64,000 nt of DNA from assembly GCF_001953745.1 (NCBI RefSeq), contig NZ_LWLN01000001.1, forward strand, positions 2,046,001-2,110,000, written 5' to 3'. Of this stretch, positions 1-64,000 are shown piece after piece. Positions within the stretch are counted from its first letter, which is position 1. Each line of letters starts with the position of its first letter. The notes below the pieces were generated by a model. That model searched no databases and was not told the DNA's origin. It worked only from the letters and a program-made list of their open reading frames with translations. The stretch comes from Natrinema saccharevitans. Its GTDB lineage: Archaea; Halobacteriota; Halobacteria; Halobacteriales; Natrialbaceae. Made by a program: the position numbers and the translations under genes.

Positions 1-3309
<3,309 letters not shown>

Positions 3310-3319
3310 GCCTCCAACT

Positions 3320-3401
3320 ATAGTAGCCGCTGCAACGATTCACACACTGATCGCAGCGCCATCGTGCGATCAGGTGTGCAATGACTTTCAGCGGCTACTA
3401 T
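3320..3401. repeat. 82-bp palindromic repeat element, copy 1
   Basis: The termini ATAGTAGCCGCTG (3320-3332) and CAGCGGCTACTAT (3389-3401) are perfect 13-bp inverted repeats. A second nested inverted repeat, CTGATCGCA (3347-3355) against TGCGATCAG (3365-3373), surrounds a small loop, so the whole element can fold into one long hairpin. Copy 2 at 11230-11311 matches at 77 of 82 positions by eye. Both copies sit between convergent genes. Size and symmetry suggest a MITE or REP-like element that may act as a bidirectional terminator; it codes for nothing. Confidence 0.85.
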
Positions 3402-3426
3402 CCGTTCTTCGATTTCGAGGTAGACG

Positions 3427-4896
3427 TCACCCGATGACCGACCGAACCTGCCCCGGATCGACCAGCCCGCTCAGTACCGCCAGCGCACCCCACGTGATCG
3501 CCCCGACCGCGATCGCACCGAACAGCATGAAGAGGTTCGAGACCAGCGGCGTCACCAGCAACACGGCGACGGCCATGACGCCCGTGATCGCACAGATCAG
3601 GCCCGTCGTCCGGGCGAGCCGCTGGACGTTCAGCCCGAGTTCGGTGTGGACGATATAGAGGTTCACCGCGACGTAGACCGAGTGCGTCGCTACCGTCGCG
3701 ATCGCCGCGCCGACGACCCCGATCGCCGGGATCAGGACGATGTTCAGCCCGAAGTTAGCGAGCGCCGTTCCGCCCTTCGCGACGGCGCGGGCGCGGGCGC
3801 GACCGAGGTAATCGAGACTGTCGCTGGTCAGGTTCGTGATCGCCTGCAACACGACGAAGCCGGCGAGCACCTGCAACACGGGGACCGCACCGGCGTAGTT
3901 CTGCCCGATCACCATCGTCAGGAACGGCTCGGCGACGATCGCCAGCCCGACCGCCGCCGGGATATAGAGCAGGAGGACGTTCGTCAGCGAGGTCTCGTAG
4001 ATCCGTCTGGCCTCCTCGAGCTGGTCGGCGGCCTTCTGCTCGCCGAAGTTCGGCGAGATGGTAAAGCCGAGCGACTCGGCGGGCGCGAGGACGAAATCGG
4101 TGATCTGCTTGCCCAGCGTGTAGAACGCGACTGCGGCGGGGTTCAGAAAGATCCCGACCAGCACGATGTCGATCTGCTTGTCGATGACGTTCGCGCTCCG
4201 GGTCGCCGTCAGGGGGATGCTGTACTCGAGCAGCCGCTTCGAGAGCCCCTCCTCGTACTCGTCGGCGGCGTCGTGGCGGGCGTAGAAGCCGGAGTAGAGG
4301 ATGCCGATCCCGACGGCCCCGGCGATGGCATACCCCACGACGTAGCCGAAGAAGGCCCCGAGCGCGCCGAAGCCTGCGAGGACGAACCCGACGGCAAAGA
4401 GCAGTCGTCCCGCGCCGCTGATCGCCTGAACGATGGCGCTGTACTCCAGATGATTAAACCCCTGTAAGGCGACCTGCGAGAAAGTACTCGCGGAGAAGAC
4501 CACGAGATAGACGACGCCGGCTGCGAGGAACGGGGCCGCTCCCGGATCGCCGAGCGCGGTCGCGATCCACTCGTGGTAGAGCAACAGGACGTAGCCGACG
4601 ACCGCGAGCAAGATTACTTTGACCGTGATCGTCGTCTCGAGGAGGTGGGGAACCTGCCCGGGATCGGTTTCGCGGTACTCGGAGATGTACCGTGCGACCG
4701 ACCGGGACAGCCCTAGGTCCGCGAACAGCTGGACGATGGCCAACACCCCGATCGCCCAGTAGAGCGCGCCGTACCCGTCCGGGTCCAGCAGGTACCGCGC
4801 CAGTACGAACATCAACAGCGCGCTCGAGAGCATGTAGATCCCGCGCGCGACGAGCGTTGCCTTGAAGCCGTGGACGATGTGATCCTCCCTGTTCAT
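3427..4896 (-). CDS. Oligosaccharide flippase family (Wzx/MOP superfamily) membrane protein
   Basis: A 489-residue integral membrane protein with about 12-14 hydrophobic segments and conserved family openings such as IVHGFKATLVARGIYM and a GYGALYWAIG motif after the first helix. The family moves lipid-linked sugars across the membrane for glycan or S-layer glycoprotein assembly. Here the substrate is unknown and no glycosyltransferases lie next to it. The start MNREDHIV was preferred over an upstream in-frame start (5016), whose extra 40 residues are Ser/Arg-rich and unlike the family. It is a standalone gene; its 3' end faces the palindromic repeat. Confidence 0.88.
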   Translation of the reverse strand: MNREDHIVHGFKATLVARGIYMLSSALLMFVLARYLLDPDGYGALYWAIGVLAIVQLFADLGLSRSVARYISEYRETDPGQVPHLLETTITVKVILLAVVGYVLLLYHEWIATALGDPGAAPFLAAGVVYLVVFSASTFSQVALQGFNHLEYSAIVQAISGAGRLLFAVGFVLAGFGALGAFFGYVVGYAIAGAVGIGILYSGFYARHDAADEYEEGLSKRLLEYSIPLTATRSANVIDKQIDIVLVGIFLNPAAVAFYTLGKQITDFVLAPAESLGFTISPNFGEQKAADQLEEARRIYETSLTNVLLLYIPAAVGLAIVAEPFLTMVIGQNYAGAVPVLQVLAGFVVLQAITNLTSDSLDYLGRARARAVAKGGTALANFGLNIVLIPAIGVVGAAIATVATHSVYVAVNLYIVHTELGLNVQRLARTTGLICAITGVMAVAVLLVTPLVSNLFMLFGAIAVGAITWGALAVLSGLVDPGQVRSVIG

Positions 4897-5185
4897 AGTA
4901 GCCGACCGACTGAGACACGCGACGCTGTCCGACCGCACCGGCAGCGACCCACTGACTGGTGACTCGAGGGATCGAGCAATTGTAATGCGGACCCAACGGA
5001 TCGAAGGATCGGACAACAGTCGCGGCGGGACCGAGATCGCCCGCGGTGGCTCGATCGAGTCGAGACCGCCCGATGGGGTGCGAGCCCGTAACTGGGCGTA
5101 AACGACTGAAGGGACCTCTTACGGGGTTCGAATTGGCCGGCAAAACCGAGAGAAACTCCGTCGATGACCGCCTACCGAGACCGGA
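4897..5185. other. Intergenic stretch, no gene seen
   Basis: 289 bases between the start of the flippase gene and the stop of the GNAT gene, both minus strand. It must hold the flippase promoter. Frames crossing it are extensions of neighbouring genes with arginine-rich, shadow-like composition, so I call no gene. Confidence 0.5.
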
Positions 5186-5938
5186 TCAGAGGTACGAGGA
5201 GTCCCACCGGGTCGCTTTGCGGCGGTTGCCACACTCGTTGCACTCGATGCGGCCCATCGCATCCATGGCGTTGTCGATCGAATCGCAGTTCCCGCAGAAC
5301 CAGGCGTAGTGTTCGGTGCGGTCGTCGTCGCTGTAGGCCACGTAAAACGGTGCCCGCGATCCCCTGGCGGCCTCGCCGTAGCTCACGTAGATCGTCTCGC
5401 CGTCGACGGTCAGTTCGTCGACCGTTCCCCACTCGCCCTCGTCCTCGAGGTCGGCCTCGACGTAGACGTTCTCGGTGAACGTTTCCGAGCCGATCTCGAC
5501 CTCGCGCTGGCCCGCCTGCTCGAAGCCGTGACTGCGGTAGAACTCGTTGCCGCCCTCGTTGTCCGCGAGGACGAAACACTGGATCCCGTCGGTCCCCTCC
5601 TCGAGGAGTCGCTCGCGGGTGCGAACCAGCAGGCGCACGCCAGTCCCGTCGCCGCGGTGGTCCGGGTGGACGTGGAGCCAGAGCAGTCGGCCGGTGTTGG
5701 CCCGCTGGCCGACCAGTTCGCTCTGGGAAAAGCCCGCGATCTCGCCGTCGCGTTCGACGAGCAAGAACAGCGTCCGGTCGTCCGCGAGTTCGTCCGCGAT
5801 CGAGTCGCCGTACCACTGTTCGACGGCCTCGTCGATGGTCTCGGCCTCGAGGAAGTCGGTGTACGTAGAACCCAGCGAGTCGCGGGCGATCGTCCGAATC
5901 GCTTCGGCGTCCGAATCGGTTGCCTCTCGGATCTTCAT
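5186..5938 (-). CDS. GNAT N-acetyltransferase with C-terminal zinc ribbon
   Basis: A 250-residue protein. Residues 1 to about 150 form a GNAT fold: [10 protein letters not shown] start, then [17 protein letters not shown], which contains the acetyl-CoA pyrophosphate loop (consensus Q/R-x-x-G-x-G/A), and [11 protein letters not shown] near the end of the fold. The C-terminus carries CGNC and CNECGN, two Cys pairs typical of a zinc ribbon, suggesting a nucleic-acid or protein substrate. The start at 5938 is the ATG that begins the fold; an upstream in-frame start adds 52 non-conserved residues. It is divergent from the AstE-like gene; the 184 nt between them must hold both promoters. The substrate is unknown. 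Confidence 0.85.
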
Positions 5939-6122
5939 GGGCGTCCATACCACTGCCAGATACAAAACGTATGCCCACGCTCCCAGTCGCTGGTGGGCGT
6001 TGTTCGAGCGAAGCGGCTTTTCTCCGGGAAAAGTGGCACGGAACCGTCGCGGGCGCTCGAGAGTCGAGACTCGACGCGGTCCGAGGGGGAACATTCACGT
6101 CGCTGCTCCCGGAGAACGTGGT

Positions 6123-7205
6123 ATGAGCGACGACGCGACGAGCGAACCTCCCGACGGGTCGACCAACGAAGCGTTCACCTACAACGGCGGCCGCGTCGAT
6201 CCGGGCGAATCGGCGAACATCCGATACGGTATCAGCGAGACGTATCTCGGCGATCCCGTCCGGATCCCCGTGACGGTCGTCAACGGCGAACATCCGGGGC
6301 CGACGATGTTCCTCTCGGCGGCGGCCCACGGCGACGAACTCAACGGGATCGAGGTCGTTCGGGAGGTGGCCCACGACTGGGACCACTCGATACTGCACGG
6401 GACGCTCGTCTGTCTGCCCGTGATGAACGTCCCCGGCTTCCTCGCACAGGAACGGTATCTCCCGATCTACGATCGGGACCTGAACCGGTCGTTCCCCGGC
6501 CGGGAGGGGTCGACCAGCGCCCGGCGGATGGCCAACCAGATCTTCACCAACTTCATCGAACCCTGCGATCTCGGGCTGGACTTCCACACGTCGACGCGGG
6601 GTCGGACGAATATGCTTCACGTCCGGGCGAACACGGAGCGATCGACCGTCGCCAGACTCGCCAAGGCGTTCAGTTCCAACGTCATCATCGCCGGCGAGGG
6701 GCCGTCGGGAACGCTCCGCCGCGAGGCCACCGAGGCCGGGGTTCCGACGATCACGGTCGAAATGGGCGAGGCCCACCGGTTCCAGCGGCGGCTGATCGAC
6801 CGCGCGCTTACCGGCGTCGCGAGCGTCCTCGCCGAGTTCGGACTCCACCGCGAGTCGTCGGTTCACTGGCCCGGCTGGCGGACCGTCATCGACGACGACG
6901 ACGAGAAGACCTGGCTCCGGGCCGACGCCGGCGGCATCGTCGACATGAAACGCGGCCGCGGCCAGCTCGTCGAGGAGGGGGAGGTCATCTGTACCATCAC
7001 CAACCCGTTCAAGGAAGACGAGGACATCGTCACCGTCGAAGCCCCTTTCACCGGCCTCATCGTCGGCGTCCTCGAGAACCCGGTCGTCTACCCGGGGAAC
7101 CCGCTGTGTCACCTCGTCGGGCTCTCTCCGGACACCCTCACCGCGCTCGAGCGCGAGCGGACGACCGAGCGGTCGCGGTCGGACCTCCGGCAGGGGGACG
7201 ACTGA
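6123..7205 (+). CDS. Succinylglutamate desuccinylase/aspartoacylase family zinc hydrolase
   Basis: A 360-residue protein of the M14-like AstE/aspartoacylase family, which removes acyl groups from N-acyl amino acids. Zinc ligands are visible as AAHGDELNG (His69, Glu72) and DFHTS (His155); DLNRSFPG (119-126) is the family's substrate-binding motif and Glu213 or Glu216 in TVEMGE is the likely catalytic acid. The last 100 residues form a beta-rich lid domain ([10 protein letters not shown]...). ATG at 6123 was chosen because the motif-bearing region begins soon after it; the open frame runs upstream through the GNAT gene's antisense. The genuine acyl substrate cannot be told from sequence. Confidence 0.87.
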
Positions 7206-7363
7206 GCGGGAAGTCCCACATCCGCTGGGAGTTCCCCGAACTCTTTCGGGACACGTCAACGAAACGAGTTGGTTTCCGGTCGTGTTCTGTCGGACCGAAC
7301 GGGAGAAGAGGAGCGACAAAAGTAACTTCTATACCGCCGCGGTCAAACGGTCCACATGAGCGC

Positions 7364-7792
7364 ATGAGTCAGTCTTACAATCGCGGCCTCATCGAGGACT
7401 TCGGGCGGTGGAAGGAGTTCTCGGCCGGCATGTGGGCGTGGATCTTCCACAAGTTCACCGGGTGGATGCTGATCGGCTACCTGTTCACCCACATCGCCGT
7501 GCTGAGTACGTCTATCAGCGCCGCAGGAGAAAGTACGGCAGTGATCGAAGCACAAAACGACATCTACACGACGACGCTGCAGGGACTCGAGGGGCTGTTC
7601 CTCATCCGCCTGCTCGAGATCGGCCTGCTGGCGGTGGCCGTCTTCCACATTCTGAACGGACTGCGCCTGCTGATGGTCGATCTCGGGATCGGGCTCGAGT
7701 CGCAGGACAAGAGTTTCTACGCCTCGCTGATCCTGACGGGCGCGATCACCGTCGCCAGCGTCCCGACCTTCCTGACGGGGGTGGGGATCTGA
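7364..7792 (+). CDS. sdhC: Succinate dehydrogenase cytochrome b subunit SdhC
   Basis: Membrane anchor of complex II, passing electrons from succinate to quinone. 142 residues with three hydrophobic helices. His43 (LFTHIAVL) and His95 within [15 protein letters not shown] match the conserved H-x3-G-x-R-h-x3-D heme/quinone motif of SdhC. The start ATG at 7364 is used; the ATG at 7356 is in another frame and hits a stop after three codons. It is first in the sdhC-D-B-A operon, and its stop shares one base with the sdhD start (TGATG), implying translational coupling. Confidence 0.93.
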
Positions 7793-8157
7793 TGGCGGAG
7801 CGCTACTCCTCCTTTACGCCCGGCGGCACCGGCTGGTTCCTCCAGCGCGTCACCGCCGCGTTCCTCGTCGTCGTTCTCGCCTTCCACTTCTTCCTCTTGC
7901 ACTTCGTCAACCACGCGTACGAGGTAAGCTTCATGGGTACTCAGGCCCGAATGGAGAATATCGGGTACTTCCTCACGATGGTCCTGTTCCTGGTGACCGC
8001 CGCCTTCCACGGCGTCAACGGCGTTTACAACGCCCTGGTCAACCAGGGACTCGAGGGGACCCAGAAGAAGGTCGTGCTGGCGGTGTTGACCATCGCCGGC
8101 GTCGGCCTCGTCGCGCAGGGAACGTACGTCGCACTCACAATGGCGGGCATGATCTAA
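7792..8157 (+). CDS. sdhD: Succinate dehydrogenase hydrophobic subunit SdhD
   Basis: Second membrane anchor of complex II; 121 residues with three transmembrane helices. FHFFLLHFVNH and AAFHGVNGVYN supply the conserved helix II/III histidines, the second in the family H-x3-G pattern. The start ATG overlaps the sdhC stop by one base and the stop is separated from sdhB by one base, so the four genes are one transcript. Haloarchaeal SdhD proteins are short and variable; the identification rests on position plus these motifs. Confidence 0.9.
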   Translation: MAERYSSFTPGGTGWFLQRVTAAFLVVVLAFHFFLLHFVNHAYEVSFMGTQARMENIGYFLTMVLFLVTAAFHGVNGVYNALVNQGLEGTQKKVVLAVLTIAGVGLVAQGTYVALTMAGMI

Positions 8158-8158
8158 C

Positions 8159-9031
8159 ATGAGTACACAACAAGCCGAACCCGAGAGCCAGGAAGCACCG
8201 GAAGACCCGGCGATGAAAGGCGCGGAGTCGCCGGCTGCGGACGAACAGAACGGCGGCGGGATGGTCGACGAACACGCCGAGAAGGCCGCCGAACTCGAGG
8301 GGGAGACGGTCCACATCAAGGTGTTCCGCTACGACCCCGAAGTCGAGGGCAAGCAGGAACCCCGTTTCGACGACTTTCACGTCCCCTTCGAGAAGGGGAT
8401 GACCGTCCTCGACTCGGTCATGTACGCCCGCGACGAGTACGACTCGTCGCTGACGTTCCGTCACTCCTGTCGGCAGGCCGTCTGTGGCTCCGACGCGTTC
8501 TTCGTCAACGGCAAGCAGCGACTGGGCTGTAAGACCCAGATCTCCGATCTGGAACAGCCGGTCCGCATCGAGCCGCTGCCCCACCAGGAGGTCGTCAAGG
8601 ATCTGGTCGTCGACATGGATCACTTCTACGACCAGATGCACACGGTCGAGCCGTACTTCCAGGACGAGGACACGCCGCCGGTCGATGACCTCGAGGAGCA
8701 GCGCCAGAGCCCGGAAAACCGCGAGAAGATCAAGATGTCCTCGCGGTGTATCTGGTGTGGCGCGTGTATGTCCTCGTGTAACATCGCAGCCGGCGACAAC
8801 GAGTATCTGGGCCCGGCGGCGATCAACAAGGCCTACAAGTTCGCGATGGACGACCGCGAGGGCGAGGAGATCAAGGAGCATCGACTCCGCATTCTCGAGC
8901 AGGAACACGGCGTCTGGCGGTGCCAGACCCAGTTCTCCTGTACCGAGGTGTGTCCGAAGGACATCCCGCTCACCGAGCACATTCAGGAGCTCAAGCGGGA
9001 GGCAGTCAAGAAGAACCTGAAATTCTGGTAA
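8159..9031 (+). CDS. sdhB: Succinate dehydrogenase iron-sulfur subunit SdhB
   Basis: Electron-transfer subunit of complex II; 290 residues. The plant-type [2Fe-2S] site is Cys104, Cys109, Asp112 and Cys124; Asp in the third place is also seen in the E. coli enzyme. The dicluster domain holds CIWCGACMSSC (Cys197, 200, 203, 207) and Cys255, Cys261 and Cys265, for one [4Fe-4S] and one [3Fe-4S] cluster. The N-terminal 45 residues are an acidic, Ala/Glu-rich haloarchaeal extension with no conserved motif. It lies between sdhD (1-nt gap) and sdhA (2-nt gap). Confidence 0.96.
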   Translation: MSTQQAEPESQEAPEDPAMKGAESPAADEQNGGGMVDEHAEKAAELEGETVHIKVFRYDPEVEGKQEPRFDDFHVPFEKGMTVLDSVMYARDEYDSSLTFRHSCRQAVCGSDAFFVNGKQRLGCKTQISDLEQPVRIEPLPHQEVVKDLVVDMDHFYDQMHTVEPYFQDEDTPPVDDLEEQRQSPENREKIKMSSRCIWCGACMSSCNIAAGDNEYLGPAAINKAYKFAMDDREGEEIKEHRLRILEQEHGVWRCQTQFSCTEVCPKDIPLTEHIQELKREAVKKNLKFW

Positions 9032-9033
9032 CT

Positions 9034-10872
9034 ATGTACGAACACGACGTCATCGTGGTCGGCGCCGGCGGCGCCGGCCTCCGGGCCGCGATCGCAGCGA
9101 ACGAAGCGGGAGCCGACGTGGCGATGGTCACGAAGCTCCATCCCGTCCGCAGCCACACCGGCGCGGCGGAGGGCGGCATCAACGCGGCGCTTCAGGAGGG
9201 CGACGACTGGGAACTCCACGCCTACGACACGATGAAGGGCTCGGACTACCTCGGCGACGCGCCGGCGGTCGAGACCCTCGCCCAGAACGCGCCCGAGGAA
9301 ACAATCAACCTCGAACACTGGGGGATGCCGTTCTCCCGCGAGGAGGACGGGACCGTCTCCCAGCGGCCGTTCGGTGGCCTCTCCTACCCCCGGACCACCT
9401 ACGCCGGGGCGGAGACGGGCCATCACCTGCTGCACACGATGTACGAACAGGTCGTCAAACGCGGCATTCAGGTCTACGACGAGTGGTACGTCATGGACCT
9501 GGCGACGACCGACGAGGACGATCCCAACGACCGCGAGTGTCACGGCGTCGTCGCCTACGACGTCCAGTCGGGCAACATCGAAGGGTTCAAAGCGAACAAC
9601 GGCGTCGTCCTCGCGACCGGCGGCCCCGGCCAGGCGTTCGACCACACCACCAACGCCGTCTCCTGTACCGGCGACGGCCACGCGATGGCATATCGTGCCG
9701 GCGCGCCGCTCGAGGACATGGAGTTCATCCAGTTCCACCCGACTTCGCTGCCCTCGACCGGAGTCCTGATCTCCGAGGGGGTCCGCGGGGAAGGCGGCAT
9801 CCTCTACAACAGCGAGGGCGAGCGGTTCATGTTCGAGTACGGCTACGCGAACAACTCCGGCGAACTCGCCAGCCGCGACGTCGTCGCCCGCGCGGAACTC
9901 ACGGAGGTCGACGAGGGACGGGGCGTCGACGACGAGTACGTCCACCTCGACATGCGCCACCTCGGGGAAGAGCGCATCATGGACCGCCTCGAGAACATCC
10001 TGCACCTCGCGGAGGACTTCGAGGGCGTCGACGGGCTCGTCGAGCCGATGCCGGTCAAGCCCGGCCAGCACTACGCCATGGGCGGCATCGAGGTCGACGA
10101 GAACGGTCAGACCTGCGTCGACGGCCTCTACGCGGCCGGCGAATGCGCCTGCGTCTCCGTCCACGGCGGCAACCGACTCGGCGGCAACGCCCTGCCGGAA
10201 CTGATCGTCTTCGGCAAGCGCGCCGGTCAACACGCCGCCGGCGAGGACCTCGGCGAGCCCGAGATCCGGACCGGCTACGGCGACGACGTCGAGGACGAGA
10301 CCGACACCGAACTGCCGGTCGCGCCCGGCAAGGCGGGACTCGAGACCAGCGGGAGCGTCGCCGCCGACGGCGGCGTGGCCGCCGACGCCGAGGGCGTCCT
10401 CCAGCGGAAGGTCGAGACCGCCCGTGAGCGCGTCGATACCCTGATGGACAAGGAAGACGGCGTCCAGCACGCCGAGATCCGCGCGAAACTCCAGAAGGCG
10501 ATGACCGACTACGTCAACGTCTTCCGGACCGAGGAGGGCGTCAAGAAGGCCCTCGAGATCATCCGTGAATGCCGCGAGGAGTACCAGGACGTCTACGTCG
10601 ACGACCCCTCCCGGACGTTCAACACGGACCTCCAGCAGACCATCGAAACGCGCAACCTGATCGACGTCGCCGAGACGATCGCGCTCGGTGCCCTGGTGCG
10701 CGACGAGTTCCGCGGCGCGCACTGGCGCAAGGAACACCAGGAGCGCAAAGACGAGGAGTGGCTCAAGCACACGCTGATCTCGTGGGACGACGGCGAACCG
10801 TCGATCTTCTATCGCCCCGTGATCCTCGAGGGCGAGAACAAGACCTACGAGCCCAAAGAGCGCAGTTACTGA
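9034..10872 (+). CDS. sdhA: Succinate dehydrogenase flavoprotein subunit SdhA
   Basis: Catalytic subunit oxidising succinate to fumarate with covalent FAD; 612 residues, normal length. The dinucleotide motif VVGAGGAGLRAAI is at residues 8-20 and His41 in RSHTGAAEGG is the expected FAD-linking histidine. HPTSLPSTGVLISEGVRGEG and VHGGNRLGGNALPE are the conserved substrate-site and FAD-binding signatures. The C-terminal helical region ends with EPKERSY. Last gene of the operon; about 160 nt follow before the next reading frame. Confidence 0.97.
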   Translation: MYEHDVIVVGAGGAGLRAAIAANEAGADVAMVTKLHPVRSHTGAAEGGINAALQEGDDWELHAYDTMKGSDYLGDAPAVETLAQNAPEETINLEHWGMPFSREEDGTVSQRPFGGLSYPRTTYAGAETGHHLLHTMYEQVVKRGIQVYDEWYVMDLATTDEDDPNDRECHGVVAYDVQSGNIEGFKANNGVVLATGGPGQAFDHTTNAVSCTGDGHAMAYRAGAPLEDMEFIQFHPTSLPSTGVLISEGVRGEGGILYNSEGERFMFEYGYANNSGELASRDVVARAELTEVDEGRGVDDEYVHLDMRHLGEERIMDRLENILHLAEDFEGVDGLVEPMPVKPGQHYAMGGIEVDENGQTCVDGLYAAGECACVSVHGGNRLGGNALPELIVFGKRAGQHAAGEDLGEPEIRTGYGDDVEDETDTELPVAPGKAGLETSGSVAADGGVAADAEGVLQRKVETARERVDTLMDKEDGVQHAEIRAKLQKAMTDYVNVFRTEEGVKKALEIIRECREEYQDVYVDDPSRTFNTDLQQTIETRNLIDVAETIALGALVRDEFRGAHWRKEHQERKDEEWLKHTLISWDDGEPSIFYRPVILEGENKTYEPKERSY

Positions 10873-11032
10873 TACGGTCTCCCGTACCGATTTATCGGGC
10901 GGCCGCGTCCGTCTTGCGGCCGCGCCGGAAATGACTTACAGCAGTCCGTATGAGCCGTTCGTCCCGGTTCGCGTTTTTTCGCCGTCGCCTCGAGTAGAAT
11001 CGTTTATATGTCTCACGGCCGACATCGAAGCA

Positions 11033-11224
11033 ATGATCGATGACCGAACCGGTCTCCTGTGGACCGCGATCGTCGGCTGTCTCCTCGTCGGCGTCGGCTA
11101 CGTTCTCTACAGCCAACTCTCGCCGACGCTTCGCCCCCTCGCGGTGCTGATATTCGCGCCGCCGCTCGTCCTGCTGACGATCCGATGGCTCGCGGTGCGC
11201 TCGGCGACCGGCGACTCGACGTAA
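11033..11224 (+). CDS. Small two-helix membrane protein, unknown
   Basis: 63 residues: an N-terminal MIDDRTGLL, a helix at about residues 9-27 (WTAIVGCLLVGVGYVLY), a short loop with SPTLRP, a second helix about 35-52 and a basic, then acidic tail. I do not recognise a family beyond the haloarchaeal small double-spanners. The ATG at 11033 leaves only the hydrophobic core and short ends; the upstream in-frame region is not conserved-looking. It converges with the XapX gene across the second copy of the palindromic repeat, which starts 5 nt after its stop codon. Confidence 0.6.
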   Translation: MIDDRTGLLWTAIVGCLLVGVGYVLYSQLSPTLRPLAVLIFAPPLVLLTIRWLAVRSATGDST

Positions 11225-11229
11225 CTCAT

Positions 11230-11311
11230 ATAGTAGCCGCTGCAACGATTCACACACTGATCGCAGCGCTGTCGTGCGATCAGGTGTGCAATGACGTTGA
11301 GTGGCTACTAT
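11230..11311. repeat. 82-bp palindromic repeat element, copy 2
   Basis: Same element as at 3320-3401, with 5 differences: two in the loop and three in the inner part of the right arm. The left 40 bases are identical. The outer arms still pair for 9 bp with mismatches further in. It lies between a plus-strand and a minus-strand gene. The stop codon of the minus-strand XapX gene (11308-11310) is inside the right terminus. Confidence 0.85.
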
Positions 11312-11502
11312 AGTCCGAGCGTCTCGACGAGATCGATCCCAAGATCGAAGTACGCGATCAGTTTGTAGCCGAGATAGATCCCGACGACCCCCATGATGCC
11401 CGGGAGTTCCGGCGGGGCCGGGATCGGGACGTTGAGAAACCGAAACAGCGCGCCGGTCACCACTCCGGTGAGCAACGCGAGGACGGTAAGCTGGGTCGTC
11501 AT
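11308..11502 (-). CDS. XapX domain (DUF1427) small membrane protein
   Basis: 64 residues with two hydrophobic helices separated by the family motif FLNVPIPAPPELPGIMGVVG followed by IYLGYKL, which is diagnostic of the XapX family. The biochemical role is unknown; bacterial members sit beside xanthosine or metal-related genes, but no such neighbour is present here. The last codons and the stop are supplied by the palindromic repeat, so the C-terminus may have been altered by its insertion. Confidence 0.85.
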   Translation of the reverse strand: MTTQLTVLALLTGVVTGALFRFLNVPIPAPPELPGIMGVVGIYLGYKLIAYFDLGIDLVETLGL

Positions 11503-11726
11503 CTGCTACTACTCTCGAATCCGTCCACAAAAGCGGTCGGTCTGTATGCATCAACTCTCGTAATCTCGTTGCTCGGTAGCACCCAACAACGGTACGACGA
11601 TCGCCTATACAACCGCTCGAGGGCAGCCTATCGGTCTGACTGTCAGTTTTCGACTATCGACGTACTATCTATCGACACGAGTGATACTCGCTCGCCGCCC
11701 TCTTTCGACGATCGTTGTAGAGACCA

Positions 11727-11734
11727 TTTATTAT
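11727..11734 (+). promoter_or_regulatory. Probable promoter (TATA box TTTATTAT) for the small HTH gene
   Basis: The AT-rich octamer ends 24 nt before the ATG at 11758, the spacing expected for a leaderless haloarchaeal transcript. The 255-nt gap is divergent, with the XapX gene on the other side; I see no clear operator. Confidence 0.5.
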
Positions 11735-11757
11735 CGTCGAAAAATACAGGGTTCGGT

Positions 11758-11982
11758 ATGACACGATCAGCGACGACGACACCGGACGTATCGCTGCCGA
11801 CCGATCTCGATTCCGCCCGCGCCAAACTCGTCTTCCTGTATCTCGCCGCGGCCGACGGTGCGACCGCGGACGACCTCCGTGACGACCTCGCCGTCACGAA
11901 AGGGACAGTCCTCTCGATTACGGGGACCCTTCGGGAGCGGGGCTACCTCGAGCGCCGGGACGGCCGATACGAACTCGCGTAA
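11758..11982 (+). CDS. Small winged-helix (MarR/TrmB-like) DNA-binding protein
   Basis: 74 residues that are essentially one winged helix: helix 1 DSARAKLVFLYLAAA, helix 2 TADDLRDDLA, recognition helix KGTVLSITGTLRERG and wing YLERRDGRYEL. Small single-domain regulators of this kind are frequent in haloarchaea and have no ligand domain. The start ATG lies 24 nt after a TATA box. The nearest target candidate is its own promoter or the divergent XapX gene; the real regulon is unknown. Confidence 0.75.
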   Translation: MTRSATTTPDVSLPTDLDSARAKLVFLYLAAADGATADDLRDDLAVTKGTVLSITGTLRERGYLERRDGRYELA

Positions 11983-12324
11983 CGGATACTCGGCCAAATC
12001 GAACGGCCGAGAGCGAGGTCCGAGTGCTGCGAGGACCTCGCGACCCGAGGGAGGGCAGGCCGTCACCCGATTACGACCGCGAGCGAGGCCGGAGGCCGAG
12101 CGAGCGGGCCGACGACTGACGTGGAGACCCGCGCCGCGGGTCGGAACGGAAGGAAGAGTGTCCTCGTGAACGGAGTGAACGAGGCTCGGAAGACGCAACG
12201 CGTCTTCCGGTGCTTTTCATCGAAGCTAAGCGGAGCGAAGCTCCGCGAGGTCCGAGAGAGTTCTGCTCTCTCGAGATTTTGCCGAGGGCCGGCGAAGCCG
12301 GTCCGCAGAGCAAAAGTTCGTTCC
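11983..12324. other. 342-bp intergenic hairpin array between convergent genes
   Basis: No gene is seen. The right half holds consecutive short hairpins: GGAAGACGC/GCGTCTTCC (12188-12208, loop AAC), CGGAGC/GCTCCG (12231-12245, loop GAA), CGAGAGAG/CTCTCTCG (12253-12273, loop TTCTG) and CCGGC/GCCGG (12289-12301, loop GAA). Between the first two is CTTTTCATCGAAG (12213-12225), which recurs inverted at 43241. It could end transcription in both directions. Confidence 0.6.
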
Positions 12325-13140
12325 TTAGAGTTCGATCCGCTCGACCAGCCGTTCGTGGTTTTCGTTCGTGTTGACCGCGACGATGCGAATCTCCTCTTCG
12401 AGCCCCGAATCCTCGAGTTTCGCCTTGAGGAGGTTGTCGACCTGGTAGACGCCGGCAGCGTTGGTCATCGCGATCTCGACCATCACGGGCGTGGTATCGC
12501 CGGGCTGGAGCGAGACGCGTTTGATCGCCTGGCTCGAGAGGGTGTTGATTCCGCGTCCGCCGGACTCGTAGGGAATCCGCGAACGGCCGCTTTCCATATC
12601 CAGCGCGTCGGCGACGCGGATGACGCCGGCCTCGGTCGTCAGGGGCGTCTCGGCGGTGTGGTGACAGAGGATCGCGTGGAGGATCTCGCCTTTCATCCGG
12701 ACGCGGTCGGCGACGCCGTAGAACTCGGGGAGAATTCGTTCGAGGATGTCCGCGGCCAGCGGGATCGAGTAGTAGGCGTGGCTGTCGCGGTGGACGACGT
12801 GGCCCACGTCGTGTAGGGTCGCCGCCAGCGCGATGATGACCGCCTCGTCTTCCTCGTCGAGCCCCTGCTGGCGCGCGCCGTTGAAGTCGACGTCGCCGGC
12901 CTTGAGCAGGTCGTAGAGACACAGTGCCCGATTGCGGACGATCTCGATGTGTTTGGTACCGTGATCGTTGTACTGCATCCGATCGACCGCGTTGACGTTC
13001 TGGGCCTCGAGATAGGCCGCGATCTCCTCGTCGGTCTCGATGAACTCGAGGACGCGGTGCAGTTTCCCGTCGGGAAAGTGGTGATCGTCGTCGGGGGTGT
13101 AGACGTGGTAGGGATCCTCGGCGGCGGCAGAATCGCTCAT
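12325..13140 (-). CDS. HD-domain metal-dependent phosphohydrolase
   Basis: 271 residues. The HD superfamily hydrolyses phosphate esters, often of nucleotides, using one or two metals. Visible ligands are His60/His64 (NDHGTKHIEIV), the His110-Asp111 doublet in LHDVGHVVHRDSH and HHTAE further on. A C-terminal domain from about residue 205 (VSLQPGDTTPVMVEI) is typical of a haloarchaeal subfamily of uncharacterised HD proteins. The substrate is unknown. The start is MSDSAAAEDP, 60 nt from the peroxiredoxin stop on the same strand, so the two genes could be cotranscribed. Confidence 0.85.
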   Translation of the reverse strand: MSDSAAAEDPYHVYTPDDDHHFPDGKLHRVLEFIETDEEIAAYLEAQNVNAVDRMQYNDHGTKHIEIVRNRALCLYDLLKAGDVDFNGARQQGLDEEDEAVIIALAATLHDVGHVVHRDSHAYYSIPLAADILERILPEFYGVADRVRMKGEILHAILCHHTAETPLTTEAGVIRVADALDMESGRSRIPYESGGRGINTLSSQAIKRVSLQPGDTTPVMVEIAMTNAAGVYQVDNLLKAKLEDSGLEEEIRIVAVNTNENHERLVERIEL

Positions 13141-13199
13141 ACGTACTCCTCGGTTGCTGACTAAAAAAGCCCTGCGACGGGTTCCGTTCCGAACCGGCG

Positions 13200-13679
13200 T
13201 TACGACAGGTCCTCGACGGCGGCCTCGACCTCGTCGTAGTCGGGTTCGACGCCGGGATCGTCACTGACCCACGAGTAAGCGATCTGTCCGTCGCCGTCGA
13301 CGACGAACACCGAGCGCTTGGCGACGCCGTGGACGCCCAGGTCGGCGAAGTCCATCGAGAGGTCGTACTCGTCGATGATCTCCTTGTTGTAGTCACTGAT
13401 GAGGCCGAACTCGAGACCGTTCTGCTCGCGGAACTCGTTCAAGGTAAACGGCGAGTCGCGACTGACGCCGTAGACGGTGGCGTCGAGGTCGTTGAACGCG
13501 GCCAGCCGGTCCTGGAACGTACACATCTCGGTGGTACAGACGCCGGTAAAGGCGCCGGGGAAAAAGGCGAGGACGACCGGTGCCTCGTCCTCGAGGCGCT
13601 CCGAGAGGGAGAACTCCTCGATGTCGCCGTTTGCGAGCGGTGCGGTGAAGTCGGGTGCGGCGTCTCCGGTTGCTGCCAT
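13200..13679 (-). CDS. Peroxiredoxin (AhpC/TSA, BCP/AhpE-like)
   Basis: 159-residue thiol peroxidase that reduces hydrogen peroxide and organic peroxides in the cytoplasm. The active-site motif PGAFTGVCTTEMC gives peroxidatic Cys48 and a nearby Cys53 that could resolve the sulfenic acid, as in atypical 2-Cys or BCP-like enzymes. The conserved Thr45 and later SVFVVDGDGQI fit the fold. Length is usual. It is divergent from tatA; the 231-nt region between them holds both promoters. Confidence 0.93.
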   Translation of the reverse strand: MAATGDAAPDFTAPLANGDIEEFSLSERLEDEAPVVLAFFPGAFTGVCTTEMCTFQDRLAAFNDLDATVYGVSRDSPFTLNEFREQNGLEFGLISDYNKEIIDEYDLSMDFADLGVHGVAKRSVFVVDGDGQIAYSWVSDDPGVEPDYDEVEAAVEDLS

Positions 13680-13876
13680 CGTCTGACCGTTACGTACAAA
13701 CCGGAAAGACAGTTTCGCTCCCGGAAGCGATGCGGTCCGATCGGGTCGGTTCGCCGTCGGGATTCGACGACCGATCGACGGGAGCGGCGTCAGTCGACTC
13801 GAGACCGATGAAAAGACCGAACTGTGCGCTCAGACGGACTGTCGCGGCCGCATGCTTACCTTATTGCTCCAAAAAG

Positions 13877-13885
13877 GTTATAATT
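13877..13885 (+). promoter_or_regulatory. tatA promoter TATA box (GTTATAATT)
   Basis: The box ends 26 nt before the ATG at 13911. It overlaps the alternative upstream TTG start at 13884, which would therefore not be in the transcript; this decides the tatA start in favour of 13911. Confidence 0.6.
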
Positions 13886-13910
13886 GCCAGCGGGTAAGCT
13901 ACGCATAGAG

Positions 13911-14210
13911 ATGGTAGCCGAAATCACACCGCTGTTCATTCCCGGCGGCATGGGGCCTCCGGAACTCGCCATCATTCTCGTCATCGCGGTCTTGCTCTTC
14001 GGGGCGAACAAGATCCCGAAGCTCGCGCGATCGACCGGCGAGGCGATGGGTGAGTTCCAGAAGGGCCGCGAAAAGGTCGAATCGGAACTCGAGGAAATGC
14101 GCGAGGGCGGTACCGTCAGTGAGGGCGAGACCACCGACGACGAGGAGTTCGTCGACACCGAGCCCGTCACCACCGAAGACGAGACAACCACCGAGACGGA
14201 GACCAACTAA
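13911..14210 (+). CDS. tatA: Twin-arginine translocase subunit TatA
   Basis: Pore-forming component of the Tat export pathway, which carries most secreted proteins in haloarchaea. 99 residues: a short N-terminus, then the family signature PPELAIILVIAVLLFGANKI, the hinge PKLARSTGEAMGEFQKG and an amphipathic helix, followed by an acidic Thr/Glu tail from about residue 60. The start at 13911 is fixed by a TATA box 26 nt upstream. No tatC is in the window. The TupA-like protein at 57771 carries a Tat-type signal and could be a client. Confidence 0.95.
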   Translation: MVAEITPLFIPGGMGPPELAIILVIAVLLFGANKIPKLARSTGEAMGEFQKGREKVESELEEMREGGTVSEGETTDDEEFVDTEPVTTEDETTTETETN

Positions 14211-14226
14211 CGTTCTTTTTCCGCCG

Positions 14227-14299
14227 GGGCGTGTGGCCTAGCGGACAGGGCAGGAGGTTCCTAACCTTCTGATCGTGGGTTCGAATCCCGCCACGCCCG
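14227..14299 (+). tRNA. tRNA-Arg (anticodon CCT)
   Basis: A 73-nt cloverleaf: acceptor GGGCGTG pairs with CACGCCC (14292-14298), D-stem GCCT/GGGC, anticodon stem GGAGG/CCTTC with loop TTCCTAA, 5-nt variable region TGATC, T-stem GTGGG/CCCGC with loop TTCGAAT, discriminator G. The anticodon CCT reads AGG. No intron. The 3' CCA is not encoded. Confidence 0.96.
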
Positions 14300-14629
14300 T
14301 ACAACGAGCCACGGAGTGGCGAGTGAACCGGCATGGCGGGATTCGAATGAGAGAACGGCGAGCGAAGCGAGCGTTCGCGTGGTTCGATCCCGCCACGCCC
14401 ATACAGCGAATAGGGAGTGAACCGCCACGCCTGCCGTTCACATCCTCGAGGCGATCCCGGGCGAAATCGATCGCCCGTCGAACCCCGACGGCCGACTCTC
14501 GAGGCGACGACACCGGAATGATTCGGCCGGTGACCAACGATTCCGCCCCTAGCCGATCGTGCCACTCGAGAGGGGGCAGGGGGGGGGGTCCGACGGGGGC
14601 AGACGAAAAACGCTGCAGCGAACGGTCTG
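14300..14629. other. 330-bp gene-free region with tRNA-Arg 3'-end fragments
   Basis: After the tRNA the sequence carries an inverted 18-nt copy of its T-loop/acceptor end (14330-14347, 17 of 18 matching), a direct copy of the T-arm and acceptor with about 9 further downstream bases (14379-14409 versus 14275-14308), a 10-nt piece CCGCCACGCC (14422-14431), and a repeated GAGTGAACCG (14321-14330, 14415-14424). Reading frames here are artefacts of the tRNA sequence. It looks like an integration-site remnant. Confidence 0.7.
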
Positions 14630-15871
14630 TCAGTGGTCGGCGCTTCGGTCCCGGTTCGGATCGCCAAAGCGGGTCAACGGCTCGAGTTCCTCCTCGGGGA
14701 CGTCCTCGAAGGCAGCGCGGGCGATGACTCGGCGATGGACTTCGTCAGCACCGTCGACGATGCGGAACTGGCGGACGGATTCGTAAAAATCCGACAGCGG
14801 GAGGTCCTTTCCGATGCCGTTGGCACCGCAACACTGTACGGCGAGGTCGACGGCTTCCTGGGTGACGTTGGCCGAGAAGACCTTGCACATGGAGACGGGG
14901 ACGCGGGCCTCGTCGCCGGCGGCGATCCGGTCGGCGGCGTCGCGGATCCCGGTCCGGGCCATGTGGAGTTTCGTCTCGGCGTCGGCGATCCGGTGTCGGA
15001 GCGACTGCTTGTCCGACAGCGTCGAATCGAAGCCCCGGCGCTCGCTGATGTAGGCCTTCGCGATGTCCAGCGACCGCTGGGCCATCCCGGAGTAGCGCAT
15101 GCAGTGGGTCAAGCGAGCGGGGCCGAGCCGCTCTTGGGCGTGGGTAAAGCCCTCGTTCAGTTCGCCCAGCAGGTGTTCCTCGGGAACGCGGACGTTCTCG
15201 TAGCGGATCTCGGCGTGGGACGTGCCGTGATTGCCGCCGCCCATGTGTGGGACGTCGCGGACGACCTCGACGCCGTCGGCGTCGGCGGGGACGAGGAAGA
15301 GCGAACAGGCCTCGTAGGGGTGCGCCTCGGGATCGGTTCGGGCGAGGACGATCAGCACGTCGGCCTCCACCCCCTGTGTCGTCCACCACTTGTGGCCGTC
15401 GATGACCCACTCGTCGCCGTCTTTCTCGGCGGTGGTCTGAATCATCTTCGGGTCCGACCCCGCCCCCTGCATCGGCTCCGTCATCGAGAAGCCGGACTTG
15501 ATCTCGCCCTGAACGAGCGGTTCGAGATAGGTCTCTTTCTGCAACTCGTCGCCGGCCAACTCGAGCAAGTGCATGTTCCCCTCGTCGGGGGCGTCGACCC
15601 GCATTGCGATCTGTCCGAGCAGACTCCGGCCCGCTTCTTCGAAGGCCGGGAGCGAGTCGCGGAAGGAAAGCCCCATGCCGCCGTACTCCTCGGGGATCTG
15701 TGGTGCGTAGACGTCGTACTCGCGGGCGGCTTCGCGAAGTTCCGCGATGGTGCCGCTCGAGACGGCCATCCCGCCGGCTCGTTCGCGTTCGATCGGGAGG
15801 ACGACCTCCTCCATCAAGTCGTTGGTACGCGCTGCGACCTCGCGTGCTTGGTCACTGTCATTGTAGCGCAT
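14630..15871 (-). CDS. Acyl-CoA dehydrogenase (ACAD10/11-like)
   Basis: 413-residue flavoprotein that introduces a trans-2 double bond into acyl-CoA, feeding fatty-acid or branched-chain oxidation. The N-terminal helical domain includes QIPEEYGGMGLSF; the middle domain has FSMTEPMQGAGSDP (FAD and substrate contacts) and WVIDGHKWWTTQG; the C-terminal domain has ERLGPARLTHCMRY and ends with FRIVDGADEVHRR. These motifs place it with ACAD10/11-type enzymes rather than the short-chain group. It is followed on the same strand by nothing obviously related; the SDR upstream may share its promoter region. Confidence 0.92.
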   Translation of the reverse strand: MRYNDSDQAREVAARTNDLMEEVVLPIERERAGGMAVSSGTIAELREAAREYDVYAPQIPEEYGGMGLSFRDSLPAFEEAGRSLLGQIAMRVDAPDEGNMHLLELAGDELQKETYLEPLVQGEIKSGFSMTEPMQGAGSDPKMIQTTAEKDGDEWVIDGHKWWTTQGVEADVLIVLARTDPEAHPYEACSLFLVPADADGVEVVRDVPHMGGGNHGTSHAEIRYENVRVPEEHLLGELNEGFTHAQERLGPARLTHCMRYSGMAQRSLDIAKAYISERRGFDSTLSDKQSLRHRIADAETKLHMARTGIRDAADRIAAGDEARVPVSMCKVFSANVTQEAVDLAVQCCGANGIGKDLPLSDFYESVRQFRIVDGADEVHRRVIARAAFEDVPEEELEPLTRFGDPNRDRSADH

Positions 15872-15985
15872 AGTGGGGATACCTCCGATCGAAGGCTAAG
15901 CGTTTGGAGAACACCCGCGCGGTCACAACTACCCCGTGATTTTTTATGAAGGACTGCTCGAACCGAACCTGATCGGTTCGGGGAG

Positions 15986-16753
15986 TTATCGAGCCGTCCA
16001 GCCGCCGTCGGCCGCGAGGACGGAACCGGTCACGTAGCTGGCGGCGTCGCTCGCGAGGAAGACGACCGGGCCGGCGATCTCCTCGGGATCGGCGAACCGA
16101 TCCAGCGGCGTGCGATCGACGATCGACTGGCGGAGGCGGTCGTTGTCCTCGAGGTCCTCGGTCAGTTCTGTCGAGACGTAGCCCGGTGCGACGGCGTTGA
16201 CCCGGACCTCGGGGGCCCAGTCTAAGGACATGCTCTTGGTGAGCCCGACCAGTCCGTGTTTCGAGGCGACGTAGGGGTGCTGGCGCGGCAGGCCGACCAG
16301 TCCGCCGACGCTGGCGACGTTGATCACCGAGCCGCCGTCGCTCTCGAGGAGGTAGTCGGCGGCGGCGTGGGTGACCTCGTAGGCCCCGTTCAGGTTGACG
16401 TCTAGCACCCGATCGAGGCTCTCGGTCTCGACGTCTTCGGGTCGACCCAGCGCGTCGTCGGGGTTGAAGCCGGCGTTGTTGACGACGATGTCGACGCCGC
16501 CAAACTCGTCGGCCGCCCGGTCGATCACGTCGCCCACGGCGTCGGGATCGGTCACGTCCGCGGGGACGGCGACGGCGTCGCCGCCTGCGGCCTCGATGTC
16601 CGCGGCGACGGACTCGATCTCGCCCGTCGATCGGGCGCTCGGGACGACCGCTGCACCCGCGTTCGCCAACTCGACGGCGATCGCGCGGCCGATGCCGCGA
16701 CCGCCACCCGTTACCACTGCAACTCGTCCCTCGAGATCGAAGAGGTCGCTCAT
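15986..16753 (-). CDS. Short-chain dehydrogenase/reductase (FabG-like)
   Basis: 255-residue Rossmann oxidoreductase with NAD(P) motif TGGGRGIG (15-22), NNAG (92-95), and the catalytic Ser148, Tyr161 and Lys165 (YVASK). PGYVSTELT and GSVLAADGGWTAR are the usual C-terminal motifs. It lies 114 nt upstream of the acyl-CoA dehydrogenase on the same strand, so it may reduce or oxidise a beta-hydroxy- or keto-acyl intermediate in the same pathway; this is inference. The fatty-acyl ligase at 40173 is far away. The exact substrate is open. Confidence 0.9.
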   Translation of the reverse strand: MSDLFDLEGRVAVVTGGGRGIGRAIAVELANAGAAVVPSARSTGEIESVAADIEAAGGDAVAVPADVTDPDAVGDVIDRAADEFGGVDIVVNNAGFNPDDALGRPEDVETESLDRVLDVNLNGAYEVTHAAADYLLESDGGSVINVASVGGLVGLPRQHPYVASKHGLVGLTKSMSLDWAPEVRVNAVAPGYVSTELTEDLEDNDRLRQSIVDRTPLDRFADPEEIAGPVVFLASDAASYVTGSVLAADGGWTAR

Positions 16754-16970
16754 CGGTCCCTCGTTTCGTGGGTACCCACGTCAAGCTTTTCGCGCGGCTG
16801 GCCGTCGACTGTCGGCTTCCCCCAACGGACACCGTTGTCAGCGTGTCAATCGGTGAACCTAAATCCACCTCGAGCGAGCTGTAACCGATAGAAAACAGCA
16901 GGACAGCGAATTATCAGAACTGGTAATAGGTGGATGAATTTTTTGAGGGGTGAGCGTTCGTGTAGGGGCA

Positions 16971-19900
16971 ATGGCTATTGACGAGGCCGACCAATCGGAC
17001 GCCGGGGACTTTTCTGAGGGGGAAGCGTCCGACCCTGCGTCGGAAGACGAGCGGACCCACGAGCCGTCGGAACGGGACTCGAGCGTCCGCGTCGGCGAGT
17101 ACACGTGGGAAGCGTTCATGGAGGAACACGGACACGGGGACGAGGTCGCCGACCTGTACCCGGACGAGCCCGCGGAGGGCGACGACCAGCTCGGGCTCGA
17201 CACCGACGAGGACGTCGGGTCGGTCGTCCCGAGCGGGGACGACTGGAACGACGTCGAGTTCGACCCCGAGGAATACCTCGGTCACCACCCCGACGACCTC
17301 GAGGACACCGTCCTCCCGATTGCGGGAGACAACGGCGAGACGATCTGGGACGCCTACTGGGAGTACGCCAATCCCGAGACGACGCCGGTCGTCAAGGACA
17401 CCTGGACGTGGGAACACTACAAGTGGGAGTACTACTACGAGGACGACGGGAGCCGTCCGCGGGACGGCGACGGCGAGATCGTCCGTCACGACAGGGAGGA
17501 GGCGCTCGGTTTCGATCCCGAGACCCTCGAGAACCGGCTCGCGGCGGGCAACGACGCCGCGCTGGAACTCGACGACATCGTCGAGGAACGGACCGTCAAC
17601 ATCCAGGACGAGATCGATGAAGACGAGTTCTTCTCGACGGCTGCTGGCAATACGACCGTCTCGAACCGATACGATCTCGAGAAGGCGGTTCCCTTCGAGA
17701 AGAAGACTCACTTCCGTGAGGTCGAGCGCTACTGGGTCAACAAACCCTACGCCTTCGTCGTCATCTTCCACTCGGAAAAGGAAAACGAGAAGAAGTACTA
17801 CATGGTCGAGCCCTACCAGAACGAGATCGAGACGGAACTCAAGGAGTTCCTCTCGGGCAAGCTCAGGACGGCCATCAAATACTCCGAGGACGGAATCAAG
17901 GAGAAAGCGACCGAGGACGGCCGGCGGACGGTCATCGAGGACGAAACCCGACGGCTGCTCGAGCGGTACGATCTCTTCGAGGCGACCTCCGAGAAGGCGT
18001 CGAAAAGCATGCTCGAGACGCTCCGTGGCCTCCTCGACGATCCGGAGGACGTCGAGGTCGAAGACGTCGGTCCGAGTCAACTCGATGGGATCGAGGTCCG
18101 GCCCGAGCCGGCGATCCTCGCGGACGATCCGGACACGTTGAGCGAGTATCAGGTCGAGAAGCTGCTGTACCTGCTCAAACGCGACTTCATCGGCTACGAA
18201 CGGATCGACGGGATCAAACACGACATCAATGTCGAGGACATCTCCGTCGACGGTTACAACTCGCCGGTGTTCGTCTATCACTCCGAGTACGAACAGATCA
18301 TCACGAACATCTACCACGGGAAAGACGAACTGGACGACTTCGTCGTCAAGCTCGCACAGCGGTCCGGAAAAGGCATTAGTAAGCGGCTCCCGCAGGTCGA
18401 CGCGACCCTGCCCGACGGCTCGCGTGCCCAGTTGACCCTCGGGGAGGAGGTGTCCGATCACGGGACCAACTACACGATCCGCCAGTTCAAGGACGTCCCC
18501 TTCACGCCGATCGACCTCATCAACTGGAACACCTTCTCGCTCGACGAGATGGCCTTCCTCTGGCTGGCCATCGAGAACCACAAGAGCCTGATCTTCGCCG
18601 GCGGGACCGCCTCGGGGAAGACCACCTCGCTGAACGCCGTCTCGCTGTTTATCCCGAGCAGCGCGAAGATCGTCTCGATCGAGGACACCCGAGAGGTCGA
18701 ACTGCCACAGCGCAACTGGATCGCCAGCGTGACACGCCCTTCCTTCGCCGACGACGAACAGGGCGATGTCGACGAGTTCGACCTGCTCGAGGCCGCGCTC
18801 CGCCAGCGCCCCGACTACATCGTCATGGGCGAGATTCGCGGCGAGGAGGGTCGGACCCTGTTCCAGGTCATGTCGACCGGTCACACTACGTATACGACCT
18901 TCCACGCCGACTCCGTCGACGAAGTCCTCAAGCGGTTCACAACGGACCCGATCAACGTCTCGAAGACGATGTTCACCGCGCTGGATCTGGTGTCGATCCA
19001 GACCCAGACCCGGGTGCAAGGACACAAGGTCCGCCGAAACAAGTCCCTGACCGAGATCAACCACTACGAGGCCGAACACGACGAGATCAACGTTCAGGAC
19101 GTCTACCAGTGGCAGGCCGAGACCGACGAGTTCCTCAAGATGGGTGACTCGAACACCTTGGAGGAGATCCAGTTCGACCGCGGGTGGAGTACGGAGAAAC
19201 TCGAGGACGAACTGTTCAAACGCGAGGTCATCCTGGCCTATCTCATCAAGAACGGGCTGAACACGTACGCGCAGGTCGCTGCGACGGTCCAAGCGTTCAT
19301 CAACGATCCCGACACCATCCTGACGCTGATCGCGAACGGGCAACTCGAGGACAGCCTCGAGGACCTCCGCGAGATGGAGAGTGTCCTGATCGACGTCGAC
19401 CAGGAGAAAGAGGAGTTGGTCCCCCGGCCGGAAGCGACCGACGAGACGTACAACATCTCGATGGACATCCTCGAACGGGCCGAGGAGTCGCTGTTCGAGG
19501 AGTACCGCGGCAAGGTACCGAGCGGGCTTGCAAGCGCGCTCGGCGATATCGAGGAGGAAAGCACGATCGAGGTCGACCAGGCCGACAGCGACGAGTTCGA
19601 CTTCGAGGGTGACGTCGACGAGAGCGTCGACGACACGGAGTGGGAACTCGGCGATAGCGACGCGACGTTCGCCGTCGAGGGTGGCGACGAGGCTGTCGAC
19701 GAACCGGCGTGGCTCAGCGAAGACACCGGCTTCGAGATCGGGGATGACGACGGGACCGCGACGGGCGGTGGCGGTATCGAGGCCGACGCCGCCGGTGCCC
19801 CGGCGGACACGGCTCCCGATACCGGCGAGACCACCGAACTCGAGCCGAGTGCTGACGGGTCTGCGACGGGCGCCAGCGCTCGCTCGAGCGAGGACTCGGC

Positions 19901-20864
19901 CGTCGCTGCCGGGGTCGATACCGAGGCGTCGACCGCAGACGCCGCGCCGGATCGCTCACGGACCGGGAGTCAGTCGGCCGCCGCCAACAGCACGACATCC
20001 GGGAAACGAGCCGACCGCGACTCGGCGCTGATGCCCACTGAAGACGCCGAAGACGGCGATCTTGGCGGCCTGTTCGACGACATGGGCGAGACGATCGACG
20101 AACTGGGGGAGCCGACGGAGTCCGGTCGGCCGGCCGGTGGGGACGGGGCCGCGGCGGGCCGGCCCGACACCTCCGGCTTCGATTCGATGTTCCCCGAGGA
20201 CGATCTCGACTCGATCTTCGATCCGGAATCGGACGACGGTGGGGGACACGAGGGAAGCCCACGGGGCGACCACCCCCCGAACGCCCCCGACAGCGACACC
20301 GCGTCGGCCACATCGACGGACGCGTCGGCGACCGATAGGGCCGCCTCGAGCGAGACGACCACACAGTCGGGGGAGGTCGACGTCGACGAGGCGTCACCGT
20401 CGGAGCCGGAGCCACCGACGATCGACGTCGGCGAGCCGTCGTCGGACGACGTGGGAGCGACCGACGCCGTCGATGAGGGGGGCGACGACGAGCCCGCGGA
20501 CGCAACGGCGGTCGAACCGCCGACGATCGAGATCGACGAAAGCGGTTCGGACCCGCCGGACGGCCCCGATAGCGGCGACGGGGACGAAGCCGCTTCCGAC
20601 TCGGCTGCCACGAATACGGACGGCTCGCCGCCGAACGACCCGTCTGCTGGGGGCGACGACTCCGCGGCGGACGAGGAGTCGATCTTCGGCGGGAGGTCGG
20701 ACTCGATCTTCAGCGACGAGGCCGACGACGACGATGACGGCGGTTCGCTCTTCGACGGCGGTGACGACGATGACGAGACGATATTCAGGGATGAGGAAGA
20801 TGAATCGAGCGACGACGACGGCATCTTCGACGCCGGAGATGCGAACGAGGACGGAGACACATGA
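16971..20864 (+). CDS. pilB: Type IV pilus/type II secretion ATPase PilB, with long acidic tail
   Basis: Secretion-superfamily ATPase that powers assembly of type IV pilus-like fibres at the membrane. Length 1297 residues against about 500-900 for relatives. After an acidic N-terminus, the core carries Walker A GGTASGKTT at 544-552 and the Walker B/Asp-box VMGEIRGEEG with Glu621, followed by TGHTTYTTFHADS. The region after about residue 865 is 430 residues of Asp/Glu/Ser/Gly/Ala-rich low-complexity sequence, with blocks such as DDETIFRDEED. ATG 16971 is chosen; an in-frame GTG at 16950 is possible. First gene of a seven-gene operon; its stop overlaps pilC (ATGA). Confidence 0.92.
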   Translation: MAIDEADQSDAGDFSEGEASDPASEDERTHEPSERDSSVRVGEYTWEAFMEEHGHGDEVADLYPDEPAEGDDQLGLDTDEDVGSVVPSGDDWNDVEFDPEEYLGHHPDDLEDTVLPIAGDNGETIWDAYWEYANPETTPVVKDTWTWEHYKWEYYYEDDGSRPRDGDGEIVRHDREEALGFDPETLENRLAAGNDAALELDDIVEERTVNIQDEIDEDEFFSTAAGNTTVSNRYDLEKAVPFEKKTHFREVERYWVNKPYAFVVIFHSEKENEKKYYMVEPYQNEIETELKEFLSGKLRTAIKYSEDGIKEKATEDGRRTVIEDETRRLLERYDLFEATSEKASKSMLETLRGLLDDPEDVEVEDVGPSQLDGIEVRPEPAILADDPDTLSEYQVEKLLYLLKRDFIGYERIDGIKHDINVEDISVDGYNSPVFVYHSEYEQIITNIYHGKDELDDFVVKLAQRSGKGISKRLPQVDATLPDGSRAQLTLGEEVSDHGTNYTIRQFKDVPFTPIDLINWNTFSLDEMAFLWLAIENHKSLIFAGGTASGKTTSLNAVSLFIPSSAKIVSIEDTREVELPQRNWIASVTRPSFADDEQGDVDEFDLLEAALRQRPDYIVMGEIRGEEGRTLFQVMSTGHTTYTTFHADSVDEVLKRFTTDPINVSKTMFTALDLVSIQTQTRVQGHKVRRNKSLTEINHYEAEHDEINVQDVYQWQAETDEFLKMGDSNTLEEIQFDRGWSTEKLEDELFKREVILAYLIKNGLNTYAQVAATVQAFINDPDTILTLIANGQLEDSLEDLREMESVLIDVDQEKEELVPRPEATDETYNISMDILERAEESLFEEYRGKVPSGLASALGDIEEESTIEVDQADSDEFDFEGDVDESVDDTEWELGDSDATFAVEGGDEAVDEPAWLSEDTGFEIGDDDGTATGGGGIEADAAGAPADTAPDTGETTELEPSADGSATGASARSSEDSAVAAGVDTEASTADAAPDRSRTGSQSAAANSTTSGKRADRDSALMPTEDAEDGDLGGLFDDMGETIDELGEPTESGRPAGGDGAAAGRPDTSGFDSMFPEDDLDSIFDPESDDGGGHEGSPRGDHPPNAPDSDTASATSTDASATDRAASSETTTQSGEVDVDEASPSEPEPPTIDVGEPSSDDVGATDAVDEGGDDEPADATAVEPPTIEIDESGSDPPDGPDSGDGDEAASDSAATNTDGSPPNDPSAGGDDSAADEESIFGGRSDSIFSDEADDDDDGGSLFDGGDDDDETIFRDEEDESSDDDGIFDAGDANEDGDT

Positions 20865-22924
20865 GCCTCCAACGGGACGACGGCGGCGGGACGGGGATGT
20901 CGGCGAGTTCCAACGCCCTCGGTGATCGGTTCTACCCGCTCTACGACCGGCTGTTCGGCGAGGACAGCGAGTTCGTCGCGGACGTCGAGACGAAACTCGC
21001 ACAGGCCCGGATGACCGACACGGTCGAACTCTACCTCTCCCGAGCGCTCGGCATCGGCTTCATTAGCGGACTGAGCCTCTGGTTGATCGGGCTGATGATC
21101 GGCTACGGGCTCTTCGCGCTCGGACTGCTTGCGAACGAGCCGTTGCTCGGGATTCCGGTCGGGGAGGGGCTGTTACTCGATATCATTAACTTCCTTCGTG
21201 TCCCCGCAGTCGTCTTCTTCAGCGGCCTCATTTTCGGTTCGATTGGTTTTGCGTTCGGGTTCGGCTCGATGGTCGCGATCCCCTACTCGCGGGCCTCGAG
21301 CCGGAAACGCGAGATCAACATGCTGTTGACCGATTCGGTCTCGTTCATGTACGCCCTCTCGGTCGGCGGCCTGAACCAACTCGAGATCATCGAGGCGATG
21401 GCCGAGGCCGACGACACCTACGGCGAGGTCGCCCGGGAGTTCCAGAGCATCGTCAAGGAGACGGAGTACTTCGACATCGACTACCGGACGGCGATCCGAA
21501 AACAGGCACTCGAGACGCCCAGCGACGACCTCTCGCAGTTTTTGACCGACATGCTCTCGATCGTCAACAGCGGCGGTGACATGGAGGGCTTCCTCGAGGA
21601 CAAGAAGGAAAAGCACATGCGGACCGCCAAGCAGGAACAGGAGCTGACCCTCGAGACGCTCGAGCTGTTCGGCGAGATGTACATGACGCTGTCGCTGTTC
21701 CCGCTGTTGCTGATCATCATCATGGTGATCATGCAGATGATCCCGAACGCCGACGTCTCGGACCAGATGCTGTATATGGTCGTTTACGGCCTGATCCCGA
21801 TGATCGGCGTCGGATTCATCGTTCTGGTTTCGACGGTCAAACACGACGAACCCGGTGACGGCTATCTCACGATGGGTAACACCGATCAGCGGACCGAAAC
21901 GGGACAGGAGGGCGGCCTGCTGAGTCTCGGCCTCGTCGAGCAGTTCACCGGCGAACACAGCGTCTTCGACCGGATCAAGAATCGAGAAGGAACCCACGAG
22001 ACGATCGAAGTCCTGCGCCAACCCCACCTCTTCTTCCGGGACCATCCGCTCGTCACCCTCGCACTGACCGTCCCGATCGCGCTCGTCATCGTCGTTACGG
22101 CGATGGTAAACGGCTCGGCCCCGACCTCGTGGGACGAGATGCTCGACGCCCCGATCTGGGGGACGTTCATCTATCTCTACGTGCCGCTGTATATCACGGC
22201 GCTGCCGCTCTCGATCTTTCGGGAGTGGAACGTCCGGCACCGAAACGCCGTCGTCAACAAGCTCTCGGAGGACCTCCGGAAGCTCTCGAGTTCCAACGAC
22301 ACGGGGCTGACGCTGCTGGAATCACTCAAGGCCGTCTCGGACACCACGAGCGGCAAATTAGCCCGGGAGTTCGAGATGATGCACACGAAGGTCAACTACG
22401 GGATGAGCCTGACGGAGGCACTCATCGAGTTCAACAACAAGTATCACATCCCGCGGCTGGCCAGGACGACGCGGCTGATCACCGAGGCACAGGAGGCGTC
22501 GAACCAGATTTCGGACGTCCTCCGGACGGCCGCGACCGCCAGCGAGAACCACGACGACATCGAACGCGAACGCAAGTCACGCACCCGCATGCAGATCGTG
22601 ATCATCATCATGACGTTCATGACCGTGCTTGCGGTGATCGCGATCCTCAAGACCCAGTTCATCGACACGATGGCCGGGCTCGAGACCGGCGACAGCGGTG
22701 GCGGTGGCGGGGCCGCCGGCGGCGGTGCGATGCAGGGGGCGAACCTGAGCGAGAACATCGACGTCAATATGCTGTCGGTGTTGTTCTTCCACGCGGTGAC
22801 GCTGCAGGCGATCATCTCCGGGTTCATCTGTGGCTACATCCGGGACGCGGACCTGCTGAGCGGCCTGAAGTACGCGATCGGACTGTCCGCAATCGCACTC
22901 ATCGGCTGGACGCTGGTGGCCTAA
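20861..22924 (+). CDS. pilC: Type IV pilus/type II secretion membrane protein PilC (two T2SF domains)
   Basis: 687-residue membrane platform that partners PilB. Two T2SF domains are visible, beginning near residue 150 (LLTDSVSFMYALSVGGLNQL) and residue 466 (LSEDLRKLSSSNDTGLTLLE). Hydrophobic segments surround each, and a Gly-rich loop (GDSGGGGGAAGGGAM) precedes the last helices. The duplicated domain is normal in TadC/FlaJ/PilC-like archaeal proteins. It starts within the pilB stop codon and is followed after 1 nt by the first pilin-like gene. The archaellum homologue ArlJ is similar, but no other arl gene is present, so pilus is more likely. Confidence 0.93.
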   Translation: MSLQRDDGGGTGMSASSNALGDRFYPLYDRLFGEDSEFVADVETKLAQARMTDTVELYLSRALGIGFISGLSLWLIGLMIGYGLFALGLLANEPLLGIPVGEGLLLDIINFLRVPAVVFFSGLIFGSIGFAFGFGSMVAIPYSRASSRKREINMLLTDSVSFMYALSVGGLNQLEIIEAMAEADDTYGEVAREFQSIVKETEYFDIDYRTAIRKQALETPSDDLSQFLTDMLSIVNSGGDMEGFLEDKKEKHMRTAKQEQELTLETLELFGEMYMTLSLFPLLLIIIMVIMQMIPNADVSDQMLYMVVYGLIPMIGVGFIVLVSTVKHDEPGDGYLTMGNTDQRTETGQEGGLLSLGLVEQFTGEHSVFDRIKNREGTHETIEVLRQPHLFFRDHPLVTLALTVPIALVIVVTAMVNGSAPTSWDEMLDAPIWGTFIYLYVPLYITALPLSIFREWNVRHRNAVVNKLSEDLRKLSSSNDTGLTLLESLKAVSDTTSGKLAREFEMMHTKVNYGMSLTEALIEFNNKYHIPRLARTTRLITEAQEASNQISDVLRTAATASENHDDIERERKSRTRMQIVIIIMTFMTVLAVIAILKTQFIDTMAGLETGDSGGGGGAAGGGAMQGANLSENIDVNMLSVLFFHAVTLQAIISGFICGYIRDADLLSGLKYAIGLSAIALIGWTLVA

Positions 22925-22925
22925 C

Positions 22926-23456
22926 ATGACCGGGAACCGAACGCGCGATCGACGCCCAGATCGAGGGGACGAACGCGGACCGCTGGTGGCCTCGAGTCGG
23001 TCGGTGACCGAGCGCGATCGGGGCCAGACCACGCAGGACTTCGCAATCGGGATCGGGATCTTCCTGCTGGCGCTTGCGTTCGTCTTTCTGTTCCTGCCGT
23101 CGGTCGTGACGCCCTTTGAGTCGTCGGTCGGCGACGCGGAGACGGCACAGGCCGATCGGATCGCCGATCGGATCGTCAGCAACGCCTCGACCGAAACGCC
23201 GAACGAGATCGACGATACCAAATTCGACAAGTTCACCGCTGCGGACTTAGAATCTGAACTCGGACTCCGGTCGTCCGATGAGGTCAGGGTAGACAAGGTC
23301 AACGTGACCGTCTGGAATCTCGAGGACGGAACGAGAGTCGAGACGGGCGGTGACCGGTACGACGACCAGCCGGCGGAAATGTCCGCCCGTATCGTCACGT
23401 TCGACGAATCAATCGACTGCGAGCCCGCTTGTCGGCTCGTCGTGAGGGTTTGGTAA
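22926..23456 (+). CDS. Pilin-like protein 1 (type IV pilin-type N-terminus)
   Basis: 176 residues. A basic N-terminal stretch ends in ERDRGQTTQDFAIG, where an R-G/Q junction before a long hydrophobic helix (FAIGIGIFLLALAFVFLFL) matches a prepilin signal cut by archaeal PibD. The rest is a hydrophilic extracellular domain ending in CEPAC, a Cys pair that could form a disulfide. It is probably a minor pilin or pseudopilin built by PilB/PilC. Located 1 nt after pilC and 1 nt before the next gene. Confidence 0.75.
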   Translation: MTGNRTRDRRPDRGDERGPLVASSRSVTERDRGQTTQDFAIGIGIFLLALAFVFLFLPSVVTPFESSVGDAETAQADRIADRIVSNASTETPNEIDDTKFDKFTAADLESELGLRSSDEVRVDKVNVTVWNLEDGTRVETGGDRYDDQPAEMSARIVTFDESIDCEPACRLVVRVW

Positions 23457-23457
23457 T

Positions 23458-24060
23458 ATGACCGGGATGGATTCTCCGTATCGATCGACGACGGATCGGG
23501 GACAAGCCTACACGCTCGAGGGATTCATCGGTGCGATGATCGTGTTGATGGCCGTGCTGTTCGCGTTGCAATCGGCCGCAGTAGCGCCGTCGACGGGTGG
23601 CGACCGAGCGGTTCAGCCCTATGTTCAACAGGAGATACAAGACGCGCTGGTCGTCGCTGCGACGGCCGACGACGAGAATCTCTCGTATATGGTTCGTCAC
23701 TGGCATGATGACGGATTCGAAGACGCCGACAACGACGACGTAACGTACGACGAGTCGACGTTCAAAAGCGAGTTCGTCCTCGGTTCAATCCTAGAACGGC
23801 GATTCGGGGACACACGGAGCTACAACGTGGAACTTCACTCGCAAACCAACGAAACATACGACCTGGTCGATCAAGGAACGCCGCCGTCGGGCGCCGTCAC
23901 TGCGAGTTACACCGTCACGATATACGACGATCAAAACGTTACCGGCGACCTCCAGTCGGATCAAACCGTTTCGAACGTTAGCGGACCGATCTCTGATGTC
24001 GCCGACGGCAACGACGAGACGCTCTACAACGTCGTCGAAGTACGGGTGATCGCATGGTAG
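23458..24060 (+). CDS. Pilin-like protein 2
   Basis: 200 residues. The N-terminus TTDRGQAYTLEGFIGAMIVL has the R-G/Q junction and a Glu at position +6 from the cut, then a hydrophobic helix to about residue 42. The remaining domain is acidic and threonine-rich and lacks cysteine, unlike the other four. It resembles a family found beside PilB/PilC in haloarchaea (DUF7288-type, from memory). Its last bases overlap the next start by 7 nt, implying coupling. Confidence 0.75.
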   Translation: MTGMDSPYRSTTDRGQAYTLEGFIGAMIVLMAVLFALQSAAVAPSTGGDRAVQPYVQQEIQDALVVAATADDENLSYMVRHWHDDGFEDADNDDVTYDESTFKSEFVLGSILERRFGDTRSYNVELHSQTNETYDLVDQGTPPSGAVTASYTVTIYDDQNVTGDLQSDQTVSNVSGPISDVADGNDETLYNVVEVRVIAW

Positions 24061-24476
24061 CCGACCGGCAGCCCCGCGGACAGATCATCCTCATCGGTGC
24101 GATCTCGCTCGCGTTCATCATTCTGGGGATCGTCGTCGTCTTCAACGGCGTACTCTATACCGAGACCCTCTCTTCGGGGCCGGTGAGTCAGAGCGGACCG
24201 GACGCGACCGTCACCGACCTCGAGATCGAACGGGGAGTCAGCTGTGCGCTCGCGAAAGGAGGTAACGGGAAATCGAACGTGTCGGCGTTCAACGACGCCT
24301 ATCGCAACATGACGGGTGAATCGAGGCCGGTGGCCGTGAATGTCAGTGATCTGGATGTCAATATGACTCCCTCGGATCCACGGGCCACGATTACTATCAC
24401 GTACGATTCTCATGAGAGCAGTTACGAACGAAATCGAACGATCACTGCGTCCGATTGCCCGACGGAGGAGCCATGA
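24054..24476 (+). CDS. Pilin-like protein 3
   Basis: 140 residues. Following MVADRQPRGQ, a hydrophobic helix IILIGAISLAFIILGIVVVF starts at once. A Cys pair (VSCALAK near residue 63 and SDCPTEEP near the end) suggests a disulfide that would join the start of the globular part to the C-terminus. Resembles the haloarchaeal DUF7261-type proteins by position and layout. The stop TGA overlaps the next ATG. Confidence 0.75.
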   Translation: MVADRQPRGQIILIGAISLAFIILGIVVVFNGVLYTETLSSGPVSQSGPDATVTDLEIERGVSCALAKGGNGKSNVSAFNDAYRNMTGESRPVAVNVSDLDVNMTPSDPRATITITYDSHESSYERNRTITASDCPTEEP

Positions 24477-24946
24477 TCGAGTCACGAAGGGAACGCGATC
24501 GTGCGGTCTCGATCTCGATCACGCACGTCCTGACGGTCGGGATCACGACCATCCTGATCGCAATGCTGTTGACCAGTGCCAGCACGATGCTTGATATCGA
24601 GAGCGAACGCAGTACCGAGTCGTCCCTCGAGACGATCGGTGAGCGACTCGCCAACGAGATCGGTAACGTCGATCAGATCGCAGACGAGAATACGACGGTC
24701 GACGCCACCGTCACTCATCCGCGTACTGCAGGGAGTTCGAGATATACGGTAACTGCAGCCCCATCGAACTGTGGACCGTTGATCGAGGGTGAGACCGATT
24801 GTCTGAAACTGACGGCACAAAGCGTGGACGTCACCGTGTACGTCCCAATCAAGACCGACGCGGACCTCGAGGGTACGTCGACTGGCGGAGCCATCGAGAT
24901 ACAGTCCGATGGAGACGAAATCTCGATTACGGAGGAGGAGCGATGA
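24473..24946 (+). CDS. Pilin-like protein 4
   Basis: 157 residues. The start MIESRRERDRAVSISITHVL was chosen because its ATG overlaps the previous stop (ATGA). The R-A/V junction before the hydrophobic helix ITHVLTVGITTILIAMLL is a second common archaeal prepilin pattern. Two cysteines (SNCGPL and TDCLKL) are close together. The C-terminus ends acidic (ITEEER). DUF7266-like by memory; the function within the fibre is unknown. Confidence 0.72.
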   Translation: MIESRRERDRAVSISITHVLTVGITTILIAMLLTSASTMLDIESERSTESSLETIGERLANEIGNVDQIADENTTVDATVTHPRTAGSSRYTVTAAPSNCGPLIEGETDCLKLTAQSVDVTVYVPIKTDADLEGTSTGGAIEIQSDGDEISITEEER

Positions 24947-25719
24947 TCCCGCGCCGCGACCTTCGGGAGACCGGGACGTCCGACGCCGACCGTGCCGTAT
25001 CGGACATGATCGCGTTCGTCCTCGTGTTCGCGATTATCATCGGCTCGGTCGGGTTGCTCTCGACGGTCGGCTTTCAGGCGATGACCGACTATCAGGAGGG
25101 CGAACAGTTGCGAAACGCCGAGCGCGCGATGGTCTCGCTCGCGGACAACTTCAACGACGTGCTTCGCTACGATGGCGTCGAACAACGGGATGGCGAGCTT
25201 TCACTTCGGGGCGGAACGGTAGCGATCGGTGGCGGTGGAACGACGGTCAACGTTACCGCAGACGGGAATGACGATCCGCTGGGCGATACTGACCTCGGCA
25301 CGTTCACGTACGAACACGATTCGACGCGGATCGCGTACGAGGGTGGCGGCGTCATCAGAAGCACCGACTCCGGAAGCGTCGTCGCCAAACGGCCGCAATT
25401 GCGCTGTAATACCGACGGTTCGGGGCCGGATACGGCGATCGTCTCGTTTGTTACGGTCGACGCGGCCGAGAGGGCGATCCAGAGCGACGGGGGACAGGAA
25501 TTTACCATCTCCAAGGACGGATCCCCCGTCCGACGCGTCGAGGAGTATTCCGATGCAACCGTTACCGTTCACGTCGATACGGACTACGAACGGGCGTGGG
25601 CGTCGAACCCCACGTACGGCGACTGGGACGTCGAGGAACGCAACAATCCCGTCGAACTCCGGTGTCAGGACGTGGACCGACTCGTGATCACCGTCGTTCC
25701 CGTCGACATCAACTACTGA
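24943..25719 (+). CDS. Pilin-like protein 5 (largest)
   Basis: 258 residues. DADRAVSDMIAFVLVFAIII has the R-A/V junction and a Glu/Asp-containing start of the helix, as in haloarchaeal pilins. The large beta-rich domain carries Cys pair LRCNTDG and LRCQDVD, 100 residues apart. The start overlaps the previous stop by 4 nt. It is the last gene of the operon and ends 14 nt from the convergent chemotaxis operon. DUF7289-like by memory. As the largest pseudopilin it may sit at the tip, as GspK does in bacteria; this is inference. Confidence 0.72.
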   Translation: MIPRRDLRETGTSDADRAVSDMIAFVLVFAIIIGSVGLLSTVGFQAMTDYQEGEQLRNAERAMVSLADNFNDVLRYDGVEQRDGELSLRGGTVAIGGGGTTVNVTADGNDDPLGDTDLGTFTYEHDSTRIAYEGGGVIRSTDSGSVVAKRPQLRCNTDGSGPDTAIVSFVTVDAAERAIQSDGGQEFTISKDGSPVRRVEEYSDATVTVHVDTDYERAWASNPTYGDWDVEERNNPVELRCQDVDRLVITVVPVDINY

Positions 25720-25732
25720 CCGGCTCACGTCG

Positions 25733-26941
25733 TCACCGGTCTTCGGCCCAGTCGCCGGTCAGCATCGCCCGCAGCCCCGCGCGGTCAGCCAGTGCTTTGA
25801 CGCGGGCGGCTCGCTGATCGACGCTACCGGCGGTCTCGAGCGCGAGGCCGTTCGAGAGCCGCTTCGGTGCCGCCATCGGTGAGCCGTCGGCGCCGACGGG
25901 GTCGTCGTTGAGGACCGCGCGGTCGCTCCCGTCGGGACGCCACGGCGGATCGATCCCGGCGAGACCGCGATCGAGGAGGTATTCGGCAGCCTCGACCAAT
26001 GCGCCGTCCGACGTCGAGTGGCCGATCGCGCCGATCGACCCGCGCTCGTTGAAAAACCGGACGACGTACTCGCCGTCCTCGCCCCGCTCGTCGTCCCGTT
26101 TTTCCGAACTGCTGTCAGTTTCGGTGTCGGCCCCCCCGTCCCGAGATCCGTCCGTCGACTCGTCGTGTTCGGCTCCGGTCGAGTCGGCCGCCTCGAGCGC
26201 GGCGTCGCCGGCCGCCGTCGGTGACTCGGCCGTTCCCTCACGAGTCGGACCGTCGTCGGTGATCGCCGATTCGCTGAACTGGACCGAGACGTCCGGGCCG
26301 TCGCCCGGGGCCGGCTGCTCCTCGGCGAACGCGACGACGAGCTGGTCGAGAAACCGCTCGGCTGCGGCCTCGAACTCGGGAGCGTAGGCCTCACCCTGTG
26401 CCGTCGCTGCCGTGAGCCGGTCGACGATCGATTCGACGAGGACCGGCCGTTCGACGGCGAGTTGTCTGGCGACCAACTCCCGCGAGTGACGCTCGAGGCG
26501 GCCCCCGAGCGTCGATCGCGTGTAGGTGGCAAGCGCCGACTCCTCGTCGGGGAGGTCGGCGAGCCGGACGGTGCGGTAATCGATATCTGACGTCCCCGCC
26601 AGCAGGAGAGAGTCGCGACCGTTCGTGTAGATTGCCCGGTCGACGCCGGTCCAGGCCATCGCCCGTCTGAGTGCGTTCGCCCGACGGCCGTCCAGCGAGT
26701 CGGTCGCGGGTTCGACGGCGACGAACAGCGCCGGCATCGAGTCGACGGTCGGGACGTACTCGAGGCGGACGTCGTCGACGTCCCGATCGGTCAGACACGA
26801 GTCGGCCCGGACGCCCCAGCCGAGCGTCTCGAGGAGGGGCTCGACGAGCCACCTGCGGGTGTCCCGCAGGGTGGTCGGCGGCGAGGCGTCGACCAGTGCC
26901 TCGGCGCGAGCGGTGTAGGAGCGAATGTCGAGGGGTGGCAT
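25733..26941 (-). CDS. Haloarchaeal protein of unknown function at the end of the che operon
   Basis: 402 residues. The N-terminal 180 residues (DTRRWLVEPLLETLGWGV... LFVAVEPATDSLDGR) resemble the N-terminal nuclease-like domain of type I restriction R subunits, but I see no clear PD-ExK catalytic set. A charged linker (residues about 250-290, Asp/Glu/Ser-rich) is followed by a second domain with YVVRFFNERGSIGAIGH and a helical C-terminus. It begins 89 nt after cheR and is on the same strand. I cannot assign a job; proximity alone hints at a link to signalling. Confidence 0.65.
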   Translation of the reverse strand: MPPLDIRSYTARAEALVDASPPTTLRDTRRWLVEPLLETLGWGVRADSCLTDRDVDDVRLEYVPTVDSMPALFVAVEPATDSLDGRRANALRRAMAWTGVDRAIYTNGRDSLLLAGTSDIDYRTVRLADLPDEESALATYTRSTLGGRLERHSRELVARQLAVERPVLVESIVDRLTAATAQGEAYAPEFEAAAERFLDQLVVAFAEEQPAPGDGPDVSVQFSESAITDDGPTREGTAESPTAAGDAALEAADSTGAEHDESTDGSRDGGADTETDSSSEKRDDERGEDGEYVVRFFNERGSIGAIGHSTSDGALVEAAEYLLDRGLAGIDPPWRPDGSDRAVLNDDPVGADGSPMAAPKRLSNGLALETAGSVDQRAARVKALADRAGLRAMLTGDWAEDR

Positions 26942-27030
26942 TCGTCGGGAGTAGTCGGTCGACCGCCATGTAACGTCCGGTCGACTGCAGGCGGCGAGCG
27001 ACGGGACCGCGGTCGCGTTCGAGTGGACTA

Positions 27031-27915
27031 CTAGTCCGTCGCGGTCGGCTTTTCTCGCTGGTAGATCCGAAGACGAGCCTCGCGGACATCGAAGGCCGAC
27101 TGGAGGTTCGGCGGGATGGTTTCGGCCTTCCCGATGACGAGATAGCCCGACGGCCGGAGCGACCGGGCGATGGTCTCGAGCATGGAGCGTTTGTACGCGT
27201 TGTCGATGTAGATGAACAGGTTCCGACAGACGACGAGGTCGAATCCGGACTTCGGCTCGTCGTTGATCAGATCGTGGCGCTGAAAGCGGACGTTCGTCCG
27301 AACGTCGTCGGCGATCCGGTAGCGTCGGCCGTCGACGTCGACGTACTGCCGATAGTCGTCGAGAAAGGAAAGTTGCTCGTCCAGATCGATCGTCCGCGAC
27401 TCCTCGTAAACGCCCTCGCGGGCCGTCTCGAGCGCCGGCCGCGAGATGTCGGTCCCGAGGACGTAGACCGACGACTCGTCGATCTCGGGATCGTCGTGGG
27501 CGAGCATCGCGATCGAGTAGGGTTCGCGCCCGTCGGCACAGGCGGCGCTCCACACCCGGATCGGGCCGTTTCCCGAGAGCCGTCGGAGGACGGTCCGGAT
27601 CCCCTCCCAGACGTCCGGGTTCCGAAAGAACCCCGTGACGTTGATGCTCAACGCCTCGAGCAACGCCTCCCGTTCGTTCGGGTCTCGCCGGAGCAACTCG
27701 AAGTACGACTCGTAGGAGTCACACTGGGTGCGTCGCATCCGGGAGGAGACGCGCCGGTCGAGATAGCTGTCGTTGTAGTGACTGGTAGCGAAGGAGAGTT
27801 CCTCCTCGACGAACGCCAGCAGTTCCGTGAACGTCTCCTCGTCGTCGTCGCCGGTGTCGTCGAGAGGGAGATCCAGATCCTCGGGATCGATCTCGCCGGC
27901 ACCGTCGCCGATCAC
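27031..27915 (-). CDS. cheR: Chemotaxis protein methyltransferase CheR
   Basis: 294 residues. Transfers methyl from S-adenosylmethionine to glutamates of methyl-accepting receptors, setting adaptation. The N-terminal 30 residues are an acidic extension; the helical domain then has SSRMRRTQCDSYESYFELL, followed by the SAM motif VWSAACADGREPYSIAM and the second motif DLVVCRNLFIYID. The start ATG overlaps the cheD stop (ATGA). Receptors are not in the window. Confidence 0.96.
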   Translation of the reverse strand: MIGDGAGEIDPEDLDLPLDDTGDDDEETFTELLAFVEEELSFATSHYNDSYLDRRVSSRMRRTQCDSYESYFELLRRDPNEREALLEALSINVTGFFRNPDVWEGIRTVLRRLSGNGPIRVWSAACADGREPYSIAMLAHDDPEIDESSVYVLGTDISRPALETAREGVYEESRTIDLDEQLSFLDDYRQYVDVDGRRYRIADDVRTNVRFQRHDLINDEPKSGFDLVVCRNLFIYIDNAYKRSMLETIARSLRPSGYLVIGKAETIPPNLQSAFDVREARLRIYQREKPTATD

Positions 27916-28433
27916 AGTTCCGTCACTCCGTTTTCGTCGTCGCCGTCGGAGGTCTTCACGACGAGGGTTCCGGTTCCGGGCGTGAACTCGACGGTGCGGC
28001 CGTGTTCGCCGCCGACGTCTTCGGCCTCGAGGGGGACGCCGAGTTTCTCGAGTTCCTCTTTGGCGGCGGCGATGTTGCGCTGGCCGACGCCGTCGCCGAA
28101 GCTTTCGAACTCGAACATGTCGCTGCCGCCGGCGATCTTAGCCTCGACGGCGGTGTAGTTGGCCCCCTGTTCGACCATTCGGCGCAGTAGCGCCCGGATG
28201 GCCGTGTCGGCGTACTTACCCGGTTTGCGGTCGCTGTTGTCGGCGGCGTCGCCGTCGGGCAACATGACGTGTGCCAAGCCGCCGATCGCCGATTGCGGGT
28301 CATACAGGGCGATCGCCAGACACGAGCCCAGCCCGTAGGATTTGAGCGTGTCGTCACCGTCGCTGACGACGAGTTCGGAGATGCCGACCTGGACCGGCGT
28401 CGGTGCGCCCGGTTCGGTACCGTAGGTCTTCAT
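27912..28433 (-). CDS. cheD: Chemoreceptor glutamine deamidase CheD
   Basis: 173 residues. CheD deamidates receptor glutamines and, with CheC, tunes adaptation. The active site is visible: Cys38 (GLGSCLAI) and His55 (GGLAHVMLPDG) 17 residues apart as in the Thermotoga enzyme, with Ser32 at the position of the third catalytic residue Thr. The start overlaps the cheC stop by 4 nt and the stop overlaps cheR. Confidence 0.96.
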   Translation of the reverse strand: MKTYGTEPGAPTPVQVGISELVVSDGDDTLKSYGLGSCLAIALYDPQSAIGGLAHVMLPDGDAADNSDRKPGKYADTAIRALLRRMVEQGANYTAVEAKIAGGSDMFEFESFGDGVGQRNIAAAKEELEKLGVPLEAEDVGGEHGRTVEFTPGTGTLVVKTSDGDDENGVTEL

Positions 28434-29698
28434 GTGGTATCGACTTCCTGGAACTCCGCCGTCGTCTTGGCGTCTTCGATCCGATCGACGTCCAGGTTGT
28501 TCAGCGCCCGCTCGAGGTCCGATTCGTCCGGGATTGCGTACACTTCACAGTCGAACTCGCGGCCGTCGGCCACGACGACCGTGTCGAAGACGAACGCGAA
28601 GTCCTGGTTCTCGCCGAGCTGGATGATGACGGGATCGACTGCCGCGGCACCCATGTCGTGGATGAACTCTGGAGTCGAGTGATCGATCGTCGTGTCCAGG
28701 ACGTTCGCCCAGCCGTCGAGAAAGCCGCTGGCCATGATGTTGCCCAGTTCCTTGATCGCGCTAGTCCCCATCTCGCCGAAGCCGTCTTCGTCGACCTCCA
28801 TCGGGACCATCGCGTCGACGATCTCGTGGGCAGACTCCTCGTCGAACAGGAAGAGCAGGTAGCCGCTTGGCATCCCGTCGAACTCGAAGGCGACGCCGAC
28901 GAGTTTCTCCTCGGCGACCTGCTCCGGAATGGCCTCGAGCGAGACGAAGTTGAGCCGCCGGATCTCGACGCTGGTGTCGATGCCGGTCAGCGTCGTGGCG
29001 GTCTCTGCGACTTCCTCCGCGCCGCGTTCGGCCATTCGGTCGAACCCGTCTAGCTTGTCGTACTCGATGCCCTCGCTGGTTCGCAGTCGCTCTAAGAGCT
29101 TCGACATCGACTCCCGTTTCGGGAACAGGTAGTGGTTGAACCCGACCTCGGTGCCGACGGTCTCGATCCGACTCTGGAAGAGCAAGGCGAAGTCGTCGTC
29201 GCCCGGCGCTTCGTCGATGTCGCCGAAGAACGGCTCCGCGGAGACCCCCTCGACGAACTCGGGCGTCGAGACGTCGATGACGGCCTCGAGGACGTCGGCC
29301 CAGCCGTCGATGAACCCGCTGTTTATGATGTGGCCGACCTCCGTCGCGGCGCTTTCGGTCATCTCGTCGAACTCGTCGGTTTCGCCCGCGTCGCCCTCGA
29401 TCTCCGCGTCGGGGCCGGCCTCGGCCAGCAGCGTCTCGACGACTCGGAACGCGCTCTCGCGTTCGAAAACGACGACCGAGTAGCCCTCGATCGCGCCGGT
29501 GAGTTTGACGCGGACGCCGACCTTCTCGGTCGAGTCCTCGAAATCGCGCCGAATCTCCTGGCCGCGCATGAAGTTGAGTTTCGTGACGCCGACCTGCGTC
29601 TCGACGCCCATCATGTGGGTCAGTCGGCCGGCCGCGATCCCGGCACCCTCTCGAGCCATTCGGTAGAACGTGCCGAGTGCGTTGACGTCGAGTTTCAT
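28430..29698 (-). CDS. cheC: Double-domain CheC family protein
   Basis: 422 residues containing two CheC-type domains in tandem, boundary near residue 195. Each has a family helix: first ESAATEVGHIINSGFIDGW, second TSAIKELGNIMASGFLDGW. CheC removes phosphate from CheY using the [DS]-x3-E-x2-N motif. Domain 2 keeps it (S-A-I-K-E-L-G-N), while domain 1 has His in place of Asn (E-V-G-H) and may be inactive. The start ATG overlaps the single-domain cheC stop; the stop overlaps cheD. Haloarchaea often have several CheC copies. Confidence 0.88.
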   Translation of the reverse strand: MKLDVNALGTFYRMAREGAGIAAGRLTHMMGVETQVGVTKLNFMRGQEIRRDFEDSTEKVGVRVKLTGAIEGYSVVVFERESAFRVVETLLAEAGPDAEIEGDAGETDEFDEMTESAATEVGHIINSGFIDGWADVLEAVIDVSTPEFVEGVSAEPFFGDIDEAPGDDDFALLFQSRIETVGTEVGFNHYLFPKRESMSKLLERLRTSEGIEYDKLDGFDRMAERGAEEVAETATTLTGIDTSVEIRRLNFVSLEAIPEQVAEEKLVGVAFEFDGMPSGYLLFLFDEESAHEIVDAMVPMEVDEDGFGEMGTSAIKELGNIMASGFLDGWANVLDTTIDHSTPEFIHDMGAAAVDPVIIQLGENQDFAFVFDTVVVADGREFDCEVYAIPDESDLERALNNLDVDRIEDAKTTAEFQEVDTT

Positions 29699-30300
29699 GC
29701 GGGTTGGACTTCGATGCCGTTGACCATTTCCACGAACTCTTCCAAGTCCGGGAACGCGTAGATCTCCGCCTCGATCTGGTAGCTCGGGACCGACAGATCG
29801 GAGTCGAAGAACAGCGCGAGGTCGTCGCCGCCGAGGCTCGCGGTCCGGGTGACGATTTCGCCCGTCGGGGCGTAGACCAACTGTGGCGCGGCGATGTCGA
29901 TCGCCCGGCCTAGCACGTCGGCCCAGCCGTCGATGAAGCCGCTGGCCATCATGTTGCCCATCTCTTCGACGGCGCTACGGGCCATCTTGCCCGAAACGTC
30001 GCCCATGTCGTCGACGACATCACGCAGCATGATCGCCGTGATCTTCTTGGCGCTGGCCTCGGGGAAGAGGATCAGGATGTGTCCGTGTGGGGGGTCGAGC
30101 AGCCGGACCCGAACGCCGACGCGCTTCCCGGCATCGAGCTGTGACTCGATGTCGTCGACGTCGATGAAGTTTGTCTTGGTCACCTCCATCTGGGAGTCCT
30201 CGCCGGTCAGTTTGCTCATGTTGTCGGCGACGCCGTTCGTCCCGACCTTCGCCATCTCGTTTATGAAACTCAGCTTTCGAATGTCGACCATCATCGTCAT
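29695..30300 (-). CDS. cheC: Single-domain CheC-type CheY-P phosphatase
   Basis: 201 residues. One CheC domain with intact S-A-V-E-E-M-G-N active-site signature in RSAVEEMGNMMASGFIDGW. The N-terminal half carries the family's KLSFINEMAKVG layer. The start was taken as the first ATG, MTMMVDIRKL; a Met four codons in is also possible. It follows cheA by 31 nt and overlaps the double-domain gene by 4 nt. CheC activity is stimulated by CheD in other archaea and bacteria. Confidence 0.9.
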   Translation of the reverse strand: MTMMVDIRKLSFINEMAKVGTNGVADNMSKLTGEDSQMEVTKTNFIDVDDIESQLDAGKRVGVRVRLLDPPHGHILILFPEASAKKITAIMLRDVVDDMGDVSGKMARSAVEEMGNMMASGFIDGWADVLGRAIDIAAPQLVYAPTGEIVTRTASLGGDDLALFFDSDLSVPSYQIEAEIYAFPDLEEFVEMVNGIEVQPA

Positions 30301-30331
30301 TGATTCCTCCGTAGGGTTGGGTGTTGTTCGT

Positions 30332-33300
30332 TCATAGTGTCGTCACGTCCAGGATGTTGACTACCTCCCCCCGTCCACGAACCGTCGCGCCGCTGATTCC
30401 GGGGACGCCGCTCATGAAGCCCTCGAAGGGCTTGACGACGACTTCCTGTTGGCCGCTGACCCGATCGCAGTGCAGCGCGACCTCGCGGACGTCGTCGCGG
30501 ATGCGAACGACCATGCCGTTCCCGTTCGCGCCGGCCCCCGGCGTCTCGAGGACGTCGGCCAACGAGACGACGGGATAATCGCCGTCCTCGCCGGGAAGGA
30601 TCGACTCGGCGCCCGCGGTTTCGATCGCCGCGGCGGACTCGATGTCCCGGACCGCCTTGGTCGGGACGCCGAACTCCTCGCCGCCGCTTTCGACGAAGAG
30701 GATCTCGTCGATCGCGACCGTCACCGGCAGTTCCATCGTCACCGTCGTTCCCTCGCCGGCCTCGCTGTCGATCGAGACCGTCCCCTCGAGGTCCTCGACG
30801 GTCCGCTTGACGACGTCCATCCCGACGCCGCGGCCGCTGACGTCGGTCACCTCCTCGGCCGTCGAGAGGCCGGGATGGAAGATGAGATCGTAGGCGTCCT
30901 CGTCGGGAAGTTCGGCGGCTACCTCGGACTCGAGGACGCCCGCCTCGACCGCTTCGTCGCGGAGCCGATCGGGGTCGAGCCCGCTGCCGTCGTCTTCGAC
31001 GGTAATCGTCACACGATCGCTCGCACGGTCGGCGTGAACTTCGACGCTGCCCTCGCTGGGTTTGTCGGTCGCTTCGCGCTCGGCGGGCGGTTCGATCCCG
31101 TGGTCGACGGCGTTGCGAACCAGGTGGATCAGCGGGTCGCCGATTCGGTCGAGGATACTCCGGTCGAGTTCGACGTCCTCACCGGTCATCTCGAAGGCGA
31201 CCTCTTTGTCCTGCTCGCGAGCGATGTCGCGGACGACCCGCGGCAGGCGGTTCGTGACCGTCCGCAGCGGGACCAGTCGGATGTCCATCACCGTCTCCTG
31301 CAGGTCGGTCGTCAAGTCCGACAGCGCGTCGAGTTCCGTCTCGAGCGCGTCGTTGTTGTCGTCGGCCTCGGCCGCGTGCCGGAGCCGAACGCGACTGGTC
31401 ACCAGTCCCTCGACGAGGTTCAGCAGGGAGTCGACCTGCTCGATGTCGACCCGGACCGACTGGCTCTCGTCGGCCTCGTCTTCGTCGGGCTGGATGTCGG
31501 TGTCGGGCACCTCGACGTCCGGAATCTCGAACTCGGGTTCCTCGACGATCCGAACGACGTCGTCCTCGCCGTCGTCATCGTCGGCGTCGGCGTCGTCATC
31601 GAACGACGATTCGGTCCCGGATGCGGGTTCGTCGGTCGACGAGCCGAAGTCGGTCTCGATGTCGAACGCGTCGGTATCGCCGAACGCGTCGTCCTCGAGT
31701 CCGTCGTCGATATCGTCATCGAAGCCGCCGAACGCGTCGGCTTCGTCCTCGAGGTCGACGGAATCGGCCGACACCTCGAACGCGTCGTCGGTGTCGAACG
31801 AGTCGGCAGCGGCGTCGAGCGACTCGTCGCCGAAGGCGTCGTCGTCGGCCGCCTCGAACGCGTCGTCGAACCCGGTCGACGGTTCGAACCCGTCGTCGTC
31901 GCCGAACGAACCGTCGGTCGCGTCGGCGTCGGCATCGGTGTCGGTAGCACTGCCGTCGGCGTCAGCGGTCTCGAGACCGTCGTCGACGGCGTCGGCCCCA
32001 GCGGTGACGGTGTCGGCCTCCTCGAAGTCGGTCCCGGTATCGGCGTCCGTGACTTCCACGTCGTCGGCAGGAGCGTCGTCGACCGCGGCCGGTTCGTCGT
32101 CGGGACGGTCGGTCGCCGCCGCCTCGAGGTCGGTATCGTCAGTGCCGGCCGCCGCCGAGACGCCGTCGGCGTCGGGCGCTGCCGTGTCGTCGGACTCCGT
32201 CGACTTATCAAGCGCCGTCTCTGGTTCGTCGGGCCCCGCTGCCGTCACTGGTTCGTCGGCTTCGGTATCGGCCGACTCGGCGGTGCCCTCGTCCGGCTCC
32301 GGCGAGCCCGCGGTAGCGGGTTCGCCGGGCTCCGCTGTCGTTGCTGTTTCGGCGTCGTCGGCCGGTTCGGTTTCGGCGGCGTCGTTCGTCGCCTCGTCAG
32401 CTGTCGGCTCGTCCTCGAAGCCGAACGACGGCTCGTCGCGCTCGGCCCCGCTCTCGAGGGCGTCGGAAGCGGGCGCAGCGACCGCGTCGGTAGCGGTCGT
32501 TTGCTCGGCGTCCGCTGCGTCGTCGGCGTCGTCGCCTCCCGACTCGACGGCCGCCGGTTCCGTCTCCGCGTCGGCCTCGGCGTCGACGAGCACGTCGTCG
32601 ACCGCGCTCTCGGTGGGCTCCTCGCCCTCGAGGAACGCCTCGTCGTCGGCCTCCTCGCCGAGGAGATCGTCCATGTCGACTTCCTCCTCCTCGTCGAACT
32701 CGTCGAACTCGAGTTCCTCGAGTTCGTCCTGGAGTTCGTCGAAGCCGACCATCTCGACCTCGTCTTTGAGTTCGTCGAAGACCGCGCTGGCGTCCTCGAC
32801 CTCGTCGTCGGCCGCCGATGCAGCGCCGTCGGCTCCATCGGACGCTGCGTCGGCCTCGCGGTGGTCGGCCGGCGGTTGGCCCGGCTCGGCCTCGAGTTCC
32901 GCGACGTCTTCCTCGTCGAGCAGGTCGTCGAAGGAACCGGCCTCGCCCATGTCCTCGAAGGCGTCGAGGTCCTCGTCCTCGACGTCCTCGACCATCTCGT
33001 CTAAGTTGTCGAACTCGTCGAACTCGTCGAGGAGTTCGTCGACCTCGAGGTCCTGGGCGTCGGCCGACGAGATGTCCTCGGCCGTGACGTCGCCGGAGTC
33101 GTCCGCCGGCGCGGCCTCGAACCGATCGTCCACGTCGACGATCTCGAAGTCGTCGACCTCCTCGACGGGCTCGAGCCCGGAGGCGATCGCGGCTTCGCCG
33201 ACCGCGGTCGCGAAGACGGCGTCGAAGCCACGGTCGTACTCGTCGGCCTCGATCCGATCCTGGGACGGGGCGGTCCCAATCAGCTCGAAGGCGTCGATCA

Positions 33301-33841
33301 GCGCGTCGACGACCAGTTTGCCGTTGTTGACGCCCTCCCGTTCGGCGATCTCGAGGCGGACGAGATAGACGTCCCGGTCGTCGTCGGTCGGGGGCGCGAA
33401 CCGCGAACAGATCTCGTCGATCTCCTCGGGCGTCGGCGACGCGAGCCCGGCCGGCATCTCGTCAGCATCGCCTTCGAGGTACTCCCGGACCGCGTCGATG
33501 GTCGCCGACGGATCGGTGTCGATCTCGCCGTCGGCGGCGACCTCGTCGATCATCGTCTCGAGTTCGTCGACCGCGTCGAAGACGACGTCCATCAGCTCCG
33601 GCGTTACCTCGATGTCGCCCCCGCGGACGGCGTCGAGTAAGTCCTCGATCGCGTGTGCGAGATCGCTGGCCGACTCCAGTCCCATCGCCCCGCAGTTGCC
33701 CTTGAGCGTGTGTGCGATCCGGAAGATCTGCTCCATCGCCTCCTCGTCGTCCGGGTCCCGCTCGAGGGTCAACAGGGCGTTGTTCAGTTCCGTGATTCGT
33801 TCTTCGCTCTCCTGAACGAAATCCGTCAGATAATCACTCAT
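30332..33841 (-). CDS. cheA: Chemotaxis histidine kinase CheA with a giant acidic linker
   Basis: 1169 residues against about 650 in relatives. P1 has phospho-acceptor His44 in IAHTLKGNCGAMG. Residues about 175-230 resemble a P2-like domain. From about 235 to 790 the protein is a 555-residue Asp/Glu/Ala/Ser/Thr-rich linker. Then come the dimerisation helices (VDIEQVDSLLNLVEGL), the N-box HLVRNAVDHG, G-boxes DDGSGLD and GRGVGMDVV, and a CheW-like P5 (EEFGVPTKAVRDIE). It phosphorylates CheY and CheB. The start MSDYLTDFVQESEERI overlaps the cheB stop by 8 nt. Confidence 0.95.
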   Translation of the reverse strand: MSDYLTDFVQESEERITELNNALLTLERDPDDEEAMEQIFRIAHTLKGNCGAMGLESASDLAHAIEDLLDAVRGGDIEVTPELMDVVFDAVDELETMIDEVAADGEIDTDPSATIDAVREYLEGDADEMPAGLASPTPEEIDEICSRFAPPTDDDRDVYLVRLEIAEREGVNNGKLVVDALIDAFELIGTAPSQDRIEADEYDRGFDAVFATAVGEAAIASGLEPVEEVDDFEIVDVDDRFEAAPADDSGDVTAEDISSADAQDLEVDELLDEFDEFDNLDEMVEDVEDEDLDAFEDMGEAGSFDDLLDEEDVAELEAEPGQPPADHREADAASDGADGAASAADDEVEDASAVFDELKDEVEMVGFDELQDELEELEFDEFDEEEEVDMDDLLGEEADDEAFLEGEEPTESAVDDVLVDAEADAETEPAAVESGGDDADDAADAEQTTATDAVAAPASDALESGAERDEPSFGFEDEPTADEATNDAAETEPADDAETATTAEPGEPATAGSPEPDEGTAESADTEADEPVTAAGPDEPETALDKSTESDDTAAPDADGVSAAAGTDDTDLEAAATDRPDDEPAAVDDAPADDVEVTDADTGTDFEEADTVTAGADAVDDGLETADADGSATDTDADADATDGSFGDDDGFEPSTGFDDAFEAADDDAFGDESLDAAADSFDTDDAFEVSADSVDLEDEADAFGGFDDDIDDGLEDDAFGDTDAFDIETDFGSSTDEPASGTESSFDDDADADDDDGEDDVVRIVEEPEFEIPDVEVPDTDIQPDEDEADESQSVRVDIEQVDSLLNLVEGLVTSRVRLRHAAEADDNNDALETELDALSDLTTDLQETVMDIRLVPLRTVTNRLPRVVRDIAREQDKEVAFEMTGEDVELDRSILDRIGDPLIHLVRNAVDHGIEPPAEREATDKPSEGSVEVHADRASDRVTITVEDDGSGLDPDRLRDEAVEAGVLESEVAAELPDEDAYDLIFHPGLSTAEEVTDVSGRGVGMDVVKRTVEDLEGTVSIDSEAGEGTTVTMELPVTVAIDEILFVESGGEEFGVPTKAVRDIESAAAIETAGAESILPGEDGDYPVVSLADVLETPGAGANGNGMVVRIRDDVREVALHCDRVSGQQEVVVKPFEGFMSGVPGISGATVRGRGEVVNILDVTTL

Positions 33842-35039
33842 CGTTCTCACCGTCCGTCGTGAACGCGTCGACGATCGCGTCGGTGATGCCGTCGGCGGGC
33901 GCGACCGTATCCACGCAGCCAGTTTCGATTGCCTGACAGGGGATGCCAAAGACCGGACTCGTCGCCTCGTCCTGTGCGATCGTGTGGCCGCCGGCGGCGT
34001 CGATGGCTTCGATGCCGGCCGCGCCGTCGCGGCCCATCCCGGTCATGACGACGCCACAGAGCGGGTCGGTAACCCGGGCGGCGACGCTTTCCATCGTCAC
34101 GTCGATCGACGGCCGGACGCCGTGTACCCGTTCGCCGTCGTCGAGTCGCAGGCGGAGCCGTTCGCCGACGTTGCTCGCTACCTCGAGGTGGACGCCACCC
34201 GGCGCGACGGCCGCTTCGCCGGGGGCCAGTCGCTCGTGGTCCGTAGCCTCGCTTACGTCGTACTCGCTGCGTGCGTCGAGGCGTTCGGCGAACCGATCGG
34301 TAAACCCCGGCGGCATGTGCTGGACCACCAGAACCTTCGCCTCGAGGGCGGCCGGGAGCCGCTCGAACAGCTGTTCGATGAGCTTCGGGCCGCCGGTCGA
34401 CGCGCCGATGACGACCGTCGGGGCGGTCTCGGTTTCGCCGTCGACGGTCACGGGCGTCGCGCCCTCCTCGAGTCCGGGTCCGGAACCGACGCCGGGCACG
34501 GCGGGGCCGGGCGTCGATCGATCGGACACCTGCGTTTCCGTACTCCCGCCGGCGACGGCGTTGCCGGTCGCGGGTTCCCCCGTGCCGGCCCGTCCAGTCC
34601 GGGTCGCGTGGGCCGTTGCGGCCGCCCGGGCCAGCGCCATCGAGGACACCTCGGCGGCGGCGAGGTCGTCGACCGCTTCGACGACCTCGTCGGTGAGGTG
34701 TGCGATGTTGCGCGAGCCCGAGCCGTCGGGCTTGTGGAGGAAGTCCGCGGCCCCGCGCTCTAACGCGTCGAGCGTGGCCGTCGTTCCCGACTCCGTGTGG
34801 ACGCTGAGCATAAGAATCGGGGTCGGATTCGACGCCATGATTCGCTCGACGGCGTCGATCCCGTCCATACCGGGCATCTCGACGTCCATCGTCACGACGT
34901 CCGGATCGACCGCGGCGGCGCGTTCGACGCCGTTCGCACCGTCTTCAGCCCGTTCAACCTCGTAGCCGGCCTCCTCGAGCGCGTTGCCGATGACTGTCCG
35001 CATGAACTTCGAGTCGTCGACAACGAGTACTCGCGTCAT
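33834..35039 (-). CDS. cheB: Chemotaxis methylesterase/response regulator CheB
   Basis: 401 residues. The receiver domain has phospho-acceptor Asp52 (VTMDVEMPG). The linker to residue about 200 is Ala/Thr/Gly-rich. The C-terminal esterase domain shows Ser214 (GASTGGPK), His241 (VQHMPPGF) and Asp338 (MTGMGRDG), the catalytic triad. It removes receptor methyl groups after CheA phosphorylation. The start overlaps the cheY stop by 4 nt; the end overlaps cheA. Confidence 0.97.
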   Translation of the reverse strand: MTRVLVVDDSKFMRTVIGNALEEAGYEVERAEDGANGVERAAAVDPDVVTMDVEMPGMDGIDAVERIMASNPTPILMLSVHTESGTTATLDALERGAADFLHKPDGSGSRNIAHLTDEVVEAVDDLAAAEVSSMALARAAATAHATRTGRAGTGEPATGNAVAGGSTETQVSDRSTPGPAVPGVGSGPGLEEGATPVTVDGETETAPTVVIGASTGGPKLIEQLFERLPAALEAKVLVVQHMPPGFTDRFAERLDARSEYDVSEATDHERLAPGEAAVAPGGVHLEVASNVGERLRLRLDDGERVHGVRPSIDVTMESVAARVTDPLCGVVMTGMGRDGAAGIEAIDAAGGHTIAQDEATSPVFGIPCQAIETGCVDTVAPADGITDAIVDAFTTDGENDE

Positions 35040-35398
35040 GCAGCGACGACGTCCGAGAGGGCCTTTCTGACGCTGGGTTCTTCGAACGGTTTCGTAACGT
35101 AGCCGTCCGCCCCAGCTTTTACGGCGAGTTTCATTTTCTCACGCTGTCCGACGCTCGTACACATGATGACGCGGGCGTCCGGGTCGATCTTCTTGATCGC
35201 CGCGGTCGCCTTGATGCCGTTGCATTTGGGCATCACGATGTCCATCATAACGATGTCGGGATCGTGTTCTTTGTACAGTTTGACGGCTTCAGCGCCGTTG
35301 GACGCCTCTCCGAGGATGCGGTAATCCTGTTCCAAGATCTGACGCAAGAGGTTCCGCATAAAATGAGAGTCGTCCACGATGAGCACCCCTGTCGACAT
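35036..35398 (-). CDS. cheY: Chemotaxis response regulator CheY
   Basis: 120-residue single receiver domain. Asp53 (IVMMDIVMP) is the phospho-acceptor; the acidic pair DD at 9-10, Thr/Ser (CTSVG) and Lys (KPFEE) of the active site are present. CheY-P signals to the motor in archaea through CheF, which is not in the window. A 140-nt gap separates it from cheW and holds a TATA-like box and a palindrome, so cheY to cheR may have its own promoter. Confidence 0.96.
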   Translation of the reverse strand: MSTGVLIVDDSHFMRNLLRQILEQDYRILGEASNGAEAVKLYKEHDPDIVMMDIVMPKCNGIKATAAIKKIDPDARVIMCTSVGQREKMKLAVKAGADGYVTKPFEEPSVRKALSDVVAA

Positions 35399-35434
35399 TC
35401 AGTAGTACACCAAACTCTCGTTGAGATACAACTA

Positions 35435-35470
35435 CCATAAATGCTGTCTCTCGATTATCACTCGTGATAA
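35435..35470 (-). promoter_or_regulatory. Probable cheY promoter with palindrome TTATCAC-TC-GTGATAA
   Basis: A minus-strand TATA-like TTTATGG lies at 35435-35441, 37-43 nt before the cheY ATG, giving a short leader. The perfect 7-bp inverted repeat with 2-nt spacer at 35455-35470 lies just upstream of it, where a haloarchaeal activator or BRE-adjacent regulator would bind. Confidence 0.45.
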
Positions 35471-35538
35471 ACGACGGATACGGGCCGGAAACCCGGGTCA
35501 AAGCCCCCCTTAGCGAACGGCGTGGTCTCGGCCTTTCG

Positions 35539-36324
35539 TCACGCTCCACCGGACGCTAACAACAGTCGCTCGACGTCGACCACGGCCGTCGCTTCGACGA
35601 CGATCTCCGTCGTCGTGTCCCTCTCGTCGTTCTCGTCGGGTTCGGCGGTCGATTCGTCGATCGGTTCGACTTCGAACGTGTCGCCGACCGACTTCCCGAG
35701 CGCGCCGCCGGCCGGCCTCGAGGACAGGGCCGCGGCGCCGCCGACTTCGGTTCCGCCTCCGACCTCGACACCGGGGACAGCGCCCATCCCGTCGTCGGGC
35801 AGTCGCTCGGGATGGACACCGCCCACGTCGACGCGCGGGTCCCGCTCTTTGGTCACGATCGCGACGACCAGCGGATGCTCGAGAGCGTCGCCCGTGAGGT
35901 CGCTGTCCGCGACCGACTCGGCGTCGACGATGTCGCTTTCCGGCACCGTCTCGACGCCGATGACGTCGTCGACCCGGATCGCGGCCGACTGCCGGTCGCT
36001 CGGCCGATCGAGAACGAGCAGGCGCTCGCGCCCCGATCGCTCCTCGGTGACCGGGAAGTGGACCCGCGGATCGATGACGGCCGTGATCTCCCCGCGAAGG
36101 TCCATCAGCCCCTCGATGGCCGGCGGGGCACGCGGGACGCGCGTCAGTTCGTCCGGCGGTTCCGCGATGGTTCTGACCGAATCGACCGGGAGCGCGAGTC
36201 GGTGTTCGCCGACGCCGACGAAGACGAACCGTAGCAGCGTCTCCTGATCGTCCTCGTCGCCGTCATCGGGCCGGTCGTCGTCGATATCGATTCCGAGAAG
36301 CTTTTCCGAGAGATCCGGGGCCAT
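35539..36324 (-). CDS. cheW: Chemotaxis coupling protein CheW (extended)
   Basis: 261 residues against the usual 150-180. The CheW fold begins near residue 30 (LRFVFVGVGEHRLALPVDSV) and includes GLMDLRGEITAVIDPRVHF. An inserted Gly/Glu-rich loop with PDDGMGAVPGVEVGGGTEV lies in the second half. CheW couples CheA to receptors. It is first in the operon, 140 nt before cheY, and divergent from the second cheW at 36498. The C-terminal segment is TTTEIVVEATAVVDVERL. Confidence 0.88.
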   Translation of the reverse strand: MAPDLSEKLLGIDIDDDRPDDGDEDDQETLLRFVFVGVGEHRLALPVDSVRTIAEPPDELTRVPRAPPAIEGLMDLRGEITAVIDPRVHFPVTEERSGRERLLVLDRPSDRQSAAIRVDDVIGVETVPESDIVDAESVADSDLTGDALEHPLVVAIVTKERDPRVDVGGVHPERLPDDGMGAVPGVEVGGGTEVGGAAALSSRPAGGALGKSVGDTFEVEPIDESTAEPDENDERDTTTEIVVEATAVVDVERLLLASGGA

Positions 36325-36456
36325 GGTCCTGTTCGTGTATCAGGTTCCACCAATAAAACGTTGACTCCACCGTGGGAGTCGTCGGAGCTGACACGTCGCC
36401 GAACCCCAAGTCCCGTCTCGGTCGCTGCACACGTCAATTCGACGAAAATCCAACCT

Positions 36457-36478
36457 TTCGGAAGGCTTATCTTCCGAA
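36457..36478 (+). promoter_or_regulatory. Inverted repeat over the TATA region of the second cheW
   Basis: A perfect 8-bp inverted repeat, TTCGGAAG (36457-36464) and CTTCCGAA (36471-36478), flanks a 6-nt spacer GCTTAT. The ATG is at 36498, so the AT-rich spacer is 27-33 nt upstream, where the TATA box of a leaderless gene would be. A protein bound here should block TBP: a likely repressor operator. Confidence 0.55.
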
Positions 36479-36497
36479 CAGGCCTCGTTCACTTCGA

Positions 36498-36956
36498 ATG
36501 GGATCGGCTTCGAACCCCGACGACACGGAGACGAACGACTCCGTCACCGTCCTCACGTTCGACCTCGAGGGGAGACGCTACTGTGTCAGGGCCGAGTCGG
36601 TCGAATCGGTCCTCGGCGTGGCGAACGACGACCCCCTCGCGGACGCCGCGGACCCGTGGGACGCGGGAACGGTCACCCTCGCCGGCGAGCGGGTCAGAGT
36701 CGTCGACCTCCCGCGGGCCTTCGGCTCGTCGCTTCGGACGACCGCTCGCGTCGACGAACCCAAACTGCTCGTCTTCGCGGTGACCGACGACGAGGGCCGG
36801 TACTACGGCTGGCTGGTCGACGACGTCGACGTGACGCGCTCGGTTCGACCCGCCTCGCTCGAGCCGCTCCGCGTCGAGACGACCCACGTCAAGGGCCGAC
36901 TCGAGATCGGCGGCGAGGAAGTCGTCTGGCTCGACGAGCGGACGATTCACGGCTGA
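36498..36956 (+). CDS. Second CheW-like coupling protein
   Basis: 152 residues. The CheW layout is visible: VTVLTFDLEGRRYCVRAESV, then WDAGTVTLAGERVRVVDLPR and DEPKLLVFAVTDDEGRYYG. The C-terminus GRLEIGGEEVVWLDERTIHG resembles the end of chemotaxis CheW/CheV proteins. Start MGSASNPDD (36498) is chosen as the ATG with a good promoter; the upstream in-frame stretch is not CheW-like. It is divergent from the operon's cheW, so it may be controlled separately and couple a different receptor set. Confidence 0.85.
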   Translation: MGSASNPDDTETNDSVTVLTFDLEGRRYCVRAESVESVLGVANDDPLADAADPWDAGTVTLAGERVRVVDLPRAFGSSLRTTARVDEPKLLVFAVTDDEGRYYGWLVDDVDVTRSVRPASLEPLRVETTHVKGRLEIGGEEVVWLDERTIHG

Positions 36957-37012
36957 AAACGGCGGCTCGACTCCGCCTCGAGCGGAGCCGATCCCGCGTG
37001 TCGGCGATCCGA

Positions 37013-37783
37013 CTATAACAGTCCCGGCGGCCCGTCGTCGGAGTCGTCGTCGGTATCGACGTCGAGCCCGAACTCTTCGCGTTGCGCCCGGAGCTGTCTG
37101 ACCTGCCGGTAGTAGTAGGCGATCCCGATCCCCCCGAGTATCGCGACCGCGCCGACGAGTCCGAGGAACAGCGGGATGTCACGCGTGAGGTAGTACCGAA
37201 GCGAGATCGGACTGTCGACCTCGTCCCACGTGAGCCGTTCCCGATCGTCGACGACCTCGCGCTCGTAGCCGTTCGGCGAGACGTCCCCGAAGAAGAAGTT
37301 CGAGGTGCGATGGTTCTCGGGGATCGTCACCTCGTAGGAGCCCTCGACGTAGGCCGGCAGCTGGAAGGTCTTCCGGCCGGCATCACCGGAAAACGCCAGC
37401 GTGCCGTTTTCGTTCGGCACCTGCACGGTGGTCTCGGACTGGCCCTGCTCGATCTCGAGGTCCGAGCCGTTCACTACGGTGCCGTTTGGATGCCAGTAGC
37501 GGACGGCGCTGATCTCTAAGGGTTCGTCCTGATAGAGCGAGGAGCGATACAGCGAGAGTTCGTCGGTGCCCTCGAGGTCGTAGACGGCCCGGAACTCGCC
37601 GTTGCTGATCACGTTTCCGCCTTCGACCTCGATGGCGACATCGGCGTCGCTGTCGCGCAGATCGCCGTACTCGGCGTCCTGGTCGAGTTGGTCGTCCGAG
37701 ATCCCGCCGGAAAACGCCGAACAGCCGGCTCCCATCGTCAGCACGGCGACCGCGACCATCGCGAAGAGGAGCCGTCGGTTCAT
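37013..37783 (-). CDS. DUF5803 family membrane lipoprotein
   Basis: 256 residues. Signal peptide MNRRLLFAMVAVAVLTMGAG then Cys, a lipobox for lipidation. The extracellular beta-rich domain has NGTVVNGSDLEIEQGQ, and a C-terminal helix (PLFLGLVGAVAILGGIGIAY) anchors it, leaving a short acidic cytoplasmic tail. In haloarchaea this family is encoded next to tfe and DUF2110; the role is unknown. Start ATG 37783 lies 1 nt after the preceding stop; an in-frame GTG at 37798 would overlap it. Confidence 0.82.
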   Translation of the reverse strand: MNRRLLFAMVAVAVLTMGAGCSAFSGGISDDQLDQDAEYGDLRDSDADVAIEVEGGNVISNGEFRAVYDLEGTDELSLYRSSLYQDEPLEISAVRYWHPNGTVVNGSDLEIEQGQSETTVQVPNENGTLAFSGDAGRKTFQLPAYVEGSYEVTIPENHRTSNFFFGDVSPNGYEREVVDDRERLTWDEVDSPISLRYYLTRDIPLFLGLVGAVAILGGIGIAYYYRQVRQLRAQREEFGLDVDTDDDSDDGPPGLL

Positions 37784-37784
37784 A

Positions 37785-38471
37785 CTAGGGAACGACACAG
37801 CGGAGTTCGGCCGGGAGATACTCGCCGACGCTCGCGAGCAGCCCCGGCGGATCGGTGTCTTCGGGACAGATCACGCTCTGCTCGAGCAGGCCGAGCCGTT
37901 CGACGGTGACGTAGTCCTGGGCGTGGCCGGCGCGGTTGAGCGTGGCCCGCACCTCCGCTCGGGTCGCGCTGTTGACGTTGAGCCGGCCGTCGCCGCGGGT
38001 CCACTCGTAGAGGCGGTCCTGTTCGGCGTCGGCGAGCCGGGATGGCTCGGACTCGTCGTCCGCACCGTAGACGAATCGCAGCGGCACGTGTTGAACCAGC
38101 CCGTAGCGCTCGCGGATCTGCGTCGCCGACCCCGGGCCGAGCCCGAGTTCGTCGGTCGGAATCCGGACGCCGTCGCCCTGTCCCGCATCGAGGACGAACC
38201 CGCCCTCGTCCCAGGACTCGAGGGTGCCGACGTAGGTCTCGCCGGGCTCGAGATCGGGGACGATCTCGCCGAACTCCTCGCGGAGGACGTTTCGCGCGAC
38301 GGTGGCGTCGTCGCCCTCGATCGTCACCGAGGGGAAGTCGTCGTGTCGGACGCCGATCTCGAACGCGACGTCGAGATCGCCGATCTCGTTGCCGACCAGC
38401 GAGCGCAGCGAGTCCAGCGCCCGCTCGCGGGCCTCGCCCTCGACGTACAGTTTGGTTGCGAGTACGACCAT
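37785..38471 (-). CDS. DUF2110 family protein
   Basis: 228 residues, cytoplasmic and acidic. The N-terminus TKLYVEGEARERALDSLRSL and a middle segment GTLESWDEGGFVLDAG fit the archaeal DUF2110 family; an HhH-like DRLYEWTRGDGRLNVNSATR follows, suggesting nucleic-acid binding. Start at 38471 shares one base with the tfe stop (TAATG). Conserved linkage with TFE suggests a transcription-related task; the family is not characterised, so this is inference. Confidence 0.82.
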   Translation of the reverse strand: MVVLATKLYVEGEARERALDSLRSLVGNEIGDLDVAFEIGVRHDDFPSVTIEGDDATVARNVLREEFGEIVPDLEPGETYVGTLESWDEGGFVLDAGQGDGVRIPTDELGLGPGSATQIRERYGLVQHVPLRFVYGADDESEPSRLADAEQDRLYEWTRGDGRLNVNSATRAEVRATLNRAGHAQDYVTVERLGLLEQSVICPEDTDPPGLLASVGEYLPAELRCVVP

Positions 38472-38995
38472 TAGGCGTCCGCGTCGATGTTGAGTTCGTC
38501 CTCGAGCGCGTCGAGGCGGTCGTCCATCGCGTTGACGAGTCGGTCGTTGTCCATCGATTCCAGCGGCGAGCCGCATTCGGGGCACTCGAAGCCGAAGTCC
38601 ATCGCCTCGCCGAACTCGAAGCGGATGGAACAGATCTCACAGAGATAGAACTCGTGGTTGCGCTCGTACTCCCTGCGCTCGTCTAAGGCCTCGCGCAGCC
38701 GGTACATCTCCTCCTCTAGATTCTCCGGGATGTTGTCGTACTCGAAGGTCCAGAGGTAGGTCAACCACCCCGAGTCCTCGTCGCGCAGTCGCCGATACGT
38801 GGCGAGATCGTTCTCGTAGAGAATGAACAGCGCGCGCCGCACGTCGTTCAACTCGAGGTCGAGTTCCTCGGCGAGCTCCTCGTCGGTCACTTCCCCGTCA
38901 GGCGGTGCTGCCGCGACGGGCATCCCCTTGGGACCGACCAGCTCGTGCAAATATTTCTGGATTACCGGGTCCTCGAGCAGGTCCTCAAAAGCCAT
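38471..38995 (-). CDS. tfe: Transcription factor E (TFE alpha subunit)
   Basis: 174 residues. TFE helps RNA polymerase open promoters and binds its clamp. An N-terminal winged helix (EVTDEELAEELDLELNDVRRALFILYENDLA) and a coiled linker precede a C-terminal zinc ribbon with CEIC and CPECG. Length matches archaeal TFE. First gene of a three-gene operon; a TATA box lies 26-32 nt before its ATG. Confidence 0.96.
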   Translation of the reverse strand: MAFEDLLEDPVIQKYLHELVGPKGMPVAAAPPDGEVTDEELAEELDLELNDVRRALFILYENDLATYRRLRDEDSGWLTYLWTFEYDNIPENLEEEMYRLREALDERREYERNHEFYLCEICSIRFEFGEAMDFGFECPECGSPLESMDNDRLVNAMDDRLDALEDELNIDADA

Positions 38996-39020
38996 TACCT
39001 ACGTGTAACGGTATGACGCC

Positions 39021-39027
39021 ATTAAGT
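39021..39027 (-). promoter_or_regulatory. tfe promoter TATA box
   Basis: Minus-strand AAGACTTAATGG contains a TATA-like element 26-32 nt before the tfe ATG at 38995, consistent with a leaderless start. The divergent MBL gene has its own box at 39125-39130, so about 95 nt separate the two. Confidence 0.5.
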
Positions 39028-39124
39028 CTTGCCAACTGCCCTGCGCTGCCGACCGGCCGAGTCGCGGTAAATTCCACTCCGACTGGCGCGAAATCGAACG
39101 CCGTCGGCGAGTTCGGGCGCGACG

Positions 39125-39130
39125 TTTATG
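39125..39130 (+). promoter_or_regulatory. MBL hydrolase promoter TATA box (TTTATG)
   Basis: Lies 26-31 nt before the ATG at 39156, the expected spacing of a leaderless transcript. It supports 39156 over an in-frame upstream start at 39138. Confidence 0.5.
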
Positions 39131-39155
39131 TGCCTGGGTGGCACTTCTCGGGATA

Positions 39156-40151
39156 ATGACTACCGATACTTCCTGTGGGACCGTCCGTGCCGACCGCGCC
39201 CGCGAACGGATCCATCGACTCGAGTTCGACGTGCCCTGGCCGCCCAAACACGTCGCCGCCTATCTGCTCGAGGGCGAGGAGACGATCCTGTTCGACGCGG
39301 GCGCACCGGACGACGCCGGCGAGGCGGAACTGCGCGAGGGGCTGGCCGCGGCCGGCTACGAACCGGAAGACGTCGACCACGTCGTCGTGACCCACGTCCA
39401 CAGCGATCACATCGGCCAGTTGCCCGTCCTTCGGGACGTCGGCGCGACCGTCCACGTGCCGACGCGGTCGCTGTCGCGACTCGAGCGCGATCTCGGGACC
39501 GCCCGCGAAGGCTTCGAGGAGATGACGACGGCGGCGGGCTACGACGGGGACAAGCGCGCCGAGATCGTCGAGGAGGAACTCGAGGAGTTGCGCCGCGACC
39601 GGCGGCTGATCGAGCCCGAGACCGCCCGCGAGATCGAGCCCGACGCGACGGTCGCGATCGGTGGTCGGGAGTTCGAGACGTTCGCGACGCCGGGTCACGC
39701 GGTCGATCACCTCTGTCTCGAGACGACCGTCGAGGGGACGACGGTGCTGTTTTCCGGCGACGCGCTCATCGAGCCGTTCCGCGCCGGCGCCTTCCAGGTC
39801 GGCCTCGACCGCGGTGCCGACGTGGCCGTCGACGCCTACTACGAGGCGATGGACCGACTGTCCGCGACGGACGCGACGCTCGTCTTCCCGGGCCACGGCC
39901 CCGTCTTCGAGGGGCCGCAAGCGGTCATCGAGAACACTCGGGACCGACTGGACGCGCTCCTCGAGGAGACCCGGGACGCCGCCGCGGCCGTCGGGCCCGC
40001 GAGCCCGCTGGCGATCGCCGAACAACGCGTCGGGACGGTTCGGCACATGGCCCCCCTGCTCGATACGATCGGAGCGCTGGGCACGCTCGAGCGCCGAGGA
40101 TCGATAACCTCTGAAACCAGAGACGGCGTCAGATACTACGAGCTCGCGTGA
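39156..40151 (+). CDS. MBL-fold metallohydrolase (LACTB2/glyoxalase-like)
   Basis: 331 residues. The metal site HxHxDH is THVHSDHIG (His80, His82, Asp84, His85), followed by TPGHAVDHL, LFSGDAL and FPGHGPV. This order belongs to the LACTB2-like branch of the superfamily, which has hydrolase or RNase members. The C-terminal 80 residues form a helical, winged-helix-like tail (LGTLERRGSITSETRD). The substrate is unknown. It converges on the acyl-CoA ligase. Confidence 0.88.
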   Translation: MTTDTSCGTVRADRARERIHRLEFDVPWPPKHVAAYLLEGEETILFDAGAPDDAGEAELREGLAAAGYEPEDVDHVVVTHVHSDHIGQLPVLRDVGATVHVPTRSLSRLERDLGTAREGFEEMTTAAGYDGDKRAEIVEEELEELRRDRRLIEPETAREIEPDATVAIGGREFETFATPGHAVDHLCLETTVEGTTVLFSGDALIEPFRAGAFQVGLDRGADVAVDAYYEAMDRLSATDATLVFPGHGPVFEGPQAVIENTRDRLDALLEETRDAAAAVGPASPLAIAEQRVGTVRHMAPLLDTIGALGTLERRGSITSETRDGVRYYELA

Positions 40152-40172
40152 AAACACGTGGAGCGACGCCGA

Positions 40173-41750
40173 CTACTCCTCGCCGTCCTCGAGCTTGTAC
40201 TTCTGGATCTTCCCCGAGGTTGTCCGGGGCAGTTCCTCGATGAACTCGACCTCGCGGGGGTGTTTGTACTCGGCGACCTCGGCGAGACAGAACTCCTGTA
40301 ACTCGTCGGCGGTCACGTCGCTGCCCGGTTCGACGCCCTCGGCGGGCACGATGAAGGCCTTCGGCACCTCGTTGCGCCGCTCGTCCGGAATCCCGACGAC
40401 GGCGGCGTCCGCGACGGCCTCGTGTTCCAGCAGCAGGTTCTCGAGTTCGCTGGGGTAGACGTTGTAGCCGGCGGTGTTGATCATGTGTTTCTTCCGGTCG
40501 ACGATCTCGTAGTAGTTGTTCCCGTTGCGGCGGGCGATGTCGCCGGTCCGGAAGTAGCCGTTCTCGGTAAAGGCCGCCTCGGTCGCCCGGGGCATGTTGA
40601 GATACCCTTTCATGACCTGCGGGCCGCGGACGACGAGTTCGCCCTCCTCGCTGGGGGCGACCTCGTCGCCCGATCCGTCGACGATCTTGCAGTCGGTCAT
40701 CCGCAGGGGCTGGCCGATCGTCCCGTGTTGCAGGCCGAAGGTCGACCCGCTCTGGGTGTGGGTCGCGCCGTGGGTCTCGGTGAGGCCGTACCCCTCCGAG
40801 ATGTCGACGCCGGCGACCTCCTCGAAGCGCTTCTGGACCGACGGCGAGAGCTTCGCGCCACCCTCCGAGGCCGACTCGAGGCTCGAGAGGTCGTACTCGC
40901 TGAAGTCGTCGGACGCGACCATGTCGGCGTACATCGTCGTCACGCCGACGTAGTGGGTGATTCCCTCGTCCTCGATGAGCTGCAGACACTCTTGGGCGTC
41001 CCACTCGAGGGCGCTGCGGAAGTAGAGCCGGCCGCCGCCGACCAGCGGCTGGAGGGCGGTGTGGGTGAAGCCAGTGATGTGATAGAGCGGGAGCCAGGTC
41101 AGACTGCGGACGTCCTCGGGCTCGACGTCGACGTTCGAGGCCGTCAGGGGCCACATGAGCTGGGCCCGCGTGTTCTCGTGGGTGAGCTGGACCCCCTTCG
41201 GGTCGCCGGTCGTCCCGGAGGTGTAGGGCAACAGGGCCACGTCGTCGTCCGCGCGCTCGACCGTGGTCGGCTCGCCGCGCAGCTCCTCGAAGGCGTGATC
41301 CTCGGGATCGCGGGGCCAGTCCTCGCTTTGAATCGTGATGATCTCCGGTGTCATCCCCGCGTCCTCGAGTGCCTCGTCGACCACCTCCCGCAGCGCCGGG
41401 TGGGTGACGATCGCGCCCGCGTTCGTATCCTCGAGCTGGTAGGCCACTTCGCGGCGCTTGTACTGGGGATTGACCGGCGAAATCTCGACGCCGGCCTTGA
41501 ACGCGCCGATCGAGGCGATCAGGTACTGCGGACAGTTCGGCAGGAACAGAAGCGCGCGGTCGCCGGGCTCGAGGCCGAGGTCGTGGAACCCGCCGGCGAG
41601 TTCGGCTGTCCAGTCCCGGACCTCCGCGTGGGTCCAGCGCCGGCCGTGGTGTTCCATCGCCTGTGCGTCCCCGTGGTGGGCCGCCGTCTGGTCGAACAGC
41701 TTCGCGACGTTGCCCTCGAGGGCGGACTCGTCGACCGCTTCCAGGTCCAT
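40173..41750 (-). CDS. Acyl-CoA ligase (AMP-forming, long-chain-fatty-acid type)
   Basis: 525 residues. AMP-binding ligase that activates a carboxylic acid with ATP to acyl-AMP then to acyl-CoA. P-loop YTSGTTGDPKGV, the A5 region GYGLTETHG, A8 motif GYFRTGDIARRNG and the C-terminal hinge EYKHPREVEFIEELPRTTSGKI, whose final lysine is catalytic. Length is typical. The substrate (fatty or aryl acid) cannot be set by sequence. Alone between convergent MBL and divergent HTH membrane genes. Confidence 0.9.
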   Translation of the reverse strand: MDLEAVDESALEGNVAKLFDQTAAHHGDAQAMEHHGRRWTHAEVRDWTAELAGGFHDLGLEPGDRALLFLPNCPQYLIASIGAFKAGVEISPVNPQYKRREVAYQLEDTNAGAIVTHPALREVVDEALEDAGMTPEIITIQSEDWPRDPEDHAFEELRGEPTTVERADDDVALLPYTSGTTGDPKGVQLTHENTRAQLMWPLTASNVDVEPEDVRSLTWLPLYHITGFTHTALQPLVGGGRLYFRSALEWDAQECLQLIEDEGITHYVGVTTMYADMVASDDFSEYDLSSLESASEGGAKLSPSVQKRFEEVAGVDISEGYGLTETHGATHTQSGSTFGLQHGTIGQPLRMTDCKIVDGSGDEVAPSEEGELVVRGPQVMKGYLNMPRATEAAFTENGYFRTGDIARRNGNNYYEIVDRKKHMINTAGYNVYPSELENLLLEHEAVADAAVVGIPDERRNEVPKAFIVPAEGVEPGSDVTADELQEFCLAEVAEYKHPREVEFIEELPRTTSGKIQKYKLEDGEE

Positions 41751-41879
41751 GAATCGTGATACCGAACCCCATGTTTAAAATTGTACCTCTCTTACAGCCG
41801 AGACTCGAGCGCAAGCCGGACGACGTCCGGGCCGCGAAAAGCGCTAGATTTAGTAGCGGTAGTGTCGAATCACCAATGA

Positions 41880-42533
41880 ATGGTGCTCGAGGGAGTCGCC
41901 CGTCTCGCCGATCGGATCGACCCCGGGGATATCGTCGCCGCCGTCGTCGCCGCAGGGGCGGTCGCCGTCCTCGACGTAGATCCGAGTGTGCTCGGAACGG
42001 TCCTCGGAATCGCGATCGGCGCGCCGCTGCTCGAGGCCGCGTTCGAGGAGTTCGACGTCGACCCGGCGCTGGCCTGGATCGGTGTTGGACTGACCGCCGT
42101 CGCCGCGGGCGCCGTGCAGTTGCGGGCCGGGAGCCACTGGCTCGCCGCCGCGTTGCTGGCGGTCGGCTGCTGGATCCTCCTCGACGGCCTGTCCGCGCGA
42201 CGGGCCGACGACGGTTCCGAGACCGACGAGGACGACCTGACCGACGACGAGTTCCACCTCGTCGCACTGCACAGCCGCTGGCTGCTCGAGGAGCTGCGCG
42301 AGGCCGACCGGCCGCTCACGAGGGCGGAACTCTGTGACCGGATCGGACTCATGGAACCCGATTTCGACCGGGTACTCGAAGTACAGCGCGGATCGGGTCC
42401 GATCGAGCGGGTCGGCAACGGCTACGTCCTGAACGAGGACGAGACCGGCGTCCTCGCGGCCGTCCGAACGGTCCTCCGACTGGTCTGGGGACGACTCGTC
42501 CGCCCGGTTCGGCTGGTCGGCTCGAGCGGTTGA
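41880..42533 (+). CDS. Membrane protein with C-terminal winged helix, haloarchaeal
   Basis: 217 residues. Two or three hydrophobic segments in the first 110 residues (GDIVAAVVAAGAVAVL, ALAWIGVGLTAVAAGAV, LAAALLAVGCWILL) precede a charged linker and a winged-helix-like domain from about residue 135 (SRWLLEELREADRPLTRAEL). Membrane-tethered HTH proteins are common in haloarchaea; the target is unknown. The start ATG is at 41880; an ATG at 41876 is in a different frame. Confidence 0.7.
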   Translation: MVLEGVARLADRIDPGDIVAAVVAAGAVAVLDVDPSVLGTVLGIAIGAPLLEAAFEEFDVDPALAWIGVGLTAVAAGAVQLRAGSHWLAAALLAVGCWILLDGLSARRADDGSETDEDDLTDDEFHLVALHSRWLLEELREADRPLTRAELCDRIGLMEPDFDRVLEVQRGSGPIERVGNGYVLNEDETGVLAAVRTVLRLVWGRLVRPVRLVGSSG

Positions 42534-42585
42534 GATCATCGCCGGCCGGCGTCACGGCCCTCGAAGGCTACAGGGCTCGGTTCGC

Positions 42586-43143
42586 TTACTCGTCGGCGTC
42601 CGAGTCCGCCGATTCCACGCGTTTGCCCGTCTCCATCGGAACGACGCGCCGGTCGGCGTCGGCCCACTCCCGCTCGAGTTCCCGCCCCTCGAACAGGCGG
42701 TCGAGAAAGACCGCCAGCCCGGCCACTTCGGAGTGGGGCTGGTTGGTGACGCCGACGTTCCAGTCGGCCTCCTCGTAGACGTCGAAGGGGACCTTCTCGG
42801 AGCCGACGACCAGCAGGAGCGGCTCGCCCGCCTCGGCGTGGGCCGTCCGAATCTCGTCCTCGACGTCCTGGACGCGCTCGCCGTACATCGTGAGGTGGAC
42901 GATCCGTCCCTCCCAGTTGCGGATGACGCCCTGTGGGCCCGCGGTGAGTTCGGCCTCGAATGGGCCGCCGAACCGATCGGTGATGTCGGCGACCGTCTCG
43001 AGCGACTGGCCGGCGTTGTCGGGAAAGATCACGCGGTCGGCCCCCAACGCCCGCGCGGTCAGGCCGACGTGAGTGGTCATCCGGTCGTCCCGTCCGGGTC
43101 GGTGTCCGAGCCGGAGGACGGCGACCTCGCTGTCGTCGTGCAT
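42586..43143 (-). CDS. trm56: tRNA (cytidine-56) 2'-O-methyltransferase aTrm56
   Basis: 185 residues. Archaeal enzyme that methylates C56 in the tRNA T-loop, of the SPOUT fold. The family pattern VLRLGHRPGRDDRMTTHVGL at the N-terminus, LVVGSEKVPFDVYEEADWNV, and VTNQPHSEVAGLAVFLD with the knot and SAM pocket. ATG 43143 was preferred over an upstream GTG because the fold begins at MHDDSEVAVLRLG. Confidence 0.93.
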   Translation of the reverse strand: MHDDSEVAVLRLGHRPGRDDRMTTHVGLTARALGADRVIFPDNAGQSLETVADITDRFGGPFEAELTAGPQGVIRNWEGRIVHLTMYGERVQDVEDEIRTAHAEAGEPLLLVVGSEKVPFDVYEEADWNVGVTNQPHSEVAGLAVFLDRLFEGRELEREWADADRRVVPMETGKRVESADSDADE

Positions 43144-43207
43144 GGCCGAACCCACTCCGGGACGGGGTTAGGGGGTTTCGTTTTCCCACCGAACTTTTTC
43201 CGTCTCG

Positions 43208-43280
43208 GGCTCGCCTTCGGCGAGCCTCTCGACGCAAAAACTTCGATGAAAAAAGGCCGAGCGCGCCGACGGCGCGCTCG
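43208..43280. repeat. Intergenic hairpins in the trm56 upstream region
   Basis: GGCTCGCC/GGCGAGCC (43208-43226, loop TTC) and CGAGCGCGCC/GGCGCGCTCG (43258-43280, loop GAC) are perfect stems of 8 and 10 bp. Between them is CTTCGATGAAAAAAGGC (43241-43257), the reverse of the motif at 12213-12225. This is the 278-nt gap between trm56 (minus) and cupin (plus); it must also hold both promoters. Confidence 0.55.
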
Positions 43281-43385
43281 GTGAACCGCTCACTTCGTTC
43301 GCGGATGCTGGACTGCATTTGACTATCGCCTCGTCCACCTCTCGAGCCCGGATCAGTACTGACTCGAGGCGGTTCGCGTCCCGGG

Positions 43386-43395
43386 AAATATTATA
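43386..43395 (+). promoter_or_regulatory. Cupin gene promoter TATA box (AAATATTATA)
   Basis: Ends 27 nt before the ATG at 43422. The same AATATTATA string precedes the HD gene at 54801. Confidence 0.5.
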
Positions 43396-43421
43396 CCGTT
43401 GACGAGCGTCGGTACCCGGAT

Positions 43422-43910
43422 ATGGAGAAAATCAACGAGGGCGACGTTGACTGGAAGGAGTACGACCGCGAGGAGGCCTCGTTCCGTCGGAAGGAACTGT
43501 CTAACGCCGTCGACGCCGCCGACCTCGGCTGTAGTCTCTACGAACTCCCGCCGGGCGAGCGGTCCTGGCCCTACCACTATCACACGGCCAACGAGGAGGC
43601 GATCTACGTGCTGGCGGGTGACGGCCAACTCGAAACCGAAGACGGTCTCGAGCCCCTCGGAGCCGGAGACTACGCGACCTTCCCGGCCGACCAGTCGGGC
43701 GGGCATAGAGTCGTCAACGACGGCGACGAACCGCTGCGATACCTGGCGATATCAACGATGAACGAGCCCGACGTTACGGTCTACCCCGAGATGGAGAAAT
43801 TCGACGTCTTCGTCGGTTCGCCGCCGGGCGGTCGGGACGAGCGATCGCTCGAGGGCTACTACGCCCTCGGCGACGAGGTCGAGTACTGGGAGGAAAACGA
43901 GCGTCGATAG
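43422..43910 (+). CDS. Cupin-domain protein
   Basis: 162 residues. The first cupin motif is YHYHTANEEAIYVLAG (His52, His54, Glu58) and the second is GDYATFPADQSGGHRV with His95, giving a probable mononuclear metal site. Small cupins may be isomerases or dioxygenases; nothing nearby indicates the substrate. The C-terminus (YPEMEKFDVFVGS...) is typical of a haloarchaeal branch. A TATA box lies 27 nt upstream. Confidence 0.85.
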   Translation: MEKINEGDVDWKEYDREEASFRRKELSNAVDAADLGCSLYELPPGERSWPYHYHTANEEAIYVLAGDGQLETEDGLEPLGAGDYATFPADQSGGHRVVNDGDEPLRYLAISTMNEPDVTVYPEMEKFDVFVGSPPGGRDERSLEGYYALGDEVEYWEENERR

Positions 43911-43975
43911 GCTTTTTCCGCGACCCTGCGAACGAGACACACGATGAACGGATCCGACCGTCGGGTGAGCGGCCG

Positions 43976-44194
43976 ATGACAGGGGCCGGCGAGTGGCTGC
44001 GGACCGCCCGCGAGGAGCGGTGGGGAATCCTGACCGACCTCGCGTTCGCGGTCGTCTGGGTGACGCTGGTCGAGGTCGTCGCCTACCTCCTCGAGCCGCC
44101 GACCTGGGTGTACTACATGCTCATGCTCGCGGGCATCGTCGCCTACTTCGGGTTCATGTGGAACGTCGAGCTGGCGGTCCGACAGCAGGACTAG
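43976..44194 (+). CDS. Small membrane protein, unknown
   Basis: 72 residues. Basic/acidic N-terminus GEWLRTAREERWG then two helices (DLAFAVVWVTLVEVVAYLL and VYYMLMLAGIVAYFGFMW) and a short tail ending VRQQD. Resembles other haloarchaeal double-spanners of unassigned function. Start ATG at 43976 overlaps a stop of an upstream frame. Located between cupin and a universal stress gene; no functional clue. Confidence 0.6.
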   Translation: MTGAGEWLRTAREERWGILTDLAFAVVWVTLVEVVAYLLEPPTWVYYMLMLAGIVAYFGFMWNVELAVRQQD

Positions 44195-44297
44195 TCCGCG
44201 AGCGGTCCCGCCGCAGTCGTCTCTTTCCCGCCGCTGCGAATCCGTGCTATCGCCGTCGCTGGTCGACGGAGCGTCGAAAGAACAGTCTCGAGCCGCG

Positions 44298-44756
44298 TTA
44301 CTCCTCGTCGGCGTCGATGACGAGTACCGGCGCGCGGGTCGACCGGAGCGTCCGTTCGGTCACGCTCCCGAGCAGCGCCCGGCGGACGCCGGTACGTCCG
44401 TGCGATCCCATGACGACGAGGTCGATGTCGTTGTCCGCGACGTAGTTGGCGATCATGTCGTGGGGTCGGCCCGCCGAGACGTGTTCGACGGTGTCGATCC
44501 CGAGTTCGCGGGCGCTGTCGGCCACGTAACCCGTGGCGTTCTCGGCGCGTTCTCGCACCTCGTCCATCTCGCCGTAGTGGCCCTGCTCGATGCGGTCGAG
44601 CTGTTCGCCACCGAGGCTGAGACTCATCGCGTTGGTATCGACCACGTACAGGGCGTGTACCTCGGCCCCGTACTGTTCGGCGAGATCGAGCGCGTGCTCG
44701 ACCGCCAGTTCGGCCGTGTCGCTACCGTCGGTCGGAACGAGTATGTGTTCGTACAT
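44298..44756 (-). CDS. Universal stress protein (UspA family)
   Basis: 152 residues. The Usp fold starts HILVPTDGSDTAELAVEHAL; the ATP-binding segment GSHGRTGVRRALLGSVTERT is complete, so it should bind ATP. It sits 5 nt after the acetate symporter on the same strand, so it is probably in that transcript. The role is likely stress or energy-linked; no direct sequence evidence. Confidence 0.93.
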   Translation of the reverse strand: MYEHILVPTDGSDTAELAVEHALDLAEQYGAEVHALYVVDTNAMSLSLGGEQLDRIEQGHYGEMDEVRERAENATGYVADSARELGIDTVEHVSAGRPHDMIANYVADNDIDLVVMGSHGRTGVRRALLGSVTERTLRSTRAPVLVIDADEE

Positions 44757-44760
44757 GGGT

Positions 44761-46452
44761 TCAGTCGTCCGCGGGGGTCTCGCCCCCGTCGGTCACGACG
44801 TCTTCGGCGGCCTGTTGCTGGCCCATCGGTTCGGGGCTGTGACACTGCCGGACGACTCGCTTGGTCTCTATGTCCGGCTCTTCGGTCACCAGCGAGACGG
44901 CGATGGTGACGATGAACACGACCGGCAGGGTGATCAGCGCCGAGCCGATCGCCGGCATCCACTGTGCCAGGCCCGCCGACAGCGGGGCCTCGAGCGAGGA
45001 GACGTAGGTCGGGACGATCTCGTTGATCATCGGGATCGACCAGCCGACCAGCCCGGTGGTCATGCCGGCGAGCGCGCCGGGACGGTTGGCGTTCTCCCAC
45101 CACATCCCGAGGAAGAACATCGGGAACAGCACGGAGCCGGCCAGCGCGAACGCGTAGCCGACGAGCGCGGCGATCGACGACGCGGGGTCGAGCGCGGCCA
45201 GCGTCGTCAGCACGCCGAGCGCGACGATCGAGAGACGGCCGACGAGGATCTGCTGGCGCTGGGTCGCGTCCTCGTTGATGATGTTCGTGTAGATGTCGTG
45301 ACTGATCGCCGACGAGCCGGCGATAAAGAGGCCGGCGACCGTCGCGATTGCGGCGGCGATCCCGCCGGCGGCGACGATGCCGACGAACCACTGCGGCAGG
45401 TTCGACAGCTGGGCCGCAAGCACGACGATGACCTCGCTGGCGGCACCGGTCATACCGGGATCGCCGTAGGTCGGGTCGACGTTCTGCGTGTACAGGTCCG
45501 TCCCGAACGCCGCGAACGCGGGGGCGCTCCAGTACAGGATGCAGATGAAGAACAGCCCCCAGACGGTCGACCAGCGGGCCGTCCGCTCGCTCTCGACCGT
45601 GTAGAACCGCACCAGCACGTGGGGCAGTCCGCAGGTCCCGACGATCAGCGAGAACGTGGTCGCGACCCACAGGTAGTAACTCGAGGTTGCGAACGGTTCG
45701 CTGAACTCGCTGCCGAGGTCGTCGATCAGCATGCCGTACTCGAGTTGGGGCAGCACGGTCGAGTAGCCGTTCGTGTAGCCGACGACGAGCAGCCCGGCCA
45801 CGAACGCGATGATGAGGATCGTGTACTGGACCGCCTGGTTCTTCGTCGCACCCATCATGCCGGACAGCGTCAGGTAGCCGACGGTGATGACCATCATGGC
45901 GACGACCATCACCTGGTAGCCGTCGAGTCCGGGGATGATGCCGCCGTAGTCGCCGAAGATGTACAGGCCGACCAGTGCCATCCCCTTCGCCTGCCCGATG
46001 GCGTAGACGAAGCCGATGAGGAACGTCGTGATCGCTGCGATGGCGCGCGCGCCGTCGGAGTTGAAGCGGTCGCCGACGAAGTCCGGCGCGGTGTACTTCC
46101 CGAACCGGCGCAGCTGTGCGGCCATGAAGATCAGCAGGATGAAATAGCCCGTCGTCCAGCCGACGACGTACACCAGCCCGTAGAAGCCGGCCAGTGCGAT
46201 CGAGGCGGCCATCCCGAGGTAGGAGGCCGCCGACATCCAGTTGGCACCGATCGCCATCCCGTTCTCGACGTTCCCGATCGAGCGGCCGGCGACCCACATG
46301 TCCTCGGTGTCGGCCACGCGGAAGACGAAGCCGATCGCCAGGAACAGCCCGAGCATCCCGATGACAAGCAGTGCCGGGAGGAGCTTGAACGAGATGTTGA
46401 GAGCCTCGGGCAGGAGGCTCTCCTGCAGCGGAACGGTCGCAGCGCCCGTCAT
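44761..46452 (-). CDS. Sodium:solute symporter, acetate-permease-like large subunit
   Basis: 563 residues with about 13 transmembrane helices. The family (SSS) couples Na+ flow to solute uptake. DTEDMWVAGRSIGNVENGMA and GIIPGLDGYQVMVV resemble ActP/VC2705-like acetate or monocarboxylate carriers that pair with a small DUF4212 subunit. The next gene upstream, overlapping by 4 nt, encodes exactly that subunit. Two acetyl-CoA synthetases lie beside it, which supports acetate as the solute, though this is inference. Confidence 0.92.
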   Translation of the reverse strand: MTGAATVPLQESLLPEALNISFKLLPALLVIGMLGLFLAIGFVFRVADTEDMWVAGRSIGNVENGMAIGANWMSAASYLGMAASIALAGFYGLVYVVGWTTGYFILLIFMAAQLRRFGKYTAPDFVGDRFNSDGARAIAAITTFLIGFVYAIGQAKGMALVGLYIFGDYGGIIPGLDGYQVMVVAMMVITVGYLTLSGMMGATKNQAVQYTILIIAFVAGLLVVGYTNGYSTVLPQLEYGMLIDDLGSEFSEPFATSSYYLWVATTFSLIVGTCGLPHVLVRFYTVESERTARWSTVWGLFFICILYWSAPAFAAFGTDLYTQNVDPTYGDPGMTGAASEVIVVLAAQLSNLPQWFVGIVAAGGIAAAIATVAGLFIAGSSAISHDIYTNIINEDATQRQQILVGRLSIVALGVLTTLAALDPASSIAALVGYAFALAGSVLFPMFFLGMWWENANRPGALAGMTTGLVGWSIPMINEIVPTYVSSLEAPLSAGLAQWMPAIGSALITLPVVFIVTIAVSLVTEEPDIETKRVVRQCHSPEPMGQQQAAEDVVTDGGETPADD

Positions 46453-46895
46453 TCGTCGACCCCTCCGTCGGCGGCCGCGGCGTCACCGCTTTCGCGGCCG
46501 GCGCTCTCGACGGCACCGTGATCGATGCCGTACTTCTCGTCCAGCGCGTCGCGCTTGCGCGAGTACCAGAACGAGAGGAGCAAGGCGCTGGTCGGCGCGC
46601 CGAAGGCGACCAGGAAGTAGTGCAGCGGGAAGCCGAGTACCGGCATCTGGGTCGTCATCGTATCCGTCGCCAGGTACGTCGCCGTCACCGGCCCCCAAAC
46701 GGCGATGACCCAGATGACGAAGCCGGTCCAGACGATGCGCAGGTGATCGCGCATGAACTGGGTACTCGGGTTCAGCAGGTTCACCTCCGCGCTGAGGTAG
46801 TCGGTGTTCCGGTGGGCCTGGCCCGCTTGGCCGGCGACGCCACCGTCCGTGACGGTTCGATCGTCGGTCGAATCCTGAGTGTTATTATCTGGCAT
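46449..46895 (-). CDS. Symporter small subunit (DUF4212)
   Basis: 148 residues. Charged N-terminus, then two helices in the conserved block (LRIVWTGFVIWVIAVWGPVT and HYFLVAFGAPTSALLLSFWY) and an Ala/Asp-rich C-terminus. DUF4212 partners SSS carriers. Its stop overlaps the symporter start (ATGA). It starts 59 nt after the acs stop on the same strand, so acs, this gene, the symporter and the stress protein may form one operon. Confidence 0.9.
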   Translation of the reverse strand: MPDNNTQDSTDDRTVTDGGVAGQAGQAHRNTDYLSAEVNLLNPSTQFMRDHLRIVWTGFVIWVIAVWGPVTATYLATDTMTTQMPVLGFPLHYFLVAFGAPTSALLLSFWYSRKRDALDEKYGIDHGAVESAGRESGDAAAADGGVDE

Positions 46896-46954
46896 ATGTT
46901 TGCGAATCGTTCGTATCGGTCGTTTTGTTGTTGAAAAATTTGTTCGTCAGTCGG

Positions 46955-48934
<1,980 letters not shown>

Positions 48935-48960
48935 GGTACAGACACTCAATCACGTACTTC

Positions 48961-48971
48961 CATAGTAAAGA
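48961..48971 (-). promoter_or_regulatory. acs 1 promoter TATA box
   Basis: Minus-strand TCTTTACTATG lies 27-37 nt before the acs ATG at 48934. It is the best AT-rich element in the 259-nt gap that separates acs from the Bat-like regulator. Confidence 0.5.
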
Positions 48972-49193
48972 GCCCCTCTAGTTGTGCAAAATCGACCCCA
49001 TTCACCCCGGACACCCTAGCATATATTGACTGTATTAGGACGTGATAGGCGTGCGGGACGCGCGCAAACGGGGGCGAATCGCCGGCGCGACGAGCCGATC
49101 GCGCGGTCGTCATCGCGCCGGCGGCCGCGATCGGCGGTCGGTCGAACGGCACCTCTAGGTATGTAGCCTCTACGCGTCGCCCCGGAGCCCGCG

Positions 49194-51428
49194 TTAGCCG
49201 TCCGGGTCGTCGAAAAAGGTCCGCAACAGTTCGTGTTGGCCCTTCCGCAGGTGGTTGTGCAGCGTCGGCGAGGAGACGCCCATCGCGTCGGCGACTTCCT
49301 CGGCCGTACTCTCCCGGGGCCAGTCGTAGTAGCCGCCGAAGTACGCCGCCCGGAGCGCGGCCTCCTGCCGGTCGGTCAGTCGGTCCTCGAGGCCCTCGCG
49401 GAACTCGCGGGCGGTCTGGACGGCCCGCTCGGTCTCGCGTTTGCCGACCAGTTCGGAGTCGGGAAACGCCGAGCGCAGGCCGTCGAGGATCGTCCGGAGG
49501 TCGGCGTCGGCCGCGCACTCGGCGGTGATCGTCGCCGTGCCGCCGTCGAAGACCGCCTCGTGGACGGTCGCGCCGTACTCGGTCAGCGTGCCGATCGGAC
49601 ACGCTCCCTCGACGACGACCTCGATCCGCCAGCCGTCCTCGTCGGTCTCGACCAGCCGACAGTCCTCGATCGCGGAATCGTCCGCTGCGAGGTCGAAGAC
49701 GTCGCCGGGCGAGCCGTCCGCGAGCCGGACGTAGTAGAGCCGGGTGGACTCGTCGATCGGCACTAGCGAGTCGAGTTCGAGCCGGCAGTCGAGCCGCCGC
49801 GAGGCGTCGACGAAGAAGGAGCGATCGTCCCGACAGGCGACCTCGAGTTCGATCACGCGATCGGACAGCAGGAGGTTGCGCCGCCGGATGGCGGCGATGG
49901 CGTAGCCGACCTGTCGGCCGATCGTCGCGAGCCACGTTCGTTCGTCGTCCTCGAACGCGCCCGCGCGGTCGGTCGCGACCGAGAGCGTCCCGTAGACGGT
50001 TTCTCCGTAGGCGAGGGGCACTCGCGCGATCGCGCCCTCGAAGGAGTCCCCGCCGACGGTCGCCGCGACGTCGTCGGCCACGGTTACCGGTGGCTCGCCG
50101 ACATCGCCGCCCGTGTCGGGGACGAACGCGGCGCTCTCGAGGTCGACCGTCGGATCGTCGTCCCACTCATCGGGGACGAGCCGCTCGACGGCGTCGGGTT
50201 CGATCCCGCTGGCGGCGCGCCACTCGTGGCGGCGATCGGAGAACGTCGCCCGGTCGATCCAGGCGAACTCGTAGGCCCGGCTGTCGGTCAGGGTCGCGCA
50301 CGTAGCCGTCTCGATCTCCTCGTGGTCGGTCGCCTCGAGCAGGGCGTGGGTGACGGAGCGGTGTCGCCGGGCGACCGCGTACAGCCCCTCGAGTTCGTCG
50401 CGCCGGTCGCGCGCGGCCGCGAGTTCCTCGTGGGCGGCGGTGACGTCGCGGACGAAGACGGCGAACCCCCGGTGGTGGCCCTGGTCGTTCCGGAGCGGGG
50501 AGACGACCTCGGTCGCGCGAAACCGCGAGCCGTCTTTGTGGACGCGCCAGCCGTCGGCCTCGCAACCGGACTCGTCGAGGGCGGTCGAGAGGATCCGTTC
50601 GGGCGCGCCGTCGGCGACGGCCTCGTCGGTGTAAAACGTCGAAACGTGGGTGCCGACGATCTCGCCGGCCCGATAGCCGAACATCGCGGCCGCGCTACGG
50701 TTCCAGCGTTCGACGTAGCCGTCCGCGTCCAGCCGAAGGAGGGCGTACCGGTCGCTGGCGGCCAGCAGCAGGCGGATCACGCTGTCGTCGCTCACCGCGG
50801 GCCCGGGCCCGGTGTCGCCGGATCGGGGACCGGACGGCCCCTCGACAGGGTCGAAGGCGTCGACGATCTCGGCGTCGGTCGGCTCGGGGAGATAGGGCTC
50901 GAGGGCCTCGAAACTGCGCCAGCCGCCGGCGGTCTTGACGACGCGGGGGTTGACGTCGTGGTCGACCAAGGCGGTGTGGGCGAAGTACTGCCGGAGGTCG
51001 CTGGTGGAGACGTCCGCGAGGGCGGGGTCGTCGAACAGGTCGCCGGCCCGATCGGCGACGTCGGAGACGAGCATCTGGAGCCGCCGCGGCGTGACCGAGA
51101 AGATCCGGTCCTCCGGCGAGAGATCGTTGCTACGGGCGTAGCGCCGGAGTTCGCGCTCGACGCGGGTCGGCAGGTAGGCGGTCCGTTCGTCCCGCTCGTC
51201 GTCCGTCGGCACCCGAACCAGATACCGGGGCGGATCGATCCGGACCTGGTCGACGTGGTCGATCGTGAGCCGGGTCAGTTCGGCCGGCCGCAGCCCCACG
51301 TCCCCACAGAGCCGGACGACCAGCGCCTCCCGGTAGGTTTCCGCGGCGTCGAGCAGCGATTCGTACTCCCGCCGCCTGAGTACCGCCCCCGTGGTCGCCT
51401 CGAGACTCATGGCGTCTGGTTCGCTCAT
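49194..51428 (-). CDS. Bat-like (bacterio-opsin activator type) regulator with degenerate integrase-like N-terminus
   Basis: 744 residues. Residues 1-160 look like a tyrosine-recombinase catalytic domain (GLRPAELTRL... LRQYFAHTAL... GGWRSFEALEPYL) but the His of the H-x-x-R box is Asp (SDLRQYFA), so it should be inactive. Then a PAS domain (about 215-330), a GAF domain (about 360-520), a BAT-type sensing region and a C-terminal HTH_10 (LTDRQEAALRAAYFGGYYDW... ADAMGVSSPTLHNHLRKG). It is placed between two acs genes, so it probably regulates acetate use. Start 51428 (or 51410). Confidence 0.88.
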   Translation of the reverse strand: MSEPDAMSLEATTGAVLRRREYESLLDAAETYREALVVRLCGDVGLRPAELTRLTIDHVDQVRIDPPRYLVRVPTDDERDERTAYLPTRVERELRRYARSNDLSPEDRIFSVTPRRLQMLVSDVADRAGDLFDDPALADVSTSDLRQYFAHTALVDHDVNPRVVKTAGGWRSFEALEPYLPEPTDAEIVDAFDPVEGPSGPRSGDTGPGPAVSDDSVIRLLLAASDRYALLRLDADGYVERWNRSAAAMFGYRAGEIVGTHVSTFYTDEAVADGAPERILSTALDESGCEADGWRVHKDGSRFRATEVVSPLRNDQGHHRGFAVFVRDVTAAHEELAAARDRRDELEGLYAVARRHRSVTHALLEATDHEEIETATCATLTDSRAYEFAWIDRATFSDRRHEWRAASGIEPDAVERLVPDEWDDDPTVDLESAAFVPDTGGDVGEPPVTVADDVAATVGGDSFEGAIARVPLAYGETVYGTLSVATDRAGAFEDDERTWLATIGRQVGYAIAAIRRRNLLLSDRVIELEVACRDDRSFFVDASRRLDCRLELDSLVPIDESTRLYYVRLADGSPGDVFDLAADDSAIEDCRLVETDEDGWRIEVVVEGACPIGTLTEYGATVHEAVFDGGTATITAECAADADLRTILDGLRSAFPDSELVGKRETERAVQTAREFREGLEDRLTDRQEAALRAAYFGGYYDWPRESTAEEVADAMGVSSPTLHNHLRKGQHELLRTFFDDPDG

Positions 51429-51544
51429 TCTGGTGACGCGAACATAATTGTATCGCCGATCCAGCGGGCCCGTGACCGAGAGCGAATCTACGGCACTGAT
51501 TCCGGCATAGAAACCGTTTCGTGATTGCAGAGAGCGCGAAACTA

Positions 51545-53545
51545 TTATCGGTCGCGGTAGACGTCCGCTCCCTCGTCGCCGACCGCGGCCTGGATCTCGC
51601 CGACGATCTCCGGGTTGCGAAGGGCGCTCGTATCGCCCAGCGACTCCCCGTTGGCGACGTCCTCGAGCAGCCGACGCATGATCTTGCCGGAACGGGTCTT
51701 GGGCAGCTCCGGCGTGAAGACGAGTTCGGTCGGGCTGGCGATCGGGCCGATCGCCGCCGCGACGTTCTCGCGGATCGCCGCTCGGATCGCCTCGCCCGGT
51801 TCGCGGCCGCTCTCGGTGCTGACGTAAGCGTAGATCTCGGTGTTGCCGGCCGGGATCGTGCGGCCGACGACGGCGGCCTCGGCGACGCCGTCGACGTCGG
51901 TGATCGCGCTCTCGACCTCCATGGTGCCCAGTCGGTGGCCGGAAACGTTGATAACGTCGTCGACCCGGCCGAGGACGGTGATGTAGCCGTCCTCGTCGAT
52001 CCGGGCGGTGTCGCCGCTGAAGTAGCGCCAGTCGTCGGACGCGGGGTCGGAGAAGCGCTGCCAGTACTCCGTGACGAACCGGTCGTCGTTGTCGTACAGC
52101 GTCTGTGCCATCCCCGGCCACGGCCGGTCGATGGTGAGATAGCCGGTCCGACCGGGCTCGACGGGGTCGCCGGCCTCGTCGACGACGTTCGCGTCGATGC
52201 CGGGCAGGGGCGGCCCCGCGGAGCCGGGTTTCATCTCGTCGACGCCCGGCAGCGTCGAGATCGTCACCGCGCCGGTTTCGGTCTGCCACCAGGTGTCGAC
52301 GACCGGACAGTCGCCGCCCCCGACGTGGTCGCGGTACCAGTTCCACGGCCGGGGACTGATCGGTTCGCCGACGGAGCCAAGCAGCCGCAGCGAGGAGAGA
52401 TCGTGTTCGGCGGGGTACTCCGAGCCCCACTTCATGAACGCCCGGATCGCCGTCGGCGCGGTGTAGAAGACGTCGACGGCGTTGCGGTCGACGATCTCCC
52501 AGAGCCGGTCCCGGTCGGGGTAGTCGGGGGTCCCCTCGTACATCACCGTCGTCGTGCCCATCGCCAGCGGGCCGTAGACGATGTAGGAGTGACCCGTGAT
52601 CCAGCCGATGTCGGCCGCACACCAGTAGGTGTCCTCGGGCTTGACGTCGAGGACGGCGTGGCTCGTCCACGCGACGTGGGCGAGATAGCCCCCCGTCGAG
52701 TGGACGACGCCCTTCGGCTCGCCGGTCGTCCCCGAGGTGTACATCAGAAACAGCATGTCCGTCGCCGATCGGACGACCGGATCGACGGTCTCGCCGGCGA
52801 ACGCCTCCCGTAGCTCGTGATAGTCGTACTCGTCGTCGCCGAGGACGTGGGGCAAGTCGTCACCGAGTCGGTCGACGACGACCGTCCGCACGTCCTGCTC
52901 GAGCGCGAGCCGTGCGTTGTCGGCCTTGCTCTTCTGATTGAAGGCGTCGCCGCGGCGGTAGTAGCCGTCACAGGTCACGAGGAACTCGCTGTCGGCGGCG
53001 TCCATCCGGGTCGCCAAGGCGTCCGCGGAGAGCCCCGCGAAGACGACGCTGTGGGGTGCGCCGATGCGGGCACAGGCCAGCATCGCGATCGGCAGCTCGG
53101 GGATCATCGGCAGATAGATCGTGACGACGTCGTCCTCTTCGACGCCGAGATCCCGCAGCGCCGCCGCGAACTCGTTGACCTCGACGTAGAGGTCGCGGTA
53201 GGTGTAGGTGCGGCGCTCGCCCTGTTTGCCCTCCCAGCGAATCGCGGCGTGGTTCTTCCGACCCGACTCGAGGTGGCGATCCAGACAGTTGTACGCGGCG
53301 TTGAGCCGTCCGTCTGGGAACCACCGATAGAAAGGGGCCTCGTCGTCCTCGAGGACGGTGTCGTACGGCTCGTCCCAGGAGAGCAGGTCCGCCGCGCGCG
53401 TCCAGCAAGCCGGCCAGTCGGCCTCGAACGCCTCGTAGATTCCCGGATCGGCGACGTTCGCCTGCTCGGCGAACGACGCCGGCGGGCTATGGGTGGTCCC
53501 GGTCGGCGCAGCGCCGTCCCGGTCTCGCCCGTTCCGATCGACCAT
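51545..53545 (-). CDS. acs: Acetyl-CoA synthetase 2
   Basis: 666 residues, closely similar to acs 1 along the whole length by eye. It has YTSGTTGEPKGVVHS, DTWWQTETGA, LGRVDDVINVSGHRLG and LPKTRSGKIMRR. Start MVDRNGRDRDG (ATG 53545) is preferred; a TTG 24 nt upstream is possible. A duplicate gene flanking the same regulator suggests different induction or kinetics; the sequence does not show which acyl acid each prefers. Confidence 0.95.
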   Translation of the reverse strand: MVDRNGRDRDGAAPTGTTHSPPASFAEQANVADPGIYEAFEADWPACWTRAADLLSWDEPYDTVLEDDEAPFYRWFPDGRLNAAYNCLDRHLESGRKNHAAIRWEGKQGERRTYTYRDLYVEVNEFAAALRDLGVEEDDVVTIYLPMIPELPIAMLACARIGAPHSVVFAGLSADALATRMDAADSEFLVTCDGYYRRGDAFNQKSKADNARLALEQDVRTVVVDRLGDDLPHVLGDDEYDYHELREAFAGETVDPVVRSATDMLFLMYTSGTTGEPKGVVHSTGGYLAHVAWTSHAVLDVKPEDTYWCAADIGWITGHSYIVYGPLAMGTTTVMYEGTPDYPDRDRLWEIVDRNAVDVFYTAPTAIRAFMKWGSEYPAEHDLSSLRLLGSVGEPISPRPWNWYRDHVGGGDCPVVDTWWQTETGAVTISTLPGVDEMKPGSAGPPLPGIDANVVDEAGDPVEPGRTGYLTIDRPWPGMAQTLYDNDDRFVTEYWQRFSDPASDDWRYFSGDTARIDEDGYITVLGRVDDVINVSGHRLGTMEVESAITDVDGVAEAAVVGRTIPAGNTEIYAYVSTESGREPGEAIRAAIRENVAAAIGPIASPTELVFTPELPKTRSGKIMRRLLEDVANGESLGDTSALRNPEIVGEIQAAVGDEGADVYRDR

Positions 53546-53630
53546 TTCGTCCGAACCGTGGTCGGTCAACGGAATAAACGTTCCTCCGAATCGCCAGCCG
53601 GTAGCCGGTTTCGATGGGGTCGAATCCCGC

Positions 53631-54131
53631 TTAGAGGTCGTCCTGCGTCGAGTCGATATCCGCGAGGTCCTCGGGATCGACCTCGTGGTCGGGTTCGCGG
53701 ACGACGTAGACGTCGTACCGGTGATCGCTCGCGACCGGGCTCCCGACGCTCGACTGTGGCGCGATCACCGAGCCGGCGTTCTCCGAACCGATGAAGACCA
53801 CGCTGGCCTCGATCTCGGCGGCGACGCGGCGAATCTCGCGGACGACGTTAGTCGTCGACGTCGCGGTCGGCTCGTCGGAGTCGACCCGCTCGGTCCGGAC
53901 CGTCGCCTCGGGCGCGACCTCGTCGGCCCGGTTCCCGATCCCCGCGGCGACCGCGTCCATGTCGAACGGTTCGCCTTCCGTGATCCAGCCCCGATCGCGC
54001 GCGTACTCGGGGTCGTCGGGAATCACCGTCAGGGCGACGACCTCCTCGTCGAGCAAGTCGCCGAACGTCGACGCGCGCTCGAGCGCCCGCGTCGCCAACG
54101 CCGAGCCGTCGAAGGGAACGAGCAGTGACAT
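53631..54131 (-). CDS. Universal stress protein family, atypical
   Basis: 166 residues. It starts MSLLVPFDGSALATRALERA as Usp, but the ATP-binding G-2x-G-9x-G-(S/T) segment is replaced by IGSENAGSVIAPQSSVGSP, so nucleotide binding is doubtful. It ends with an acidic tail (DPEDLADIDSTQDDL). It lies 85 nt before the acs 2 start on the same strand. Confidence 0.85.
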   Translation of the reverse strand: MSLLVPFDGSALATRALERASTFGDLLDEEVVALTVIPDDPEYARDRGWITEGEPFDMDAVAAGIGNRADEVAPEATVRTERVDSDEPTATSTTNVVREIRRVAAEIEASVVFIGSENAGSVIAPQSSVGSPVASDHRYDVYVVREPDHEVDPEDLADIDSTQDDL

Positions 54132-54182
54132 GCCGCTAGGTCATACGACAGCGAAGGTAAATGTTCGCCCCAACACCGGGAT

Positions 54183-54668
54183 CTACGTCCGTTCCCCGTC
54201 CGCAATTCGAGTCGGTTCCGCCGCTTCCCGGTCGGGCTCCTCTCCCCCACCGACGACCAGTACCGGGCGGTCCGTCATGCGGACGACCCTGTCGACGGTG
54301 CTGCCCAGCAGGGCCCCCTTGAACGACGAGCGGCCGCGAGAGCCAAGCACGAGCGCGCCGACCCCGACCTCGTCGGCGTACGCGAGGATCTCCTCGTGGG
54401 GAACGCCCGACAGAACCGCCGTCTCGGCCTCGATCCCGTCCTCGCGAGCCCGCGCCTCGAGGTCCTCGAGCCAGCCGGCCGCCCGCTCCTCGAGGTGGCG
54501 TCTGGCCTCCTCTGGATCGACGATACCGGTGTCGTAGTCGGTTCGCTCGTCGACGACGGCGACGCCGAACAGCGCCGCGTCGAACCGGTCGGCGAGCGCG
54601 ACGGCGTGATCGACCGCCGTCGCCGCCGCCTCGCTGCCGTCGGTCGCGACCAGAATCGAGTCGTACAT
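54183..54668 (-). CDS. Universal stress protein (UspA family)
   Basis: 161 residues. Start MYDSILVATDGSEAAATAVD; the ATP loop is complete: LGSRGRSSFKGALLGSTVDR. The C-terminal extension VVGGGEEPDREAAEPTRIAD is variable. Adjacent to the atypical Usp (51 nt), same strand. It faces the HD hydrolase across a 132-nt divergent region. Confidence 0.92.
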   Translation of the reverse strand: MYDSILVATDGSEAAATAVDHAVALADRFDAALFGVAVVDERTDYDTGIVDPEEARRHLEERAAGWLEDLEARAREDGIEAETAVLSGVPHEEILAYADEVGVGALVLGSRGRSSFKGALLGSTVDRVVRMTDRPVLVVGGGEEPDREAAEPTRIADGERT

Positions 54669-54762
54669 GGGCGTCGGTACGGCCCCCCTCGAGAAAGGCC
54701 TATGGCTCGCCGACCGGCAGTCCCACCCTCGACGGGACCCGACTGCCGACCTGACAGTAGAG

Positions 54763-54773
54763 AAATATTATAG
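54763..54773 (+). promoter_or_regulatory. Promoter TATA box for the HD hydrolase (AAATATTATAG)
   Basis: Ends about 28 nt before the ATG at 54801, in agreement with leaderless expression; same AATATTATA core as the cupin promoter. Confidence 0.5.
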
Positions 54774-54800
54774 TATCGGACGGTACTTCTCACGGGCACG

Positions 54801-55466
54801 ATGGCACAGAAATTGGGCCCGCTGGCTCGCTCGCTATCGTCGTCCTATTACGGCGACGCCCTCCCGGCACACGATCGGTACCACGCCGAGCGCGTCCGCG
54901 ACCTGTCGATTCGGCTGGCGAACGACTGCAAACGACCCGTCGACGGCGACGTTCTCGCGGCGGCGGCCTGGTTACACGACATCGGTCGCCCGCGGGAGCG
55001 AACGGACGAGATCGACGATCACGACGAGTGGGCCGCAGCCGAGGCCGCGGCCCTCCTCGAGTCGGAGGGCGTGGCGGCGGACCGGATCGACGCCGTCACG
55101 CACTGTATCCGAGCCCACAGTATCCGCGCGAGTTCGCCGGAGCCCGAGACGCTCGAGGCGCGGCTGCTCTTCGACGCGGACAAGTTAGACGCCGCCGGCG
55201 CGCGCGGGATCGTCCGGCTGGCCTGTATCGTCGGCGAACGATCGGGCAGACGGGACGAGGCGTACGCGGTCATCGACGACGCGTCGGCGTCCGGACTGGC
55301 CGCGTCGGGACTGCCGGACGTCACGCTCCTTCGGGAGTGGGCCGACGAGCGGCTCGACGCGCTGTATACCGACCCCGGACGCCGCCTCGGCGAGTCCCGC
55401 CGGCGGTTCGTCGACGACTTCTTCGCGCGCTTCGAGAACGAGATCGGCGTCGACGGGACGCAGTAA
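54801..55466 (+). CDS. HD-superfamily phosphohydrolase (YedJ/YfbR-like)
   Basis: 221 residues. Metal ligands: His28 (HDRYHAERV), the His59-Asp60 pair (AAWLHDIGRPRE) and Asp in LFDADKLDAAGA. The spacing is that of small HD-type phosphohydrolases, and the last 70 residues are helical. The substrate may be a nucleotide or dinucleotide; not determinable. It converges with the ModE-like gene (5 nt between stops). Confidence 0.88.
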   Translation: MAQKLGPLARSLSSSYYGDALPAHDRYHAERVRDLSIRLANDCKRPVDGDVLAAAAWLHDIGRPRERTDEIDDHDEWAAAEAAALLESEGVAADRIDAVTHCIRAHSIRASSPEPETLEARLLFDADKLDAAGARGIVRLACIVGERSGRRDEAYAVIDDASASGLAASGLPDVTLLREWADERLDALYTDPGRRLGESRRRFVDDFFARFENEIGVDGTQ

Positions 55467-55471
55467 CCGAC

Positions 55472-56200
55472 TCAGTCGCCGTCGGTCCCTCGGCCCTCGA
55501 CGCCGCGGGCCGCCGTCGCCTTCACCGAGGCGACGATCGACCGCCCGGGCTCGAGCCCCAGCGCGTCGACGCTTCGCCGCGTGACCAGCGCCACGAGTTC
55601 GGCGTCGTCCGCGTCGCCCTCGTCCGTCTCGAGGTCGATCCCGACCCTCGCGACCGCGTCGCCGGCCTCGTGCCACGAGACGGTCCCGGGGAATCGGTTA
55701 CGGACGCTGGTGCCCTCGGCCCGTGGCACCTCGTCGGGAGCGTGCAGGCTCACGGCGTCGGAGCGGACCGTCACTGACGCGGTCGCGGCCTCGCTGGGCA
55801 CGACCGCCAGCACCTCGCCGGCGTCGGTCGCGACGGTCGCGAGTTCCCCGTCCCGGTCGACGACCGGCCCGGACAACACCGTCTCGTCGACGCGGGCGAC
55901 CCCCTCGTAGGCGGCAACCAGTCGATCGAACCGCGCCAGCAGGTCCCGGGCTCGGTCGGTCAGCGAACTCCCGCCGCCGCCGGCACCCCCGCGGGTGCGC
56001 TCGACTAGCGGGCCGATCGCGTCCTCGAGTTCGACCACGCGCTGCTGGAGGCGAGGATAGGATCGCTCGAGGGCCTCGGCGGCCCCGGACAGCGAGCCGC
56101 GGTCGTCGATCGCGCGCAACATCGCGACGTCGCTCCGGTCGACGGTCACGTCGTCGATCCGCAGGTAGGGCTCGAACTCCTTCTCCATTCGACTCCCCAT
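55472..56200 (-). CDS. ModE-like molybdate/tungstate regulator (LysR-type HTH and TOBE-like)
   Basis: 242 residues. N-terminal HTH (RSDVAMLRAIDDRGSLSGAA...YPRLQQRVVELE) is the LysR-like helix of ModE; the middle is Gly-rich; the C-terminal part with FPGTVSWHEAGDAVARVGID and VALVTRRSVDALGLEPG is a TOBE-like oxyanion sensor. It is the last gene after tupC, with 6 nt between, so it is cotranscribed and probably represses the operon when the ligand is bound. Start 56200 (MGSRMEKEF) or 56188. Confidence 0.85.
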   Translation of the reverse strand: MGSRMEKEFEPYLRIDDVTVDRSDVAMLRAIDDRGSLSGAAEALERSYPRLQQRVVELEDAIGPLVERTRGGAGGGGSSLTDRARDLLARFDRLVAAYEGVARVDETVLSGPVVDRDGELATVATDAGEVLAVVPSEAATASVTVRSDAVSLHAPDEVPRAEGTSVRNRFPGTVSWHEAGDAVARVGIDLETDEGDADDAELVALVTRRSVDALGLEPGRSIVASVKATAARGVEGRGTDGD

Positions 56201-56206
56201 TGATCG

Positions 56207-57010
56207 TCAGGCGAAAAGTTCGTTGTCATCGTACAGCAGGTCGCCCCGGACGAACCGCGCGGTTCGTTCGTCTCGCGGGTTCTCGAAGACCCGCGCTGCC
56301 GGCCCGGTCTCGACCAGTTCGCCTTCCAGCAGGAACGCGACCCGGTCCGAGATCCGCTCGGCCTGGTGCATGTCGTGGGTCGCGAGCAAGACGCCGTGAC
56401 CGCGGTCGCGCGCCCGGTCGATGGCGCGCTCGAGGATGGCCGTGTTCCGCGGGTCGAGATCGGAGGTCGGCTCGTCGAGGACGAGCAGGTCCGGTTCGGT
56501 CGCGAGCGCGCGGGCAAACGACACCCGCTGGGCCTCGCCGCCGGACAGCGACGCGGCGTCGCGGTCCCACGCGTCGTCGAGGCCGACGAGTTCGAGGGCC
56601 TCGCGGGTGCGGTCGTCGACGGTCGGTTCGCCACTGAGCCACCGATCGACGAGGCGTCGCCCGAACCCCCGCAGTCGCTGGGGCCACGGACGGCGAACGC
56701 GCCGACCGACGTCGACGTTGCGGGCCACCGAGGCCTCGAAGAGGCTCGCCTGCTGAAAGACCATCCCGATCCGCCGGCGAACCGCCAGCCGCTCCGCCCG
56801 GGACAGCGCCCACGGATCGGCCCCGTCACAGCGAACGGCGCCGCCGGTCGGCCGCTCGAACAGCGCGGCCAGCCGCAACAGCGTGGTCTTGCCGGCCCCT
56901 GAGGGGCCGATGATCGTCACCACCTCGCCGGACCCGACCGACAGCGAGACGTCAGTCAGGATCGACGTGTCGTCGACGCCGTAGGCGGCGTTCTCGAACG
57001 CGAGGTTCAC
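56207..57010 (-). CDS. tupC: Tungstate-type ABC transporter ATPase TupC
   Basis: 267 residues. Walker A GPSGAGKTT, signature LSGGEAQRV, Walker B LLVLDEPTSDLD and H-loop ATHDMHQA. Drives uptake through TupB. GTG start at 57010 is chosen because the ATPase fold begins there and no in-frame ATG precedes it closely. It is 49 nt after tupB; the intervening 17 nt can fold like a tRNA T-arm. The C-terminus lacks a TOBE domain. Confidence 0.9.
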   Translation of the reverse strand: MNLAFENAAYGVDDTSILTDVSLSVGSGEVVTIIGPSGAGKTTLLRLAALFERPTGGAVRCDGADPWALSRAERLAVRRRIGMVFQQASLFEASVARNVDVGRRVRRPWPQRLRGFGRRLVDRWLSGEPTVDDRTREALELVGLDDAWDRDAASLSGGEAQRVSFARALATEPDLLVLDEPTSDLDPRNTAILERAIDRARDRGHGVLLATHDMHQAERISDRVAFLLEGELVETGPAARVFENPRDERTARFVRGDLLYDDNELFA

Positions 57011-57037
57011 GCCGTTCCCACCTCGATTGCGGGCCGT

Positions 57038-57054
57038 CCGGGTTCGATCCCCGG
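57038..57054. other. T-arm-like 17-nt hairpin in the tupB-tupC gap
   Basis: CCGGG, loop TTCGATC, CCCGG pair perfectly as a tRNA T-arm. No matching acceptor or anticodon arm is found upstream on the plus strand, so it is not a tRNA gene. It may be chance or a relic. Confidence 0.4.
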
Positions 57055-57059
57055 CATGG

Positions 57060-57731
57060 TCATCGCCCCCCGAGCCGCAGGACGACCCCGTTGACGAGCA
57101 AGACGAGGACGAGCAACACCGCACCGAGTATCAGGGCCACTTCGAACTCGCCCTTGCGCACCTCGAACTGGATCGCGGTCGTCAGGGTGCGGGTCTTCGA
57201 GGTGCCGTCGGCGTAGGCGATGTTGCCGCCGACGATCAGGACGGAGCCGACTTCGCTGATCGCCCGGCCGAAGCCGGCGAGAATCCCGGTGATGACGCCG
57301 TAGCGGGCCTCTTTGAGCGTGATCAGGGCGACATCGGCTCGTGTCCCGCCGACGCCGTAGGCGGCGTCCCGAACGGCGTCGTCGACGCTTTCGACCGCCG
57401 ACAGCGCGACGCCGGTGATCACCGGTGCGGCCAGCACGCACTGGGAGATGATCATCGCCTCGGGCGTGTAGATGAGATTCAGCGTCCCCAGCGGCCCCTG
57501 ATTCGAGAGGACGTACCAGACGAGCAGGCCGACGACGACGCTCGGGAACCCCATGCCGGTGTTGATGACGGCGGTGACGAACCGCTTGCCCCGGAAGTCC
57601 GCGAACCCGACGGCGAAGGCGATCGGGAGGCTCAGGACGGTACTCACCAGCACGGCGACGAGGCTGACCGTCAGCGAGAGCCGAATGATACTCCGGAGAT
57701 ACGTCGGATCCGAGAGCGCGTCGAGTGGCAT
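57060..57731 (-). CDS. tupB: Tungstate-type ABC transporter permease TupB
   Basis: 223 residues with about six hydrophobic helices and the ABC permease cytoplasmic loop ([20 protein letters not shown]). Belongs to the binding-protein-dependent permease group; tupA and tupC flank it on the same strand, 39 and 49 nt away. It carries oxyanions across the membrane. The segment [16 protein letters not shown] in the middle is a helix-loop typical of TupB. Confidence 0.92.
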
Positions 57732-57770
57732 CTGTAGTGGTGGTATCCGTCCGTGTTCGCAGGCCGGGGT

Positions 57771-58691
57771 TTACTCTTCCGATCCGTCCGGCTGCCAGCC
57801 CTCCGGGACGTATTGCTGGAAGTCCGGATCCTCCGACAGTGCCTCCGGGAAGAACAACTGCTCGCCGTTCGCGGTGAAGTCCTCGATGACCGCCTGTCCC
57901 TCGGGGCTCGTGACGAAGCCGATGTAGGCCATCGCGAGCTGGTAGTTGACGTCGTCGTGGATCTCGGGGTTGACTGCCATGATCCCGTAGGGGTTCGCGA
58001 GCAGTTCGGGTCCGCCCTCGATCGGCCCCTGCAACAGGATCTCGAGGTCGAGATCGTCCCGCGAGAGGTACGTGCCCCGATCCGAGAGGGTGTAGGCACC
58101 CGACTCGTTCGCGTTGGTCAGCGTCTCGCCCATCCCCTGTCCGAGTTCCTGGTACCACTCGCCGCCGGGCTCGAGACCGGCTTCCGACCAGATCACCAGC
58201 TCCTTGGTGTGGGTTCCGGACTCGTCCCCGCGGGAGACGAACGTCGCCTCGGCGTCCGCGATCGCCTCGAACGCCGCCGTCGCCTGCTCGGTGTCGCCGA
58301 CGCCCGCGGGATCGTCGCTCGGCCCGACGACGACGAAGTCGTTGAACAGCAGGTCGCGCCGGTTGACGCCGTACCCCTCCCGCATGAACTCGTCCTCTTG
58401 GGACCGGGCGTGGACCAGAATGACGTCGGCGTTGCCGTCCCGCGCCGACCGGATCGCGGCACCGGTCCCGTCCGCGTTGGCCGCCACGCGCGTGCCGAAC
58501 CGCTCCCTGAAAGCGGCGTTGAGTTCGTCGAGCAACCCCGTCGCTTCCGTGCTGGTCGTCGTCGCCATCGCCAGTTCCTCGCCGGCGATCGACCCCTCGC
58601 CGTCGTCGTCGCTGTCTCCGAGACAGCCGCCGACCGCCGCGGCGATCCCCGCCGCGCTCGCACCGAGTACCTCCCGACGTCGATATTCCAT
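57771..58691 (-). CDS. tupA: Tungstate-binding lipoprotein TupA
   Basis: 306 residues. Signal [20 protein letters not shown], with RRR and a lipobox ending GGC: a probable Tat-exported, lipid-anchored protein. The mature part has [15 protein letters not shown], the Thr/Ser motif that holds tungstate in TupA, and [20 protein letters not shown]. Start at 58691 puts the twin-arginine at residues 4-6. The matching TatA gene is at 13911. Operon order tupA-B-C-modE. Confidence 0.94.
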
Positions 58692-58883
58692 ACTGGGAAC
58701 AACGATGGAACACAATCGTATAAACGTACCGCTCGGGGCACCCGCGGACGGTTACGCGACGCGCTCGAGGGCCGTCGAGCGGCGCTATCGTAACCCCAAT
58801 CGGTTACTCGAGCGGGCCGATACGGCTCGGCTCGGATCCGCGGAAAAAGGTCGGCTCGAGCGGGGCGGCCGAAGAACGACCGC

Positions 58884-59635
58884 TTACCCGCGTTTGTCCG
58901 GCATCGTCGAGTGGCGGGCGGTCCCGCGCATGTCCGCCCGCTGGGACGGCGGCGGTGCCATCGTCGAGTGTCGGCTCGGCCCGCCCGAGGCCGTGCCCCC
59001 GCTCCCCGTCGCCGCCGAGTCCCGAGCCCAGCAGCCCCTCGTCCTCGTCGGCGGCTTCGGCCTCCGCAGCCTCGTCCCCGGCCGTCGTGTCGTCCGCGTC
59101 GCTCTCGGCCGTCCCGGCGCGTCGCTCCTCGAGTCGCGCCTTCAGTCGCGACACCTCGTCCCCGAAGTCGGCGAACGAGTCGCGCATCGCCGACCGGAAC
59201 CCGTCGCCGAGGTCGTCGGCCGACGACTCGGCTCCGCTCTCGCTTTCCGTCGACTCGGCCGGTTCGCCGATCGCTTCCTGCAGCTCGCCGACGGCGTCCC
59301 CGAGCCCGCCGTCGTCCGCTCGGTCGGCGAGCCTCGAGAGCCGGAGCAACCGCTGGAGATCCGCGACGTTCTCCCGCTCGCCCCGTGCGATCGCCTCGGG
59401 GATCGAGTCCGGCTCCGAGCCGTCCTCGAGCGTGTCCAGGCCGACCGCCGAAAGCAGGTCGTCGGGATCGGCCGACTCGAGGATGTCGTCGGCCTCGCGT
59501 GCGGTCTCGAGCGGGTCGGATTCGGCGTCCTCGTCGCCGCCGGTGACGAGCGAGCCGCCGCGCTCGTCGGCGTCGTGCATCGTCGGCGTCGTGCAGTACC
59601 TCGCGGACGCGGTCCCGGAGTGCTGCGTCGCTCAT
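58884..59635 (-). pseudogene. Frameshifted acidic protein gene of the glycine-zipper cluster
   Basis: A long frame begins MSDAALRDRVREVLHDAD at 59635 but breaks at a perfect 16-bp tandem duplication (59564-59579 and 59580-59595). The second frame then reads ERGGSLVTGGDEDAE and acidic helices to about 59005. At a run of five C (58996-59000) the GC3-rich frame shifts again to one ending GTARHSTMPDKRG and stop at 58884. Removing 16 bp and one C gives an exact 244-codon frame. As it stands only a 258-residue frame from an ATG at 59580 (to 58804) is open. It has no recognised family. Confidence 0.6.
59564..59595. repeat. Perfect 16-bp tandem duplication
   Basis: TCGTCGGCGTCGTGCA occurs twice head to tail. 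It lies in the first part of the frameshifted gene. The junction creates the ATG (59578-59580, minus strand) of the shorter reading frame. Confidence 0.9.
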
Positions 59636-59699
59636 CTGTGTCTGTGTCGCTTCGTTCTCGCTGGTCGTCCCCGCGACGGGACACGATGCGGTCGGTCGA

Positions 59700-60398
59700 C
59701 TACTCGGCCTCGGCCGCTTCCGTCTCCGAGTCGTCCGCTTCCTCGCCGGTCACCGTCTCGACGATCTCCGCCGTCATCTCCTCGCGGCTGAGGTTGGCCT
59801 TCACGCCGACGTCTTTCGCGATCGACTGCAGGTCGCTGTAGGACAGCACCCCGAGGAAGTCCTCGAGGGTGTCTTCCCGCAGGTCTTCGATCTCTTCGAC
59901 GGACGGGTCGCCGTCCGAGTCCGCCGGTTCGTCGATCTCCTCGCCGCCCTCGGTTTCCGACTCGGTCCCGTCGCTGTCCTCGCTTTCGCCGCCGACCCCC
60001 TCGAGAAGCCCTTCGACGCCGCCGCCCTCGGTGACGCCGTTCGCCATCGACTCGAGGGAGTCGCGGCCCCCGATCTCCGAGATCGATTCCCGGACGGCGT
60101 CCGCGACCGCCGTCCGAACCTCGGCCGGCAGTTCGCCGAGTTCTTTGCCGTCCTCGAGACCCTCGGCAACCGTCTCGTGGACCCCGCGACCGACGGCGGT
60201 CCCCAGTTGCCGGCCGAACTGCTCGCCGAACTGGCGGCCGACCGCGGTCCCGATCTCGCCGCCGTCGATGCTGTCCTCGATGCTGCCGTCCCCGAGCATG
60301 TCGGCCACGTCGATCTGTGCTTTCATTTCGTCGGCGACCATCCCCTTCAGCCCGGACTCGTTACTCACGGCGATCACCGCCGCTCGAGTCGCGGCCAT
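59700..60398 (-). CDS. Glycine-zipper protein with C-terminal SAP/Rho-N-like region, unknown
   Basis: 232 residues. Residues 49-66 form a glycine zipper IGTAVGRQFGEQFGRQLG (Gly every fourth residue), continued to about 75. A helical region follows, then an acidic linker (SEDSDGTESETEGGEEIDE). The C-terminus FLGVLSYSDLQSIAKDVGVK resembles SAP or Rho N-terminal-like helices that bind nucleic acids (inference). It shares the zipper with the next gene upstream. No known family. The start MAATRAAVIA is the first ATG after the previous stop. Confidence 0.7.
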   Translation of the reverse strand: MAATRAAVIAVSNESGLKGMVADEMKAQIDVADMLGDGSIEDSIDGGEIGTAVGRQFGEQFGRQLGTAVGRGVHETVAEGLEDGKELGELPAEVRTAVADAVRESISEIGGRDSLESMANGVTEGGGVEGLLEGVGGESEDSDGTESETEGGEEIDEPADSDGDPSVEEIEDLREDTLEDFLGVLSYSDLQSIAKDVGVKANLSREEMTAEIVETVTGEEADDSETEAAEAE

Positions 60399-60418
60399 TG
60401 CGAAGCCGGCTCACGGGC

Positions 60419-60934
60419 TTACGCTTCCTCCTCGGCTTCGGCTTCCATTTCTTCCTCGTCGGACGCGTCATCGCTCCCGTCCGTCGCCTCCTCGGCGTCG
60501 GCGTTGGCGTCGGTCTTTTCGCCGCCTTCGTCATCGCCCTCCGCTGCCGTTTCCTCTTCGGAGGCCCCGTCTTCGGACTCCGCGCTCTCCTCGTCGTCCG
60601 ATTCCTCGGACTCCTGACTCTCCGATTCTGACTCGTCCGACTCCTCGTCGGCCGTCTCCTCGCCGTCGGCGACGCCGCTTTCCCCCTCTGCCACCGACTC
60701 GGCCTCGTCGCTACTGAGCAGTTCCTCGACGACCACGTTCCCGATCGTCCGACCGAGCGACTCCCCGACCTTCCGGCCGACGAGCGCGCCGATCTGCCCG
60801 CCCAGCACCGCGCCGAGGAGCACGTCCTCGTCGATCTGGTCCTCCCACCGAGTGCCCTCGACGAGCTGGTCGACGTCGATATTCTCCGTGATCGCCTCCG
60901 TATCGATCCGCTGTGTGATTGATTCGTCGCTCAT
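60419..60934 (-). CDS. Glycine-zipper acidic-tail protein, unknown
   Basis: 171 residues. N-terminal 75: MSDESITQRIDTEAITENID then LLGAVLGGQIGALVGRKVG, with zipper IGALVGRKVGESLGRTIG at 48-65, a possible membrane-associating helix. The last 95 residues are almost only Glu, Asp, Ser, Ala (tail SEEETAAEG...). Its start overlaps the stop of the upstream small gene (ATGA). The zipper matches its neighbour at 10 of 18 residues. Function unknown. Confidence 0.72.
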   Translation of the reverse strand: MSDESITQRIDTEAITENIDVDQLVEGTRWEDQIDEDVLLGAVLGGQIGALVGRKVGESLGRTIGNVVVEELLSSDEAESVAEGESGVADGEETADEESDESESESQESEESDDEESAESEDGASEEETAAEGDDEGGEKTDANADAEEATDGSDDASDEEEMEAEAEEEA

Positions 60935-61197
60935 GATGTCGCCTCCGTTCCCGCGGACGACTCGGTCTCCTCGTCGCCATCTCGGGTCGACTCGTCCTGC
61001 GTCGCTTCCGAGGTGTCGCTCTCGGGGCCGTCTCCCTCGTCGGCCGGTTCTCCCACCTCCGCCCGGCCGCCGTCGGTCAGTACCCGACGCGGCGGCCCCG
61101 TCAGCCGCTCGCCGTCGTCGGGACGACCCGCGGAACGCTCGCCCCGCTCGAGGGGCGAACGTTCTCTCGAACCGTCACGTTCGAACTCTGCGGTCAT
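60931..61197 (-). CDS. Small disordered protein, first of the glycine-zipper cluster, unknown
   Basis: 88 residues. Basic first half (FERDGSRERSPLERGERS, then RLTGPPRRVLTDGG) and an acidic Ser/Thr/Glu second half. No helix or family is recognised. The start ATG was chosen because it is the first in frame after a stop; its stop overlaps the next start by 4 nt, so translation is coupled. The 105-nt gap upstream is enough for a promoter separate from the propeller gene, though no strong TATA is seen. Confidence 0.6.
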   Translation of the reverse strand: MTAEFERDGSRERSPLERGERSAGRPDDGERLTGPPRRVLTDGGRAEVGEPADEGDGPESDTSEATQDESTRDGDEETESSAGTEATS

Positions 61198-61302
61198 TAT
61201 ACGGCAAAGCGGACGGCAGTGAGCGTTGTGGGAATTGGCCTTGCGTATGCGACAGTCGGCGGGCTCGGTGGACAAAGAGCGTCGAAAACGGCTGTTAATC
61301 CG

Positions 61303-62595
61303 CTACTCGAGCGAGCCGACTCGGAGCGCGTACTCGCCGCGGGTCTCGCCGTCGTCGTGGTAGGCGACCGGTTCCTCGATCGCGGCGAGCGTTCCGTCTC
61401 CGAAGGCGGCAGCCGTGGCGATTCCCGCGAGCCGTTCGACCTCGGCCGGACCGGACTCGAGGTCGAACGCGCGGACGGCGTGGGTCTCGGGGTCGCGGAC
61501 CCGGAAGTTCTGGGCACAGGGAGCGACCAGCCGGCCGCCGTCGGCGGCGAGGCCGTGGACGAAGCCCCGAGCGTCGTCGTCCCACAGGGGGGTCCCGTCG
61601 GCGTCGAACGCCGCGACGCGGTGTTCGTTCGGATGCCGACCGTCGGTCTCGCGGCTCTCGACGGCGTAGGTGTTGCCGGTCACGAACGCCACTCGGCCGT
61701 CGTCGGCGTAGACGTGGTTCGGGTAGGCGTACAGCCGCTCGCCGTCGATCTCCGTTTCGACGGCGAGGTCGATCGCCCAGCGCTCGGCACCGCCGGGCCC
61801 GAGCAGGTAGCCCCGCTTGTCGCCGTGGCTCGAGACGGCGATCGCGTCGCCGTCGAACGAGACATCGCCGACGCGGCGATCGCCCTCGGTGCCGGGGTCC
61901 CAGGTCCACTCGAGGGCGCCCGTCTCGGCCTCGAGGACGACGAGGCCGGTGTCGTGGTCGCCCATGCAGCGGTTGTAGCCGACCGCGAGGCGCTGGCCCG
62001 TGGCGTCGAGATCGAGCGCGATCGGCGAGGCGTCGGTCTCGTAGGTCCACCGGAGCGACCCCGCGGAGTCGAACGCGTAGACGGTGCTGTGCCACTGCCG
62101 GGTCTCGCCGTCGCGTTCGTACCGCCGCGCGGCGGCGTAGAGCCGTTCGTTGCCGTCCGCGTCGGTCCCCGTCTCGAGCGCCACGACGTAGGGAAGGTAG
62201 AAGACGGAGTCCTCGATTGCCGCACCGACGTCGTCGGCAGTGTCGTAGCGCCACCGGCGTTCACCCGTCGCGGCGTCGTAAGCCGCGATCGTTCCCGTCT
62301 CGCCGCGACCGGCGACGACGATCGTCTCGTCGTCTCCGGGTCCGTCGCCTCCGAGCGACGCGATCCCGACCGCGTGATCGGGGTGGTCGGCCGTCCATCG
62401 GGGCTCGAGCGAGTCGACCTCGCGGGCGGTAACGGTGCCGTCCCACTCGCCGGTGACGACGAGGTCGCCCGACTCGGCGAGCCCGACCGCCGAGCGGGTC
62501 CACATGTGGCGACTGCGGGCGGGGTCGATCTCGCCCAGCGGGACGGTCCGAAAGTCGAGACCGTCCTCGCGTTCCGTGTCGACAGTTCCGGCCAT
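61303..62595 (-). CDS. PQQ-type beta-propeller repeat protein of the cobalamin cluster
   Basis: 430 residues. Several repeats of the WD/PQQ type, such as WDGTVTAREVDSLEPRW and TGERRWRYDT, YAFDSAGSLRWTYETD, WTWDPGTEGDRRVG. No signal peptide is visible, so it should be cytoplasmic. Two nt from the DUF3209 gene. Haloarchaeal cobalamin clusters often carry such a protein; its role is not known, and it might be a scaffold or a cofactor sensor. Confidence 0.82.
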   Translation of the reverse strand: MAGTVDTEREDGLDFRTVPLGEIDPARSRHMWTRSAVGLAESGDLVVTGEWDGTVTAREVDSLEPRWTADHPDHAVGIASLGGDGPGDDETIVVAGRGETGTIAAYDAATGERRWRYDTADDVGAAIEDSVFYLPYVVALETGTDADGNERLYAAARRYERDGETRQWHSTVYAFDSAGSLRWTYETDASPIALDLDATGQRLAVGYNRCMGDHDTGLVVLEAETGALEWTWDPGTEGDRRVGDVSFDGDAIAVSSHGDKRGYLLGPGGAERWAIDLAVETEIDGERLYAYPNHVYADDGRVAFVTGNTYAVESRETDGRHPNEHRVAAFDADGTPLWDDDARGFVHGLAADGGRLVAPCAQNFRVRDPETHAVRAFDLESGPAEVERLAGIATAAAFGDGTLAAIEEPVAYHDDGETRGEYALRVGSLE

Positions 62596-62597
62596 CG

Positions 62598-62969
62598 TTA
62601 CTCCTCTACCGGGAAGGTCTCGTGGAGGGTGTCGTGGGCGTCGCCGAGCCCGTCGACGATGCTCGATCCCTGCGTGCGAAGCCGCTGGATGGCCCGCTCG
62701 GCGTTGCGGACCTCGAGCAACCGACCCCGAGTATAATCGAATTCGGGGTCCTCGCTGTCCAGTTCGGCGACCTCTTGCTCGAGATCGACCAGCGCCGCGT
62801 CGAGGTGGCGTTCGATCTCCGCGAGGCTGTCGGCCTCCGCGAGGCCCTCGATGGGGCCCTCGAGGTGTCCCTCGAGTTCCTTCTCCGCGTGGTCGCGAGT
62901 ACTGTCGTCCCCGACGCCGAGGACGTTCATCAGTCCGAGTCGTAGTGCTTCGATTTCGTGGCAGCTCAT
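62598..62969 (-). CDS. DUF3209 family protein (cobalamin cluster)
   Basis: 123 residues, all helical: MSCHEIEALRLGLMNVLG start with a Cys-His pair, then EKELEGHLEGPIEGLAEADS and a coiled segment to the end. DUF3209 occurs next to cbiX in haloarchaea. Function not known; the conserved Cys/His at 3-4 may bind a metal (inference). Located 59 nt after cbiX and 2 nt before the propeller gene. Confidence 0.88.
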   Translation of the reverse strand: MSCHEIEALRLGLMNVLGVGDDSTRDHAEKELEGHLEGPIEGLAEADSLAEIERHLDAALVDLEQEVAELDSEDPEFDYTRGRLLEVRNAERAIQRLRTQGSSIVDGLGDAHDTLHETFPVEE

Positions 62970-63028
62970 GGGTGTGTGTCGTGAATTATCGGAGTCGTGT
63001 GGTTCGGTCGGTGATCGGTTCGCGGCCG

Positions 63029-64000
63029 CTACAGCGTCTGATCGACGAGGTCGCTGACGATGCGGTCCCGGTCTAAGTGGTCCGAGACGATCCGTTCGGC
63101 GTCGCCGTCGTCGACGTCACCGTACCAGATCCCGTCCGGGTAGACGGCGACCATCGGCCCGTCGCCACAGCGGCCGAGACAGGACGACCGCGTGATGCGG
63201 GCGTCGCAGTGGTCCGAATCCCGGACCTCCTGTCGAAGCCGCTCGAGGACGGCCGGCGACCCCATCTTCGCGCAGGTCTGGTTGGTACAGACCGCGACGT
63301 GTTTCTCCGGCGCGTCGTGGCTGTGGGGTTCGTCGTCGACGTCGTCGCGATCGGCGTGGGCCTCCTGGTGAGCTAGCGCCCGCAACATGGCGCGAGCGCC
63401 GCCGACATCCTCCTCGTAGCCCTCGAGGTCGACCTTGTACTTGCAGGTGTCACAGGACATCTCGACGCTGTCGGTCCGGGCTTCCTCCCAGCGGTCGGCG
63501 AAGACGTCCAGCAGCCGGGAGTCGGTCCCGAGCGGGTCGCCGGCCATCGCGTCGACGTAGGGGTAGTCGGAGTCGAAGTCGGCGGTCCAGTCCCGGACCC
63601 GCTGGGTGAGGACGCCGTCGCCGAGCATATAGGGGAGGACGACGACCGCGTCGGGCCGGTGCTTCGAGAGCCCGTGGAGCGTCTCCTCGAGGGTCGGCTC
63701 GGTGACGCCGATGAACGAGGCCTCAACGCGGTCGAACTCGCGCCCCTCGTAGAGCAGTCGCGCGAGCTTGTGGACGTCGCCGTTGGCGTCCGGATCGCTC
63801 GAGCCCCGGCCGCAGACGACGACGGCCACGTCGCCGTCCGCACGGTCGACGCCGAGTTCGGCCTCGACAGCCGCGGCGCGGTCGTCCAGCAGGTCGAGGA
63901 TCGCGGGATGAACTCCCAGATGAGAGCCGTTGTCGATCTCTACGTCGTGTTCGGCCCGGGCCTGCTCGATCGCCAGCGGCACGTCGTTCTTGACGTGGCT
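63029..64000 (-). CDS. cbiX: CbiX-type cobaltochelatase with C-terminal ferredoxin-like domain (N-terminus off window)
   Basis: The visible 323 residues comprise the second half of a CbiX chelatase, which puts Co(II) into sirohydrochlorin (GRGSSDPDANGDVHK, DAVVVLPYMLGDGVLTQRV), a CDTCKYKVDLEGYEED metal-like patch, a His/Asp-rich linker (HQEAHADRDDVDDEPHSHD), and a thioredoxin-like [2Fe-2S] ferredoxin domain (VCTNQTCAKMG and SSCLGRCGDGPMVAVYPDG). The N-terminal part lies beyond 64000. Confidence 0.92.
   Translation of the reverse strand, partial: SHVKNDVPLAIEQARAEHDVEIDNGSHLGVHPAILDLLDDRAAAVEAELGVDRADGDVAVVVCGRGSSDPDANGDVHKLARLLYEGREFDRVEASFIGVTEPTLEETLHGLSKHRPDAVVVLPYMLGDGVLTQRVRDWTADFDSDYPYVDAMAGDPLGTDSRLLDVFADRWEEARTDSVEMSCDTCKYKVDLEGYEEDVGGARAMLRALAHQEAHADRDDVDDEPHSHDAPEKHVAVCTNQTCAKMGSPAVLERLRQEVRDSDHCDARITRSSCLGRCGDGPMVAVYPDGIWYGDVDDGDAERIVSDHLDRDRIVSDLVDQTL

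Follow-up and report, generated by a model that had tools for sequence, protein, structure and literature searches.

A conserved haloarchaeal gene interrupted by a 16-base tandem duplication and a second frame lesion in Natrinema saccharevitans

Gene neighbourhood and layout of the interrupted gene

The window analysed here is a 64,000-nucleotide stretch of the main contig of Natrinema saccharevitans (G000:C1:2046001-2110000, where G000 denotes this genome). At 58884-60934 it holds three adjacent uncharacterised genes, a run that is conserved in relatives. The gene under study occupies 58884-59635 on the minus strand; relatives carry its homologue as a single intact gene of 254-304 codons, and in this record it is interrupted twice. 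Upstream of it lie a beta-propeller (PQQ_2) gene, a glycine-zipper-like gene, and a related glycine-rich gene, and these upstream genes and the homologue of the broken gene keep the same order in three relatives. The upstream neighbour in the conserved module (59700-60398, minus strand) encodes glycine-rich repeats and shows no family above cut-off. The further module neighbour (60419-60934, minus strand) gives a weak, sub-cut-off glycine-zipper match and is locally similar to the 59700-60398 product; the two products appear to be distantly related paralogues with glycine-zipper-like repeats. In three of four relatives, a further match of the 60419-60934 product, at 32-40% identity, falls where the neighbour gene lies. 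The gene was recognised at five of six loci from other genera; at four of the five it follows a glycine-rich gene, neighbours outside the window being named from sequence appearance rather than from family searches. At the sixth locus (L130), the gene was not flagged in the locus scan, yet the profile search places it there.

The preliminary description of this DNA had reported a 16-bp tandem duplication that breaks a reading frame and whose junction creates an ATG, and both sequence inspection and Tandem Repeats Finder bear this out for the record. The unit TCGTCGGCGTCGTGCA is present twice, head to tail, at 59564-59595 with zero mismatches (period 16, 2.0 copies, 100% match). The match run equals the period exactly, leaving a microhomology of 0 at the ends of the unit. 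As 16 bases amount to +1 mod 3, the extra unit imposes a +1 frame shift on the minus-strand gene that starts at ATG 59635. The open reading frame (ORF) from this ATG begins MSDAALRDRVREVLHDADD and thereafter runs in an arginine-rich wrong frame. The junction of the two units builds another ATG at 59578-59580 (minus strand), in the frame of the gene's middle segment, and the ORF that starts there begins MHDADERGGSLV. Initiation at this junction ATG omits the first 13 native residues, around half of the predicted first helix.

A second frame lesion lies approximately 565 bases downstream of the duplication, where one extra C in the run at 58996-59000 (C5, or G5 on the coding strand) causes a further +1 frameshift; the run is one base shorter in all three nearest relatives. 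The locus consequently consists of three segments in three frames, the broken frame by which pseudogenes are recognised. The first segment (59596-59635, minus strand; MSDAALRDRVREV) is in the native frame and opens with the native ATG at 59635-59633. The middle segment (59003-59580, minus strand) is in the native frame if read from the junction ATG. The third (58884-58999, minus strand) lies in another frame; it contains the native stop at 58886-58884 and the undecayed conserved C-terminus of the family (...PSRHSTMAPPPSQRADMRGTARHSTMPDKR...). The extra C displaces this conserved end, RHSTMAPPPSxRADM...STMPDK, out of the frame of the minus-strand ORF at 58804-59580, which continues past the second lesion into a non-homologous tail. 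Searching the genome with the family profile likewise returned three pieces, covering profile positions 14-133 and 165-252 in an ORF of length 275 and positions 244-283 in an ORF of length 85. The profile matches this one locus only, with no second copy of the gene in the genome. The preliminary description had further proposed that the frame is restored when one unit is lost. This is correct as far as the C run at 58996-59000; downstream of it the conserved C-terminus would stay in the wrong frame, and a gene reduced to one unit would still be broken by the second lesion.

Conservation and distribution of the family

Three nearest relatives were compared with the window, namely G012 (N. mahii), G025 (N. 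thermotolerans), and G015. DNA alignment shows that exactly 16 bases are missing from each of them relative to the window, and the extra C of 58996-59000 is absent from all three. More broadly, the downstream frame was matched in 26 of 29 Natrinema genomes, that of N. saccharevitans included. All 25 other Natrinema homologues are single ORFs of 254-304 codons with both conserved ends, a start of the form MSDSxLxDRVxEVL and an end of the form RHSTMAPPPSxRADMR...RHSTMPDK; their openness is partly selected for, because the ORFs were chosen by motif score, and each nevertheless spans both ends. The preliminary description had named a double unit shared by all relatives as the finding that would speak against its proposals. 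The opposite was found, since a tandem pair of at least 8 bases occurs in the first 150 nt of none of the 25 homologues.

Within the family Natrialbaceae, the profile has matches in 105 of 125 genomes and in 27 of 29 genera. Read by eye, the table of the 105 matching genomes shows a split between frames in N. saccharevitans only; wherever several pieces fall at one locus, an identical ORF length is reported in every such genome except this one. Two genomes (G029 and G057) give weak partial matches only, and an in-frame TGA occurs within a homologue at G120:C11:422750-423559. Three of the 28 other Natrinema genomes lack the gene; both neighbours are missing there as well, apart from G004, which has a weak match to one neighbour. 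Its presence in 105 of 125 genomes and its lack in three of 28 congeners indicate a gene that is common but dispensable. We infer that the loss of this uncharacterised haloarchaeal gene in N. saccharevitans was tolerated because it is dispensable.

Searches with the gene product returned no family above cut-off in Pfam or NCBIfam and no match in PADLOC. Matches in PHROGs were weak only (best E 0.0057), and the best hit of a PDB sequence search had an E of 0.35. An AlphaFold2 model built from a 3-row alignment has a mean pLDDT of 58.7; its N-terminal part is helical and confidently predicted, the first helix spanning residues 3-25 and the mean pLDDT being around 89 over residues 1-20. Foldseek comparison of the model with the PDB gave no match at an E of 0.001 or better.

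Origin and consequences of the two lesions

A chance tandem repeat was rejected as the source of the duplication. Simulated 464-kb sequences (20 from an order-2 and 20 from an order-5 Markov model) contain zero perfect tandem pairs of period 16-40, whereas the real 464 kb of chromosome contain one pair of period 16 and two of period 30. Among the seven lineage-specific insertions of 5-80 bases in this stretch, the duplication is the sole perfect tandem one. A 16-base direct repeat can in principle shed one unit through slippage, and a tandem copy without microhomology is unusual for slippage. The lack of microhomology here speaks against simple slippage as the origin of the second unit.

Several comparisons bear on the age of the lesions. 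In the first and last segments, the distance between this genome and intact relatives is about as small as the distances among the intact relatives. In the middle segment, the 192 codons compared between the window and G012 show 13 synonymous and 22 non-synonymous changes, and the 214 compared between G012 and G025 show 17 synonymous and 24 non-synonymous ones, so that the non-synonymous share resembles that between intact relatives. Undecayed ends together with a normal non-synonymous share imply that constraint acted until very recently, or that the lesions are not real. Of the 45 columns without variation among the 25 intact homologues, three hold a non-conservative change in the window's copy (L to P, R to G, and L to F). 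Leave-one-out deviations for the intact homologues range from 0 to 3 and are mostly 0, the value of 3 belonging to one divergent intact homologue. Judged on these residues, the deviation may count weakly against a pure artefact.

Taken together, the evidence is best explained by a young, lineage-specific pseudogene with two independent indels, a reading to which we assign a probability of roughly 0.6 with a culture origin included. The gene would have been inactivated by the 16-base tandem duplication near its start and by a one-base expansion of the C/G run near its end, and we infer that both lesions exist in the living strain and not only in the record. Translation from 59635 would yield some 19-20 native residues followed by the arginine-rich wrong frame. 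If translation restarted at the junction ATG, the product would carry a foreign tail and be missing both the conserved C-terminus and the first half of helix 1, and it would probably be non-functional. Neither the product started at 59635 nor that started at 59580 would include the conserved C-terminus. With a second, separate break near the gene end, the locus looks more like a commonplace gene broken not long ago, or like a sequencing flaw, than like a switch.

The main rival is that flaw, an assembly or sequencing artefact in which the 16 bases are an unmerged contig-join overlap or a consensus error, the extra C is a homopolymer error, and the gene is intact in the cell. It is distinctly less probable than a pseudogene and deserves to be taken seriously; an assembly or culture mutation had already been raised in the preliminary description. 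The undecayed flanking segments and the duplication junction without microhomology speak for it, and the second lesion is a homopolymer step, a single-base change of a kind that is a common sequencing error. A re-sequencing report on haloarchaeal strains judges single-base losses in poly-C and poly-G runs to be likely sequencing errors (PMC11834397). On the other hand, two errors within one 750-base gene would be a coincidence, and the record is not unusually error-laden, given that its lineage-specific indel counts resemble those of G012 and G015. Distinct indels of a length not divisible by three, counted over the surrounding 464 kb after removal of repeated rows, number 43 in the window's genome (50 rows), 23 in G012 (26 rows), and 42 in G015 (43 rows). 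Conserved genes split between frames occur at a similar rate as well (6 of 320, against 5 of 339 and 11 of 324 in two relatives), a crude figure from hand-counted multi-frame rows in a gene set that includes false antisense ORFs. Most rows marked 'stops' in that table were taken as such antisense ORFs, and the broken gene is not among its rows. A generally error-rich assembly is consequently not supported by the 464-kb comparison with G012 and G015. Two further irregularities were recorded relative to these genomes. The window carries a specific indel cluster at 12234-12301 and 13189 (three single-base losses and an 8-base insertion), and just beyond the window end, at G000:C1:2111926-2113202, a gene conserved in G012 and G015 is apparently split over two frames with a stop.

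Other explanations concern how a true lesion arose or whether it is reversible. One or both lesions may have appeared after isolation and become fixed in the sequenced stock, an unlikely but plausible course of events. Such a laboratory mutation would suit the very young appearance of the lesions and the dispensability of the gene within the genus, and indels, a 6-bp duplication among them, are described for laboratory haloarchaeal strains in the same report (PMC11834397); nothing, however, points to culture over nature. The exact, microhomology-free duplication might alternatively be a 16-base target-site duplication left by the excision of a mobile element, yet no element occupies the site in the 25 relatives, and we consider this origin very improbable. 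Both a culture mutation and an element footprint are special cases of the pseudogene explanation, and for that reason the confidences given here overlap. The preliminary description had suggested a reversible switch (phase variation), in which a unit number of one or two toggles the gene on and off. A perfect 16-base direct repeat of +1 mod 3 at the gene start has the form expected of such a device, and one-unit relatives read the first and middle segments in a single frame. The proposal is nevertheless poorly supported and ranks as highly improbable: the conserved C-terminus stays out of frame owing to the second lesion, more than one unit is found in none of the 25 relatives, and the 105 matching genomes contain no other frame-split copy. 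Moreover, the repeat comprises two units rather than a tract, with no microhomology to re-create the duplication. Literature searches listed no paper describing this locus or a haloarchaeal 16-base switch. The least probable variant of all, barely credible in our estimation, joins a population-level switch in the 16-base unit with a consensus error in the C run. If it were true, one-unit cells would make the full protein, and two-unit cells would make the junction-ATG form without the first half of helix 1.

As a mechanism, the lesion matters little, being one more broken gene or a flaw in the record, and the gene should be annotated as twice frameshifted. The more useful by-product is a protein family without a name, with both ends strongly conserved and a conserved gene neighbourhood, present in 105 of 125 genomes of the taxonomic family.

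Comparison with known systems

The locus resembles three kinds of known systems to different degrees. Phase-variable contingency genes, which are switched by simple sequence repeats, share with it a repeat length that is not divisible by three and a position at the start of the coding region. However, the present repeat has two 16-base units instead of a tract, the unit number does not vary between relatives (all carry a single unit), and a change in that number would not yield an intact gene, because the C run at 58996-59000 would still shift the frame. Tandem duplications mediated by microhomology, as reported in fungi, are likewise short, gene-inactivating, and in principle revertible. In the present case, no short repeat marks the ends of the duplicated unit, and reversion would leave the gene still broken. 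The closest likeness is to frameshift pseudogenes formed by short indels or tandem duplications, in which a conserved gene that is intact in near relatives and has no second copy is broken in one lineage. From these the locus differs in nothing material, although both ends of the gene here are still undecayed.

Follow-up and report, generated by a model that had tools for sequence, protein, structure and literature searches.

The window analyzed here, a stretch of 64,000 nucleotides of the Natrinema saccharevitans genome, carries on its minus strand a group of genes that we termed g1 to g4 (Table 1). The initial annotation had described an unrecognised four-gene cluster, and indeed neither the proteins of the window nor their relatives scored above the cut-off in scans with Pfam and NCBIfam. 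The four genes belong to a conserved, operon-like set, but the window copy itself consists of two apparently intact genes, g2 and g3, and two broken ones, g1 and g4. Overlapping starts, which had been taken as a sign of one operon, were found for g1 and g2 (4 bp, ATGA), whereas a 20-bp gap precedes g3 and a gap of about 64 bp precedes g4.

Table 1. Genes and sequence features of the g1–g4 cluster (positions within the window)
Feature	Position	Strand	Remarks
g1 remnant, 88 aa	60931..61197	-	N-terminus and last residues of a protein of about 300–400 aa
g2, 171 aa, glycine-zipper protein with acidic tail	60419..60934	-	apparently intact
g2 glycine zipper IGALVGRKVGESLGRTIG	60740..60793	-	
g3, 232 aa, paralogous glycine zipper, acidic linker and SAP/Rho-N-like C-terminus	59700..60398	-	apparently intact
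g3 glycine zipper IGTAVGRQFGEQFGRQLG	60201..60254	-	in a predicted 37-residue helix (residues 46–82, pLDDT about 90)
g3 C-terminal SAP/Rho-N/LEM-like region	59707..59898	-	predicted helices 167–184, 187–197 and 205–225
g4, pseudogene or damaged gene, GvpI-like	58884..59635	-	ancestral start 59635; original stop 58884–58886
exact 16-bp tandem duplication in g4, 2 copies	59564..59595	-	breaks the g4 frame; new in-frame ATG at 59580
G-run in g4	58996..59000	-	exceeds the run of three relatives by one base; shifts the GvpI-like C-terminal motif RHSTMAPPPSQRADMRGTARHSTMPDK out of frame

Two related zipper proteins with acidic tails

Both 18-residue glycine zippers lie exactly where the initial annotation had placed them, and their proposed paralogy was borne out. 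An ungapped comparison of the N-terminal regions of g2 and g3 gave 11/18 identical residues for the best 18-mer pair, whereas 300 composition shuffles reached 10 at most, and a profile comparison showed that the homology reaches beyond the glycines and spans the whole first ~70 residues (hhalign 97.5%, E 8e-12). The g2 model retrieved the g3 proteins of relatives down to an E-value of 8e-9, with a likewise result in the reverse search, and the zipper glycines G45, G49, G53, G57, G61, and G65 of g2 were invariant in 28 sequences. The acidic tails are evident from the composition, as aspartate and glutamate make up 51% of residues 75–171 in g2 and 42% of residues 124–175 in g3.

The SAP-like end that had been noted in one of the proteins corresponds to a predicted SAP/Rho-N-like helical hairpin at the C-terminus of g3. 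In a Foldseek search, the nearest solved structures to this hairpin (residues 187–225) included the SAP domains 2rno and 1v66 as well as Rho, none of them significant. The predicted hairpin is of the kind seen in SAP, Rho-N, and LEM helix-extension-helix domains, but the matches lack a significant E-value, with E 0.12 for PF18953 and a Foldseek probability of 0.63 (E 3.1) for 2rno. The closest sequence relative of the motif is the C-terminal tail of the haloarchaeal ribosomal protein uS3, and g3 matches in other families that were uS3 tails were excluded. Haloarchaeal uS3 proteins end with an acidic linker followed by a g3-type SAP/Rho-N-like motif (L075:6236-7330, L076:6223-7170, L080:6323-7441).

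Glycine zippers are capable of packing in membranes, and the GxxxGxxxG pattern of g2 and of fused g2/g3 proteins resembles the Pfam families PF05433, PF13488, and PF13441. However, all g2-type matches to these families were below the curated cut-offs (15.5 vs. 24.2 bits for PF05433 and 14.4 vs. 25 bits for PF13488), and the signal peptide, lipobox, and outer membrane context of such proteins were not seen. As inspection of g2 and g3 by eye revealed no signal peptide or lipobox, and as the zipper helix keeps conserved arginine and glutamate residues, unlike a typical transmembrane segment, a membrane role of these proteins is unlikely.

Damage in the window copy

Decay was judged against N. mahii, N. 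thermotolerans, and the genome G026, whose g1 genes (L063:5301-6491, L064, and L065, respectively) served as alignment partners. The g1 protein of N. mahii has 396 residues with the central core VLHLDLDGLFLDVLGLEVNLNPVQLDVSARPGSNNLLGNLLSAVTGLLDG, and the conserved hydrophobic core of the family reads LDLxGLFLDLLGLEVxLxxVxLDxSAxPGxxNLLGNLLS. In comparison to N. mahii, about 924 bp (308 codons) are deleted in frame from the g1 gene of the window, including the whole core, and the core is absent from the entire window genome. In g4, the start, middle, and end lie in different frames relative to the relatives, which is due to the 16-bp duplication and one extra G. The new ATG in the duplication shares the reading frame of the middle part of g4, and the site could be phase-variable. 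As the core of g1 is deleted and g4 is frameshifted, we regard the window copy as decayed, and the module is probably not functional in this strain.

Errors in sequencing or assembly could in principle have mimicked the breaks in g1 and g4 in a copy that is really intact and functional, as a tandem duplication and an additional base in a G-run are typical error types. This is improbable, however, as a loss of 924 bp of unique sequence cannot be a base-calling error, and as, of the 44 ORFs of N. mahii that had a match in the window, g1 and g4 alone appear genuinely broken, with the genes of the syntenic 64 kb as the comparison set. Three other ORFs had been flagged, two of which overlap with a longer ORF there, in one case within cbiX, while the third is cut by the window edge. 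In addition, a deletion was found at a second locus: the gvp set of the window genome comprises A, F–M, and O together with a damaged gvpN (L098:9730-10111, G000:C1:1357729-1358110), which is devoid of about residues 50–275, the AAA+ core, and also carries a frame change. gvpN is full-length in the three relatives checked. With the broken module and the broken gvpN, both loci are therefore damaged in one strain.

Conservation of the gene set in haloarchaea

The cluster is conserved well beyond the window, as the ordered set was found in many haloarchaeal genera. In our collection scan, all four genes were present in the order g1-g2-g3-g4 in 50 of the 58 archaeal loci, frequently with 4-bp overlaps, and whole-genome searches detected relatives of g3 and g4 in nearly all congeneric genomes. 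Stretches from 20 of these genomes revealed that, where the module is complete, the locus has in most of the genus the order CbiX, DUF3209, PQQ protein, g1, g2, g3, g4, TupA, TupB, TupC, and ModE. Halocatena-type loci comprise g1, g2, and g4 only and have no g3. A literature search, which covered the field in part, did not find a description of this module.

Relation of g4 to GvpI

The g4 family and a profile of the proteins encoded at the gvpI position of gas vesicle operons could be aligned across 238 columns (hhalign 99%, E 7e-18). These proteins, including that of the window genome, are matched by NRC-1 GvpI at E<1e-4. Like GvpI of the Halobacterium salinarum vac region, g4 has a C-terminal STM...RADM...STMP motif, and in some genomes a g4-like gene is located at the position of gvpI, flanked by gvpH and gvpJ. 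On the other hand, the g4 of the module is acidic, is devoid of the terminal RIYGxRF motif, is encoded together with g1–g3, and comes in addition to the normal gene at the gvpI position of the main operon (L098:6845-7768). As only the STM/STMP part of the GvpI signature (STM...STVP...RxYGxR in a basic protein) is present and g4 is acidic overall, we refer to it as GvpI-like and not as GvpI. A distant, long gvpI homologue with a long N-terminal extension has been described in Natrialba magadii (Nmag_0338; PMC3403918). GvpI is an assembly protein that binds GvpH, GvpF, and GvpL, and gas vesicles formed without it are very long (PMC7688916).

Association with gas vesicles

Of 391 genomes of the haloarchaeal class, 130 contained the g1 core and 162 contained PF00741 (GvpA family). 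All 130 genomes with g1 were PF00741-positive, 32 genomes had PF00741 only, and 229 had neither, in a count that ignores kinship. The same result was obtained outside the Natrialbaceae (42/42), inside this family (88/88), and by genus (40/40). These statistics disregard phylogeny, but contrasts are found within the single genus Natrinema: the module is present in 26 gvp-positive genomes, whereas the three gvp-negative genomes contain either no module (G005, G027) or fragments (G013). In G027, an empty site is left between the genes for the PQQ protein and TupA.

Gene order points in the same direction. Among the 114 genomes checked for linkage, g1 lies within 5 kb of a gvp gene in 17, which belong to several families. 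In G041 (L078) and Halocatena salina (L092), g1, g2, and g4 are nested in the gvp operon between gvpH and gvpJ, as they are in further Halocatena-type loci, and in G048 (L074) all of g1–g4 are located downstream of gvpM, with a g4-like gene in the gvpI place. The link to gas vesicles is thus well supported by the genome evidence. In the Natrialbaceae, the module is unlinked to gvp, with a distance of several hundred kb in the genus of the window strain, and it would therefore have been missed by studies of the gvp cluster alone.

This lack of linkage, together with the packing properties of glycine zippers and the weak Pfam matches of g2, would fit the initial proposal of a membrane-associated or DNA-anchoring complex, in which case the module would be unrelated to gas vesicles and its association with gvp would merely reflect shared ancestry. 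We consider this very unlikely in view of the co-occurrence in 130/130 genomes, the nesting in operons, the GvpI-like member, and the coordinated loss in one genus, and also of the conserved arginine and glutamate residues that the sequence places in the zipper helix. The proposal is therefore not supported, and the evidence points to gas vesicles instead. We think it quite likely that a conserved four-gene accessory module of the haloarchaeal gas-vesicle system, which in the Natrialbaceae is located apart from the main gvp operon, is present here in decayed form. The earlier suggestion of an undescribed system stands insofar as the module is conserved and undescribed, but it is tied to gas vesicles and hence not an unrelated new system.

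Mutual exclusion with GvpC

GvpC strengthens the gas vesicle shell (PMC9501494). We compared its distribution with that of g1 in 80 gvp-positive genomes, 48 with and 32 without g1. GvpC was found in none of the 48 g1-positive genomes but in 14 of the 32 g1-negative ones (p 3e-7, kinship ignored), an exclusion that would be weakened by GvpC homologues too diverged for the search. Congeneric genomes showed the same contrast, with GvpC in G071 and g1 in G066, and with GvpC in G082 and G091 and g1 in G370. As 18 of the 80 genomes had neither g1 nor GvpC, neither of them is obligatory.

The mutual exclusion suggests that the module meets a need that is otherwise met by GvpC. Like g1, GvpC occurs in gvp-positive genomes only, and since the two were never found together among the genomes tested, they may fill the same need. 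Yet no sequence similarity was seen, GvpC-type repeats are absent from g1–g4, and the in-operon copies of the module lie in the accessory gvpF-M unit and not in the gvpACNO unit, which counts against a role as an outer coat. As a tentative extension, g1–g4 might replace GvpC as a shell-reinforcing or shaping complex and thus constitute a second, GvpC-free route to gas vesicles, in which zipper oligomers and the hydrophobic-core protein would cooperate with a GvpI-like partner. Loss or silence of the module would then help to explain Vac- species with a near-complete gvp set.

Strong GvpD matches were likewise confined to genomes without g1, in this case 8 of the 80. As uS3 shares the SAP-like tail of g3, nucleic-acid binding by g3 is conceivable, and we therefore retained the alternative that the module regulates gvp expression, with g3 binding nucleic acid via its SAP/Rho-N-like end and replacing GvpD/GvpE, and with g1, g2, and g4 as a scaffold. 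Such a regulatory function appears unlikely, as the exclusion is wider for GvpC (14 genomes) than for GvpD (8 genomes), with several GvpC-positive, GvpD-negative genomes that are devoid of g1. Moreover, g4 resembles GvpI, an assembly protein (PMC7688916), the Halocatena-type in-operon copies have no g3, and the fold match of g3 to SAP domains is weak (E>1).

Possible role of the module

The composition of the module, with a GvpI-like member, a pair of zipper paralogues that could oligomerize, and g1 with its strongly conserved hydrophobic core, would fit an assembly or shell-reinforcing complex. The module is therefore likely an undescribed gas-vesicle accessory set that acts in assembly or shell reinforcement, with a mechanism that we infer as follows. 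The g1–g4 proteins would act jointly in either of these processes. g2 and g3 may oligomerize via their zipper helices, with the acidic tails keeping both soluble at high salt, and the hydrophobic core of g1 could contact the hydrophobic shell proteins A, J, and M. The basic C-terminal STM/RADM motif of g4 may bind to the accessory complex of GvpF, GvpH, and GvpL in a GvpI-like manner. In lineages without GvpC, the module may do part of the job of GvpC.

According to a review, the Vac- phenotype of Natrinema, Natrialba, and similar haloarchaea, which possess 11 gvp genes but no gvpC, gvpD, or gvpE, is unexplained (PMC4390858). As this phenotype has been reported for species of Natrinema and Natrialba with gvp clusters of that type (PMC4390858), gas vesicles are perhaps not made under the tested conditions. 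On genomic grounds, the module is a candidate for what these GvpC-less, Vac- species lack. This question is directly testable in Haloferax volcanii, which is devoid of gvp genes, and the module could yield new parts for gas-vesicle engineering.

Related proteins beyond the module

The structure prediction for g1 was of low confidence (pLDDT 56), and a PDB-sequence profile search with g1 gave only designed and coiled-coil-like matches, which we judged to be low-complexity noise. The g1 core was also found at the C-terminus of bacterial proteins from Actinobacteria, Chloroflexi, Rubrobacter, and others, several of which have a signal-peptide-like N-terminus (L139, L143, L144, L148, L157, L159, L161, L169, L173, L178, L184, and L186). 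No gvp homologues were found beside these bacterial genes in flanks of up to 6 kb. As the core occurs in exported bacterial proteins without nearby gvp genes, the domain itself is not gas-vesicle-specific.

In distant families, g2 and g3 are fused to a single protein in which the SAP-like domain follows the zipper, encoded downstream of g1 (L079:2928-3602, L101:3221-3838); the g1 of L079 had no match in a plasmid search. GvpI-like genes also occur alone on plasmids, as in Halalkalicoccus jeotgali (L097:7797-8582), where no gvp genes are annotated nearby. On a plasmid of Halocatena marina, a GvpI-like gene (L095:2127-3236) is located near but outside the gvpF-M unit.
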